A stretch of 64,000 bases of DNA, taken from assembly GCA_024220525.1 (NCBI GenBank), contig JAMYWO010000077.1:104623-168622 (forward strand), given 5' to 3'. Below are positions 1 through 64,000 of this stretch, piece by piece. The notes beneath the pieces were generated by a model. It was not told the DNA's origin. It searched no databases and saw nothing but the letters and a program-made list of their open reading frames with translations. The position numbers and the translations under genes were made by a program. Numbering within the stretch: position 1 is the stretch's first letter; every line of letters starts with the position of its first letter. Origin of the DNA: Cochliopodium minus. Lineage: Eukaryota > Discosea > Himatismenida > Cochliopodiidae.

Positions 1-2655
1 CTCCATCGGATCTTATTCCTCCTTCAGGAACTCTTCCCAGCTCTGATTTCTCGAATCAATCTCAAGAATCGAAAAGATTGATTTTCGAATATGATGAAAA
101 ATCATTTCAAGAAATCCTTTGTGAAGATATCAAAACAGAAAAGTTTTTGGGAAAAGGTGGATTCGGTCAAGTGCATCAAGTAAAATGGAAACACAACATT
201 TATGCCAGCAAAGAACTATTTTTAAATTTGGATCAAGAACAAATCTTGGAGTTTAAAAAAGAAGTTTCTATTTTGACAAAGTTGAATCATCCACAAATAG
301 TCCGCTTCTTTGGGGCCTCTGTTAAAACAAAGTACATGATCCTGATGGAGTTTTGCGAAAACGGTTAAACCTGAATTTAATTTCTACAATTTAAAATTTA
401 TCAACTTTATTCATTCAAAATAACAGGAGACCTTTATCATTACCTCAATAACAGGCAAAATACACTTTCTTTTGAAAGAAAGTTGAAATTGAGTTTTGAG
501 ATATGCTCTGGTATTCATTACTTGCACACTTTTGTCGGGATAGTACATTGTGATCTCAAGAGTTTGAACATCTTGCTGGATTTCCAATTTTCTCCAAAGA
601 TATCTGACTTTGGCTTATCCACTGTTAAGAATTCCCTAATGGGAGAGTTAAAAGGATCAATTAATTGGATGGTAATAAAACATTAGTATTTAGATTTTTC
701 TTTTAATACCAAATTTTTAGTCCCCTGAATTGCTCAACAGAACCTCAAGTAAGCTTTTGAATGATTTAATTATTTATTCATTTCATTCCGTATTTCTAAA
801 TAGGTTATGCTCTTGAAAGTGATATCTATGCATATGGCCTTATTGTATGGGAGATTTATACCAGGAGAGTACCGTTTTATCACCAAAATACAATGGTGAC
901 GATGAAAATGATTCTCTCGGGTCAACCCATTGACATCCCTAACGATGTCCCTCAATTGATCAAAAAACTGATCGAGAACTGCACTTTATATTCTCACAAA
1001 GATAGAATGAACTCTTTGGACATCATGAATTATTATAAAGATAAAATTAAAATCGAAAACATCAATTTTAAGGAAGAGATAATAACAGATGGTAAAGTTT
1101 AAACTTCATAACTATCCACTTTAATTATTTTAAATTAGAAAAGGTCAAAGAAGAATGGTCCACGGACAACAAAACTAATGCACCAATGCTATCTTATTTA
1201 GACTCAAACTCTTCTGCGAATGGTATTTTAATGTTGCTTTACAAATTTTTTATTTTATTTTTGTTTTTCTCAGAATACCAAAGAGACGAATACGAAATCT
1301 CATTAGCCAAGACTGCCAAAGACGTGTTTGTATCATTTTTTGAAAAAGAACAGTTTAGCCAAAGGGACACCGAAAAATGCATGAGCGTGAAAAGAAATGA
1401 CTTGGCAATGGGAATGATTTTCTACTTGGGTTTGTCCAATCAAGGCAAAAAAGACTTGCATAGAGCTTATGCTAGCTTTGAGGAGGGCTTCAAAAAAGAT
1501 ATTGGCTTGAAATACGAAGATACTCATTGTTGCGCTTATTTACTTGGGTTAATGAACTTGAATGGTGAATCTGTCGAGCCAAATTACAAAAAAGCATTGG
1601 AATATTTTAAAACAGCTCTGAAAGTGTTTGATTTTTTTTTATTAATCATTCTAATATAAAATAAATTTCATTAATATTTATTTTGAAAGTATCAAGATTT
1701 CTTTGATCAAAATTGGAAATGTTTATCAGAAAATGGGGAATACTGACAAAGCGCTAAAGTATTACAACAGGGCTTTGGAAAGGTACTATACAAGACAATA
1801 TATTATTTCTTTTTTAAAATCCTTTTATTTTTCTGAATATTTTAAAAAGTGGTTACACAAGCGTCTACTTTGACATTGGAAAAATCTATCATGAAGCGAA
1901 AAAAATTGATGAGGCAATCAAGAATTATGAGAAAGTCGAAAATGTAAGTACTTTCATTCTTTTTGTTTTCTTTTAATTTTGAAACTCATTTTAAAAGACG
2001 AATAAACATGCTACCTATAACTTGGCTTTGATTTACAAAGGAATCAACACTGGGCTAAACAAATGTATTCAATACCTCAAGAAGGCGATACAAATGGGGT
2101 AATTTTATTATTTTTTTTTTGGAAGAAGTAAACTGATTTCTTTTTAAAGATATGCAGCTGCTTATGTGGAACTTGGAACAATTTTTTATGAAGGAAAAGG
2201 TGTCAATAAGGATATCAACAAAGGACTTGAACTTTATGAGAAAGCTGCTTCTTTCAACGTTCCTGAGTGCTACAACTAGTAAAAAAAAAAATTTAATTTT
2301 TTTTTTTTAATTTCATTTCTTTTATTTATAAGCCTCGGAAATCATTACTTTGAGAAGAGCCCGGTGAAAGCAGTTCAATACTACGAAAAAGGAATTTCTT
2401 TGAATTGTAAATTTTGCATGGGAAATCTTGGTTTGATTTTAAAGGATGGAAAGGTATATTTCCTTTCAATTTTAAAATTTTCTCTTTTATTATTTCAAAA
2501 ATAGGGAAATGTCAAAAAAGATTATGAAAAAGCTCATGCCTTGATGAAGAATGCAGCTAAATTGTAAATATTTTTTCGATATTTGATGTTATAATTAATT
2601 TTTTATAAAAAGAGGCAACAAGTTCGCTATCGAACATCTCAAAGATTTCAAGTAG
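1..2655 (+). CDS. TKL-type protein kinase with C-terminal Sel1 repeats (5' partial)
   Basis: The reading frame is open to the left edge, so the N-terminus is missing. Thirteen exons (3-363, 427-671, 721-748, 804-1091, 1139-1222, 1274-1623, 1697-1782, 1850-1943, 1998-2098, 2150-2278, 2333-2453, 2505-2563, 2613-2655) give 662 residues with a sum divisible by three. The kinase half has the glycine loop GKGGFGQV, the lysine in YASKEL, the catalytic loop HCDLKSLN, DFGLS and WMSPELL, so all key residues are present, with HCD in place of HRD. The rest (from about 1330) is a run of Sel1/TPR-like helical repeats (AYLLGLM, ALEYFKTAL, AATYNLALIYKG type). Such kinase-Sel1 fusions are typical amoebal signalling proteins in which the repeats bind partners. 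The substrate is unknown. Kinase identity is secure. Confidence 0.9.
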
Positions 2656-2879
2656 TATTCTTGATTCAATAAATTTCTCATTTTGAAGATGTTATCTATT
2701 TCATCATTTGATTAAAATTTAATATATCAGTTTATCCTCATTCTTTATCAAAAAAAAAAAAAGAATGGAAAATCTTTCAATCTTGTTTTAGCAATTATTT
2801 AGCTGAGTTATGTATTTTATCGAATTCCATTTCGATTTTCTTAATTGTTTTTAAATAAAAAAAAAAAGAAGAATTGCAA

Positions 2880-5800
2880 ATGAGGTAACACCATAAACTC
2901 TATAAATGTACATAATTAAATTCATTTTTGTATTTTATAGTGGATTATTGCTAGAGGTTTCGGTTCAAGTGCACAAGATAGATAATGAATTCAATTGGAA
3001 TCCCATCCATCAGAGATTTGTTCCCCTTTTCATCTATGAAGATAATATCAAGGGGATATATAGAATTATCGCTTCTACAAAGGATAAAGTAAAAAAGATC
3101 TTATGAATTAAATTTTGTGGATACAACTATTATAATTAACATTATTAAATAATGTGAAATTTGTCAAATTTTTCTTGAATTTTTTTCTATTATCAAAGGT
3201 TCTGATAAATTCTATCATCACACAAGAAATCAAATACAATAAAATGAGTGAAGATTTTCACATTTTCATTGATGATGACAGTTATGGATTGAAATTCAAA
3301 GATGCCAATAATGCAAAGTCATTTAAGGAAATGTTCGAATTGTTGATGAGATCAGGTAAATAAAAAAATATTTTTTCATAATTCAAATAATCAACCATTA
3401 AAAAATTCCGAAAGATGAATCATTCATTCCATTGATGGATATAAATGGGTGAGTAAATTTTGATTTTTTAATCAAAGAAATATTATTATATTTTTTGAAT
3501 AGAATATTCTCGAAAGTATTCATTCTGGATAAAGAAAAGAATGATTGGAATCCTATGGATAAAGGATTTTTGGTGATATCCTTTGAATGTGACAGAGAGA
3601 ATTTGATTTATGAGATAAAGGGGAAGAATGCGCAACAGGTAAAATGAAATATAATCAAATATATTCTATTATTTTTTTTTTTATTGCTTGAAAAAGAATG
3701 ATATATTATCGTTATTTATTTAGGATCTATCTATCAACATTCCTTTCATGAAAGAAATTTCAATCAAAAAGATTAACAATTTGTTCTACGCCGTAAAAAA
3801 CAGGACCATTGATTATGGTTTCTTGTTCGATAGAGAAGAGCACGGACAATCGTTCTTACAATCCTTCGAAAAATGCAAAAATAACCCGGTGACGTCTGAG
3901 AACATGGATAACGATATCATTTTAGATTTTCTTTTCGAAAACTTGATTAAATCACCGAAACCAAAATATTCTTTGGGAGATTTCTCTTATATCTCCATAT
4001 CTTCCAAGCAGAATAAGTAAAAGATTTCTTAAAAAATTTAAATTAACATTAATAATATATAATGTAATTTTGTAACAGAGAACTAAAGAATGTTGAACTA
4101 AAGATTGTTTCTCCCAGCTCCTCGAACATAAAGTTTAGTTTGAAAGACAAGCAAGAAGAACACAGGAATCTAAGAGAAGATAACTTAGAAATGGTCAAAG
4201 AAAACGAACTTCAGGTCATCATAGAGGGTAAAAGAACAAATTCTAAAAAATTTTTGGTTTTCTTATACCATTAAGGTGAATTGCAACTAAAAACGGATTT
4301 GTTCAATATATTCAACGACAAATATGTGGTTTTAATTTCTCCCAATATACTTAAAGTGTGGTCAAGCAAGATCTGTTACGAAGACTCTGAGAAACCAGAG
4401 TTGGAACTCTTGCTCTACCAACCCAAAACCAAGTTGGTGAGGATATCTAACAAAAATTGGACATTCCAGCTAGAAATGGTAGTGGAACAAGTCGACATGA
4501 TCAAAGACAATCTCAATAAACTAAAATCTCTATTCATGGATAAATTAAATTTAGGGAAAAATAGAAATGATAACGTAATCATGCAGAAATCTACAGTCAT
4601 TTATGTCTTTGCATGTAAGTCCATCTTTGAAATGAAGAATTGGATGAAATCTTTGAGTATAGACGAAGTGGATCTGGGTGGCGAGAGCAACTCTCCAGTT
4701 AATAACGAAAAAGAAATCATCTCAGAGTACACCATGAATGTTTTTCATCCTCCTCTCATTAAACTTGATTTCGAGAACTTCAGAAAGCCAGAGACTAATT
4801 TTCTTTCCGAAGAGTATAAACACTTTGCTGATAGATGCGGATATACTCAACTGGTAAATAAAAGTGAAAAAAATTTTTTTTTTTTATCTGATTTATTTTT
4901 TTAAAAAATCAGATCAAAAAATTTTCTGTGTTGCCCAGAAAAGAATTCATTTACAAAAGGTTTTATTTTTATTCTTTCTCATTCCAAATCAATAAATTTT
5001 CGTTTAAACAAAATAGGGAAGCATTGGTACCGACCTCTAAAAATATCCCTCTTTATGAAGAGAGGTTGTCAGATCCAAAGCACATTAAAAAGTTAGCGTC
5101 AAAGGGAAGAAGCAGGAAAATAGAGTACGTGTTGGGGAAGATCTTCAATCCCCCTCCCGTAAAAGATGGTGAGCAAGGTTTGAGAGGAACAGACGGTGTT
5201 CGTGGGACTAATGGTTCTAATGGAGGAATAAAACAAGGAGGTTTGCCAGGGCTTCGTGGTGATAATGGTACTGTTGGAAAAATTGGAGGAAAGGGAGAAA
5301 GTAAGTTTTATTTTTATATTTATTTTATAAAATTAATCTTTTTTCTTTTTTTTGAAAGATGGAGAAAATGCTGGCGACGCAAGTGACATGTACCTTGTTT
5401 TAAATGGTAATTCGGAAGGTCTCATCATCACAGGTTCATATGATGGGTACTATTACAAAAAATTTTATCATTTTAAATAATTTTTTCAAATAGAACTATT
5501 CGCTTGACTGATGGGTTCATTTTGATCGAAGGAAAAGGAGGAGATGGTTTACTTTTTTTTTTAACAAGAATCAATAATAATTTAAATTTAAAACGTTATA
5601 GGTTCTGATGGTGGAAATGGTGGGGATGGTAAAATTTTCATTAACGATAAAATAACATTGTATCAAATAAATCAAATTTCTCAAAAAACTTAGGTGGTCA
5701 TGGAGGAGATGGTGATTTCTTATTCAAGAATTTTTTTTTCTATAATTAATAAACTTTTATTTTATAGGTGCTAGAGGAGGAGACGGAGGAAGAGGAGGGG

Positions 5801-8800
5801 ATGGAGGAGGAAATGGTAAAATATGATATTTACTAATAAATAATTAAATTCATTTTTAAAAAATAAGGTGGAGATGGAGGTCATGGTAAACATAAAACTA
5901 TCACATTAATTCTTTTTTTGAACAAAATTTTATTTAATAGGTGGGAATGGAGGTGATGGAGGTGATGGTAAGAAAAAAGAACTTTTATGAATTTTTAATT
6001 TTATTCACAAAAAACCCCAGGTGGAAATGCAGGAGATGGTGAACATCACTTGAAAATATTCAAAAATAATTTTTAACACAATTTTTTATTTTAGGTGGAA
6101 ATGCAGGAAAGGGAGCCAATGTTCTAATTTGTTCAAAGAGTAATTCATTTTATTTCCCATTACTCTCTCTTAGTTTAATTTTTTTTATTTAGATAGCGAG
6201 TTATTTCATTTGATGGCAGTGGACGTGAGAGCTGGATTTATAGGATTTGGGGGGAAAAAAGGAGAAAAAGGAAGAGGTATTTCCACTTTAGAAATTCTTT
6301 TTTAACTTAACTGATTTATATTATAGGAGGAAAAGGTAAATCAACTTGAATAATTCTTTAAAAAAAAATTAAACACGGAACATTATAGGCGGAGAAGGTA
6401 ATTTTTTAAGGTACCCTTTATTTATTATAAATTGACATTTTTGCTTCAAGGTGGAGAAGGAGGATTGGGGTAAACTTTTTTTTAATATTTTGAAAATAAT
6501 AATTACATTTTAATACCAGGGGTAAAATTTTTTTTAAAGTAAATTATTTCAATTTAATATTACTCATTTCGTTCATTAAATTTAGCTAATGGTGGATCAA
6601 AAGGAGTTAAAGGAGAAAGTAAAATTTTTTTTTCCATTTTCTTAATTTTTCATTCTTAATATTGTTCCAAGATGGAAAAGAAGGAAGAGACGGTGTTGAC
6701 GGAGTAGGTGGAAAAAACGGAACAAACAACTTTTTTGGGAGCTTGATGTACATAGTTAAAGATGAAAAAGGGAACGATATAGGTCTTTCAAAATAAAAAA
6801 ATAAAACTGAACTTTTTTAAAAATTATTTCAATTTTTAGAGGGAAGTGGTTATTGCTACAACGCAGTTTGTGAAGGATATAAGGTTTGTGAATTAGTAGA
6901 TGATAACATTTTCCAACCAGGAGAAAAGATCAAGATCAAAGAAGTCACTGTGTTCAACAATGGCGGGCTGACTCTCCCTCCTTCCATTGTTTCTTTCCCT
7001 TCCAATGATACCATCACTTTTGACGACTTGTCCTACCAGTTGCCCGAGATCCCTCCCAATGCATTTCACACAATTCCTCAAGAGTTCACTGGAAGGATAT
7101 ATGATATTCCCAACGCTCAGATCGAAGGAAAATATGAAGGTAAAACTTTTTAAAAAATTTTTTTAATTGTATTAAAAATTATTTCTTTAGGAAAATGTTC
7201 TTTTCACTCGACTGTTTCGTTGCTCAATCGCCCTTTTGAAGAAGGCACCCTCTTTACCGAAATTAACGTGCAGTACCCCATAAACTTCTCGATGATAGAA
7301 GTGCCCTCCCACATGGGAATAGGAGAGCGCAAACCAATCTCACTTCAAATCGACAATATCTGTTCAATGGAAAAATCAAACATCAAAATAGTAGTAAACT
7401 TGGGAAACAAGATAATTCCCATTGACAAAAGAATCGTCCTCAACGAAAGAAAAAATGTGAGTGACCCTCACATCTTGGAGTTCCCCATCGACAAAATTGA
7501 TCCTATTTGTCCTTATGGTGTCTCTTTCAATGTCGGATTGAATGAGGAATGTTTGATGTTCGAATCTTATTCGATAAGGATCGAACTTTACCTCAAGAAC
7601 AAATTGATAGAGTTCCACACCAAAAAGATAAGGGTTTCTCCATATTATACCCCAAATTTATCTATGGTAAAAAAAGAGTACTCTTTTAAATTTCCTTTTT
7701 AAAATTGTTTCTTGAAATTTTTTAGTTAAATGGCTCCGCTTCTGCTCAGGTCTTGCTCATGACTTCTCAACACCTCAGGAGGAGAGATTTCGTTTGCATG
7801 TGTAATTTGCTCCAGCTCCTCAATTTGACATACGATGTGTGGGATATTGAAAGATATGGAAATATATCTGACATTGGTAAAACATATCGTCAATTAATAA
7901 ATTTAATTTTACTTTTTTCTTTTAGCTGATAACAAACTAAACTGGAAAGAAAGATATAAAGAGTCGATGATTGTGCTTTTGCATTCCAACAAGTTCTTTG
8001 AAATGATGGACACCTACGATATAATCAAACATTTGAATGGAATCACTCCCATCAACAAGGGGTTTAACTATACCCCCATCAAAACTAGTGGTTCCTTACT
8101 TTTCTTAGATCTCTCTGAGTCACAACGCGAAGATCTCGTGAACAACACCTACCAATACGGAGTAGATGTTACATTTTCGGGAAAAGTAAAATTTATATTT
8201 TTTATTTTAATACTTAATATCCTTTTCAAAGTATTTTGGAGGTATTCATATTCTAAACAAACCAACTCAACAAGATGCAACCACAGAAGCCAACGAAATA
8301 ATCTTAAAACTCGCCAAAAAGGAGCCTCAATTCGCCTACAAAATCAACACCATCAACTACCGTGCCGACAAAGTCTCTCCTACCAACTATTGGTACGGAA
8401 GCTTGCTCCTCAAAAAATGTCCGATACCAAAAAATTCAAAATTGTTTGCCATACTCGGTGAAAATAATGTTTCGAATTTAGGTTCTCTAAAATCAAATTA
8501 TTTTAAAAATGTTTTTAAATTTCATTTTTTTAATTTTAAATAGGTACAGATGACTTCAAAATGATTTACGAGAAGTACGTAGACTTCAATGAGCTCTCTG
8601 ACAAGAACAAAGAGTTTGTGCACTCCCAGATCTCTATCCAATTTGCAGACACCTTGTATGTCAAGAACAATGAGAAGGAGAATTCCGAGAAACAAAAAAT
8701 GGAAACTTTTCGTATCGATCTTTTCGAAAACTTAGTTGTATCAGTCGAAACTGTAAAAAAAAAAACTTTTTTTGATTCAAAATTTTAATTTATTCCAACC

Positions 8801-10367
8801 TAAAGAAATTGTTCCAAGTGTTTTGTTCATTGTTACTTGGTTTATCAATCTCGCACAGAGTGTCTCTCATCAAAGAAAACAAGGTAGTTTCCACAATTAG
8901 ATTCAAAGCTTCCAATGACAAAATAATGAGTTTCTACGAGCTCCTCAACATTTCTCTGCAAAACGAGTTGCTTTCAGAATACAACTTTGCCAAAGATCCA
9001 TATCTCCCGAAATTCTCTGAATTTGTCTATTCCATAAATAAGATTGCAGTTCCCCTTGTGAGTGAACTTTTAGTGGAAGCTAACAAAGAAGGTAAAACCA
9101 AATTGTTTAACTTTTATATTTTTTTCTTCAACAAATTTAAATTGGTTGTATCACTTTTTATGAAAATTTTATCTTCAATGTTCTAGAATTGAAGGGCAGT
9201 GAAGAATTCAATTCTTTTAATTCTAGTCAAAATTTGAACAACAGTTTGTGGGTACAGAGAAAAATGAAGGTAAATTTTAAGAAAAAAATAATCGATTTGA
9301 TCAAAATAGTAATTTTCTAAAAAATATTAGGATCCAACTTCTCCTACAAACAAAATCTGCAACTTTGTTTACACAAGCAAAATAGTAAAACAGAGCTTGA
9401 GTTTCTTTGATACCGCTGAGAAGAAGAACGAGCTGAACTATCTGATTGTCCTTCTTTACAAATTTCTCAAACTCGATTATTTTCCCAACAAAGAAGAGAA
9501 AATGAAGCATGAGTACATCGGATCTCTCATTCTTAACGAAACTGAGAAAGAGAAGAAGCAAAACGCAACCATCTCCATTTCGGAACTGTGCCACATAGTC
9601 CAGCCTTTCAATTTCGAGCCAAAAATCGATCCTTTCATCGATCTGAAAATCATCGAAGATGGTACTCTTTTTATTCAATTAATTTTGTTATGATTTTGAA
9701 ATATATTCAATTTCACATGAATTCATATTACTCAATTATTATTTCAGAGGCAGAAACAAACGAATTTCATCAATTCTCCCTACCCGAAACAGCTCTGCAA
9801 TGTACCAAGTGCCTCACTAAATTCGGAACACTCGTAAACAGAAAGACCCACTGCCGACAATGCTACCTGTACTTCTGCAAGGAGTGTTGCGCAAACGACA
9901 TCTTAGTGGAAAGGATGGGATCCTTCGAAATTGAACAAACTTGTGACTCTTGTTTCTCAAAAATCAACAATTATGAAATACAGGACAAACTTGGTGTCAA
10001 ATCTTGTTCTGTTTGTTGTTCTTCTTTAAACAACAATGACAAAAAAGAAAGTTGTAAACGTTGCGGAGATTATTCTTGCTTGAAATGTTCCCATCGTGTT
10101 TACCTCTACAACTTTTTGGGACCTCAAAAGATTTGTTTCACTTGTTTAAAGTATCATTGTTCTGTAGAGTTTAAACAGGGTCTCAACTGTTTTAGTTGCA
10201 GCTCCAAGCTAACTGGTTTCTTTCAGAAGAAACTCAACTGTTTGTCTTGCGGAAACATATTTTGCGAGCCCTGCGCTACCAACAAACTCGCCATCAACGA
10301 GTTTGGGCTAAGGGGAAGCCACCCGGTTTGTAACAAGTGCTTTACCAACTTTCTTGATAAATATTAA
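2880..10367 (+). CDS. WH1-WH1 / glycine-repeat / triple FYVE-like zinc-finger protein, 36 exons
   Basis: I rebuilt 36 exons summing to 5406 nt (1801 residues). Exon 1 codes only five bases (ATGAG, 2880-2884). Residues 1-103 match the WH1/EVH1 fold (NWNP, YRIIA, LINS.IT, YGLKF), and a second WH1-like unit follows (NDWNPMDKGF) to about 250. Residues 565-800 are glycine-rich collagen-like triplets encoded by microexons. Residues 813-1595 are an unrecognised, beta-rich region. Residues 1600-1801 hold three tandem cysteine-rich fingers: CTKC..THCRQC..FCKEC..CDSC, CSVC..CKRC..CLKC..CFTC and CFSC..CLSC..CEPC..CNKC. This spacing is FYVE-like, but only the first keeps part of the basic patch (NRKTHCR). 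No signal peptide is visible, so it is probably cytosolic, possibly linking proline-rich actin regulators (WH1) to endosomal membranes. The function is inferred. The gene model is strong. Confidence 0.85.
5602..6618 (+). repeat. Microexon-encoded glycine-triplet repeat array
   Basis: Within the WH1/FYVE-like gene, consecutive exons 5602-5628 (27 nt), 5694-5711 (18), 5768-5815 (48), 5868-5885 (18), 5941-5967 (27), 6021-6038 (18), 6095-6139 (45), 6193-6276 (84), 6327-6335 (9), 6389-6397 (9), 6451-6469 (19), 6520-6521 (2) and 6586-6618 (33) encode Gly-Gly-X and Gly-X-Y units. They are separated by introns of about 50-66 nt. Nearly all junctions are phase 1 and cut a glycine codon as G|GN, so whole triplets can be gained or lost without a frame change. 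The repeat is tandem at the exon-intron level, with each unit ending GATG|GT or similar. Confidence 0.85.
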
Positions 10368-10654
10368 AACATTTTCATTTTCATTGAATCTTTTCAATTT
10401 ATAAAATTTAATCATTTTTTTTCCAATGTTGAAAAGAACCAATTCAAAGAAATAATATCTTCCATTTCTTTTCAAATTATAAAATTTATAGAAAAAAAGT
10501 TTGAACTTAAAATTACAAGAATAATTTATTTTATTTAATTCAATTTTTTTTTGTTTGTAAAACATCTTTTTCAGTGAAATAAAGTTTTCTCAAAATAATA
10601 AAATATAAAAAAATTTTAAATAAAAAAAAAAAAAAAATTAAAAAGAAGACTTAA
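10368..10654. other. AT-rich intergenic spacer
   Basis: This spacer lies between the convergently read tail of the FYVE-like gene and the small zinc-finger gene on the same strand. It is made of A and T runs with several AATAAA-like words. A long A tract (10622-10637) lies just before the next ATG. I see no RNA gene or conserved ORF. Confidence 0.5.
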
Positions 10655-11290
10655 ATGAGCCAAGACCAAAAGTTTATATGCAATATTTGCAAAAAGGACT
10701 ATTCTAAAAAAGTGTTATGCTTTTCTCTTCCATCTGGACTCTGTGTGCATTGCTTGCCAAAAGAAGAAGCAAAAAAGCTTAAAACACTCAACAACATGTG
10801 TCCCACCAAAAATTGCGAAAACAACATTCATTATAATCAAAGTCTTTTTTTAAAGAAAAAACCAAACCCAGAAATGGACTTGATTTATAACAACACATGC
10901 AGGAATTGTTTGGATGAAAAAGAAAGATCAAAGAAAGATAATGAATCTTTTAATAAATCCCAACAGGAAAAAGAAGACCAGAATTCATCCGGTACAACAT
11001 TACCCAATCCCAAGAAAAGGAAATCGAGAGATCAAAATCCAGGAATCAAAAATACAATAAATAGGGCCAAGAAATTAACATTCAAGGAAACCCCAAAAAA
11101 AATGCCAGAGAAAAAAATCTTAATCAAAAAGCCAGTGAAGAAAAACCAAACAGCCATAAAAAGCCCAAAAACCAGTTCTCCATTAAAAACAACTGATATA
11201 GTCATTCAACGAGTGATAGAATCAAAAATTCCTGCCAAGGAGAAAATTGAATTGATAAGTTCCTTGTTAATTGGTTTGAATGAAAATTAA
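10655..11290 (+). CDS. Small lysine-rich protein with N-terminal cysteine zinc-binding motifs
   Basis: A single exon of 211 residues starts at the first ATG after an A-rich leader. The N-terminal 90 residues contain paired cysteines (CNIC, CVHC, CPTKNC, CRNC) spaced as in a treble-clef or zinc-ribbon fold. From about residue 95 the chain is low-complexity and very basic (runs of K, KPVKK, KKPNP) and likely disordered. It ends in a short helix-like segment (KEKIELISSLLIGL). The basic tail and zinc module suggest a nucleic-acid-associated nuclear protein. I do not recognise the family, and no function is assigned. Confidence 0.65.
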   Translation: MSQDQKFICNICKKDYSKKVLCFSLPSGLCVHCLPKEEAKKLKTLNNMCPTKNCENNIHYNQSLFLKKKPNPEMDLIYNNTCRNCLDEKERSKKDNESFNKSQQEKEDQNSSGTTLPNPKKRKSRDQNPGIKNTINRAKKLTFKETPKKMPEKKILIKKPVKKNQTAIKSPKTSSPLKTTDIVIQRVIESKIPAKEKIELISSLLIGLNEN

Positions 11291-11519
11291 AAAGTTTTTT
11301 CTTAATAAATGTATATATTAGATAATTTTGAGAACAATTTTTAATTGAGGGATAATTTAATGATATAATACAAAATGGGTTTGGGAACTTTAAAAAAAGA
11401 AAACTTCTTTGAGTAAAACTTCAAGCAGCTCACAAAATTATAAACAAGAAGTCGTAGCGTGCTATGAAAGAAGATGTGGTCACCAGGGCTCCATTCCTAA
11501 TAATAGAAAAAAAAAAAAA

Positions 11520-13092
11520 TCAGTTTATAAAACAAAATTTGGGTTTTACTTCTATGAACTTGTAATTTTGAATCATAAAAACACGGTTATTTAGTTCGAG
11601 CCTCACAGGATAATTCTTGTCATCTTCGTGACCAAGGCCTAGCCTTCCGGATTCTCCAGATCCGCACACGAAAAGTTCTTTTTTATCTGTTTAAAAAAAA
11701 ATTAGTAATCAATTAAAAACGTAAAAAAAATTCAAAATGAACAATTTTACTATTTACAAAGACAGAGTGGTGAGAACCAATGGAAGCCATGATAATGTTG
11801 GAGATGTCTATTTTCTGGAACGAAGTCACTTTGGAGTGATTTCCCAAGCCAAGTTGTCCGTAATAGTTGCTTCCACAAGAGTATACATCACCGTTTTCTT
11901 TTAACAAATGAAGAAAAAAATTCTAAAGAAAAAAAAAAGAATAATTTTTTTTTACCTAACAAAATTAAAGAAAAAGTATATCCACAATGCACAGACTTGA
12001 TGTTTGGAAACTGGTCTATAGTTACAATCCTGTTCTCACCTAAAGATCCAAGCTCTCCATAAGTATTCGTCCCAAAAAACTTTATTGAGGTTTCTCCCTT
12101 GTCGTTTTCTAAAGAAAAAATAGAATAAACAAAAGAAAAAAATTTTTTTTTTACTTGATAAAATGCAAGAATAATTATATCCGCAACAAACAGATACAAT
12201 GTTTTTGTCCTCCATCAGCAAGTAAGGAACGCTAAAATTTTTTGTGTCGGATTTTCCGCATTGACCGAATTCGTTGGATCCCAACACCCATACCTCTTTG
12301 TTTTCTTTTTAAAATTTTTTTTAAAAATATTTTTTTTAAACTTTTTTTTTTTACTTTTAAGAAATAAGGAGTGGTTTTTTCCGCACGAAAAAGATTCCAC
12401 GTCATTTATTTTCAGTTCCATAAATTCCCGCTTTAAGTTACCAAACGCTTCTCCTACAAAATAAATTTTTCCATTTTCTTTTTCGAAAATAAAAAATTTC
12501 AATAAATTTCTTTCTTTTTTTTTTTTTTTTTACTTTTTTGGATAAATGTATATGTTTCAGAGGCACAAATTTTATCGACATCAAATGTTATCTTCTCAAA
12601 TTTAACTCGAACAGATTGACCGCAATGTTTGAGTTGATTGTTCTTGTTCAAACCTTTTTTTTTTATCGAAAAGAAATAAAACGAAAAATCTGTAATAATT
12701 TCATAAAATCTTCCACTTAGTTAAATAAATTACGATTCATAATTTATAGGGGTTTGTTATTAATTTATGACATTCCATTCGAGAATTTAATAATTTTACC
12801 ACAAGCATATAGATCTCCATTTCTTTCTAGGTAAAATGAATTGAATCTTCCCAATACAATCGATAGGATGTTTGGATTATTCATTATCTTGGTTGGGATG
12901 AACATATCATCTGAATCTTCTGTTCCACATTGAACAAAACCATTTTGTCCAAATGAATAAACATCCCCATTTTCTAAAATTTAAATAAAATTGAATTTCT
13001 ATCAAATTGAGGGGAAGATATTTCACAAAAAATATTTTACCGCACAATATTACATTATGCTCTGCAATTCCACTATTAGGGATGGATCTCAT
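11520..13092 (-). CDS. RCC1-repeat (seven-bladed propeller) protein
   Basis: Eight exons (13092-13041, 12973-12800, 12653-12534, 12477-12355, 12304-12155, 12108-11956, 11897-11751, 11686-11520) sum to 1086 nt, 361 residues. Each blade shows the RCC1 signature: NGDVYSFGQNG, NGDLYACG, VWVLGSNEFGQCG, FFGTNTYGELG, NGDVYSCGSNYYGQLG, LFVCGSGESGRLGLG, each preceded by a CG..HS or similar turn. Every intron is phase 1 at the same structural point, so one exon corresponds to one blade. No extra domain is present. RCC1 propellers act as Ran-GEFs, ubiquitin-ligase parts or scaffolds. The lack of a second domain leaves the partner unknown. The last exon may be longer if a further intron is used near 11540. 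Confidence 0.88.
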
Positions 13093-13246
13093 TTGTCTTT
13101 TTTTTTTTTCTTCAAAATATATATCTCTATAAAACTTACACCAAGAATTTTTTCAAATTCAAAACACGTAGACAAACCTTTTTTAACAATTTGAAATACT
13201 TTTATTTGAGCAAAAATTAATAAATGAATTTATTTATTTGGGCTTT

Positions 13247-15133
13247 TTATTTATATAAGGTTGTTGTACTGGTAGTACCATCATTATAATTGATAGATAA
13301 AATAGTCGAACTGTACCAGCTGGAATCAACAAAGGTATCAGTACTGTAAGATACAGTGGATTGTAAACTCCATCCATGTCCAGTCAAATCCAAGTGAGAG
13401 AAGAAATCATAATAACCATTGATGGCAGTGTTGTTGACTCTATCAAAAAAGGTAGGAGTACAAGTATCATAAACTTTAAAGAAAAATTGACCGAGAGGGT
13501 TGACTCTTACAAGAGCGAGACATCTGTTTTCCATGTTATCGATTTGATTCATATATCTAGGAATGAAAGAAGTTACAAATTCTACATTATGATTAGGAGG
13601 TGGGCACATTATTTGACTTGTAGAAGCAGAGTTAGGGAGAACATAGTACCAGTTTGTGTTATCGTTCAAGTCAGATTGAAGGGTTGGGATCAAAGAGGAA
13701 GAAGCACCTGAAGGAACAACAGAAGCATAGTCCCAAGAAGCAACTCCTTCCAAGTAAACACGGTCGCAATCCAATCTGCAAACTGGAGCGTTTTGAGATT
13801 TTCTTTCAGCACCAGGGGTAAAGAAGTTAGGATCATCAGTGGTTCCTGCAACTTTAACAACAAAGGAAAATTGAGCCAAAATACCAGGATTGGTGACGTT
13901 TCCGTACAAATAGTAAAATTGGGTAAGAGGGCAAAAATTTGTTCCTGGAGTACCTACAGATCCTTGTGCTCCTGCTGAACCAGGGGTACCTACTGCACCA
14001 GTAGGACCTTGTTGACCTTGTGGACCGGTAAAACCTTGTGGACCTGTAAAACCTGCCAAACCTTGTGGACCAGTAGGACCAGTAGCTCCTTGAATACCAG
14101 TGATACCTGATGGACCTTGTGCTCCAGTTGCACCGAATGCACCAGATGGACCGGTTGCTCCATCAGCTCCAATTGCACCAGTAGCACCAGATGGGCCAAC
14201 TGCTCCAACTGCTCCAATTGCACCAGTTGGACCAGTAAAACCTTGGGATCCGGAAGGTCCAGTCCAACCTTGAGCTCCCTGTGCTCCAACGGAACCTGCA
14301 ACACCACCACCTCCTTGAGGTCCTTGTGCTCCTTGAGGACCAGTCACTCCAGAAGGTCCAATTACACCTTGTGCTCCTTGAGGTCCTTGTGCTCCTTGTG
14401 GTCCATTGAATCCGGTGTCTCCAATAATTCCAATTTCACCAGTTGGACCTTGTCTTCCAGTGTTTCCTTGGGTACCTGGTGTTCCAGTTTCTCCAGATTG
14501 TCCAACAAATCCGGTGACTCCTTGAGGTCCTTGTGCTCCATTGTTTGCGCTTGGTCCAGTAGCTCCTTGAGCACCAGGAACTCCTTGAATTCCACATTGT
14601 CCTTCAACTCCATTTATACCATTTCTACCAGGTGCACCTTGAACACCAGCTTCTCCACATATTCCAGCTTCTCCTTTTGCACCTTTGAATCCCTTTTCTC
14701 CAACGAAATGGGAACGAACACCACCCCAATGTCCATCAGGAGTTACAATCCAATTTTGTTCGCAACCATTAGTTCTTTTCCAATTTGTCAATTTATATCC
14801 TGCTGCTGCAATACCACCATTTACTCCATCAAATCTAAATGTTGATTCATATACAGCTGGGAGTTGCCCAGGTTTTGGTTCACATACTTGAATGGAAATT
14901 GTTGGATCCAATGCATCTTGGAGTGGATCATATGTATATCTTGGATCAGTAGGGTTAGCATTTTCTACATAATCAGGTCCAAATTTAAGAGCACATTGTA
15001 CATCAGTTGATGGAATAATTCTTACTCTATCAAGAAAACTTGCTTCGTTGAAATCTGAGTGTCTGCTTTCAATGATAGCAGTAATTGAAATTATTTGCAA
15101 TACAATTACTAATAAAAATATTAATTTGTTCAT
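13247..15133 (-). CDS. Secreted collagen-like protein (Gly-X-Y repeat)
   Basis: An intronless gene. I chose the ATG at 15133 because it gives a clean signal peptide (MNKLIFLLVIVLQIISITAII), although an in-frame ATG ten codons upstream exists. The product has 628 residues: signal peptide, an N-terminal globular part to about 144, about 85 Gly-X-Y triplets (residues 145-399, bases 13937-14701) and a C-terminal domain of about 230 residues. The triplet run has one flaw (GPS-ANN-GAQ). Y positions are rich in Thr, Gln, Ala and Pro. Lysine at Y occurs only in the first three triplets (GEK, GFK, GAK), which are possible sites for lysine hydroxylation and glycosylation. Cysteines lie within the early triplets and both flanks. 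The product is probably an extracellular trimeric coat or matrix fibre. Base composition is visibly richer in G and C than the surroundings. Confidence 0.93.
   Translation of the reverse strand: MNKLIFLLVIVLQIISITAIIESRHSDFNEASFLDRVRIIPSTDVQCALKFGPDYVENANPTDPRYTYDPLQDALDPTISIQVCEPKPGQLPAVYESTFRFDGVNGGIAAAGYKLTNWKRTNGCEQNWIVTPDGHWGGVRSHFVGEKGFKGAKGEAGICGEAGVQGAPGRNGINGVEGQCGIQGVPGAQGATGPSANNGAQGPQGVTGFVGQSGETGTPGTQGNTGRQGPTGEIGIIGDTGFNGPQGAQGPQGAQGVIGPSGVTGPQGAQGPQGGGGVAGSVGAQGAQGWTGPSGSQGFTGPTGAIGAVGAVGPSGATGAIGADGATGPSGAFGATGAQGPSGITGIQGATGPTGPQGLAGFTGPQGFTGPQGQQGPTGAVGTPGSAGAQGSVGTPGTNFCPLTQFYYLYGNVTNPGILAQFSFVVKVAGTTDDPNFFTPGAERKSQNAPVCRLDCDRVYLEGVASWDYASVVPSGASSSLIPTLQSDLNDNTNWYYVLPNSASTSQIMCPPPNHNVEFVTSFIPRYMNQIDNMENRCLALVRVNPLGQFFFKVYDTCTPTFFDRVNNTAINGYYDFFSHLDLTGHGWSLQSTVSYSTDTFVDSSWYSSTILSINYNDGTTSTTTLYK
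13937..14701 (-). repeat. Gly-X-Y coding repeat (9-nt period)
   Basis: This is the collagen triplet tract of the secreted protein, read on the minus strand. It is a degenerate 9-nt periodic sequence (GGT/GGA CCT/GCT ACT/CAA type codons on the coding strand) without introns, unlike the microexon-split glycine repeat at 5.6-6.6 kb. Confidence 0.9.
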
Positions 15134-15962
15134 TCCCCTTTTTCTTTTTTTTTGACGTTTCAAATGATGAGTATTTTTTTAAAAAAAAAAGATATTCAAG
15201 TATAAGTTATTTTATAGAATCCCTACTGAGCTTCTTTTTCTATTATTATAATTTCTATTGTTTACCTATATCAAACAAGTATTGAACAATTACTTTTTTT
15301 TTATTTTTTTTTGTTCTATAATGTTTTTTTTTTGTCTTTTCATAATTTTTCAGAAATCAAAAGAAAAAAAATATTTGAAATCAAATGATCAAATGATTTA
15401 TTTGTTATCAAACCAAATTTTCGATATAGAAGTAAAACATTTGCAGGATCAGTTTCAGTTCTATATTATTGCATTTCAAAATCAAAATAATTTACAATTT
15501 CGAGTTTAGATTAGGAACCAACCATTTGAAGATATTTGATCTTTAAAGATGAATGAGGAATCATATTTGATAATAGGAAGGTGGTTATAAAATATATTTT
15601 GGAGATCACTCCAAAATATAGATAAGAATCATAATTACATTCCTTTTGGTTGAAGGAAAGTTAATATTGAAGAAATTGAGAAAATTTTTTCAAATGCACA
15701 GTTAAATCAAAAATTTTATAATTTTATCTCCCTTTAAATTTCAAACAAAAAAAAAAAATATATTTTCAATATATTCTTTTTCGTTAAATGGAAATAATCA
15801 TTCAAACAATATTTGAGAAAAATACAGCTGATAATATTGAAAGGAATTTGGAAAAAATATCATACCTTTCTTAGAATCATAATGTAAAATGATTTTCAAA
15901 ATGAAACAAAATTTTTAAAAATAAAAAAATTATTTTTAATTATCGGATATAAGTTTGAATCT
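15134..15962. promoter_or_regulatory. Upstream region of the collagen-like gene
   Basis: About 830 bases lie between the start of the collagen gene (minus strand, so this is its 5' flank) and the 3' end of the carboxypeptidase gene. The sequence is AT-rich with homopolymer runs next to the start codon. The one clear structure is a 12-bp perfect inverted repeat at 15593-15620. No convincing coding exon is seen, and the short ORFs here lack codon or protein character. Confidence 0.45.
15593..15620. promoter_or_regulatory. 12-bp perfect inverted repeat with 4-nt spacer
   Basis: The left arm TATATTTTGGAG (15593-15604) is the exact reverse complement of CTCCAAAATATA (15609-15620), separated by ATCA. 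It lies about 460-490 bases upstream of the collagen start codon. It could be a dimeric transcription-factor site or an RNA hairpin in the carboxypeptidase or collagen flank. Only the symmetry is observed; the function is not known. Confidence 0.5.
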
Positions 15963-18727
15963 TCAACCATCGAGAACATGAATGGCCTGGGTGATCACAC
16001 CTAAAATAAAAAGATATAGAATCCAAGATTAAATTTTTTTTTGTGTTGTTTATACCATTAAAATTCTCATTTCCAGTGGGGATGATCTCAGAAGCAGGCA
16101 ACAAGAAACCATAACGACCTTAAATATAAATTAAAATTATAAGCAATGAAAATGGATCTCCCAATTGGGAATTAATTTTAATGAGATTCCAATACACGAA
16201 ATAATTAATTGTATATTTGTGGATGAAATTTTTTTTTTATTATCGTGAAAAATGAAAAATGAATCCTGGTGACAATTTTCTGGCCAATAATATTTAATAG
16301 GATGTTTCATAAACTAAAAAAAAAAAAAGGAATTTACCTGTATCACGAAGTTCGACGGTTTGGGAATACAAAGTTCCCTCATAGTATCCGTACTACAATT
16401 TTTTTTTTTTTGATGTAAATGGGAATGAAATTTATTAAAAAAAAAAGGTGAACTTACATCGTCAAAACCTCCACTTCCTTCAATCAAAAAAAAAAAATTA
16501 TATAAAAATAAAATATTAAGATTTTTAAATTGATGATTAAAAATTAAAATAAAAATGTCTTACCTATCCCAAAAGAACCAGCAGTTCCTACAGTGTATGT
16601 TTTGCCGTCAATTTGCTTGACAGAAGCCACGTACTTTCTTGCCAAAGTGGTTTGGAGGGTATAGTCTGGTTCTTGAGGTTTTGAAGTGGTCCAACCCCAT
16701 GGAGTCTAAAATAAAAAAATAAAAAATAAAATTTAAAAAAAAAATATAAAATTAATTAAATGAAAAAAATTAAAATTAAAATGTTTTTTTACCATGACTT
16801 CTTGTCCATAACTGTGATAATCTATTACACATTAAGTTTTGAATCAAAATTTCAATTAAAAAAAAAAATACCAGTACTGACAACGACATTGACCAATGAC
16901 TTCCAGTAAGCAATGACGTTACGTACTTCAATTTCAGAAGCAGCACTAGAACCTGATAAAAAAAAAAAAATTACAGAAAATAAAATGTCAAAAATAAAAA
17001 TTTAAACCCATGTATGTGTCTGAACTAAATTTTTTTTTTATCGTGTTTTTTTAAAAATTATTTTTAAAATAAAAAGTGATGAAACTAATTCATACCAAGG
17101 ATTGCTTGAAGATCCACCTTTTAAAATTAAAAAAGCAGGCATAAATATTTAACAAAAACCAAATTTTTTTTATTTTTATATTTCAAAATTTTTCTTTTTA
17201 TATTTCAAATTTTATTTTTTTACCTCTGTTCCAGTAGGCTGGCCAGTTTCTGTTGGTGTCCACACCATAGCAACTAGAACCAGCTGGTGGTGTTCTTCTA
17301 TTTTTTCTCCACATTCTGTCATTCTATGAAAAAAAAAAAGGTTGAAATAATAAATAAATAAAAAAAATTTGAAAAATTTTTTGAAAAAAAAAAGTTACAG
17401 TTCTAGAATATGTATAACCGTCAGGGTTGACCATGACCTTTGTTTTTTTAAATTAAAAAATAATAAGACAACAAAAAGAGTGGAAATGACAAATCAAAAT
17501 GAAACGTACAACGAATCTCCAGTTCAATTCTACCAATTGAAAAAAAAATAAAAAGAGTTTTTTTTTTAAAATTTTTTTTAAAAAATCTTCACCATCAACT
17601 ATTCTTGTAACAGTTGGATTTTTTCCGTACGCTTCAACCTTTTTTTTTTTTTGAAAAAAAATTAACGAAGAAAATAAATTTAAAAGAAATCTTACGAGAC
17701 CTGGAAGTGCAAAGCACATAAAAAAATTAAAAATGATTTTAATGAACGTAATTTACTGTAGATGATGTAACTGACTGTCATGTGACCTATTTAAATGGGA
17801 GATTTATAAAAAAAAAAATGATAAAATTAAAAGGGTTTTTACTAATCCATTCTCTACGAAATTAAAAAAAAAAAATTATTGATTATATTAGAAAAGCTTT
17901 TGTCTTTACCTCGAGTGTTGATTCTTTTTTTTTTTAAAAGTAAAATTTACAAAAGTTTTTTTGAAAATTTTTTTTGTTGGTTACAGATTGATAGTAGATG
18001 GTTTTATCAGATTCTTGGTTGACTCCATTCAGTTCTATGGCGTACATTGTTCTGTTTTGGTGTGTTTTTCCTTTTTAGAAATTGGGATAAATTTAATAGA
18101 GCATTATATAATAATTTGGGGATCATTATGAAAAATATATTTTATAGAAAGGAAAATATTTATTTTGGATGTGATTCATCTTCATAAAAAAATTTGGAAA
18201 TACTTTAAATAACATGAATGATGTTATAGTATATAAGTATATATATAAATTTTTGATATTGTTGGATTTAAGAATGAATATTGAAGGATAATATAAAAAT
18301 AAAATATAAATCTACCAATTTCGACCATTGTCAAGAGGGAAGGATACTTGTCCACAAGATCATTCATCCATTGGACTATCTCGTCATAGGAATGATAGCT
18401 CTCGAAGAAATTATCAGATCTTGCCTTGCTGCGATGGTCAGAATGTTCAATAGCACTTTGTAAATCAGGAATGAAATCGACACATTGAAAGAAGGATTTA
18501 TATTTTTCGAGTTCTTTTTCTTGTTCAGGTGTTATATGTACATCCAATTTTCCTGGGCTCAAATCCCATATATCTATGTTATGTGTCTCTGCATATTTCT
18601 TTATCTTGGGTACCAAAATCTTGTCGAAGGTGCATCTCAAAACCTTATGGCCGCTATATTTCACGCTATATGCATTGAGAACATGCAAGATCGAAAAGAG
18701 GATGAATATATAGATTATACCCTTCAT
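15963..18727 (-). CDS. Secreted M14-family zinc metallocarboxypeptidase
   Basis: Nineteen exons sum to 1230 nt (409 residues). The first is 18727-18316, and tiny ones include 17923-17910 (14 nt), 17853-17843 (11 nt) and 17700-17696 (5 nt). The N-terminus is a signal peptide ([19 protein letters not shown]), followed by a carboxypeptidase-A-type propeptide and the catalytic domain beginning near [12 protein letters not shown]. Zinc ligands are visible: HSRE (the HxxE motif, split across two introns) and His in HSYGQ. Substrate residues NPDGY, DTNRNW and the catalytic glutamate region ELRDTG are also present, ending [16 protein letters not shown]. All active-site landmarks are intact, so it should remove C-terminal residues of extracellular or lysosomal proteins. 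It sits next to the collagen-like gene on the same strand. Confidence 0.93.
17696..17700 (-). other. 5-nt microexon in the carboxypeptidase gene
   Basis: On the minus strand CAG|GTCTC|GTAAG. The five bases join ...TAC A + GT CTC + GTT GAA... to read YSLVEAYG, matching the family pattern around the helix before NPDGY. Skipping it breaks the frame. Confidence 0.75.
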
Positions 18728-18870
18728 AGATCTTCTATTTTTTTTTTTTTATTCAAAAATTAAAAAACAAATTCTTTCAAATCTATAGATGTCATCATAA
18801 TTTAAAGATATATTTCACAAAAAAATTATAAAGCTTTAGTAATTTTATTTATTTACACAAACAAAAAAAT

Positions 18871-19784
18871 ATGGAGATAGAAAAAAATGGAACAAATGTC
18901 ACAATCATGAAATTAGATTTCAATAAATTCATCTTTATAAAAAATAAAGATGGGATGGATGCCTTTAACTGCGGAGCCATCACAAATCTGATCCCCAACT
19001 CCTCAATAATAGAGATGAGAGTGAAAATAATCAAATCAACTTATGCACAAACGATGTTTGGTATAATGCCACAAGATAAATTTCGATTAGATGGCAAATT
19101 ATCAAACTATTATTTTTTCAACAACAATTATGATTTGAAGGGGATATTCTATTGCCCATATGATTCCACCTTTTACCTCAATCCAACCATCAATACAAGG
19201 GAAAAAAGCAAATGGGAGAATTGGTCAGAAGGTAATCAAAAAATTATTCTGAATTATATTAATTATATTAAATAAACTTACATTATTAACTCATAACGTG
19301 ATATCATTTTAAAGAATCAGTTTTATTAATTATTCGTGAAATCATCTATGATAAACATATCTCCAGAATCAAATTAATAATTCTATATTTAACTTTATCT
19401 CCAATCGATTTTTATAAAAAATTATTTCTCCTTCTGATGATTTCCATTTTAGGATCAGAATATGTTGTAAGAATGGATCGCAAGAAAAAAAAAATAAAAT
19501 TTTCCAAAGTTAGTGCAAATGTGATTGAGCACGAGTTTGACTACCCACCAGAAGTTGACAACTGGTGTTTCGCCTTCGACATAGTTCACCAAAAGGATCA
19601 GTACCAAGTTGAGTTCATTTGTATGGATTGGTCTCCAGAGAATAACAAGTTTTTTTCGCGGTCTTTTCAAAGAGGAATCTTCTCTTTTTGCTTATGTTTA
19701 AAGAGATTGAATTCCCTAAAAGGAATAAAACTCCCAAAGTTCATCATCTACGAAATAATCAAGAAAATCGACATTTTTACTTAA
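18871..19784 (+). CDS. SPRY/B30.2-like beta-sandwich protein
   Basis: Two exons (18871-19231, 19453-19784) give 230 residues. The order of motifs is that of protist SPRY-like or TRAF-like domains: IEMRVKIIKST..FGIMPQD, then a bulky aromatic stretch and a CPYDST segment, a long loop, then YVVRMDRKKKKIKFSK and a final VEFICMD strand. No other domain, signal peptide or membrane segment is seen, so it is probably a cytosolic binding protein. The assignment rests on pattern resemblance only. The intron (221 nt) is long for this locus. Confidence 0.6.
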
Positions 19785-19946
19785 TTTGATTCACAGTGCA
19801 AGCTAACATCTCAAGTTCGAAAATTAAAATTAATAAAATTAAAAATTAAGGCTATATTCCTTCGAACATCAAAATATAAAACACAATTCGCTTCCAATAA
19901 TTATCCCCAGAACTATAGTTCAAATTTTAATAAAAAGAGGTATTTT

Positions 19947-21090
19947 TTAATTTTTGATCATCGAGCTAAATGATCTTTTTTCTGATCTGGATCCTTTAGA
20001 GTTTTGCAACATCTTTGCCAATGTTTTTGACTTCATCTGAGGAAATATGTGTTGAAAAAAAGGCACAGGTGTAGAATTCTGTTCCCAACAATAGAACGCC
20101 CAATGGGAAATGGAATCATACATAGACTTGGTGATGACACAATCATTGTCCATGTAAAGAAGAATTTTCTTCAAAATTATTTTTGGAGGGAAAAATTTGT
20201 GGGTAGAAACAATTTTTACAAACAAAATTCTAAAACAAACCAGAAAGTTTATTGTCAATTTGAGAAAATCAAGAATAGTTTTTTCCAAGTAAACAGAATC
20301 TTCACCCGAAAATGTTTTAACTTCTTCGAAAAGGGCTTTTCTCATTGATTTTTGAAATGTAAAATCTGCTCCATTCTTAAGTAAATAGAGTAGTCTTGAA
20401 ACTTTTTTATTAATTTTATCTCTTTTGCACATAATTCCTCTAACAATGACAGATGTCGGCTTTTAAAAAAAATTTTTAAAATGAAAAAATATAGAAAAAA
20501 AATTCACAGATATTCCAAGTCTGGCGCAAGTGTTCAAATCAACTTTATTCTCAATGAATAATTTAAAAATTTTCCAGCTTCCAAATTGGCAAAAATGAAA
20601 AATAGGTGTAGAGAGGCTTACATTGACTCCCATTTCTATCAATTTTTGGATCAACACAAAATGATCAGATTTTCTCAATGATAGTATCTGAAGTGTTGTC
20701 CATTCGTTAACAGTTCCATTTATATCCGCTCCTTCTTTCATAACCTCTTCTATTTTTTTTGTTATCTCTTCCAGAGATAGTTCGCTTGTCAAATCTTTGT
20801 CATGATATTAAATAAAATCTTTAAAGATTTGAAATTTTTTTTACAATAAGATAATCTTTCGGTGGGATTTTCAGAGTTTTTGTACTTTAAAAAATCTAAT
20901 GAGAGAATCAATTAATTTTATCGCAAAAGAATTAATAATTTTACCTCGGGCGCTTTTTTGATAAAATTTATTTAATTTAATATTGCAATCATAAAGTTTA
21001 CCTTTTTCCTGAGTAACCCACTAAAAATTTGATTCTTGGCTTTTTTTTTTAAATGAACATCATTCAACTTAAACAAAACAAATTTACCAT
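19947..21090 (-). CDS. Ankyrin-repeat protein
   Basis: Six exons (21090-21088, 21020-21002, 20952-20945, 20884-20845, 20794-20508, 20459-19947) sum to 870 nt, 289 residues. The start codon is the last three bases of exon 1, and exon 3 is only 8 nt. The repeats show the ankyrin rhythm: MKEGADINGTVNEWTTLQ, LIEMGVNVSL, FIENKVDLNTCARLG, LLKNGADF. The C-terminal 130 residues are not recognisable. Ankyrin stacks bind proteins, and the partner is unknown. The terminal reading of the last exon as fully coding is less certain, since its middle is AT-rich. Confidence 0.7.
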
Positions 21091-21209
21091 CTCTCAATTT
21101 TTTTTTTTATTTTCAGAAAAAAGAATCTTGAAATTTGCTAAAAAGGATTTAAAAAAAAAGGAATTTTCTTGAAAGATTTTATTGAGGATTCCAAAGATAG
21201 GAATTTTTT

Positions 21210-24200
21210 TTATTTGTGGTTCATTTCGATTGCGATATCTCGCAAGATCTTGTCTTGTCTGGCTTTAACCCTCAAGAAAATAACTAAAATAATTAAAATT
21301 ACAATAATGGATCCACCAACAGCTCCAACGACAATTCTAAACAAAAAAAAAAAAATGAGAATGGTTCAAGAATAATCTTTATAGAAAAAAAAAGAATTGA
21401 GATACCCAATGATAGCTCCTTTAGAAAGTCCTCCTATTATAAAGAATAAATTTATTTGATCAAAAAAAAAAAAGCACACATAACATAATACCTTTACAAT
21501 TAGCATTGAGAGTGGAAGAAAGGGATGCAGAAAGGGTGTTGATTTGGTTGTTGAGAGAGGAAGAAATCTGATCACACTTGTTGTTCTTGTAAGTGGGTTT
21601 AACTGAAAACTGAGATGGAGTAATGGCTACTTTTTGAGGACAAGAGTAAGAAACGAGAACCACCGTTGTGTTTCCTTTGGTGGGTTGTTTTTCCAACAAT
21701 AGACTCACATTTCCATTTAATTCGACACAACCAGATATATTTAATGAACCTTAATTAAAAAAATTGAAGGTAAATAAACATGATTTTTAATTTTAAATTA
21801 CATAAAAAAAGAATGGTTCAAAAAAAAATGATGTAAAAAAAAAATTAAGTGAAAAAAAAGAAAAATGAAAATTTAAAAATCGTTTCAAAAATAAAAAAGT
21901 ACCAGTAGTATCGGTGATGCTCGATGAAACAATCAAAATGGAAGAATTTTGAGTTTGGTTGAAATTACCTTTTATGTGTAGCACAGTTTGGTTCAAAATC
22001 AAAAAAGATCCCTGGCTAGTTTCTACATTGGTGTTGATCACAATGTTGGTTTGAACAAGAGTCACATTTTCAGAAATGATAAACTTGCTGTTTGAAGAAA
22101 TGGGGGTGTAAGTATAACCCCACTCATTGTTTGTTAAAACACAAGAAATATTAAACAAGCTCAGATCTGCATTGAGTCCTTTAAAGATAATGGGAAAAAA
22201 TTAAAATTAAAATGAAAATAAAAAATAAAATTAAAAAATGTAATTAAATATTCTCTCTTTTTTTTTTTTACCCTTCATTCCACAAAACTGACAATTTGGC
22301 ACATTAAATAAACAAGAAGCGGGAATAATAGAAGCAGATGTAGAAGGTAGAATAGTGGATCTAGAAGTACTTGTGATGTTTGTAGAAGGAGTGGGTGTGA
22401 TAGGTGTGAAAGTAGGAGCTGTAGTCGATATTGTGGGAAGCATTGTTGAAGGTGTGGTTGTTGAAGGTGTGGTTGTTGAAGGTGTGATTGTTGAAGGTGT
22501 GATTGTGGAGGGGATGATTGTAGAAGGAGGAAAAGTGATGCAAAAGTTGAATGAGCCCGATCCTATTTCTATCCCTAGCCTGCCCCCCTTCCAAATGGAG
22601 CATTGATCATAATCTACTTCAACTTGTTTTATCTATAAATAAAAAGATATTTAAACTCTAAAAAAATATTAAAAAAATGAAATAAAAAATAAAAACTTTC
22701 TTTTAAAAAAGAAGATTTTTGAAATATTTTTTTACTAAATTAGAGATATTATCAAATCCTGTTAATCCTGTTTGTAGTCCTACTCCAGAATTAGAAGTAT
22801 TGTCATAAAAAGTATTTACAAAAGAATAAGTGGATCCCATGCTGTTGGCTGTTATTTGTCGACCTGTACAACCTCCTCCAAAAGTTGGTGCAGAATAACT
22901 ATTCGTAATATTTGCTTCAGATACAAATTCCCCAAATAATCCAGAACAAGCTAAAAATTAAAAAAGGGTTAAAAATTAGAAAAAAATAAAAAATATTTCA
23001 ATTTTTTAAATAAAAATATATCAAATATAATTAACATAAAATATATTTCAATTTAAATACTTGTGCCAGAGTTGATTCTGCAGTTAACATAACTGTTTGA
23101 CATTGTCCCCTTTGCATTATTCCCTGGATTGATCAATCCATTCGCACTAACATTACCTGTCAATATAACTTGAGAGAGAACAAAAGCTTGGTCAATAGCA
23201 AAAGTGGTTGTTTTGGCTAAACCGTCTAAAAATGAAAAAATTTTAAAAAAAAACAATTCAGATCCAAAAAAAAAAAAAATTACAAGCACTCCAAGTAGAG
23301 ATTATTGTTCCCTTATATATTCCAGTTTTTTGGATCGTCAATGATTGACTAATGGAAAATAAAAAATTATTTTAAAAAAATCTTAAAGGATAAGCTACCT
23401 GACCCCAACAAAACCTCCAACAGAGTCATTTCCTAAATCAAAAAATTAAAAATTTTTTATTTTTCAACATTTATATTATTTGCCTTGGATGAGAAGAGAA
23501 GAAGAATTATAAGAATCTATGTATGAATTTTGAATGATAACGTTATTCATAGAGTTTCCGACAAAACCCCCAATAGATGACCTAAATATTTTTGGATTAA
23601 ATGAAAATATTTAAAAAAAAGATTAATCAAATAGACCCAGTTGCACTAATAAAAGTGTTTTTTATAATCGCATTGTTAACAAACGTGTCGATTGATAACC
23701 CAATCAAGCCCCCAACATTATTTCCTCCTTTAATCAAATTAACTTTCCCAAGAGTGTTATTCATCAAGAAATTGGTAACACTAAGAGAACCATTAGAAGC
23801 TGAAGTCACAGCTCCAACCAAATCACCTTTTTAAAAATGAATAATTTGATATTAAAAAGCTATTTAAAGTCTTTACCGGATGCCAAAATGTCCAAATTTT
23901 CTATTGTTACATTAGTAACCGTGATATTAGGGAAAACGTCCCCGAATAAGCCTCCACACATATCACCCCCAATGATTTGGTTATTAAAATTTGCTGAAGT
24001 GGTTATCTTTATGTTACTCACTTGGTACAAACTTCCGACTGAATAAGCTATTATTTTTAAAAGAAAATTTTTAAATCATATAAAATTTAAATTAAAATTG
24101 GTATTTTATACCTGCAACCAAAATTCCAGCATGATCACCTTTTAATAAAATTTAAAAAAAATGCAATAAAAAAAAATTCTATTATCTAAAATTTTTTTTA

Positions 24201-26520
24201 CAAAATGTTGAGTTTAAAATAAAGTTTGATATAGAAACTCCATCCATTATTAGTCCTTGTGATGTGCCTATAAGAATTGCACATCCCCTCCTAAATAAAA
24301 AACAAATACTTATTTCAAAAGTAAAGGAAAATAAAATTAATTTTTTACGAAGAATTAAGAGAAGTAAACATATTGCTGATAGAAGAATCAGCTGTTGAGA
24401 GGGTAAAGTTCAGGACTGTTAAAGTTCCTATGTGTCTCCCCACAATAACAGCTATATCAGTTTTTTGGGATCCTCCAATTAGATTTATATTTTGAACAAC
24501 GCTGTTTTTAACTAAACTTCCGCCCGTGTTTAGTTGTCCTTTTATAAATGAAAAATAATGCCATTTTTTGTTTACAAAATGTTTTACCAATCAAAGCTGA
24601 TGCATAACGGGTAGAAGTGATAACATTTAGAATAGATTTGTTTTGAGTGAGTATTTGGCAATTATCCATTGTAACAATAGAACTTCAAAAAAAAAGGTTT
24701 AACATACTTTTATTAAAATTTTTTAAAGAAGCTGACTTACGTATTAAAAAAAACACCAAAAAACCCCCCTGCACTATTCAAAAAAAATGAAAGACAATAA
24801 CAATAGTCTATTTTTATTTACTAAAATCCTGCATTGACTTTGATGTTGTAAACTTTAGAATTTGAAATTATAATAGAATTTGACTTTCCAACAAACCCCC
24901 CAGCTGAATAACTTGAATTATTAATTGCTGTAGAAGTGACATAGTTGTAATTCGTATCAGCTTTTGATTTGATAGTACAGTTTGTGATAACCAAAGTTGA
25001 AGTTTGGTTCGAAAATAATCCAACCAACCCCGCCGCATTGGCTAATCTGAAGAAAAAAATTTAGTCTAAATTTTTGAATTTTAAATTTTTTGTACGTGGT
25101 CACATTGATATTTTCAAGAACGCAATTTGTAATATTGATAGACTTGTAATTTAAAATTTTAAATTCTAAAAAAAAAAAATGTAAAAAATCTACATCTATA
25201 GACGATCCAACTAATCCTCCAGTATCAAACCCACCTTTAAAATAATATCAAAAATAATTTTAATATTAAAGAATAGTTAATTTCGAAAAGGGGACCAAAG
25301 AACTCATTCATAATGCTAGAATTGAATGCTTTTATGCTGGAACTATCAATGGTCGATCCAAAAGTGGATGTTACTGAATTTACTGAAAGAAATATTTAAT
25401 GGGAATAATTCAAAGTAGTCTTTATCTTTACCTCCAACAAAACCTCCAGTACTATTCAAGATATTAAATAAATTAATAAATTTAAATAAAATGATTTTAC
25501 TTATTTATTGAATTTATCATTATGTTTTGGATGTTGCTGTTGGAAATTTGGTATGAAGTTGCAGATCCTATAAATCCCCCTATATATCATGAAAAATATC
25601 AATTGGAAGATGTATATTAACTTTAAAAAATTTTTTACCACAATATTTACAATCTAACATCTTGTTGTATAACAATCCTGTTCCAATTATTGAGCAATTT
25701 GTGATTCTTATATCCGTTGCAGAACCAACTTAAATAAATTGAAATAAATTCAAGAGAAAAAAATAATTATCAAAATTAACCAAATCCACCACTATTGATT
25801 CCCATGTTTATTGATAGATTCTGTATAATAGAATTGGAAATTGTGACCTATTTTTGAACAAAAATAAAATTTTGAATGAAAATATGAAAGAATTAAAAAG
25901 AGGTACATTATTGGCAGATCCTGCAAAAGTGCCAACCTATAATCATTTGAATAGATTAACTCATCATTTTTAATATTTTCCAATCACTGTGGAAATATTT
26001 TTTTATTGAATAAAATTAAAAATATAATTTTACGTTCATTGACAAAGTGGAGGTTGATATTGAAGTTGCCCCATTAAAAAAAATATTATTGAAAATCGAA
26101 TTCTGTGAATTAGCAACCAAAATACCCAAATTTGTAATAATTGAGGAATCTGAGTAAGAGAAGCTCTCAATGATCAGATTTTGAATAAGTGCACCATCAG
26201 TAATTTTAAATAAAGCAATATCCAAATCAACAACGAAATTTGTGATGGATAAAGAAAATAATTGTCCATCTTGTTCAAAAAAAAGATTTTTTTCGTCAAA
26301 AATAAAAGAAAAGAATAAATATAAAAATGTAATTACCCAATATCCCTTGAAAAGTGATTGGTATTGAAGTAAAATTGGCACAAGTGATATTATTGATGAA
26401 TATATATCTTCCTGTTGTATCATTCAAATTTTGTAAATCACTGCAAACTGATATGTTGTAATCCACAGAATAAACGTAAGAGATGCAAATGGTGAAAAGG
26501 AAAAAAACTAAAAATTTCAT
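21210..26520 (-). CDS. Large type I membrane adhesin-like protein, beta-helix repeats and mucin stalk
   Basis: The gene begins with a signal peptide (MKFLVFFLFTICISYVYS) at 26520 and ends with a transmembrane helix (GSIIVILIILVIFL) plus a short basic tail stopping at 21210. Between them are dozens of short, mostly phase-1 exons encoding repeating units of about 20-40 residues with patterns such as ITNCTI, NSSIxN, GGFVGxS and GLVGxSxD. These suit a right-handed beta-helix or GLUG-type repeat rich in Ser, Asn and Ile. A PST-rich stalk lies at about 22230-22550, followed by CLFNVPNCQFCG and a cysteine-bearing module (NISCVLTNNEWGY, LVSYSCPQK) before the membrane. I did not list every exon, so the internal model is approximate. 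The product is probably a cell-surface adhesion or recognition protein. Confidence 0.75.
22442..22516 (-). repeat. 15-nt minisatellite encoding PSTTT/PSTIT
   Basis: About five imperfect copies of a 15-nt unit (plus strand GTTGAAGGTGTGGTT and close variants) read on the minus strand as Pro-Ser-Thr-Thr/Ile-Thr. This is the O-glycosylation-prone stalk of the membrane adhesin, and copy number is likely to vary between strains. Confidence 0.8.
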
Positions 26521-26623
26521 TGTAAGAATTTGAAATTTTTTTTTATTTTTCTTTCAAGAAATCCATTTTTAAATTCAAGATTCTGAAAATATCTCAAAGC
26601 AAATTAACTTTGATATATAAAAA

Positions 26624-28718
26624 ATGAAACGAGTTTTGATTTTATTGTTTGGTTTCATTTATTTTATGGAATGTCAGAATTTTGTTGATGTATTCAATAA
26701 AGGAGAAAGAGGATATTATTGTAAAATTTATTTTCTTCAATTTCATAGCTAAATTATTCCTTCTAAAGGCATCAAAATTCCCGATATCCTTGTGACAAAA
26801 AATAACACCATAATAGCATTTGGAGAAGCAAGAATGAATAGCTGTTCTGATTTTACATGGACAGATTTGGTTTATAAGAAAAGGTATATAGGAACGGAAT
26901 TTTTTTCAAATTTGAAAAATTTAATATTTATGGTCCATCTTGAATATATTTGATCCTAAATAGTTATGATGGAGGAAATACTTGGTAAAGAATGAAAACT
27001 TTTTATACAATCAAATTTGAGGACTATGAACCAAAATTTAGGACCAATTGTAACCTTAAAATTACAATTATATCAAATAAAATAAAAGAAAACAATAAAA
27101 CCAATAGTGACAGTTTTGTATTCCAATTCATCACAAACAGACAAGAATGTAATTGGTAAATCAATTCAAATCTTCAAAATATTTAAAAATAAAAAAACAA
27201 TTTCTCAAAACATAGGAAATGCAGCACCAGTGCAACTAAGAGAAAACAATAGAATTTTAGTTCCTTTCTGTAGGAACAACTTTGAAGTATGGCTCACTTA
27301 CAGTGATGATGACGTAAATCTTCTCTATCAACATTATTGATTAAAATTGTTATGATGATGAATAGGGAGTTACTTGGTCTAAGCCTTACCAAATAGAAAA
27401 TGTCACTTTACCAAATTGGTGATTATTTTCCTTGTTTTTTTGTTTCTTTTTTTTTTCATTTAGAAAATGCTTTAGGCAATGGTAAAAAAAAACAACCAAT
27501 TTTTTTCTTCATTTTAATCTCAAACTTAATGAAGGATTGGGACAGGTTTGAAATTTTTAGAAGAAATTTTGTTTTATTTTATTTTATTTTATTTTATTTT
27601 ATTTTATTTCAAATAATGAAAGGCCCTCCATCAAGTATCCAACTTTCAACAGGAAGAATCATCACACCTTCTTATCATGGTACAGAAATTCTAAATATTT
27701 TCAATATTTAACACTGACACCATACCCTAGATGATAACAACCACAGTAAAATCCCAAGGAAATATGATTAATTTAAAACCATGAATTAATGTTTTTTTAA
27801 ACTTTTAAAAGAGGATGATGCGTAATATTTTAGTTGAAATTATAATTTACTTTTAATTTTTTTTTTTTTTTAAAAAAAGGGACTTCTCAGAAGGGTAACC
27901 AATTTTACTTTGTTCATGTTTAATTTTCCCTTTCACTAATTTTATTTTCTTTCAGACATATTATGTACAGCGACGACCTCGGAAAAACCTGGCACATCGG
28001 AGGATTTATTGAAGATTTAAATTTTCCTAATGAATGTCAAGCTGTGGAATTAAAGAACGGGTCTCTATTGGCAAGAATTTTGAATGAAGTGAATAAAATT
28101 TATTTTAAAAAAAAAAAAAAAAATTTTAGGTAAACTCAAGAACATTGGGTACAAAAAGATTGAAATCAATTTCCAACGATGGTGGAAATCATTTTGTTCA
28201 TATTTCCGATTTTAATGACATCTATGGTATCACATCACAATCTCCTATTTTAAAGGTTTAACTGTTATTACCTTTATAAAGGTCCTTTTGGAGGATGTGA
28301 AGGTAAAAATTCTTTTTTTTTTTTTTTTGATAAAAAATTGAATAAAACACAAAAAAAAATATATATTTAAGGATCTACAATAATGTCAGAAAATGGTACC
28401 ATGTACTTCAGTAACCCCTTTGACAAATCTTTTTTGAGATTCAATATGAGTATCCACTATTCAACTGATGAAGGTTTTTTTTAAAAAAAAAAAATTAATA
28501 AAAAAAATTAAATAAAAAAAAATTTAAAAGATATTCATTACTAATTGTTATTAGGGAATAATTGGAATTACTACAAGACTATCAATCCTGGGAGAAGTGG
28601 ATACAGCGCTTTGTCTTTTCTTCCTAATAAAAGATTAGGTCTTTTATTTGAAAGATCAAATCAAACAATTCTAGATTTTGTGTTTGTGCCCGACCACATA
28701 TCTTTTGTCATTGTTTAA
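26624..28718 (+). CDS. Secreted sialidase (GH33-type six-bladed propeller)
   Basis: Eighteen exons sum to 1071 nt, 356 residues, beginning with a signal peptide (MKRVLILLFGFIYFMEC). Asp-boxes are SYDGGNTW, SDDLGKTW, SNDGGNHF and STDEGNNW. Other landmarks are IAFGEAR, GNAAPVQL, WQWIGTGPPSSIQL, GRIITPSYHG, and the late RSGYSAL with GLLFE (candidate catalytic Tyr and Glu). The usual (F/Y)RIP motif reads IKIP, so one arginine of the triad appears to be lysine. Exons 27042-27049 (8 nt), 27476-27481 (6), 27535-27545 (11) and 27812-27821 (10) are needed to rebuild these motifs. It probably cleaves terminal sialic acid or a related sugar from food or surface glycans. Confidence 0.85.
27476..27545 (+). 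other. Two consecutive microexons (6 nt and 11 nt) of the sialidase
   Basis: TTTAG|GCAATG|GTAAA and GAAG|GATTGGGACAG|GTTTG join TG + GCAATG + GATTGGGACAG + GC to give WQWIGTGP, the conserved sialidase segment. Leaving out either one destroys frame or motif. Confidence 0.75.
27572..27609. repeat. (TTTTA)n pentanucleotide repeat
   Basis: About seven copies of TTTTA sit in a sialidase intron just before the acceptor for exon 27623. It serves as an extended pyrimidine-rich tract and is probably length-polymorphic. Confidence 0.8.
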
Positions 28719-29182
28719 TTTCAAGAAAAATTTAAAAAAAAAAAATTTGAAATTAATTTCTTTGGGACTCACTGTTGAAAATCTACTTTATAAGAATCAT
28801 AATAAAGATTGATACCAAAGAATGATGTCATCGAGCTTCATTATTTTTTCGAATGTTTCATCAAAATTTTCCTATTAATTTATTCATTAGATCGAAATCT
28901 AGATCGAATTATGGCAACCCTCCAAATAATTTAAATGTCTTTGAGAGTAATTTTCAAGGAAATTAATCAAAAGGAATTTCATATTTTATGAGTATTGAAT
29001 CAATTGTTTTTATTTGAAATGTTATTGTTAGATCTTTCAAAGATATTGTTGATACTTGATTTCAAAATAAAAAAAAAAAATTGTCACTAATTTATTAAAG
29101 GCAAGAGATTTTTCTTAATTCAAAAATATAAATTTTATATAAATTTTATATAACTCATTTATATCTTATTTTGTTCAGATAA
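28719..29182. other. Intergenic region, no feature recognised
   Basis: This AT-rich spacer lies between the sialidase stop and the COX7C-like start. I found no exon with protein character and no RNA gene. It presumably holds the sialidase 3' end and the downstream promoter. Confidence 0.4.
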
Positions 29183-29410
29183 ATGTCTTCTTTCTTCAAA
29201 TATAACAAATCCTTTCAAAATTTGGGAAAATTCTCTTCAAATATGATTATTAGAGGAGGAGATGGTCCAGTAAACTTTATGCCATTTTCACGTGACTCCA
29301 TTCTTGTTAGACCATTTTTTTATACCGCATGTGCTGTTGGATCATTCGCACCAGTAATTTTGGTTAAACTTTCCATGGCAAAGGCTTCAGGAAAAATCAG
29401 CCCAAATTAA
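29183..29410 (+). CDS. Small membrane protein resembling cytochrome c oxidase subunit VIIc
   Basis: A single exon of 75 residues. The N-terminus is basic and serine-rich without acidic residues (MSSFFKYNKSFQNLGKFSS), as in mitochondrial presequences. It is followed by MPFSRDS, one hydrophobic helix (FFYTACAVGSFAPVILVKL) and a short tail. The PFS motif before a single helix that ends in a proline-containing segment recalls COX7C/yeast Cox8. The resemblance is short and could be chance. If right, it is an inner-membrane subunit of respiratory complex IV. Confidence 0.5.
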   Translation: MSSFFKYNKSFQNLGKFSSNMIIRGGDGPVNFMPFSRDSILVRPFFYTACAVGSFAPVILVKLSMAKASGKISPN

Positions 29411-29600
29411 TCCCAAGAATAAAATAATTATTTGAAAAAATCAAACCAACAAATAAATCATTTATATATAAGAAAGGATATATATACTTAAAAAAATTGA
29501 AATCAATTATTGATTTTTTAAAAATTTGATCCAAAATCCATTAAATTTATTCTTCCAGATCAGAACATAAAACTAGAATTCAAAGAGATATTTAAAAATT

Positions 29601-32600
29601 TTAATCTTTTCTTTTTAAAGAACTGCATAAATAATAATTTTTAGACAATTTTATATAGAGGAGAATGACTTCGAGATCTTTCTTCTCATACTTCAATTTG
29701 GTTGCCAAAATGTTTCCAACCGTGTTTTTTTGTTCAGAATCAGGAAATTCGGAACAAATATTCGCAATATTGTCTTTGGGAAGAGAATAATTTTGAGGAA
29801 TGATATAACTGAATATGGGAGACTTGATATTAAAATCTTTGAGTATTTCAAATTGTTGAGAAATGCAACTATCTTCAATCAATCTCACAAAAAATCTGAA
29901 AAAAAAAAATTTTGAAAATTTGATTAATTCAAAAAAAGGATTACCTGAATTCCATTTCGTCAGTGGATTTCATGGAATCTTTATGAATGAGTTTGTTCAT
30001 TTCTGTATCTAAATCTTGTGTAAAGTTTTGAGTGAAACCTGTACAACTATAAACAACAGATCTTGCTAAGAAAAAATGTAATAAAAAAATTAATAAAAAA
30101 AATAAAATTAAAATTTACGTTGATGAGAATGTATTAAAAAAATTTCTTTGTTAGTATGTTTTTTGAGATATCTCTCTCTCCACAAAGGAGGATGATATTT
30201 CTTGAGAAAAAGATCTGTCTCAAAAAAAGTGTGATCGCCAATGTAGTTCCCTGAAGAACGCTTGTTGGTGAGGCGAGGAAAGGTGGGAATTTTGAGAAGC
30301 TGCTTGGAGATATCTACGTCCGCACTGATTGGGTGAGTGTATGAAGTAGAAGAAACGTGAGGATCAGAAGAAAGAAGAGAAAGCAGAGGAGGCAAAATCT
30401 CTTTTTTCAAAAGAAAAGTGTTGAGGATGACAGGCACAGCCCACAGACCGTTGTATTGATGTGTGGCTGTTTTGTAGTAGAAAGGGGAATCGGCGAATTT
30501 TCCCGAATCGGTTACGTTGAGCCAAAAATTGGTGATGTCTATGCTTTCCTCGTTGTTCATTAACGGTGCAACTGCTTTTTTGCCGGTATTGAGAAGAAGG
30601 AAGATCATGTTGGGGTCTTTGACGATCGAAGAAATTGTCAAAAAATAATCTTTTTTGGACTCGATGGCAGCATCAAAAGAAAGTTTTCGGGAATGCATGA
30701 AATCTTCGTTTTCGGAGATTTCGAGGTGGAAAGATCCTACTTTCTCGAGCAAAGGTTTGAGGAGCTCGTTGGCGTATTCTTTGTTCGAAGGAGTCGTGTG
30801 AACCCACAAGTGGATCAATTGAAATGGATAATTCAATTCAGTAATGGAACGATAGACACTATCTCCAAATGGGAGGCGTTTCTGTAAATTTAAAGACAAA
30901 AAGATTGAAGGAAGTTTTTCATCATTGATGCTTAAATTGAGTTCATCGGGGTCCCTGACGTGACCATTCTTCTTTAAAGTCCATGCCCCAGCCATGTTCG
31001 CCAAAAACATAGCGGTGATGATTCCAGAGTCTTCCCAGTGGACGAGACTGGGGTAGGAGTTTGTTTCTTCGTTTCCTATCAATGCAGGTTTTACGTAGAG
31101 TTCTACTGGTTCACTATTAACTTCTACAGGTTGAAACAAATTACCTAAAAGTTAATAAAATTAAAGTAAAAAAAAAAAAAAGAAAGTTTTTGTTCAAAAA
31201 TAAGTTTACAACGAAAATCGACGCTTATGAGGGCTTTCTTGCTTATGTAAGACAAAGCTGCGTATTCTGGAAAGTTTTGTTCGTTCTTCTCAAGGAAGTT
31301 GGAGAAGTAGGTGTCAAGAAAATCATAGTTCGAAATAAAAACTTTGTGGTCGAGATACCTGTACTTGTTGTTTGGAAAAGGATAAGAATCAGCGTACTTT
31401 AATAAATCCTCTTGCAAAATCTTCTTGGAACCGAAAATGGTACCTCTGTTTCTGTACAAAAGGGCGATATTATAAGGATCTGCGTCAAAAACGATTTTGT
31501 GAGCTTCCAAAAGGACCATCACCTCTAGATTCTTCTTGGATACTTGAGAAGAGACTTTTGAAAATTGGTTGGCAAGCTCTTGTTGCACTAGACGGATCAT
31601 GTCAGCCTCAGAAGCGTTTGTGTTGTAATCTTGTATCAAAACAGGAGAAATTCCATAGAATAAGGCAGATCTGTTAAAAAACAACATTCCTTCATGGATA
31701 GGTTGGTTTGTGTAGCATATGAAAATGAGACGAGAGTCGGGAGTAATCACTGAAATGTCGTGGATTTGTGGTATATCAAAAATCTCTTCGACTGAGGTCG
31801 ATTTCTCTGTATCAGAGTCTTCGTAGCTCGTCTCCACGGGGAACATGAGGTCGTTTTCTCTGTGTGCGATCGTCTTCACTTTTGGGTAATCTTTGAAGAT
31901 GGGTGTGTACATCCACAGCGGACTTCTGTCGAACATGATCGAAAGATACTCGTCTGATGGGATGAGATTTTGTTTGATTGATGTATTTCTCAATTTTTTC
32001 GCTCCTATATAAAATTGAAATTTTCAATTAATCATGAAGGTATAAAAAGATAAATCTAGGGACTTTAAGCATTGTTATATCATCGATAAGATTATAATTC
32101 ATTTTTTTTTTTTTAAATAATTTGATTTCTATATTGGATTATATTTATAAATATATTTAATTTTATGGTTATTACCTTCTAATGTGAGAGCATATGATAA
32201 GGTCAAATATGTGTAATGTGGGATGATTAAATGCTTCCCCAACTCTTCCTCTCCATCATCCAATTGCTGGCGATATAAATAGAACATATCCCATTCATTC
32301 TCTGTAAGATCCTCCTTCATCTCCATCAACTTCTCGAAGAATGTATCAGAGAACACAGCATCATCTTCGATGATCAATCCAGGCTTACCACTTTCAATGA
32401 TTCTGTCATATGCCTCTATATGTGATAACATGCAACCAATCTCACCTCTAGTCAATGGTCTTTTGATCTTGGGATCCCTCCATCTTATCAATGGCTCAGC
32501 ATCTTGTTCTTTCAACCATTTTTTATCAATTTTGAAGCCATCCACTGCCTCAATGAACTCATATGGGATTTTGTGTGGCAGATTGTTCAATTTCTTTTCC

Positions 32601-32785
32601 ATCGCCATTCTTTTATCGATTCTCCTTTTAAGATTGATAATGTAGATCTTCTCAAAGGGGAGATAGATCGATTTATTCTCCATTTTTGCATCTCCCATAT
32701 TATTGGGTGATGATACATCTATATCTGTACAATGGGTGATTGAAAAAAACAGAATAATCGCTGATAAAAGAAATAAAACTTTCAT
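29601..32785 (-). CDS. Fused collagen glycosyltransferase: GT25 (COLGALT) plus PLOD-type GT modules
   Basis: Five exons (32785-32176, 32004-31210, 31144-30119, 30065-29945, 29895-29601) sum to 2847 nt, 948 residues. After a signal peptide (to about 19), residues 43-290 match the GT25 domain of collagen beta-galactosyltransferase: INLKRR, EAVDG, RPLTRGEIGCMLSH, IIEDDAV (EDD at 140-142), TLSYALTLEGAKKL across an intron, PSDEYLSIMFD, ETSYEDSDTE. Residues 290-475 follow the lysyl-hydroxylase (PLOD) glucosyltransferase domain to VDFRCNLFQ, and about 510-790 follow its second Rossmann-like domain (LWAVPVILNTFLL, FPRLTNKR, WRERYLKKH). The Asp pair of the PLOD motif DSYD is EAHK (about 370), and the later DAD is also lost. 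No Fe/2-oxoglutarate hydroxylase domain follows, and residues 811-948 are unrecognised. It probably acts in the ER on hydroxylysine. Confidence 0.85.
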
Positions 32786-33433
32786 TTTTTTTTTTTTTTT
32801 GATTTTTTTAAAAATTAATCACCAGCATCCAAACATTCTTGAATAATGGGTAATGACTTATTTTAATTCTTTACATTTATTGAAATGGATTTATATTTTT
32901 TCCTTTGAGCTGAAAAGATAAAAATATAATAATCTTTTTTGAAATTTTAATTATACATTTCAGAGAATGAAAACTTTAACAACATTGTTTAAAAGCAATC
33001 AAGCATTTTGGCATCAAATGAAATTCTTAGAGTTATTGCATTATTTGTAGCAAGCTTTTGCTTTTGCAGCAAGTGCATCTCCACCAGTATGGCCAGCAGA
33101 ATTCTCTGCATCCGTTCTCATCTCTTCTAATAATAGAAGACCAGAATATACAAGATGGGTAAACAAATTAAATCAAAAATTTAATTCAATGATAATCCAA
33201 TTGGAAAATTAAAAAAAAAAAATAGTTTCACATCAAGAAAAAAATATTTGCAATTCAAATTTCATTTTATTTTATAGGGCAAAATATCCTCTTGAAAAAA
33301 TTTATCCTCAATTTGTTGTTTCATTTTATCAAATTCTTCTTACATAAACATTAATATAAAACAATGAAAATTCCGTAGTTTAATTTTATAATCACAAATA
33401 TTTAAATAAAACAAAAAATTAAATAGAAAAGAT
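32786..33433. other. Intergenic region with a degenerate coding remnant
   Basis: Apart from the remnant listed separately at 32967-33145, the sequence is AT-rich and unstructured. It forms the 5' flank of the collagen glycosyltransferase gene and the 3' flank of the coiled-coil gene. Confidence 0.4.
32967..33145 (+). pseudogene. Possible remnant of a secreted-protein gene
   Basis: The start ATG at 32967 opens a 27-codon frame that stops at a TAG. A second frame across the same bases reads like a signal peptide (LRVIALFVASFCF). The frame after the TAG reads AASASPPVWPAEFSASV, a start typical of secreted amoebal proteins with a PPVWP motif, and ends near ...PEYTRW. No splice combination I tried joins these into one frame. 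It looks like a frameshifted 5' end, though an unusual splice pattern remains possible. Confidence 0.3.
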
Positions 33434-36400
33434 TCAATATCCAAGAATCAACTCTGATAAAGACATGATCTCATTTTTGACCTCATCAATCTCGATGTTT
33501 TGGTTGGAGTTGTTTTTATGGGAATTGTTGCTCTTGTTGATGTGGAACTTCTCATTCTCAGATATGAGACTGTGATTAGTCTCCGCCAAATTGACAATCT
33601 TCCTGTAGAAATACTCCTTCTTCTTCTCCCACTCAATCCTCAAATGATCTCTCTTGGCCTCATGTTGTTCGATGATGTGGCTCAAAGCGGAGACTTTCTC
33701 TTTGAGAAGATTGTTCTCAACCCTGCAATTCTCCAGGTTGGAGATTTCGTTGTTAGCTTCAATCAAAATCTTTCTGTAGTGAGAAATCTTTCTTTTGGCT
33801 TCACTAAGATCAGACTTGTAGTTTTCGTTTTGAGGGGAAGACATGTTGAGAAATTTCTTTTTCTCCTCTTCAAAATAATTTCTCTCATCGGAGATCTGAT
33901 TCAACAAAACTTTCTCTCTTTGTTGGAACAAGCTGATTTGTGACTCCAAGTGTTGGATGTACTGCTCTAGCTTCTTGTGGGTCGAGTCAATGGATTGTTG
34001 GTGGATCATACTGACGTTCTCGATTTGCTTCAAGGTGTTGGACATCACATTTATTTCTTGGTTGTGAGCAGTGATGATCATTTCGCTCTTTTTTTGGAGG
34101 ATATCTTTAATAGAAACTTTTTAAAAAAAAAACTTTTATAAAAACAAAAAAATTTTACCTTCAATTGAATTTTTTGTTTCTTCAAGTTGACCAGATAATA
34201 GAGAAACTTTTCTCTTCCACTTGAGAGCCTCCTTTTCGATCTTGTTGAAAAGAACGGACATGGTCTCCAAGTTCTTGAGGAAAAGGATGGACTTGTTGTT
34301 CTTCTCGTCGCTAAAAATGCTTTCGATCTGGATGTCATCGTTCTCGAAGCGCTTCTTAAAGTTGAGGATGAGTTTCTCGACCCTTTGAAACATCATTTTG
34401 TTTTCATCTTCGAGAAACTCGACTTTCTGGTTCAAATTTTGAAACTGGATCTCTCTTTCGCTCTCAGCTATTTTGTTTAATCTGAGTATAGACTCTTTCT
34501 CATTGTCCAACTGTTGTATCTTCTTCTCCAATTGATCCTTCAAGAGCAAGTTCTGGCTGCTGTTGTTATCCCTCCTCTTGGTGAACTCGGAGATTTCGTT
34601 CTGCAACTGGGAAACAGTGAGAAGCAACAGTTCGTTTTCCTTTTGGTAGTTCTTGTTGTTTTGTTGGAGGAGTTGCAGGTTGTTGAGGGAATCAGTGAGC
34701 TCCTTGATCTCCAACAGATTTTTCTCGTTCTGCTCTTTTTTGATGTTCATCTGGCGCTCAAAAGAAGAAAGAGAAATCTTCTGAAGTTCAATTGTTTTGT
34801 TTTGCTTCTCCACCAACCTTTGAAGACCTTCGATCTTTTCTTCGTTCTCATTGTTACTGTCTTGTTGTTCTAATTTGTTTATTTGTAATTGATAGTCCTG
34901 AAGCTTCAACATCTGGTTCTGGTGTTCCTCGGACTGTCTCTTGATGATCTCCAACAACTTTTTCTTCTCGTCCAAAAGTTTTTCAACTTCGACCTTAAAA
35001 TTTTCTTGCTGCAAGTCTTGGGAGCTTTTTTCTTCAATTGAAAGCAGATTCTTCTCCTTTTCCAACTTTTCACATTTTTCTTCTAACAAGATAATCTCAT
35101 TTTTAAGAAGGTCCATGTTCTTGGAGTGTTGAATTTGTAGTTGATGTATCGTTTCCTTGTTTTGCAACTCTTTTTCTTGGATCTTGATCAGATAGTTCTT
35201 CTCCACCTGAGACAATTTGTCGATGTACTCGTTGGATATTTTTTGATCATCTTGTTTTGGCTCACTCTTTTTTTCTTTGAGTTGTTCGTGGAGAGATTCA
35301 TTTGCATTTTCTAGGTTTTTCGATTTTTGTCTTAGATCAAAGATTTCCCCTTGAGACTTTCTTAGATCTTCAATTTGTTCGTGCAATTTTCTTCTTTCTA
35401 AAAATTTTTTTTTTTTAGTTTGAATAAATTTAAAATAATTATGGAGCTTACCCTCATTACACAACTTGAGATGAGCGGAGAATTGTTGCTCGACATCTTT
35501 TTCTATTTGTTGGTTATTGTTATTTAAAGAAATGATCTGAGAAGATATTTGGTGGTTGAGTTTTTTGATAGTAATGTTATTATCACTGACTGTTTTGTGC
35601 AACTCTTCAATCTTCTTGCTATAATCGTCATCTCTATCTAATAATTCCTTTTTAAGTTTTCTGTTTTCTTCTTGGGCCAGTTCAAGATTTTTACAAGTTT
35701 CTTTCAGAGAATCTTGCAGAGTGGAAATTTTGTCAAATTGAATGAGGATTTCGCTTTGAAGAGACTCAATAGAAGGGTTGTCATCTTTTTTTTCGGAATA
35801 AACGTTATGATTTCCTTCCAATTCTTCCTCTGTTTCTTCAGTTACAAATTCTCCAAAATCATTGATGTCCACAACAATAGGATCCGATCTCTTTGTAACA
35901 GGTGTATCATATAAAAGGTTGTTGTTTTGACTCATTGGGTTGACTTTGATGGGAGTGATGAGTAAATCGTTAATTTCATTGTTAGATTCCATTGGAATAG
36001 TTTCGTTGAGTCTGCTAAGCACTTTATTGTTCTTTTGTGTTGCAGTTTTGATGTTCTCTTTGACTTTGTCCAAATGCTCCCTGAAATCGTCCACCTGGAA
36101 CTTTTCCTGGTTAGGATTGTCCTTGTAGAGAATGTTCTGATTGCTTTCTTGGAACTGATTAGTTACACTTTCGATGGGAAGTATGTTGATCAATTTTTGC
36201 TCATACTCTTCGTTGAGTTTTTGCAAAGAATCAATTTGTTGGTAAAGAGTTTGGTTTTGTTGTCTCATTTGATTAATTTGATTCTGATAAAAATTTTGGA
36301 TCTCTTCTGATTTTTTCAAAGAAGTTTGGTTTTGCGAGTAGAGTTGCGATTTAAGAGATTCTGCCTCCATTATGATTTGTTGGTGTTGCTTGGTGAGGGA

Positions 36401-38610
36401 GTCATTCACTTCTTCAACCTGATTCTTTATTTCTTTCTCCAATTTGAGTTGGTTTTTCATGAAATCGATCTCTCTGGATAAAGTATAGTTTTCGTGCTTT
36501 TGGTTTTCGATTTCTTTCAACAACTCAAATTTTTCTGAAGAGTTGATGCTCTCACTCGGCTTGATTTCTGTCTCTAAGAGTTTGTTGTTTTGTATTTTGA
36601 GTTGGTGCAACTCATTTTCCAATTCAGAAATATTCTCTTGTTGTTTCTTTAGGGAGACCGAGTGGAGACTGTTCAACTTTTTGATCCGTTCTTCGTACTG
36701 TTGTTGCATGCTCTTTGTTCTTTCTGTGTACAAAGACCTCTCTTGCTCGAGCTGTTGAAGTGCATTATGGTAGATTTCCTTTTCTGTCGACAAGTTTTTC
36801 TCAATAATCAAAGAGTTCTGCTCAAAAGATTCTCTTTGTCTTTGCATTAATTGGTTTTGAGATTTTTGTTGTTGGAGGTGGTTCTCCTTCATTCTTTCAA
36901 TCAAATTGTCATATTTTTGTTTTTGTCTTTCCATTAAATCTTGGTACTCGTTCTTTAAATCAGAAATTTGTTTTTGATGCTTCTCCACGACTTGTTCAAG
37001 TCTTTTATTTTGCTCTTCTTGGTTGTTCAACTGTTGCTGAAGATCGTTGATCTGGGGGCTGGATATTTTCTTTTGGTTCTCATAGTTTTCCTTTTCTAGA
37101 CGGTACTTCTCAATAATAGATTGATAGAAAAGTTTTTGATCGTCTAAAGCTTTTGTCTGAAGCTTTTCTTGTTGATCCATCAAACTATTAAACTGGTTTT
37201 TTTCATTTTGTAAATGTTTCTGGAGCTCCTCCATCGCCTTTTCATAATATTCCCTTTGCTTTGTGAGTACCATATGACTCTCTTGTTTCTCCTTTCTGAT
37301 TTGCTCAGAGTGAGTGTGCTTCTCTTGAAGCAAGTTGGAATGTAAATCAGAAACAGTCTTTTCATGGTTTAATCTCTCCTCTTTGATCAATTCTGTCAAC
37401 TGGTTAACATATCCCTCATCAAATTTTTTGATGTTGGACTCTTTGATCCTTTCTTGTTGATAATTCTCGATCTGTTTTTCCAAAAAGCTGATTTTCTTTA
37501 AAAAAATATCGTTTTCCTTTGAAATTTCCCTCAACTTGTCCTTCAAGATCGAGTTCTCCTTTTGTTTCAAGTGATGCTCGCGAGTAGGTGTACTTAACTG
37601 ATGAACGATCTGCTTCTGTTGTTGTAATTGGGAATTAAGCTCCTCTATCTTCCTCTCCGACACAATAATCTTTTGTTGCATGATTCCTTTGTCTTGAAGA
37701 TTTTTTTCCAGCTCAGATAATTCCTTAATCTTTGATTCCAATGATCTCACTGTCTCTTCCTTTTTCTGAGAAATAGATCTCTCGAATTCATTCAGATTTT
37801 TTTCCTTCATTTTTAGCTTCTCTTTTAACTCCAACATCTTATCTCTTTTGTTTATCGATTCATTCAAATCTGATTCCATCATTTTATGCTGAGAATCGAG
37901 CAATTCTAATTTCTCCTTTGACATTTTGATATTTTCTAATAAATGTTTCTGCATCGTGGTCAATTTTTTTTCATCTTGTACATTCAATGATTGTTCTGTC
38001 AATTTCTTCTCCAATTCTTTATTCGTTTTTTCCAATAATTCATTCTTCTCAATCAATGTTTTGTATTTCTCATTGCTTATATTTCCTGTATTATCCAATT
38101 TCTTTTTGGTGGATTCATATAATGCTTCTGTGACTAATAACTGTTTTTATATATTTGAGTAATTATAAAGATATTTTAATATAATTTGTATATTTAATTA
38201 TTTATGTATTTTCCAATTAAGATTATAAAATAATATGATTAAAAAAGCATATATTTATTATACAGATGATTCTGCTGCATTTCTCTCTTTGATCAATTCC
38301 TTGACTGTATTCTGGAGAGTGGAAACCAATTTCTCATATTTAGATTTGACAATTTCCACCTTTTCATCTTCCAATTGATTTCTGGGACTATCTTCACCCA
38401 TTTCGAAATCAGGAATATCTACAAATATATTTATTTTTGAATCATCACTCTCATCTTCACTCTCAAATTCAATTTTTTTGGATACTTTGAATAAACTGCT
38501 ATCAATTTCCTATGTATAAGGAGGTTATATTTTATCTCTTGAAAGAATAATATTTTTTTTCTTACATTGTTCTTTTTGGGTGTTTGGATCAATATGCTGT
38601 CTTTGTCCAT
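33434..38610 (-). CDS. Giant coiled-coil protein
   Basis: Five exons (38610-38566, 38509-38264, 38140-35452, 35397-34159, 34104-33434) sum to 4890 nt, 1629 residues. The N-terminus (MDKDSILIQTPKKNN, then an acidic ESEDESDD stretch) is followed by almost continuous heptad-pattern helix rich in Gln, Glu, Lys and Leu. A short non-helical, Asn-rich interval lies near the middle (SNNEINDLLITPIKVNP). No motor head, GRIP, PH or zinc domain is visible. Length and composition suit golgin-like tethers, centrosomal or cytoskeletal linkers. It cannot be placed in a family by eye because coiled coils converge. The 54-nt intron at 35398-35451 is in frame without a stop. Confidence 0.85.
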
Positions 38611-38786
38611 TTGAAGCAAGGTAATTGATAATAGATTTGAATAAAATCTAATCAATGAAAAATATACCTATTTTTTTTTTATATTATTATGAATGTTTGT
38701 GCACGTAGATGAAAAATAAACAGTACTTTTCAAAATAATTTATTTTTTTTTCAGTTAAATAAGGAGAATAAAATTAAATAGGTTGT

Positions 38787-41023
38787 TCAATCATCGTTAG
38801 ATTCACCTTCCTCAGATTCACCTTCTTCAGTCTCACCCTCATCACTATCATCCTCAACAGGATCTTTCAACTTTTGGATGAATTGGCTGGCCATATCGAG
38901 AAAAGCCCTCTCTTTACCTTTGAGAGTCTTTTGTTCATCCTCCCAATCAAAAATGGCATTAGATTTGATGATACCCAATTTGTACCATTTAACAAGGATG
39001 TGAGCAAAAAGAGAACCAAACTTGGAATCAGTACAGAACTCTTGCAAAAACCAAATCAATTCACATTGATCGGTGAGATCGGTGACATATTTACAAAGAA
39101 GAAGGTGCCACTCCTCGAAAGTAAACTCGATTTCTTTGAGAAGTTCGCTGGCGTTTACTAACTTTGGATCAATGGACTCAAAGATGGAAAAGAGAATTTC
39201 TTTAGCACATTCAAGAAAGGTTTTGTCATAAGCAAATTTTCTGGAATTAATATCGACTATCAAATTATCAATACCTTTTAAAAATTTAAAATAATGATGA
39301 AAATCTCAAGAGAACAAAGAGAAAAACATACCAATATTGTTCTTTATTCCGTTCAAAACGATTTCCCTAAGTTCAGTTTCAAAGTTGAGAACAGGAGAAG
39401 AATCCTCGACGATAGGCAACCACTCGGGAATCTCTTCGTCGGTCCCAACGACAGAGGAGTTGTTTCCAAACCACAACAAGTTTTTCTCCTCTTCTTCTTG
39501 CAAGATCCAGATGAATCCCTTTCCCTCTTTACCCAACTCAAAAGGTTCTGTTTCACCAGAACTAGACAAACAAAACTTTAATTGCGAAGGAATGTTTACC
39601 TCAGGTCCAATAACAACCCCGTAAGAAATGATGTTTCCATGGTTGATAGAGGTGGAATGGAGCAATTTTACATTATTACAAAGGATTGAGTTGCTCACCG
39701 TACAGTTGTCCTCAACAGTGACTCCTTCCCATATGAAAGAGTTTTCTATAACTACATTTTTCCCAATTTTACAATTTCTACCAATAACAGAGGCGATGAT
39801 CTTGGAGTTTTCGAGAATTTGGGTTCCATCACCAATCACGGAGTCTTTCCCAACAAAAGTACTCCTGTTCAAAACAACGTTCTTTTCTTTATAAATGAAG
39901 GAACCGTAGTAGCTGTAGGAGGTGTCCAAAAGGTTCGTGTCAATGCACACAGGATAGACCCATCTTCTGATAATATCTTTGGAGATAGAAACGTAAGTTT
40001 TGAGATCCTTGACTCTTGCTGCATACTCTTCCTCAATGATGGTGGTATGAATCTCGTTAAAAAGAATTTCGGACTCAAGGGTCTCTCTGATGAACAACGT
40101 TCTTACGTCCTTGTAGTCAAAATTCTCTGCAAATATGGACAGGACGCTGTTGTTGCAGATATCTATTCTGGTATCCATCAGATCATATCTCACTTCCACT
40201 TGATTGTTTTCGACCAAAAGATTAGTTGGGAGTTCTATCGATTTGCTATTGGGTGAATTTTCATAATAAACTAATTTTTTGTCTTTATTGATAACAATGA
40301 TGGTATCATCCTCCAATGATCTCGATGCATGTGTAGGACTAGCCTTTTTAAGCACCATTGTCATTATTGAATTTTTGTTGGTTTTACATCTCTCAGCATG
40401 CTCCTTTAAAACTTTTGATAGATTCAAATTAGATATCAAATCTCCCTGTATCAATACAAAATCTCCCTCTATCAAATCTTGTCTATATACTTCTCTCAAT
40501 GCATCTCCTACATTATTTGATGTTTTGGATATTATGATTTGTATTGAGAGATTTGGTTCATTTATCCAATGTGATTCACTAAAAATGAATATAAGTTTTA
40601 TGCTTGATTATATTTTTATGTACTAAATTTATTGGCAAAGAGATTGATATTATTCAAATATTATCATTGATTATCAATTATTGTAATTTTGATTATAATT
40701 GTATGTGGTTGTTTTAAAAAAATTTCTAATTATTTACTTTATATATTTCTCAATTTTATCTGCATGTGAACAACAAAAGATATATATTTTGGCTATCCCA
40801 GATGAAGCGAGAAATTCAATAGCATAATCGATCATAGGTACATTCACAATAGGCAATAAAGACTAAAGAATGAAAAGATATGAATCTTCTCTTTTAATTT
40901 TAAAAATTTATTTACCCTTGGCTCTTCAAGAGTGATAGGGGAAAATCTTCTATCGAATGAATCAGCCAAAATCAAGGCCTCAGTGATAATAGATTGTTCT
41001 TGATTTTTTTTCTTATTTGACAT
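38787..41023 (-). CDS. eif2b5: Translation initiation factor eIF2B, epsilon subunit
   Basis: Five exons (41023-40916, 40862-40738, 40578-39332, 39274-38787) with four introns or fewer resolved give 1968 nt, 655 residues in frame. The N-terminal nucleotidyltransferase-like domain has EALILADSFDRRFSPITLEEPR, LLPIVNVPMIDYAIEFL and GDFVLIQGDLISN. It is followed by left-handed beta-helix hexapeptides (VIGDGTQI, SVIGRNCKIG, NSFIWEGVTVEDN) and a C-terminal W2 HEAT domain ending in an acidic tail, as needed to bind eIF2 beta. This is the catalytic subunit of the guanine nucleotide exchange factor for eIF2, a housekeeping control point in translation and stress responses. The domain set is complete, and the listed exons are four in number. 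Confidence 0.95.
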
Positions 41024-41177
41024 TTGAATGAAATCTATTTTGTTTTTGCACAGATACAAGGATTCAAAGGAAAAGTATCTATTTTTTTTTTAATTTTTAA
41101 TAAAAAAAGGCAAAGAGATATCTTTTCATCTTCAAAAAGGGATCCCTTATAAATAATAATAAGACAACAACATCAAC

Positions 41178-41583
41178 ATGAATTATTTGATTGGAATAGA
41201 TAACAGTGAATTTTCTCATAGGGCAGTTGAATATGTAAAGACTATCGTAAAAGAGGAAGATGTGGTTTATTTGGTGACTGCCACCAACGAAGATTCTCAA
41301 GATACTAAAGATATCCAATCCAAGTATTCTAATTTGCCATTCCAATCTAAATTTAATGTGATACAAGGAGATGCAAGAGAAGTTATCTTGCATTTTGCTG
41401 AAGAAAATAAAATTGGTAAAAAGGAGTTTTATATTGATGATTATTTCGACTTAAATTTCTTTTTATTTCAAAGATGTGATTGTAGTGGGTCACAGAGGAT
41501 TGGGTCAGTTGCAAAGACTATTTCTTGGCTCTGTATCTGACTATGTTGTAAAACATTCAAAGACCTCTGTTATTGTTGTTTAA
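41178..41583 (+). CDS. Universal stress protein family
   Basis: Two exons (41178-41415, 41474-41583) give 115 residues. It begins YLIGIDNSEFSHRAVEYV, the first strand and helix of the USP fold, and ends with the ATP-binding signature VVGHRGLGQLQRLFLGSVSDYVV followed by HSKTSVIVV. The nucleotide-binding GxRG-9x-GS pattern is intact, so it is probably an ATP-binding USP. At 115 residues it is shorter than the usual 140-160, with a compact middle. Confidence 0.9.
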
Positions 41584-41711
41584 ATATGAAAAGATATACA
41601 TTATTGGATTGATTAAAAAGTATTCAATCTTCAAATGAAATAATATTTGTCATATCCATTTTATTCGGTCCAAATTTAATAAGATATATAAATATTTGAA
41701 TAAAAAAAAAA

Positions 41712-42327
41712 ATGATCGCAAATAAAAAGATCTGGAAATATCAAACCATGATGACAAAATATCAATCCAAAAAACTATTCAGCACAGATCAATACCAACA
41801 TAATTTCGATTTGTCACCAACTGAAATAAAATTAAAGAAGATGGAGAAGAGATTGGAGATAACTTATTCTAATGGTGAGAAATATATCTATCCTGCAGAG
41901 TTTTTGAGAGTGGAAAGTCCATCTGCAGAAGTGATAGGGCATGATGGTAAAAAGAAGGTCTATAAGCAAAAAAATAAATATCATATTAGAAAATTGATCA
42001 AATATACTTTAATAGATAGTTGGAAATAGAAGATATGTGGGTATATATAATATAGAAGCAGTTGGAAATTATGCAATAAGGTATTATGAATGATGATATC
42101 AATATTCAATCATGTTTATAATTTATGTTTGTTTTTAATAAAAAAGAATAATGTTTGATGATCTTCACGAAACAGGGATCTTTAGTTGGAGATATCTTCA
42201 TTTCTTGGGAAAAAACAAATATTCTATAATGAGAAAATACATAAGAGCACTGAAAGGAAAGGGATTGAGCAGGGGAAAAATAAATGATAATCACAAGGCA
42301 GCAATAACGAAAATAAAGAAAAATTAA
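41712..42327 (+). CDS. DUF971 / GBBH-like N-terminal domain protein
   Basis: Three exons (41712-42018, 42056-42080, 42147-42327) sum to 513 nt, 170 residues. The family signature is clear: PTEIKLKKMEKRLEITYSNG, YPAEFLRVESPSAEVIGHDG, AVGNYAIR and FDDLHETGIFSWRYLHFLG. The last two motifs lie in exons 2 and 3 and would be missed by reading only the first frame. The N-terminus is basic and likely a mitochondrial presequence, and a lysine-rich tail of about 35 residues follows the domain. The domain occurs alone in bacteria and at the N-terminus of carnitine-synthesis oxygenases. The stand-alone form is often linked to iron-sulphur metabolism. The first intron (37 nt, donor GTTGGA) is the least certain. 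Confidence 0.8.
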
Positions 42328-42396
42328 AAACCAAAAACAAAATTTATTTAAATATATATCACAACAAACATTTAAAAAAAAAAATGTATTGAAAAA

Positions 42397-45300
42397 TCAA
42401 AACAGATGAAGTTTGATGATTCCCTGAGAATTGAGAATAGCATATTGTAAGTCTGTTTTTTTTGTGATAGATATAAAATCGCCTTCGGTATCCTTAAACT
42501 TGATGGAAAACTTGATACGTTTTTTGAATTCCTTGGCAAACTTCTTCTCGAGTTGGGCGATCTCAACATCCTTTTTGATTCTGAGAAGCCTACACTCGTT
42601 TTTGTAGTAACCCTTGATCCAAATTTCGTTGGTATCCTGTTGGTCCTTCTCCTCCTCGTAATCATCATCAGAAAAAATGTTGAAGACCTTGGAAGGGGTC
42701 TCCGGAGAAGTGATACCGATTTCCTTTCTTTCGAGAGGGATGGATTGACTGCTCTGAGGAGGGCCATCCTTGGATTCCTCAACAATAACGACAGTTCTAT
42801 TGGTGTAGTGCTTTCTTGCAGAAGGAGTGTCAATGTTTCGAGGAGAAAGACCGTAAGTCCTGAGTTCTTGGTTGTCAAAATCCTTTTCGCGATAAGAACT
42901 GTTTCCATCCATTTCAGAGGAGTTCCTTCTCTTAAAAATTGCAGTCAAGTTGTTGTGGGTATCGCCAAAATTGAGACGAGGAATGATGACATTGTCACTA
43001 ATTTGATTGTTGGTATTGTTAACATTTTCTTCGCCAACATTCTCTTCGCCATAAGAACGGATTTCTTTGATTATTTTCTTACGATGTCCAAGTTTGTTGA
43101 TTCCCAACATCTTGAGATCGTTGTCGTTCAACATAGCAAGTTGATCTCCTCTAATGGAATGATTAAGAAAGTTCTTTGAATACTCACCCATCCCAAGACT
43201 CAGAAGCCACTCGTCAATCTTTTCTTTGGACCAAGCGGAAATGCCTCCTTTGAGGGAATCATCCTTGTAAGATCTGGAAGAGTTGATGCTGCCAAAAGCA
43301 AGAGAAATTCTTTTAGAGCTTGAGTCATTCTCCAAAAAGTATTTGACATCAATAAACTTTGAAAGCTCCTTATCTTTGCTACTTCCGGTACTGATGGCCC
43401 CTTGCAAAGTCTTTACCCTATCTATCTTGGAACGGGATGCTCCATACATAGGGTTCTTCTTTACCACAAAACCTTCTTGCTTGCAATCATACTTGGAGGA
43501 AATGATATCATCACCATCCAAAGTGAAGTAGCTTTTGACATCTTTAAGGTAGGTAGAATTAGCAAAATACTCCCTGAGCCCTGCAAAAAAATCATAAACA
43601 GTATCTACACGTTCGATGGTGTAAAGCTTTTTCTGGAAAGATCCAATTTCCCTCAAGACAGATCCAATGAGCTGCACTTTTTTGTAGTTAATGAATCCAT
43701 TTTCGGTAAAACTATCGATGGTCTTATCTATGTATCTGATAGATTTCATGTTGATCGCAAAGTAGGGGAGGATGGGAGGTCTAAGTGAAATAGAACTTCC
43801 TGTAACATTGGAAAGAGTGTCTTTGTAGTTCTGGAAAGAAAAAGTGGGCGAAATAAGCTTTTCGTACTTTGAATACTTCTGCATGTAACTTTTCGAAACT
43901 GATTGCCAAGCAGCGAGAGATTGTATCTTCTCCGAGCTCAAAGTGTTGATGATAGAAAAGAGGGAATTGAAGTTTCTGAGTTTGTAGAGATAGTCAGATA
44001 CTTTGATGAACTTTTTAAGAATGCTCGGGTGCTTTCTCTTTTGGGAGAGCTCAAAAGATTGCAAAATCCAAGCAGATATCTCCAGGGAATGAGAACAAAA
44101 GAGTTCCATATTTTTGGAGATGTTTCCATCCTTGCAAAACATGTCAGAAGGCTTGAGTTGGGTAAAGAGATAGAAACAAAGCTTTGTAATTTGCTCGGCT
44201 ATCACCTTGGAATTCAACTTGATGTACTGAAAAAAGGCTTCGTTGGAGTTGATGGTAAAGAGAACTTTGTTGTTGACCACGTTGTTTCTGGAAGTCTTTT
44301 GTCTTTCTTTTTCATACTTTACAAGATCCAGTTTAAGTGTGTTGATCAAAACAAGGTTCTCTTTAGCAATGAAATTGCTTTTCATAAAGGAAAGAAGCCT
44401 ATCAAGCATTTTGTTGTTCCCTGACCAATCCCTCTCATAATGCCTTGCGATCCAAAAAGAGACGAACTGCAGCAATTGTTCTTTGTTGTTGGGGAACCTG
44501 TAGCTTTTGTAAATGTTCACAAGGCAGTTTAACAATTTCTTGGGAGAGACAAACTTTTCTCGGTAGCACAAGAGGAAGTTTTCTTTGTTCTCCTGGAGCT
44601 TCTCTTTGAAGATCAACCATTCCACCACCTTCTTGAGGGTACCTGATATGAAGTTCTCCCCATTGAATCCCATAATGACACATTCATTGCCAGGGATGAT
44701 CTCCGGTTCGATGGATAGTTTGGGAGAATTGATTTCCATCTCCATATATTCGATGGGCTGTTGTAGCTTATTATTGAGGATCCCAGATAAATCGAATTCC
44801 TCATTGAGATTTGATTGTGAACGCTTGAAACTGGGAATTTTGCTTTTGGAATTCTTCTTGGTGAGCTCGAATGGATTGGAATTGATGCTATGATATTCGT
44901 TGGATGATGAATCTCTCTTCTTCCTCTTTTCCTTATCGCTTGTGGAGTTATCCGAATCGTTGTTAGAGGATTCGTTGGTATTGGTATCATTGCTTGCATC
45001 TTCTTTGGATGAAAATTTGGATTCGACCTCACTCGAGAAGGATGGAGATACTTTGTTGGTTTCTTCAATGGAAAGGTTATTGATATTTTTAATAGACTCT
45101 TTTGGAGAGGTATTTTCATGAAATCTTATTTGCAGATTTTGTTTGATCTCCTTTTTCTCTATTGTATTTACATATGTATCATCCATCGGCATTATATTCT
45201 TTTTGATTATGTTTCTATTGGATGGTGGAGTATTGCCACTCCCAGATTTCGTGGGATTATTGCTCGTATTATTATTTGTGGGTAAATCATTGAGGGATGG

Positions 45301-45669
45301 TGATTCTTTTTTGATAGGAATATTAGGAGAGGATGTTGAAAATTTTCCGTTATTTAATTTTTCTGGTTCAGATGGATTATTGGGAACAACATATGATGTA
45401 GGTAGGTATCCTACTGTATTATTCACAAATCCATAACTCCACCCATTCGAATGAGATGAGCTTATTGTTATATTATCTCCCTTTTTGAATGATAATTGGG
45501 ATTGTGAGGTATCTCCAACGTAATCATATAGTGCCGTAGCAACATATGAGTTGTTATTCATATCCATTGGTACATTATATGTAGATCTCTTTTGTATTTG
45601 ATTCTTTTGTTTCTTCATTCTTGATAACGTATTTTTATTTGTTTTTATAAATTTCTTTTCATCTGACAT
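42397..45669 (-). CDS. Ras guanine nucleotide exchange factor with SH3, SAM and PB1 domains
   Basis: An intronless gene of 1090 residues. An SH3 domain (about 42-97: ATALYDYVG, GWSYGFVNNTVGYLPTSYV) is followed by a Ser/Asn-rich linker, a RasGEF N-terminal helical module (SGTLKKVVEWLIF onward) and a CDC25-type catalytic domain (NSNEAFFQYIKLN..ISAWILQSF, KFIKVSDYLYKLRNFNSLFSI, PPILPYFAINMK). A SAM domain (WSKEKIDEWLLSLGMGEYSKNF, LNDNDLKMLGINKLGHRKKI) and a C-terminal PB1-like domain (FSIKFKDTEGDFISI) complete it. It should load a Ras or Rap GTPase. The SH3, SAM and PB1 domains would place it in scaffolded complexes. Confidence 0.93.
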   Translation of the reverse strand: MSDEKKFIKTNKNTLSRMKKQKNQIQKRSTYNVPMDMNNNSYVATALYDYVGDTSQSQLSFKKGDNITISSSHSNGWSYGFVNNTVGYLPTSYVVPNNPSEPEKLNNGKFSTSSPNIPIKKESPSLNDLPTNNNTSNNPTKSGSGNTPPSNRNIIKKNIMPMDDTYVNTIEKKEIKQNLQIRFHENTSPKESIKNINNLSIEETNKVSPSFSSEVESKFSSKEDASNDTNTNESSNNDSDNSTSDKEKRKKRDSSSNEYHSINSNPFELTKKNSKSKIPSFKRSQSNLNEEFDLSGILNNKLQQPIEYMEMEINSPKLSIEPEIIPGNECVIMGFNGENFISGTLKKVVEWLIFKEKLQENKENFLLCYREKFVSPKKLLNCLVNIYKSYRFPNNKEQLLQFVSFWIARHYERDWSGNNKMLDRLLSFMKSNFIAKENLVLINTLKLDLVKYEKERQKTSRNNVVNNKVLFTINSNEAFFQYIKLNSKVIAEQITKLCFYLFTQLKPSDMFCKDGNISKNMELFCSHSLEISAWILQSFELSQKRKHPSILKKFIKVSDYLYKLRNFNSLFSIINTLSSEKIQSLAAWQSVSKSYMQKYSKYEKLISPTFSFQNYKDTLSNVTGSSISLRPPILPYFAINMKSIRYIDKTIDSFTENGFINYKKVQLIGSVLREIGSFQKKLYTIERVDTVYDFFAGLREYFANSTYLKDVKSYFTLDGDDIISSKYDCKQEGFVVKKNPMYGASRSKIDRVKTLQGAISTGSSKDKELSKFIDVKYFLENDSSSKRISLAFGSINSSRSYKDDSLKGGISAWSKEKIDEWLLSLGMGEYSKNFLNHSIRGDQLAMLNDNDLKMLGINKLGHRKKIIKEIRSYGEENVGEENVNNTNNQISDNVIIPRLNFGDTHNNLTAIFKRRNSSEMDGNSSYREKDFDNQELRTYGLSPRNIDTPSARKHYTNRTVVIVEESKDGPPQSSQSIPLERKEIGITSPETPSKVFNIFSDDDYEEEKDQQDTNEIWIKGYYKNECRLLRIKKDVEIAQLEKKFAKEFKKRIKFSIKFKDTEGDFISITKKTDLQYAILNSQGIIKLHLF

Positions 45670-46172
45670 TTCTTATAAAAAATGATAAAAGTATAATTAT
45701 ACCTCCTAATTTATCTATCTCGAATTATACTTGGGTATCGACTTTATCCAAAATATTCAATTTTTTTTATTATTTTTTAGGTATTATTTATGAACAAATA
45801 TTAAATTTGATTTGTATTCTTTCCAATCTAAATACTGGAGGGATTCTTGAATATTGCACTTAAAAGAATTAAAGAAGTGATTATTTTAATTTAAAATGAA
45901 AGAAAAAAATAAATTGAAGAAATAAAACCTTTATTGATATGGGTTCTTGATAAATTGTTCAATCCCAAAAATGAAAATTGATTGATTAATGTTGTTTTAT
46001 TAAAATTATGTATATTTGAAAAACTGTGGAAGAGTGATTATTTAAAAATATACATACTCGTGTTCCATTAATAAATATCAATCCTTTGTTCTTTAAAAAT
46101 AAAAAAAAAATTGAAGGAATAAAAGAATTTGTAGAAACCCCAAAGGTTGGTACTGAAAATAGAGAATTAGAC
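45670..46172. other. Divergent promoter region
   Basis: This interval lies between the start codons of the divergently transcribed RasGEF (minus) and sugar transporter (plus), so it carries both promoters. It is AT-rich. The reading frame of the transporter is open for about 29 codons upstream of the chosen ATG but has no in-frame ATG there. No other feature is seen. Confidence 0.5.
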
Positions 46173-47255
46173 ATGAAAACAGATAAAAAAGATGAAATGG
46201 GGGAAAATATAAAACCAACCACAACACCTATGCTCAAAAATGATTCAATGATGTCTATAGTATCCTGCATTGTTTATAGTTTATCATCAATAACGATGAT
46301 ATTGACAAATAAATTATTATTAACAAATTTTGGATGGAAATATCATGGGGCATTATTTTTCTTCCAAAATTTATGTACATTTCTGATGATGGGGATATTA
46401 AAAGTGGGAAATTTTGTTCAAGTAAGAGATTTCGAATTACCTATCGTAATAAAATGGATCCCAGTGAATATACTTTTTTGTGTAATGTTATTATCAAATT
46501 TTTTAAGGTAAATCATTATTTTAATTTTTCAACAAATTGTTTGGATCATTTGATTTGGCCATCCCATACAAATGATAATTAACTATCATTAATTTTCTGA
46601 TTATTTTAGCACTGATCTGCTTTCTGTTCATATGATGACTGTGTTCAAAAATGTGGCAAATATTCTCACAACAACAGGAGACTGGTATTTTTACTCTCAA
46701 GTCGTAAACAAAGAAATAGTAGGGTCTCTTGTTTTGCTTTTGATGGGAGCAGTATTGACAGGGTGGACCGAATTAAACTTAAGTATGTACGCTATGTTTT
46801 GGATGACTATCAACTGTATTTCTACTTCTTCTTATGTTCTCTACATAAAAAAAATAGATGGTCTCAACGAGTTTGGCAAAGTTTATTACAATTGTGTCAT
46901 TTCTTTTCCTTTTATTTTGCCACTCATGGCTCTTTGGGGAGAATATCCTTCTTTTTTAACTTTTCTTTCTGAACAAAGTTTTTCTTTTTACATTGTTTTC
47001 ATCATTAATGGTTTGTGCGGTTTTGCAATCAGTCTTTCAAGTTTTTGGTGTATGAAAGCTAGTTCTCCCACCACTTTTTCTCTTGTTGGTGCTTTGAACA
47101 AAATTCCTCTCTGCTTCCTTGGTCTCGTCATTTTCAATACTCCTATCACCTACCTCGGCTTTTGTTATCTTTTGTTTTCCTTAGTTTCTGGTGGTCTTTA
47201 TGCCTATGCCAAAATCAAACTTTCTAATGAATTGAAATCTAAATTCAATAATTGA
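46173..47255 (+). CDS. Golgi nucleotide-sugar transporter, GDP-mannose type
   Basis: Two exons (46173-46507, 46610-47255) give 326 residues with about ten hydrophobic helices. The start at 46173 is the first ATG in frame. Motifs of the GDP-mannose transporter branch (Vrg4/GONST) are present: IVYSLSSITMILTNKLLL, the sugar-binding FKNVANILTTTGDW, YYNC and GALNKIPLCFLGLVIFN (the GALNK nucleotide motif). It would import GDP-mannose, or possibly GDP-fucose, into the Golgi lumen in exchange for GMP, supplying glycosylation of secreted and surface proteins such as those encoded elsewhere in this window. Confidence 0.9.
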
Positions 47256-47465
47256 TTCATTGACAGTGAATATTTAACTTATATTAAATTTAATTTATTG
47301 GATACAAGTGTATGATTAACTTTAATGGTTTCATTATGAACATAACATTTTAAAAAGCGAATCTAATTTGTGAATTTTTATTTCTCTTAATAATTATTTT
47401 ATGAATTAAATGGTGATGAAATAAAATCACTTGGTGAGGCAAGTCATGTTTACTCCTATTTCCTT

Positions 47466-49452
47466 ATGGATGGAAAATTGAATGGAATCTTCAAAAAAGG
47501 TGAAAAATATAAAAAAAAAATTGTATCAATATTTAAATCAAACAGGCAATATGAAAGTCATACAAGTGAAATTGGTAAATTATAAGATTTTCTGGATTAA
47601 CTAAAATAAATGATTAAATTATAAGGGATGGTTGAAAATCATGGATAGGTTCAAAAATGATCCCAAATTATGGAAGGTGATCATTAATTTTTAAAATTTT
47701 ATCAATTGATTTACCCTAAAAACAAAGGATTCCTATTTTGTATTATATAACAGCGGGGAACTCCACTATTTTGCAAGTCAAGATGTAAGATCAAAGATAT
47801 ATCAAACATTTAAATAATGGTAAAATAGATTTCAATATTTTTAATTGGTAAAAATCTTTAATATTCTTTATTTATAGAATAAAAATCATTCTTTAATCAG
47901 TTAAAAACCAAAATTGGCTATTTTGAAGTGAATAAAAAAGTGGAATTAAAATATACGAAAGATGTGGAAGAATTGAATGGAGATTCCGTCTTGATGTTGA
48001 AGTTTGGGGAAAGGGGATTGGGATTGGTGGGGCCACATCAAAAGTTAGGAGATTGGTTGAGGGCGTTCGAATTGGTGAAGGAGAATAAAATCAGATCTGT
48101 TAATGATCTGTGCCTTCTCACTGAAAAGAAGGGAGAGATAATAGAATTGGATATGGATAGGCTTTTGGATACTCCAACAATACCCAAAAAAGATCAAAAT
48201 AAAAAAGAGGACAACAAAAAAGAAGAAATAAAAAAAGAGGATAATAAAAAAGAACAATTAAGTACCACACCAACTAAGAAGAAAGGATTTTTCAGCTGGA
48301 TCTTTGGGGAAACCAATTTCAGCACTGATGTAAACTCGGATAAGAAGAAGGAGCCTCCTAAGGGCAAGAATGACGAAAAGATTGTCGAGGAGATAAAGGA
48401 GCAGAAGGAGGAAGAGAAGAAAAACAAATTGGAGGAGGAAATCAAGAAGAATGACACCAATATTAACAAGAATATAGAGAACAACAAAAATATTCAGACC
48501 AATAATCCATCAAATCAACAAAATGTAGAATATAATAAAAACACCAATAATAATTCAAAAGTAAACGAAAATTTGGATAGCAATCAAAACAATGTTATCG
48601 GAAAAGAGGTTATCGAAGAAGAGGAGCAAGATGATCATTCCTTCTTGTTCTCCATATCTGAGAAGGCATGGGAAAATGTCAATCATAGAGATATGCAGAT
48701 GAAGACCCTTCTCAGATGGGCCAATCATCATCTTAAAAAATATCATAAAAAGGCCATCCATCTCATGGATTTCTCTGATGGCTTGTTGATTGTAAACTTG
48801 ACAGAAATAATCAGCAAAACTAAATTGGAAGGAATCTCCTCTAATCCTCACTCTCCAATTGATAAAATTCACAACATTTCAAAGGTTGTCTCTTTTCTTC
48901 AACAAAAGTTGCCCAAATTCAATATTTCTCCTTCTCTAATTGCGAACAAAAACATCAAAACGATTTGCACTTTTCTTTGTAAGGAATTTTTTTTTAATAC
49001 TGATTTATTTATTCAAATTTCTTTTACTAATTTTTCATTGTTGCGCTTTTCTTGTTTTTTTTACTTGCTCATTATTAATAGGGAGTTTATTCAACATTTT
49101 TGAGTTGGATCTTGTTGAAAACAAAGGTGCAAAGGGGGTAGCAGGTTTGATATCTTGGATCAATGATAATGTCAGTATCTATGAAGGAATTTCCATCCAT
49201 GATTTCAGTAAGTCGTGGAGTGATGGTAGAGCTTTTTGTGCTTTGATTGATAGACACAAACCTAATCTCATTCCTATGGACCTCATTCAACCTTATAAAA
49301 AGATTGAAAATTTGGAATTGGCATTTGAGAAGGCTGAAGGTCTATGGGATATCGAAAAGTTGTTGGATTCTTCTGATTTTGTTAATCCTCCTGATGAAAT
49401 CAGTGTATTGATCTATCTCACTTATTGGAAGAATGAATTAACAAATATTTAA
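47466..49452 (+). CDS. PH domain plus tandem calponin-homology (actin-binding) protein
   Basis: Six exons (47466-47499, 47546-47574, 47626-47676, 47728-47784, 47901-48978, 49082-49452) sum to 1620 nt, 539 residues. Small exons encode the first half of a PH domain (LGWLKIMDRF, LWKDSYFVLYNSGELHYFAS), and the large one completes it (GPHQKLGDWLRAFEL). A lysine/glutamate-rich linker of about 150 residues leads to two CH domains (DMQMKTLLRWANHHLKK.. and GAKGVAGLISWINDNV..FSKSWSDGRAFCALIDRHKPNLI), the alpha-actinin-type actin-binding pair. It probably links membrane lipids to F-actin. The start is uncertain, because the frame is open back to 47394 with plausible protein but no ATG. Confidence 0.85.
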
Positions 49453-49535
49453 AAAAATAAAAAAAAAATTGTTATAAAGACCTTTCTTATATATTTTTTT
49501 GAGATAGCTCTTGATTGCTTATATCAACTTTAATC

Positions 49536-52511
49536 ATGTTGAAATCATTCAATAAATATGAATATAAATTCAAATTATCCCTCCATTCTTTGAAGATTTC
49601 ACATCTCAAACCATCATTTCCTCTCTTCAAATTCAAATATCATTATTCTGTTGAATCAGGAGATATGGATATACAACTCCCTCATAAATCTTCTCCAAAG
49701 AAGAATTGGAGCAATTCGAAATATTTCAACCCAAAATTAATGGAGAAGAAAATAAACAATTCATTGAAAGAAGGAAATTGGAAATCAGTGATTCAATCAA
49801 TTGATATAGTAAAAGCAAATACAGAGCTCAATGACAGACAATATAATCAATTATTGGGAGCTTCTGTGAAATTAAAAGATAGACATCTGGTGGAGAAATA
49901 TATGATGGAGATCTTCATCGAGAAGGAGATGTTGATTGAGATCTCCACCATAACATCATCATTCAACTTTTTGAGAGAAATATCCAAGAAGGAGAAGAAA
50001 TATTGTGATTTGGCAGTAAAAATCTTCACAAAATTGAGGGAGAAGATGGAGATCTCCTACGAACTATATAAATTGATAACAATAATATGCATAGAGACGA
50101 ATCATAAGGATATCGGATCACAATATCTCGGAGAGATGATGGAATTGTATCCCGACAGAAACCTGGAATCAGAGATGATGATGATGGAGATAGAGTTTAT
50201 CAATGGAGGAGATTTCTCCTCTATAGAAAAGAAGTATCTCAATGAAGGGAGTGCAGAACTGCCAAAGAGATTTATGCTCTTGGTCTCTCTCTGCTCGAGA
50301 GATCTCAAATACAAAGAAGCTCATGCAATATTCGAAAGAATGAAGGAGAGAAAGATAGTTCCTCCCAAAAAATTGTTCTTTGAGCTCGTGTTGAACAGTT
50401 TGGAAGTCAATTTCTTGGGGATGGACAAGTTGTTGGAAGATCTTTTCGAAACATACAAAAACGGAACGGAGGACATTTCCGTTTTGGTTAACGTTTTCAA
50501 ACATCTCAAAAAGACCAACAAATACGATCAACTTCTCAGGTTTTACGATTATTTGATTACCAAAAAGTCTGGTTATCTTTTAGAGAAAGATTATGTTCCT
50601 ATTTTCTCGATTGTCATCGATGTTGCCTTTTATTCACAAAAACTCAAAGTCATTTCGCAGATGGGACCATTTCTCATCAAAAACACAAAAACCAAAACAA
50701 TGGATATCACCCTTTGCAACAAAATTCTAAAGTTCTACTACACAGAAGCCAACCAGTTTTCAAAGTCGGAAGAGTTTTTGGTATGGATGAACGAGTCTGG
50801 TATCATCTTTGACATTTCCACCTACTCCGTCTTGTCTTTTATCTACAAAGAAGAGGAAAAATATGATGAATCCATTGAGATTGTCTCTCAGTATTTCAAA
50901 GGGAAATTAACAACAGAGTATGGGGAAAATTTGGGAGAAAAAGAAAAGATTTTTTCAAACATTTTGTTTTGTTATTTGAAAAAAGGTGAAGAAGAGAAAG
51001 CTTCCAAACTATTTTTGAACATGCAAAACGAGAGACTCATTCCTTCGTTGGAATGTATCAGAGAGTTCATCCTGTTTTATTGCCAAAAGAAGGACTTTCG
51101 AAAGGCATACCACTACTTTAGACTGTTGACCTATACCTACCGCTATGCTCCAGACCAGAACACTTGTAATCAAATCCTAAAGGTTTCTCCTTTCAACAGA
51201 ATGATCTCCATTTACCAAATGTTCCATAAATATCGTAGCATCTCCCACAACCTCAATTCCTATTCGATCATGATCCAACGTTCTGCAACGGAAAACAGAT
51301 TCGACATTTGCCTTCGTTTTTTCGAGGAGATCAAAGCCCACTTGAAGCCCGATTTACAAGTCTACGAAATGATGCTCATGTGTTCTCTTCTCACTTCAGA
51401 GTTTAGCCAATTTTCTTCCCTTTTTAGAAAGTTTGTTACTTTGGTCGACAAAAATGAACTGAAAAACTTTCTTTGGGCCGAGATCTTTTTGGACGAGAAA
51501 AACATCCATCATTCCCTCGAAAAAGTAACAGAAAAAAACACATTTAGGGAACTCCTGCTTGAAAACTACTCCCTCTTAATCGAGCTCCTTTCGAGAACCA
51601 AAGAACTCGATTTAACATTGAAGATTATTGTGGAGGGATTTTTAAACTTGAAATTTCCTCCAAACATGGAGATTGCACAACACTTTCTTTCTTCCATCAG
51701 TAAGTTTGGGAATATGGATTACTTGAATACCTTTGACAACATTTTTCCAAACGCTAACAGTGATCCCATTTGTTTGGCTCTTAAAATCAAATCTCTTTCC
51801 AAGTTTGGGGAGATCAATCAATCCCTCAAACTTTATGAACAACTCACTAAGATGACTTACCCTTCTACTCTTTCCTACCGTGGTGATTGCCCTCTTTACA
51901 TTGCCTCTTATTCTATTGTAAGCTATTATGTCGCTAACATCGATATTGGCAATGTGGAAGATTGGAAAACGATTTGCGTCGAAAAAAAGTTAATTAATCT
52001 CCCTCTTGCTAACCAATTTTTATTTTTCTACCAAAAGATTGGATCTTTGGAAAAGTTTGAAGAGTTTTTTGTTACTCTTCCTGATCACAAGATTTCTCCT
52101 GATGATTACTCTTTTGCTTATTTATTTTTCCTTTTGAAACACAGTGATTATGAGGGTATTTTGTCTGCCACCCAAGCTCTCTTTGATTATGGCATTTCCA
52201 TGGGTATTTATAGGAGCCATCCTCTCTTTTTGTCCCTTCGTGAACATGTCCAACATCAAAAAACTTATGAACTCATGAGAGAAACCATTCTTTCTCTTTC
52301 TCATTTAAATCATTTTCACTCTAAAGATCTTTTGTTGTTGATAGATACCATAAGAAACGATCTCTTCAACAAGGATCTCTCTATTGATCTTGATTCGGAG
52401 CTTGATGGTGGGTCAACTGATTCCAACATGTTTGATACTTTAGACAGTTACGTTCCTTCCAACATGGAAGATGACAAAGATGAAAGCAACATTGATTTTG
52501 AGATTAATTAA
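49536..52511 (+). CDS. PPR-like helical-repeat protein, probably mitochondrial
   Basis: An intronless gene of 991 residues. The ATG at 49536 is the first in frame. The N-terminal 40 residues are basic, hydroxylated and free of acidic residues (MLKSFNKYEYKFKLSLHSLK), a likely mitochondrial presequence. The rest is pairs of helices with the pentatricopeptide rhythm (for example YKEAHAIFERMKERKIVPPKKLF, ASKLFLNMQNERLIPSLECI, CLRFFEEIKAHLKPDLQVYEMML). PPR proteins bind organellar RNA and act in its processing or translation. An acidic tail follows. No endonuclease or SMR domain is seen. The repeats are degenerate, so helical-repeat identity is firmer than the RNA target. Confidence 0.8.
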   Translation: MLKSFNKYEYKFKLSLHSLKISHLKPSFPLFKFKYHYSVESGDMDIQLPHKSSPKKNWSNSKYFNPKLMEKKINNSLKEGNWKSVIQSIDIVKANTELNDRQYNQLLGASVKLKDRHLVEKYMMEIFIEKEMLIEISTITSSFNFLREISKKEKKYCDLAVKIFTKLREKMEISYELYKLITIICIETNHKDIGSQYLGEMMELYPDRNLESEMMMMEIEFINGGDFSSIEKKYLNEGSAELPKRFMLLVSLCSRDLKYKEAHAIFERMKERKIVPPKKLFFELVLNSLEVNFLGMDKLLEDLFETYKNGTEDISVLVNVFKHLKKTNKYDQLLRFYDYLITKKSGYLLEKDYVPIFSIVIDVAFYSQKLKVISQMGPFLIKNTKTKTMDITLCNKILKFYYTEANQFSKSEEFLVWMNESGIIFDISTYSVLSFIYKEEEKYDESIEIVSQYFKGKLTTEYGENLGEKEKIFSNILFCYLKKGEEEKASKLFLNMQNERLIPSLECIREFILFYCQKKDFRKAYHYFRLLTYTYRYAPDQNTCNQILKVSPFNRMISIYQMFHKYRSISHNLNSYSIMIQRSATENRFDICLRFFEEIKAHLKPDLQVYEMMLMCSLLTSEFSQFSSLFRKFVTLVDKNELKNFLWAEIFLDEKNIHHSLEKVTEKNTFRELLLENYSLLIELLSRTKELDLTLKIIVEGFLNLKFPPNMEIAQHFLSSISKFGNMDYLNTFDNIFPNANSDPICLALKIKSLSKFGEINQSLKLYEQLTKMTYPSTLSYRGDCPLYIASYSIVSYYVANIDIGNVEDWKTICVEKKLINLPLANQFLFFYQKIGSLEKFEEFFVTLPDHKISPDDYSFAYLFFLLKHSDYEGILSATQALFDYGISMGIYRSHPLFLSLREHVQHQKTYELMRETILSLSHLNHFHSKDLLLLIDTIRNDLFNKDLSIDLDSELDGGSTDSNMFDTLDSYVPSNMEDDKDESNIDFEIN

Positions 52512-52552
52512 ATTAAATTATATTTATAAAATTTTTTATTAACTATCCTCTT

Positions 52553-53927
52553 TTAATTTGTCAAGGTTTCTAATTTACTAAAAAAAGTGGAAATTTTGGG
52601 TTCATCAAAACTGTTTTCATTGATGGTCTCTGGCAAAAAAAATTTTCCAGACAAAGATTGAACAAAAGAATAAGGCCTTCCGGAATCCAAAAATTTTTCC
52701 TCAAAAACAAAGAAGCTTCCCTTGTTATCATCTAAAAACTGGAAGTGGTTAGACAAGTTGGGAGTAGAAATTCCTTGGTCATTTTCATAAAAAAGAGACA
52801 AAGGATCAGTCTGGGGAGGGATCTTAAAGCAATCAGAGACGAATGTACTCTTGGCGAGAACGATCTCAAGATTTTCGAGATACTTGAATTGTACAGTGAG
52901 AATCTTCTTTTGATCTCTTATGAAATGGATGAGGAGGGAAAGTGAATGAGACTGGTAAATAATCGGATTGTCAAGTGCAGAAAGATTTTTTTTGAGTTTT
53001 TTGGAGACCGGGGGAACAATGAGCTTGCTTTCCAAAAGGATCCTCTTAGTAGAGTTTTTCAAGCTATCAGATTCATTATTGGAACTTTGATCCACAGAAG
53101 ATCTATCTTTTTCTTCATCCCCAATCACTTCTGCTTCTGCTGTGATTTTTTGGAAGAAAGAAAGTGAATAAACCATGAATTTCGACCACAAAGTGTAAAG
53201 AGGGGTGGGAAGTGACAAAACTTTCTTGCTGGGCTTCAACTCTATCACAGTCTCGTTTATTTTCATGTATTTGCTGAATTCCAACGCTTTTGCTTGTTTG
53301 ATTATCAGTTTTGATTTTGTTTGCATATTGGAGATTAGTTTTGCAAGATTTTGATTTTGATTTTTGATGAAATTTAGTTTTTCTTCTGATAATTGTTGTG
53401 CTTCTTTTATCCTATGAGTAAATTCAAAAAATTAATAATTTTTCTAAAGTTCTTTAGCTTGATCATCTATTATACATATTATTCATTTTTATTTGTTTAA
53501 TTGATCAATTGTAATTAAATTCTCTTTATATAATTGGAATGAAGCTAATATACCTTTTTCTTTTTGTTATTTCATTGGATATTTCTTTCAATGTGGAACT
53601 ATTTTCAGGATTTCCAAAGGTTGATTGTTGTTTATTCTTATATTCCTCCTTGGCATTCTTCTCATTATCGATTTTTTTCTTGAGAAGATCTCTCTCAAAG
53701 ATTAGATTGTCTATTTCATCTGATCTATCAAATTTATTTCTATTATCGATAGCAGATTGATTATCTTGATGTTCTTCAACAACATTTTTTTTTAATTCGA
53801 ATATATTGGAGAGGAGCTTCATATTGGATTCATTGGGTAAGTCATTTGATCCATTCTTCTTTCTCAATAAAAGAGATTTTAGCAATTGATCAATGTCTTT
53901 GAGATTATTGTTCTCCAAATTTATCAT
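52553..53927 (-). CDS. thoc5: THO complex subunit 5-like protein
   Basis: Two exons (53927-53554, 53411-52553) give 410 residues. The N-terminal 170 residues form a coiled coil (DLLKKKIDNEKNAKEEYKNK). After it, VLSLPTPLYTLWSKFMVYS matches the conserved LPxPLY segment of THOC5. The C-terminal part has a KILTVQFKYLENLEIVLAK strand set in the expected order. It is shorter than the animal protein (about 680 residues) and lacks its C-terminal extension. THO couples transcription to mRNA export in the nucleus, which would matter in a genome with so many introns. The assignment rests mainly on the LPxPLY region and overall layout. Confidence 0.6.
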
Positions 53928-54093
53928 GATATATCAATTTTCTATTTTTTTTTTTTTATCTTGAAGAAGCCCATGCAAAAAATCTTTATTTATCAATATG
54001 ATCATTTCAATTGACCTCTATTCAAAAAGAATTCCTTTACATATTGACAATATTTTTTATTTAAATAAATAAGAAGTATCAATTAAAGTTTTG

Positions 54094-55232
54094 TTAATCA
54101 GTTTCCCCTACAATCACATCAACTCCACATTCTTGCAACTTTGAGACGAGATACTGAGTGATCTTTTCATAAGTATCACCATACTTTTCGAACCAAGTTT
54201 CAGGAAAAAATTGTTTTCTCTCGTGGGACTCATTATCATGATGCCATTCTAAGATCAAAGTGTCAATGTACCTACAAGCCTTTGATTCTATCAAACTTTC
54301 TATAACAACATATTCAGAACCTTCTATATCCATTTTGACCAGAACATGATCTTTAATTAGAGAAGTTTTTTTGACAAACTCTGAAAATTCAATGCATATT
54401 GAATTTATCACTTTTGTATTTTCTTGATTTTTAATATCAATTACAGAGCTCCCATAGTTTTTATGTTTCTTTCCCAAAGGAGAAACATCAACAGCAAACT
54501 GTACTACTCTTCCGCTTTCGCAAGATAATGCATTCATTGGAATTGCCATTTTGTTTCTTGACCCTTTTGTCATTTCTAAACATGAAGCCACTAACTCTAA
54601 AAACAAATTTGTGTTTCCCTCAAAAGAGTAAACTATTTCATACTCGAAATTCCTCTCTATTCTTGCTATTCTATTTGCCAAATCAGATTTTGGATATTCG
54701 AATGGCACAAAAAATTTTCTCACACTATCCCCAATGTTTCCCCCAAGATCATAAAATATTAATCTTCCTTTCTCTTAAATTAAAGTTTGTTTAAGAATTT
54801 AAAGTGTTATTTCTTTGTTTCTTACTATTTGCGAATTTTTCTTCATATCTCTTTTTGATCAAATCCATTTCTTCAAGTAAATTTTCCCTCAATTCATTTT
54901 GTGAGATTCTGATTCTTGTGATCATTTCATTATTTATATTGGTGTTTATATCCTTCCATTTATCGATTAAAAATGCATCAGTTTCCAACAAATCATTTAT
55001 TTTTTTATTATACACACTAATTTGTTCTTTCAATTTTTTATTTTGATCTACAATTGATCCTTTGTGGGGAAAATTATGATAAGAAACTTGGGTAGATTAA
55101 GTTTTAAATTTTACCAGTTTTCAATTGATAATCATCCAATCTTTCTGTGAGTCCATTCTTTGAAATATAACAATAATATACAATAGAAATGTTGAACAGA
55201 ATTATTACAGAAAGAATAATTTTGTTATTCAT
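54094..55232 (-). CDS. Membrane-anchored FkbM-type methyltransferase
   Basis: Three exons (55232-55115, 55059-54826, 54767-54094) sum to 1026 nt, 341 residues. The N-terminus is a type II signal anchor (ILSVIILFNISIVYYCYI), followed by a coiled-coil stem. The catalytic domain follows, with the S-adenosylmethionine motif IFYDLGGNIGDS and the FkbM signature VLVKMDIEGSEYVVIESLI. The layout (short cytosolic tail, one helix, stem, lumenal enzyme) is that of Golgi enzymes, so it probably O-methylates glycans. The substrate is unknown. The next gene on the same strand is also a methyltransferase but of another family. Confidence 0.85.
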
Positions 55233-55359
55233 TTTTTTTTTATTTTTTTTGTTCTTTGGTAAGTTTTGATTTGTTATACGTGTTGAAAATAAAATTAAAA
55301 AATTCTTTCAAATTTAAAAGATCTTCAAAAAGAGTTTTTTCTAATCTTTTAGGTAAAGA

Positions 55360-56283
55360 TCATTTTTTTTGGCACACAGTAAACCCGTCAGAAATGGGCA
55401 ATAACATTTTAAATACTCTGTCATCTTTGGATACAGTTTGATTAAATTTAGAAATGGCTTGCTTATGCTTGGAATACTTTTCATCATCCTTCTCCAAAAA
55501 ATTTAAACCTTTGAAAAGTGTATTATCAATCAACAAAAGGCCTTCTTTTTTAAGCAGATCCAATGAAAGTTCATAGTTTTCCAAGTAACTTTTCTTGTCA
55601 CAATCAATAAAAATGAAATCAAAAATTTCTTTCCCTTCCGAAATAAGATTTTTTAACAACAATTTTGAGTCTGATTTTCGAAATTCAATGATGTTTTTCA
55701 CAGAGGCCTTTTCCCAATATTTTGTAGCTAGTTTCAAGTTAGAGTCATCGATGTCACAAGTTATCAAGTGTAAATTTTCCGAATTTTTGTGAATCTCTTT
55801 CATTGCTGATGCAACTGTAGATTTAAAATTTTAAAAAATTAGTTTTAAAATAGAAGGTTCAACCATTTTAAATATTTTTTTATTTTGGAGGTGCTAAATT
55901 ATTTTTTTACCAACCAATGAAGAGTACCCTGTATGAGTACCAATGTCTATGGCTTTTTTTGGTTTGGAGATGTAACAAAGAAATCTTGGTTAAATTAATT
56001 TTATTCTCATTTCTAAAAATGTTAAAGAAAATAAAAAAAACCTCAATAGATTAGATACTTGAGGTGTACTTATCAAGTTGGGATTCATCTTGATAGTTTC
56101 ATTTCTCAATTCTTCTTCAATGATGGGTAATTGTGAGCTCATATCCACACAATAATTTTCGATTTGTGAATCCATGAAATAGGAGCTCTTGAAATTTGAT
56201 TCATATTGGGTGGAATAAGAAAATTTGTTGAAATAAAAAATTTTATTTAAATAAGCTTTATTTTTGTGAGATAGGCACTTCAT
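55360..56283 (-). CDS. Class I O-methyltransferase (catechol/caffeoyl-CoA type)
   Basis: Three exons (56283-56042, 55984-55911, 55814-55360) sum to 771 nt, 256 residues. Motifs of the OMT-3 family are intact: KAIDIGTHTGYSSL (SAM-binding), LITCDIDDSN, FDFIFIDCDKKSY (metal and catalytic Asp), LLKKEGLLLIDNTLFKG and the end LPISDGFTVCQKK. A basic, aromatic N-terminus may be a mitochondrial presequence. The first ATG overlaps the stop of the upstream NOP9 gene by four bases (ATGA). A second ATG at 56175 would leave a 105-base spacer and a protein of 220 residues. It should methylate a small hydroxylated aromatic with Mg2+. Confidence 0.88.
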
Positions 56284-58838
56284 TTCTTTTTTTTATTTTT
56301 TTTTTCCTTCTTTTTATCAGATTCATCGTTCTCAATGTTATTGTTGGAGGATTCACTTTTGAATCTCAAATTGACAGGAAGATTAGATTTTTTGGAGGAA
56401 GGAGGTACTGTATTTTCCTCTTGTTTGTCAGATTTTTTGTCAGACTTTTGCTTTTTGTTGGATTTATCCTTGTTGGAAGGTTTTTTATCTTTCTTGGAAG
56501 ACTTTGGAGCTTCATTATTTTTAGCAATCTCTTGATTGTTGGGTTTCTCATCGTTAGATTTAGCGCTTTTTTTATCTCTCTTTCTCTTTTTGTGTTTCTT
56601 TTGATTGGAATCGTCTTTGGTTTCTTTGTTGGTGTCTTCTTTGTAAGGATCAGACTTTGGCAACTGACCAAGGGGCACAGGAGGAACTTGGGGAATTTTT
56701 TTGGAGTTGCTCTTGACATCGTCAAAATCAAGGAAATCACTGAAAATGCGCTTCTTTTTCTCTTGCATCTTCTCATCAGACTTCCAAGACTCCTTGTTAC
56801 GAGAAAACTTATCGACGTTGCAAAACTTGAGCAAAATGGCACCGTGTCTCAAATTTTGTAATGCCTTTTTGGACTCAGGTGCCAAGAGCTCAGACACAAT
56901 CTTCTCTTTTTTCTCCAAAGGAGAGATTTTGTAGCAATTCTCGACTACGAAGCATCCGTACTTGTTGAGGGCAATAGTAGCCAAGCTACCTTCCAATTTT
57001 GAGATGATTTTTTGTTTGATTTTAGATGGGACAGCGGTACAGAGTAACATTGCATCCATCAACTTGGATGTTATTCTTTGGTTGGACCATCTAATCAATG
57101 ACTCCTTGGGAATGTCTCCAATACTTTTGATGATACCAGAAATGTTATCAGGATCGAACTCTAACAAGTTTTTAATTACAAGGATGGCATTCTCCTCCAA
57201 GATCATAAAGTTGGCTCTTGAATTTTTGGGTTTGAACTGGAGAAAGTCGTTAATGAAGTCTCCTTCTTTTTTCTCTCCTTGAATCGCTTTTTTGATAAGT
57301 TGTACAATTCTCTTTTGGTACTCTGGAAATTTGATTCCCATCTTGGCAATTTTTTCGATCAAATTGTATCTTCCAAAGTCTTCCAGAAAAAAAAAGTAAT
57401 AAAAATTAAAATGAAGGAAAAACAAAAAAAGAATTAATTTATTTTACCCAAGTATTCCAAGAATGATTTGTTTTCGCCTTGTAGTTCCTCCAAAAACAGA
57501 TTAAACTGTTCTCCACTCTTGACAGACAAAATGAAATGTTGAACTACGTGGGTGGCAGTGGCGCTCTTTGAAAAATCAACCAAGTTGCCCTTGAAATAAT
57601 AAGTGAAAAGATAGTTGTAAATATCATCATCTATGTTCTGTACGATCAGCTCCATCAAGTTTGACGAAACTGCATTACAAACTAACCCCAAGACAAAGTT
57701 TTTGTTTTCCTCAGTAGGCTCCGGAGCTTTTTTAAAGTCATCAGAAACTTTCTTAGGAAATTTGAGGATGCAGGAAATCAATTTCAATTTGGAAGAGCCT
57801 CTGAGAGAATCTGATTTGATGAGTAGTTGGATGACGGGAGAAGAGTAGCAAGACATGGTGAGTTCGCTGATGGTGTCTTCGTCTGTTCTGTATAATTCTT
57901 TCAAGATCACTTTGCTTATGTCTCTCATAAATGATCTGAGTTGTCTGCATGGTTTTTCTTCATTTTTCTTTATCGAAAAAATTGTAAAAATTAATTCAAA
58001 AAAAAAGGAGGAATTTTATTACCTGGACAAGTTCGGAGAGTTTGAACATTTTTTTGAATTTTTCTTGTGAGAAAATCAAGTTGCTCGACAACAAAATGAC
58101 AGATCTCATCAAATGAGTAGCATATCTGTTTAAAATCATCCCAATCCAATCTCCTTGAACTTTCTAAATTAATTTCAAATTCAATAATTTTAAAGAAATT
58201 TCTTAACAAAAATAAATCAAAAATACCTTGAACAAAGCGATTATCATCTCTGATATCTCGACTTCAGACGGAGAAATCAACTCTATCATTGTCTCCAATG
58301 CATGTGAAGCATAAGGGTTGGAGAACAATTCAACGTAAGGCAATGGCTCATCTCCCAACCTCCTCATGATTTCTTTGATATAGGATGTGTGTTGTTTTGT
58401 TGTGGAGTTTTGGAATATTTTCTCTAATACTTTAGAGCATTTTTTGTCTGTCAACAATTCCACTTCTCTCCCTTCTATTTCTTGATATACATTTTCGATC
58501 ATATTTGCATCGACTAAATAATAAATAAGGAAAAATTATACATTTTTTGATTGGTTCAATATTGATTTCTTCAATTTGAAAAATATTCCAAGTATTAACA
58601 TGATTAAAATAAATTTCCATTTGATAATTGTTGATTTACAATAAATACTTTCCTATCTTCAATTTCTTAAAATTATCTTACTTTTTATTTCTCCTTGCTC
58701 TATCAGATTGGATATGCTCGAGAAATAATTTCTTATTCCATCAGACAAACTGAAGTTCTTACTTGAGAGCTTTTTGTTGATGGAGCTTGTTTCTGTTGTT
58801 TCAGTTGGTTGGATCTGTTCATTCTGGTCTTTTTCCAT
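56280..58838 (-). CDS. nop9: NOP9-like Pumilio-repeat ribosome biogenesis protein
   Basis: Five exons (58838-58682, 58513-58227, 58163-58023, 57967-57448, 57379-56280) sum to 2205 nt, 734 residues. The order of motifs is that of Nop9: a dispensable N-terminus, YQEIEGREVELLTDKKCSKVLE, FSNPYASHALETM, IGMILNRYATHLMRSVI, IRWSNQRITSKLMDAML, LNKYGCFVVENCYKI and HGAILLKFCN. The last 180 residues are very rich in Lys, Asp and Ser, as for nucleolar targeting. Nop9 binds the 3' region of 18S pre-rRNA and delays its cleavage. The stop TGA overlaps the first ATG of the downstream methyltransferase. Confidence 0.85.
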
Positions 58839-59187
58839 TTTTTTTTTTTTTTTTCTTCAAAATTTATAAAGAAAATTAATAATTGGATTTAAAATACCAT
58901 CTCATCAGAGTAGAATTTGTTTGGATTCAATCCATTTGTTTTCTTTGATCAAATATTTTATATAAAAAAAAAAAATGAATTTTCGCAAAACAACACTCAT
59001 ATATTTCACATTTATGTACATAATGATTTTTGATTCAAAGGTAATCAATCATGTCAGGAAAATAATTTTGTAATATTAAAAGATTAAACCATAATATTAA
59101 CTAAAGATCAACATATATTAGGGTGAATCCGATGAGATTTATAGAACAATAAAATATACAGAAAACTATTACATTCTCCCATCAATA
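58839..59187. other. Divergent promoter region
   Basis: About 350 AT-rich bases lie between the NOP9 start (minus strand) and the start of the unknown gene at 59188 (plus strand). It holds both promoters. A run of T/A directly precedes each ATG. No other element is recognised. Confidence 0.45.
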
Positions 59188-59906
59188 ATGAGTCAATATA
59201 TCAATCCAAATTTAACACAACTTTCGTATATAAAAATATACAAAGATGAAATAATTCCAATCAGCCATACAAATAGAAAATATTTTGATTTGATGGATGA
59301 TGTGACATCATTCAATATCAGTTGCAAAGAAAATCAAAGATTAAAAACTGGAAAATGTAGATGGTTAACATACAAATACAAAATTTCAAAAATTGGTATT
59401 AAATTCAAACAAAAATTTCATTGCATTCATAAAATTAAACTATTCTTCAAAATAGATTGTAGGAATGAAGATTTCTCAAATACATGTTCGAACAAAATAA
59501 AAAGGAACTGTATTTTTAATATGTAAGTAAATCAACTATCTTTGATCATTATTTTAATTTGAAAAAAAATTTTTTTAAAAGTAACAGCAAACAAGCAATT
59601 TTCTTGGGAGTTCCTCAACTGGTGGTTACAAATTTCGATATTTTTGATGAGAAAGGAATTAAAAAAAAAAATCAAGATCCAACGTGTAATCTCATTGAAA
59701 TAATTCCGCTAGACGAAAACAGACTAAAATTATGTGGCTACTCCTGTTATATCCACGATCTCGACGCAATCTTTGAATCAGAAAATACTTTCTCATGTTT
59801 TTATCATAAACACCAACACAGAGAACTTTCTATGTCTTTTCCTCTAGATAACAAATATATTTATTCCATAAATGTTGAATATCTTTGCGATGTTGTCATG
59901 TACTGA
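59188..59906 (+). CDS. Unrecognised protein
   Basis: Two exons (59188-59522, 59582-59906) give 219 residues. The product is rich in Lys, Ile, Asn and Cys, with no signal peptide or membrane helix. The second exon has a more structured look (AIFLGVPQLVVTNFDIFD, then ENRLKLCGYSCYIHDLDAIF). Eleven or so cysteines and several histidines could bind metal, but no known spacing is met. The family is not recognised and no function is proposed. The splice junction GTAAGT...AAAG is standard here, so it looks like a real gene. Confidence 0.5.
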
Positions 59907-59972
59907 TAAAAAATTTTAAAATTTTGCGAAAAATTGCAACAAATCAAAATTTTTATTTATTGTATTCCCTTA

Positions 59973-60708
59973 TCAAATTTTTATATTTTGAGCAAGTACA
60001 AAACCATTATTAATTTCATTTATCATTGTATTAAGATCTCTTGTCTTATTTTTAAAATCAAGATTGTTTTCATTTTTATAAATCAATTTTGGAAAATTAT
60101 TGAGATTATTATTATTTTGATTGTTGATATTATAATTTTTATTGTCATTATTTTGATTGATAATATGTTTGATATTCTCCAGTTTTGGCAAGGATATATT
60201 TTGGTGTGGTTGAATAGGAGTTGATTTAATTTCTTTAATTGAGGTTGACAAAGTATTTCCTGTATCAAGATCAATGGTAAAATTATCATAGATAGGAAGA
60301 TTGAAATTTTGGAGGTACGAAAATTCCCCAAAGTTAATTTGGCTCAATTTCAAAAAAATATTTTTTTTGTTGGGGTTCAAATGGACCTTGAATTGTCCAT
60401 CCATTCTTTTCAAAATTTCTTTTTGCTCTAATACGAGCCTTTCTTTTGGTTTGTTCCTTTCCATATTTTGGAACTTTTTTCTTAATTCGTACTTTAGTGC
60501 TTCTCCATTTTCCCTTTCTGACAGAAAATTTCTGATATCGAACATTGATATATACTCTTGACTATTGAATCGAAAAATTATTAAACAAAAATATTTGAAA
60601 ATTCTTCTCATATATATACCCTTGATAAATGAATACTGGTATGTTTGATCCTGTATTCATTTTTCTGGTGATCTTCCTTTCTTTTAATCTATTTTTTGTT
60701 CTTGGCAT
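59973..60708 (-). CDS. Unrecognised basic, asparagine-rich protein
   Basis: Two exons (60708-60620, 60561-59973) give 225 residues. The N-terminal 110 residues are basic and mixed helix (MPRTKNRLKERKITRK, FLSERENGEALKYELRKKF). A middle strand set (FKVHLNPNKKNIFLKLSQINFGEFSYL) is followed by an Asn-rich low-complexity stretch and a short C-terminal helix. The first 16 residues look like a nuclear localisation signal. No family is recognised. It is convergent with the gene at 59188, with stops only about 65 bases apart. Confidence 0.55.
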
Positions 60709-61764
60709 CAAATACGAATTTTTATTTTTTTTATTTTTATTTTTTTTATTTTTTTTAGAGGTATTTTAAACTCATCTCAGAGAAAAAAAAATTTATTTGA
60801 TCAATGATTTAGGTTTATTTTATGAATAACAATTTTATTTTGGCCTTTAATTGATTGCTTGTTTAAGGAGAAAATTGTATTAGGAAAAATATGTGACAAT
60901 TAATTCGCTTTCATGAAAAAATTGAGAAAAATTTTTAGAATCAATAAAAAAAGAGATTCCTTCAATTTCCGTCACTGACCAATTTTAATGGTGAATCACT
61001 TGAAAGCTTTTCTCTTGTTAACAAAATAATAAAAGAAATCTCCTCCAAAATTTATATAAATAATTAAATAAATATTAAAAAAAAAAATCCCAATTGATTT
61101 TCATAAAATAAAGGAAAATATTCAACCCAATATTATACCCTACTATAATTGCTTCCATCAATGTAAAAATCTTTCGATGAAAATCTCATTAATTTCTAAT
61201 AATTTATGTAATAACTTATTTTTACATATATATAGTTAGTTACTCTCACTGTTATTCTCTGATAGTCCCAATCTAGTAAGAATTCCAAATTTCTTTCATT
61301 GATTTTTATCTCTTTGTAAATAGAAATAAAATTTTAGGGAAAAATATCAAATGAAATTTCAATAAAGATAAAAAAGTCTGAAATAAAAAAATCTTTTCAT
61401 AAATTTATGAGAATCCCCTTTTCTTATTTTGATATCAAACAATGATATCAGTTTGAAATTGAATCAATTTAAAGTGAGTTCAAATAAATTTTTTTTTATC
61501 ATAACATTATTATATTTTTATTTATATTAAATTATTTAGCTGATAATCTCAAGATCCTTACCTTAGATCTAAAATAGACCGAAAAATAGATCCAAATAAA
61601 AATTGAATTCATTCCGATTTAAAAATAATTACTTTTAACCTTCTATTCAAGTAATAATGTTAATTAACCAAAAAAAAAAATATTTGAAAATAAAAATAAA
61701 AAAAAAAAATTGAAAAATATTTGCCTAAATAAACAATTATTCTGAGCTCAAAACAAAAAAGGAG
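60709..61764. promoter_or_regulatory. Long upstream region of the STAT gene
   Basis: At just over 1 kb this is the longest non-coding stretch in the window. It separates two divergent genes, the unknown gene at 60708 (minus) and the STAT gene (plus). Its length suggests regulated expression of the STAT gene. It includes two copies of the palindrome TGATATCA at 61430-61437 and 61443-61450, whose starts are 13 bases apart. The rest is AT-rich with poly-A and poly-T runs next to the start codon. No ORF with protein character is present. Confidence 0.5.
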
Positions 61765-63651
61765 ATGGAATTTGATATTTATAATAACAACAACAACAAT
61801 CAAGCGATCTTCTATCAACCAAACCCTATTCAAGAAATCAATAAAGAGAAGAATAGACCCAATAAGAAAATCAAATTAGAGAACAATGAATTCGATTTTC
61901 AAAATTTCGAAACATGGGGGGAGAAGTACCAGAATGGGGAGATGATCGACAACAATTTCTCACTAGGAGAAAATACCAATACAAAATTAACTCAATCATA
62001 CATAGACCTCATCATTAATCCCTCTGAGAACACAAACGGTGAAAATGCTCTGAATATTGCAACAACACAAGAGATGATGAACAACACAGAGTTTTATTTG
62101 CCGATAGAACATGATATGCCCTTGGATACCGGAAAGATGGAGCCACCAAAGGATTTTGTAATTGAATTGTACGAACCCATCTTGGATAAGATAAAGAAGG
62201 AACTTTATCAATTCGAAATGGAAATCAGCTTTATCTTTGACCAATGCAAGAAGAGGATCTATCCAAAGAAGAAACAAATCATGGAATTCAAAGAGAAAAT
62301 CGAAAACCTTTGTGCAGAGATACATTACCTCCTCCAAAAAAAGATCTTGCACGTAGTGAATGTATATTTCTCACAGTGGCTCTTGCAACAGCTTTCCATC
62401 TGCTCCAAAAGACTCACCTTGGTGAATAATGAGATCGAATACTTTGAAGAGAAGATGTCCAAGAACGATGCAGTGGATATTTTGACAGCATTCGTATTCA
62501 TAGATCAACCTCTCTCCCAATCCTTCAAAAACAAGAATCGTGCAAGACAAGTGAACACAAAGAAGAAATCACATTGCATGATGAAAGCTGCCATCCTCAC
62601 AAGTCCCAACACTTACTTTAGGTTCTCCAAACCTGTGATGGCACAATTCACCACTAAAGAAGATTCCTCCTCCAAGCCTGATATCACTTTGGAAAGTTCG
62701 ACCGAAGAGATGGGAAAGAATGTTCTTGTTGTCACTTTCAGCTTTAGATTCCCTGTTGGTACCAGATGTAAGCCTGCTCAACTCAAACTAGAAGTGGAGG
62801 GAGATGCTTATCTTCCTCAAGTATCTTCCAAGTTTACCACCACCATCAAGAGTGACATCTCCAACAACTTTGTGGTTGCTACCAATGAATGTCAATGGGA
62901 GGGTGCTGAAGGAAAGTTACTTCTTTTCGATCTCTTTGGAGAGGATTACATAATGGGTTCTCAAAAAGGGAACAAGAGAAAGAAAAAAAAAAGTTTGAAG
63001 GATCAAAAGGAAGCTACTTGGCCTTTTTTCATCAATCAACTTTCCATCCGGTTCATCCGTGCCACCAGACAAGAGATCTCTATCAACGAGCTCATCAAAA
63101 AGTTGGAATGTGGAGAGATGGAGACGATCTTCAAGCGTGTTCTCATTGAAATTGACATCAACTACCTCCATGAGAAGAGATTCACCAACCAATTGTCGAT
63201 CACTCCTCAACAAGTTGAAACTTTCTGGGAGTGGTACGGAAAGACCCTTCACATATTCAGACACAACTCTCATATCAGAACCATCTTCCTCGAGGGGCTC
63301 TTTTTCTCTTTGATCTCCAAAGAAAAAGCTGATCAACTTCTTCAAGGTCAACGTCCTGGTACTTTTCTCATTCGTACCAGTGAAAGATCCACTAAGGGTG
63401 AATTTGCCCTTGCTCTCGTTTCCGATAACAATAGGATCAAACACACCAAGATCGAATCTCAAAAGATCCAGCCTCCTCACAATAGTTTGCCTGATTACAT
63501 CAAGGACATTCAACAACTGTTATTTGTCATCAAGCCTCCTAACATTGGTTCTCGTGATTACTTGATTTATCCAAAGGATAGTGCCTTTGAAAAGTTCTAT
63601 ACCAAAAAGATCAAAGATGTTGATGATGGTTACGAAGATATTGATGATTAA
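61765..63651 (+). CDS. STAT-family transcription factor (dictyostelid type) with SH2 domain
   Basis: An intronless gene of 628 residues. After an Asn-rich start, residues 130-240 form the coiled-coil bundle, about 245-430 the DNA-binding beta domain (SHCMMKAAILTSPNTYFRFSK, VVTFSFRFPVGTRCKPAQL, TNECQWEGAEG), then a helical linker (ETFWEWYGKTLHIFRH) and an SH2 domain from about 510. The phosphotyrosine-binding arginine is Arg537 in GTFLIRTSE. A single tyrosine near the end (Tyr623, in acidic DGYEDIDD) is well placed for phosphorylation and SH2-mediated dimerisation. There is no N-terminal tetramerisation domain of animal type. All functional landmarks are present, so it should be an active, tyrosine-kinase-controlled transcription factor. 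Confidence 0.93.
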   Translation: MEFDIYNNNNNNQAIFYQPNPIQEINKEKNRPNKKIKLENNEFDFQNFETWGEKYQNGEMIDNNFSLGENTNTKLTQSYIDLIINPSENTNGENALNIATTQEMMNNTEFYLPIEHDMPLDTGKMEPPKDFVIELYEPILDKIKKELYQFEMEISFIFDQCKKRIYPKKKQIMEFKEKIENLCAEIHYLLQKKILHVVNVYFSQWLLQQLSICSKRLTLVNNEIEYFEEKMSKNDAVDILTAFVFIDQPLSQSFKNKNRARQVNTKKKSHCMMKAAILTSPNTYFRFSKPVMAQFTTKEDSSSKPDITLESSTEEMGKNVLVVTFSFRFPVGTRCKPAQLKLEVEGDAYLPQVSSKFTTTIKSDISNNFVVATNECQWEGAEGKLLLFDLFGEDYIMGSQKGNKRKKKKSLKDQKEATWPFFINQLSIRFIRATRQEISINELIKKLECGEMETIFKRVLIEIDINYLHEKRFTNQLSITPQQVETFWEWYGKTLHIFRHNSHIRTIFLEGLFFSLISKEKADQLLQGQRPGTFLIRTSERSTKGEFALALVSDNNRIKHTKIESQKIQPPHNSLPDYIKDIQQLLFVIKPPNIGSRDYLIYPKDSAFEKFYTKKIKDVDDGYEDIDD

Positions 63652-64000
63652 TTTTCTTTTGTTTATAATTATTATTGAATTTGTAAATAAACTTCATTCG
63701 TATACGAATCTTTTTAATTTTTTTTATTTTATTTATTGTATGTTTCAAATTTAAAAAAGTGTGATATTTTTTTGGAAGTTTTTTGCTTTTATTATTCTTT
63801 TTTTCAGCTGAATATTTATTGCAACATCTTATTTTGCTGAATTAATTTCAAAAAAAGTGTTTTTCCTCAAGATAATGATCCTCAAAAATGTCATACTTTC
63901 AAGTTGTGATTGCTTTCTTTAACAATCACATAAGGGGAAATTTTTTTTTCTTTTTTAATATGTGTCTGGACCTCCAGACACATATTTTTAACACGATAAA
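63652..64000. other. 3' flank of the STAT gene with two hairpins
   Basis: AT-rich sequence to the window edge. It includes an 8-bp stem (63905-63912 with 63923-63930) and a perfect 13-bp stem (63957-63986). No coding exon is seen, and a gene could begin beyond the edge. Confidence 0.45.
63957..63986. terminator. Perfect 13-bp hairpin with 4-nt loop
   Basis: AATATGTGTCTGG (63957-63969) and CCAGACACATATT (63974-63986) are exact reverse complements around ACCT. A T-run lies on each side. It is about 305 bases after the STAT stop codon. It might act in 3' end formation or be a small inverted repeat of another origin. The structure is certain and the role is not. Confidence 0.5.

Follow-up and report, generated by a model that had tools for sequence, protein, structure and literature searches.

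Microexons of plants and animals usually number one or a few per gene. They can be as small as 1 nt (PMC8378409, PMC8831610), 1-nt exons having been validated in plants and two adjacent microexons reported in a rice gene (PMC8831610), and intron definition has been proposed for them (PMC8378409, PMC8831610). Consecutive tiny exons, mostly in multiples of three, are described in the micro-exon genes (MEG) of Schistosoma, which encode secreted proteins and have introns of 0.1-5 kb (PMC10526429). Among genes for Gly-X-X repeats, those of fibrillar collagens have exons of 45-162 bp that open on a complete Gly codon (PMC2852846), and in ctenophore type IV collagen genes, with their collagenous and NC1 domains, introns split Gly codons and exons span 40-4,867 bp (PMC5395295).

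Within the window, i.e. the 64,000-nucleotide stretch of Cochliopodium minus DNA analyzed here, a gene was predicted at 2880..10367 on the plus strand, as are all features given below. It encodes 1,793 aa from ATG to stop, with an open reading frame uninterrupted over all 36 exons. Its 35 introns are all GT-AG, with a median length of 56 nt and a range of 46-110 nt. A Pfam scan, run on two pieces together covering the whole protein, yielded the domain order WH1-WH1-Gly module-DUF7932-FYVE, with 67 bits for WH1 (two stretches), 79.1 bits for FYVE (three stretches) and 53.2 bits for DUF7932 (PF25560), above the cut-off of 27; no NC1 domain was found in the whole protein. The predicted protein is like DUF7932 proteins in its Pfam match and its Gly-rich N-terminal module, and differs from these relatives, which were compared as proteins, by the WH1 domains in front and by the microexon architecture. 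Most of DUF7932 is encoded by the exon at 6840..7139, which was identified in the gene model, by Pfam and in a genome search (47 bits). One relative, P0107, combines DUF7932 with FYVE, and a search using residues 800-1793 as query found no relatives at E <= 0.001. For another gene of the window, STAT-like, EukProt contains a transcript whose protein is 72% identical, from a close relative. The gene product is probably an intracellular, membrane-associated scaffold or signaling protein of the DUF7932 family, a location and function that we infer.

The Gly module starts with the exon at 5017..5300, which holds the first Gly-X-X stretch (GEQGLRGTDG...) and is placed by the gene model and the alignment with relatives. 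A strand-like insert separating the Gly stretches follows at 5359..5446 (gene model, alignment and the AlphaFold2 model of a relative), and the exon at 5494..5546, terminating in GKGGDG, anchors the array itself (gene model and paralog comparison). From here to 6672 the predicted exons measure, in order, 27, 18, 48, 18, 27, 18, 45, 84, 9, 9, 19, 2 and 33 nt, separated by introns of 50-65 nt. The 27-nt exon at 5602..5628 and the 18-nt exon at 5694..5711 each have an exon of the same length at the equivalent place in a paralog, C223. The repeat slips register in the 48-nt exon at 5768..5815, a length-variable site in homologs and paralogs. Exons of 18, 27 and 18 nt at 5868..5885, 5941..5967 and 6021..6038 are backed by the gene model, the homolog profile, the Gly path (see below) and the alignment, as are the two 9-nt exons of one triplet each at 6327..6335 and 6389..6397. 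Between these two groups lie the 45-nt exon at 6095..6139, with the end of the Gly run and the NVLICS anchor (gene model and alignment), and the 84-nt exon at 6193..6276, with the conserved SELFHLMAVDVRAG segment (gene model, alignment and profile). A 19-nt exon at 6451..6469, which alone is not frame-neutral, and a 33-nt exon at 6586..6618 are supported by the gene model, profile and Gly path; between them a 2-nt exon candidate at 6520..6521, flanked by TACCAG and GTAAAA, would restore the frame after the 19-nt exon. Lastly, the exon at 6672..6782 carries the last Gly-X-X stretch into DUF7932 (gene model and alignment). All eight exon lengths named in the original prediction (27, 18, 18, 27, 18, 45, 9 and 9 nt) were found at the model coordinates, and the few others that it mentioned are the 48-, 84-, 19-, 2- and 33-nt exons.

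These exons fall in the same size range as plant and animal microexons and differ from them by being predicted in a row, namely 12 exons of at most 48 nt plus one of 84 nt in about 1.0 kb. The Schistosoma genes are alike in having a run of consecutive tiny exons, and 11 of the 13 predicted array exons are likewise frame-neutral (3n), mostly with phase 1 at both ends; the difference lies in the short introns and in the conserved domain encoded here. The original reading of introns in phase 1 inside a glycine codon was upheld for most of the array, with phase 1 in 13 of the 14 introns within 5547-6671. As in type IV collagen genes, array introns split the Gly of Gly-X-X, in phase 1 in 10 of the 14 cases; an eleventh intron divides a Gly codon in phase 2, and the remaining three interrupt non-Gly codons.

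The region was picked for its odd look, and its splicing was deduced from sequence and homology; on this footing, the small exons look real. A homology-free search over 5494-6782 for the best open spliced path, maximizing glycine codons only, reproduced 13 of the 14 introns of the model, with the two 9-nt exons and the 2-nt exon among its exons. The best path contained 69 Gly codons, compared with a mean of 30.5 and a maximum of 41 in shuffles (5547-6671 shuffled 200 times, counting the 174 that kept an open path of the correct phase). Omission of any single array exon lowered the score against the homolog profile, the loss being 8.4-18.1 bits for each 18- or 27-nt exon and 6.0 and 5.6 bits for the two 9-nt exons, in scores that include large composition-bias corrections. 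To this extent the homolog profile favors full inclusion of the array exons. The idea that the blocks are not exons but parts of a single long intron, or of decayed sequence, is barely credible. Joining 5546 to 6672 does keep the frame (phase 1 to phase 1), but the resulting intron would be 1,125 nt long where model introns measure 46-110 nt, 155.7 bits would be lost against the profile with all 13 exons skipped, and the blocks at 6095-6139 and 6193-6276 contain the conserved non-repeat sequence NVLICSKN-SELFHLMAVDVRAG.

More doubt attaches to the 19-nt and 2-nt exons, which might not be used as modeled, either because they are skipped together or because an assembly error mimics the need for 2 nt. 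The 9-nt exon at 6389-6397 joins 6586 directly in frame, and 2 nt lies at the edge of known exon sizes, but exons of 1 nt are on record in plants, as cited above, and the 2-nt exon was picked unprompted by both a codon-usage and the Gly-maximizing path search. Skipping both exons would also cost 56.9 bits against the profile as reported, about 18 with bias terms added back, and would shorten a stretch (GRGG to GSLMY) that at 48 residues is already shorter than in most relatives, where the eight commonest lengths are 54-72. On balance, we regard non-use of the two exons as somewhat less likely than their use. Duplication of a donor segment was rejected as the origin of the 2-nt exon, as the sequences at 6470 and 6522 agree at 19 of 26 positions and other intron pairs reach 19-20.

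By its sequence, the Gly module belongs to the DUF7932 family and is not collagen. The collagen-like identity originally proposed did not survive the Pfam scan, in which Collagen (PF01391) scored 17.1 bits in the array, below its cut-off of 27.2, with a match only before the microexons. Instead, 120 listed relatives, and also 19 hand-chosen among them, could be aligned through the microexons; named genera include Lineus, Ephydatia, Oopsacas, Adineta, Rotaria, Naegleria, Willaertia, Vannella and Tetrahymena. In this alignment a Gly-rich module with non-repeat anchors precedes DUF7932, and the distance from NVLICS to GRGG is 33 residues in 116 of the 120. The run from GKGGDG to NVLICS comprises 65 residues here and 58, 75, 71 or 77 in 88 of the 120. 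Given these run-length differences and the loose alignment of the Gly repeats, each single exon of the run is probably, but not certainly, included. In the AlphaFold2 model of one relative, P0047, whose structure stands in for that of the window protein, the fold is largely confident: 13 segments correspond to array exons, 8 with a block-mean pLDDT of at least 90 and the rest with 76-86, and hardly any helix or strand is assigned to the Gly segments. The rows of a fold comparison lie mainly on 303-560, which makes it uninformative for the Gly module. The Gly module is probably a conserved, folded single-chain domain that may consist of bundled polyglycine-II-like helices, each turn of which takes three residues. 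In polyglycine-II bundle proteins the helices are left-handed, three-fold and packed.

Exon lengths divisible by 9, as in 8 of the 13 array exons, had been taken as a sign of a 9-nt building unit and of the logic of fibrillar collagen genes. However, multiples of 9 arise automatically when both exon ends lie at phase 1 of Gly in a Gly-X-X repeat, a rule from which the 48-nt exon departs at the register slip. The likeness to fibrillar collagen genes extends to exon lengths divisible by 9 over such a repeat; the array differs in its phase-1 introns, its 9-48-nt exons and its other protein family, and lacks the 54-bp-related, intact-Gly structure. The proposal that the repeat grows by copied exon-intron units, with isoforms differing by whole triplets, would be in keeping with the 3n exons, mostly with phase 1 at both ends, whose skipping would preserve the frame, and with the varying length of the whole Gly run among the listed relatives. 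Nevertheless, we consider it quite unlikely. Tandem duplication of exon-intron units was rejected, as array introns resembled one another no more than shuffles did (mean local score 17.66 versus 17.82; maximum 29 versus a shuffle mean of 30), and intron positions are in common with a paralog. Length differences among the listed relatives cluster within the array at 5768-5815 and 6586-6618, with a one-residue difference at 6451-6521 and none gathering at the 9-nt exons, subject to gap placement, since gaps in the Gly-repeat alignment may be pushed into variable sites. The fall in profile score on omission of any array exon likewise speaks against cassette use; alternative splicing by triplets may occur.

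Introns are also crowded into the Gly modules of two paralogs, C223 and C40. In C223 the exons are 27, 18, 69, 15, 18, 36, 86, 89 and 15 nt; all three introns of the leading ungapped block are on the same Gly codons as in the window (P = 0.0012), and five of seven are at common positions over the stretch to NV. C40, whose exon model contains stops upstream of the module, has five introns in the module, four of them in phase 1, sharing one intron column with the window and none with C223. The positions common to the window and C223 indicate an old architecture and point to several array introns predating a gene duplication.

As to how the introns arose, Gly-rich DNA may simply be rich in the G-GT sequence at which this genome has introns inserted or retained, leaving the array without a function of its own. 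This account of origin, which is compatible with the explanation favored below, has about an even chance. Within 5494-6672, introns split 8 of 15 GGT codons and 3 of the 44 Gly codons of other types (p = 3.2e-4). A G stands before the donor in 12 of 14 array introns and in 16 of 21 others, and the array holds 14 introns per 357 coding nt compared with 21 per 5,025 in the rest of the gene. A true collagen gene examined in the analysis, with long exons, also has Gly codons split by four of its five introns. On the other hand, the codons split in C223 are three GGT, three GGA and one GGC, and the same genome contains long collagen frames, rich in glycine, that no intron interrupts, so that glycine codons by themselves are not enough to attract introns.

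Taken as a whole, the locus is, with good probability, best explained by a conserved folded Gly module of the DUF7932 family that is cut by many short introns, with full inclusion as the default. The spliceosomal introns, short, AT-rich, for the most part dividing glycine codons in phase 1 and several of them older than the duplication of the gene, would leave between them exons of 9-48 nt and possibly a single 2-nt exon. Each intron would be recognized across itself: at 50-65 nt, intron definition is more likely the relevant mode (PMC8378409) than the exon definition whose lower limit the 9-nt exons had been said to approach. The splice sites flanking an exon of 2-9 nt are too close for simultaneous use, and neighboring introns would therefore be removed sequentially, inclusion of all exons then yielding the conserved domain. 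The more specific version, in which this domain is constitutively assembled from consecutive 9-, 9-, 19- and 2-nt exons, with a forced removal order of about a dozen short introns kept across the gene duplication, falls a little short of an even chance. If true, it would be a natural test of minimal exon size under pure intron definition. Confirmed by RNA, the gene family would constitute a compact native system with exons down to 9, perhaps 2, nt and short introns on both sides, allowing direct measurement of the minimal exon size and of the order in which introns are spliced out. It would also show that exon duplication is not needed to produce exons in 9-nt multiples, as phase-1 introns in a Gly-X-X repeat suffice, a point relevant to the reading of collagen-type gene structures.

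Over the 44.65 Mb genome, a strict 9-nt exon pattern had four matches against 10 in a backward control, and a corrected 18-nt pattern had eight against six, i.e. no enrichment in either case. Two of the four 9-nt matches were the window exons and two were unlike microexons by eye; of the eight 18-nt matches, two were exons of the window, a third lay in the C223 array and five were unlike microexons by eye. This suggests that exons of exactly these patterns are rare in the genome. Such exons can easily be missed by automatic gene finding: the first automatic gene model, based on the earlier codon-usage path search, was rejected, as it lacked the 9-nt exon at 6389-6397 and ran along non-Gly paths over some of the array.

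A gene of 36 exons was predicted at positions 2880-10367 (plus strand) of the window, which has 31% G+C and zero N and comes from an assembly of 44.65 Mb in 598 contigs. Its exons were set manually and then checked by script; joined, they form an uninterrupted frame of 1,793 residues that begins with ATG and ends at a stop codon, and all 35 introns are GT-AG, with lengths of 46-110 nt (median 56). Pfam domain identification on the model protein found WH1 (two stretches), DUF7932 and FYVE (three stretches), every family above its cut-off. The collagen reading in the original prediction is not supported, and the gene is not a collagen; Pfam Collagen scored 17.1 bits against a cut-off of 27.2, in a match confined to the part upstream of the microexons.

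The microexon array itself had been correctly observed, and runs longer than was stated then. Its predicted exons are, in order, 27, 18, 48, 18, 27, 18, 45, 84, 9, 9, 19, 2 and 33 nt long, separated by introns of 50-65 nt. Out of the gene's introns, 14 fall in the 357 coding nt of 5547-6671, versus 21 in the remaining 5,025 (binomial p = 1.9e-8, for a region picked because it stood out). Thirteen of the array introns are in phase 1 and one in phase 2. Ten split a glycine codon in phase 1 (eight GGT, one GGA and one GGC), while the others comprise the one in phase 2, also in a glycine codon, and three in phase 1 of other codons. None of the 14 has a length divisible by 3, whereas 5 of the gene's 21 other introns do, and retention gives an in-frame stop for 11 of them. 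Eight exons have a phase-1 split glycine on both sides; seven of these are multiples of 9 nt, and the eighth, of 48 nt, contains a slip in the Gly-X-X register. As such multiples follow from phase-1 split glycines in a Gly-X-X repeat, they lend no separate support to the 9-nt unit that had been proposed.

A search with residues 500-1100 identified 260 proteins at E <= 0.001 among 8,000 scored candidates, and of the 120 relatives listed all except P0087 have DUF7932 in the precomputed domain column; residues 800-1793 gave no match at E <= 0.001. In an alignment with 19 hand-chosen relatives out of the 120, the exons match up along the whole length. The exons at 5602, 5694, 5868, 5941, 6021, 6095, 6193, 6327 and 6389 are of equal length in 115 to 120 of the 120 relatives, those at 6451, 6520, 5768 and 6586 in 88, 89, 5 and 4, respectively, although alignment gaps in the glycine repeats may shift into variable sites, and the full stretch between GKGGDG and NVLICS, 65 residues long in the window protein, has 58 or 75 in 66 of the 120 relatives. 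The reliable points of the module alignment are the non-repeat anchors, with NVLICS and GRGG spaced 33 residues apart in 116 of the 120. Array exons were also omitted one at a time, and the protein was scored against a profile built from the 120 relatives, with the window protein excluded. Every omission lowered the score, with losses of 12.3 and 18.1 bits for the 27-nt exons, 8.4, 11.6 and 9.6 for the 18-nt exons, 39.8 for the 48-nt exon, and 6.0 and 5.6 for the 9-nt exons, differences that are rough because bias terms were large. A stop arises when only one of the 19-nt and 2-nt exons is omitted.

Given only GT, AG, introns of 40-120 nt, an open frame and the aim of most glycine codons, a path search reached 69 such codons and reproduced all but one of the 14 introns of the model, and with them the two 9-nt exons and the 2-nt one. 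When 5547-6671 was dinucleotide-shuffled 200 times, an open path in the right phase existed in 174 shuffles, which averaged 30.5 glycine codons and never exceeded 41. The sole mismatch was intron 6121-6173 versus 6140-6192, which homology settles in favor of the predicted 6140-6192. A codon-usage path search missed exon 6389-6397 and abandoned the glycine frame in part of the array. Both searches picked the candidate 2-nt exon (6520-6521, plus strand) without prompting; it is preceded by TACCAG, followed by GTAAAA, and keeps the frame. Splicing exon 6451-6469 directly to 6586 reads TTG GGC TAA, a stop, and use of this 19-nt exon would thus need the 2-nt exon; otherwise, both would be skipped jointly. 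The 2-nt exon is predicted from the sequence; for plants, PMC8831610 reports validated 1-nt exons.

A DUF7932 model search of the genome gave matches at the window gene and at contig C40, and a third gene, at C223, was found by pattern search. Its module exons are 27, 18, 69, 15, 18, 36, 86, 89 and 15 nt, and more C-terminal pieces lie near the contig end. At C40, the module comprises exons of 18 and 69 nt and possibly one of 4 nt, with four of its five introns in phase 1; exons modelled upstream of it are wrong, as they contain stops. The possible 4-nt microexon (5181-5178 of locus L034) is unneeded if an acceptor two bases downstream is used. In the protein alignment, the window gene shares five intron columns with phase with C223 and one with C40, while C223 and C40 share none. 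In the leading ungapped block (18 shared glycine codons), the introns of the window gene and C223 coincide in 3 of 3 cases (P = 0.0012), and in the stretch to NV five of the seven phase-1 introns of each gene coincide (P = 6e-5, alignment-dependent). Small exons in the module are therefore a gene-family trait in this genome. Several module introns predate the duplication of the window gene and C223, which speaks against the proposed growth by exon duplication.

The AlphaFold2 model of relative P0047 (54 alignment rows) had a mean pLDDT of 82.4; of the 13 segments matching array exons, eight had block means of at least 90 and five of 76-86. The glycine segments are almost without helix or strand, and fold comparison gave matches chiefly at 303-560, downstream of the module. 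Judging from this relative, the module is probably a folded glycine-rich chain, its glycine segments most likely forming polyglycine-II-like helices. The array is read as a set of consecutive, partly conserved predicted microexons that code for a folded glycine-rich domain in a microbial eukaryote.

As described in PMC8378409, microexons are considered too short to be recognised by exon definition; one in a worm gene lost its dependence on PRP-40 when a long flanking intron was swapped for a very short one. Applied here, each array intron may be defined on its own, and around exons of 2-9 nt the flanking introns would be forced out in turn. Local sequence may contribute to the clustering of introns in the array: GGT codons are split in 8 of 15 cases in the window gene versus 3 of 44 for other glycine codons (p = 3.2e-4), and a G preceding the donor is usual also outside the array (16 of 21 donors). 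Against this, C223 shows no GGT preference (three GGT, three GGA and one GGC), and long collagen frames are intron-free.

The assembly is rich in collagen-like sequence, with at least 169 matches (e.g. C4:170791-170964, C159:76673-84019 and C267:25545-35351) from the 150 candidates scored out of 811. Many lie in open frames that extend over hundreds to thousands of residues. The set is large for a 44.65-Mb genome, and one open frame is listed at 12,063 aa. A collagen gene on C149 has five introns, all in phase 1 and four in glycine codons, so glycine splitting is not peculiar to the array; its inner exons are 276-441 nt, and it is the tiny exons that set the array apart. In another collagen gene (L010), inspected by eye only, introns apparently fall between codons. 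Near the DUF7932 gene lies a true Gly-X-Y protein, an intronless ORF at 13247-15163 (minus strand; 638 aa, Pfam Collagen 123.2 bits) whose N-terminus is hydrophobic by eye.

The window also contains a 1,090-aa protein in a single open frame at 42397-45669 (minus strand) with SH3, RasGEF, SAM and PB1 domains. A STAT-like gene at 61765-63651 (plus strand) has STATa_Ig, EF-hand_12 and SH2 domains; the best of its three listed relatives, a EukProt transcript with 72% identity, offers a lead to the kin of the organism.
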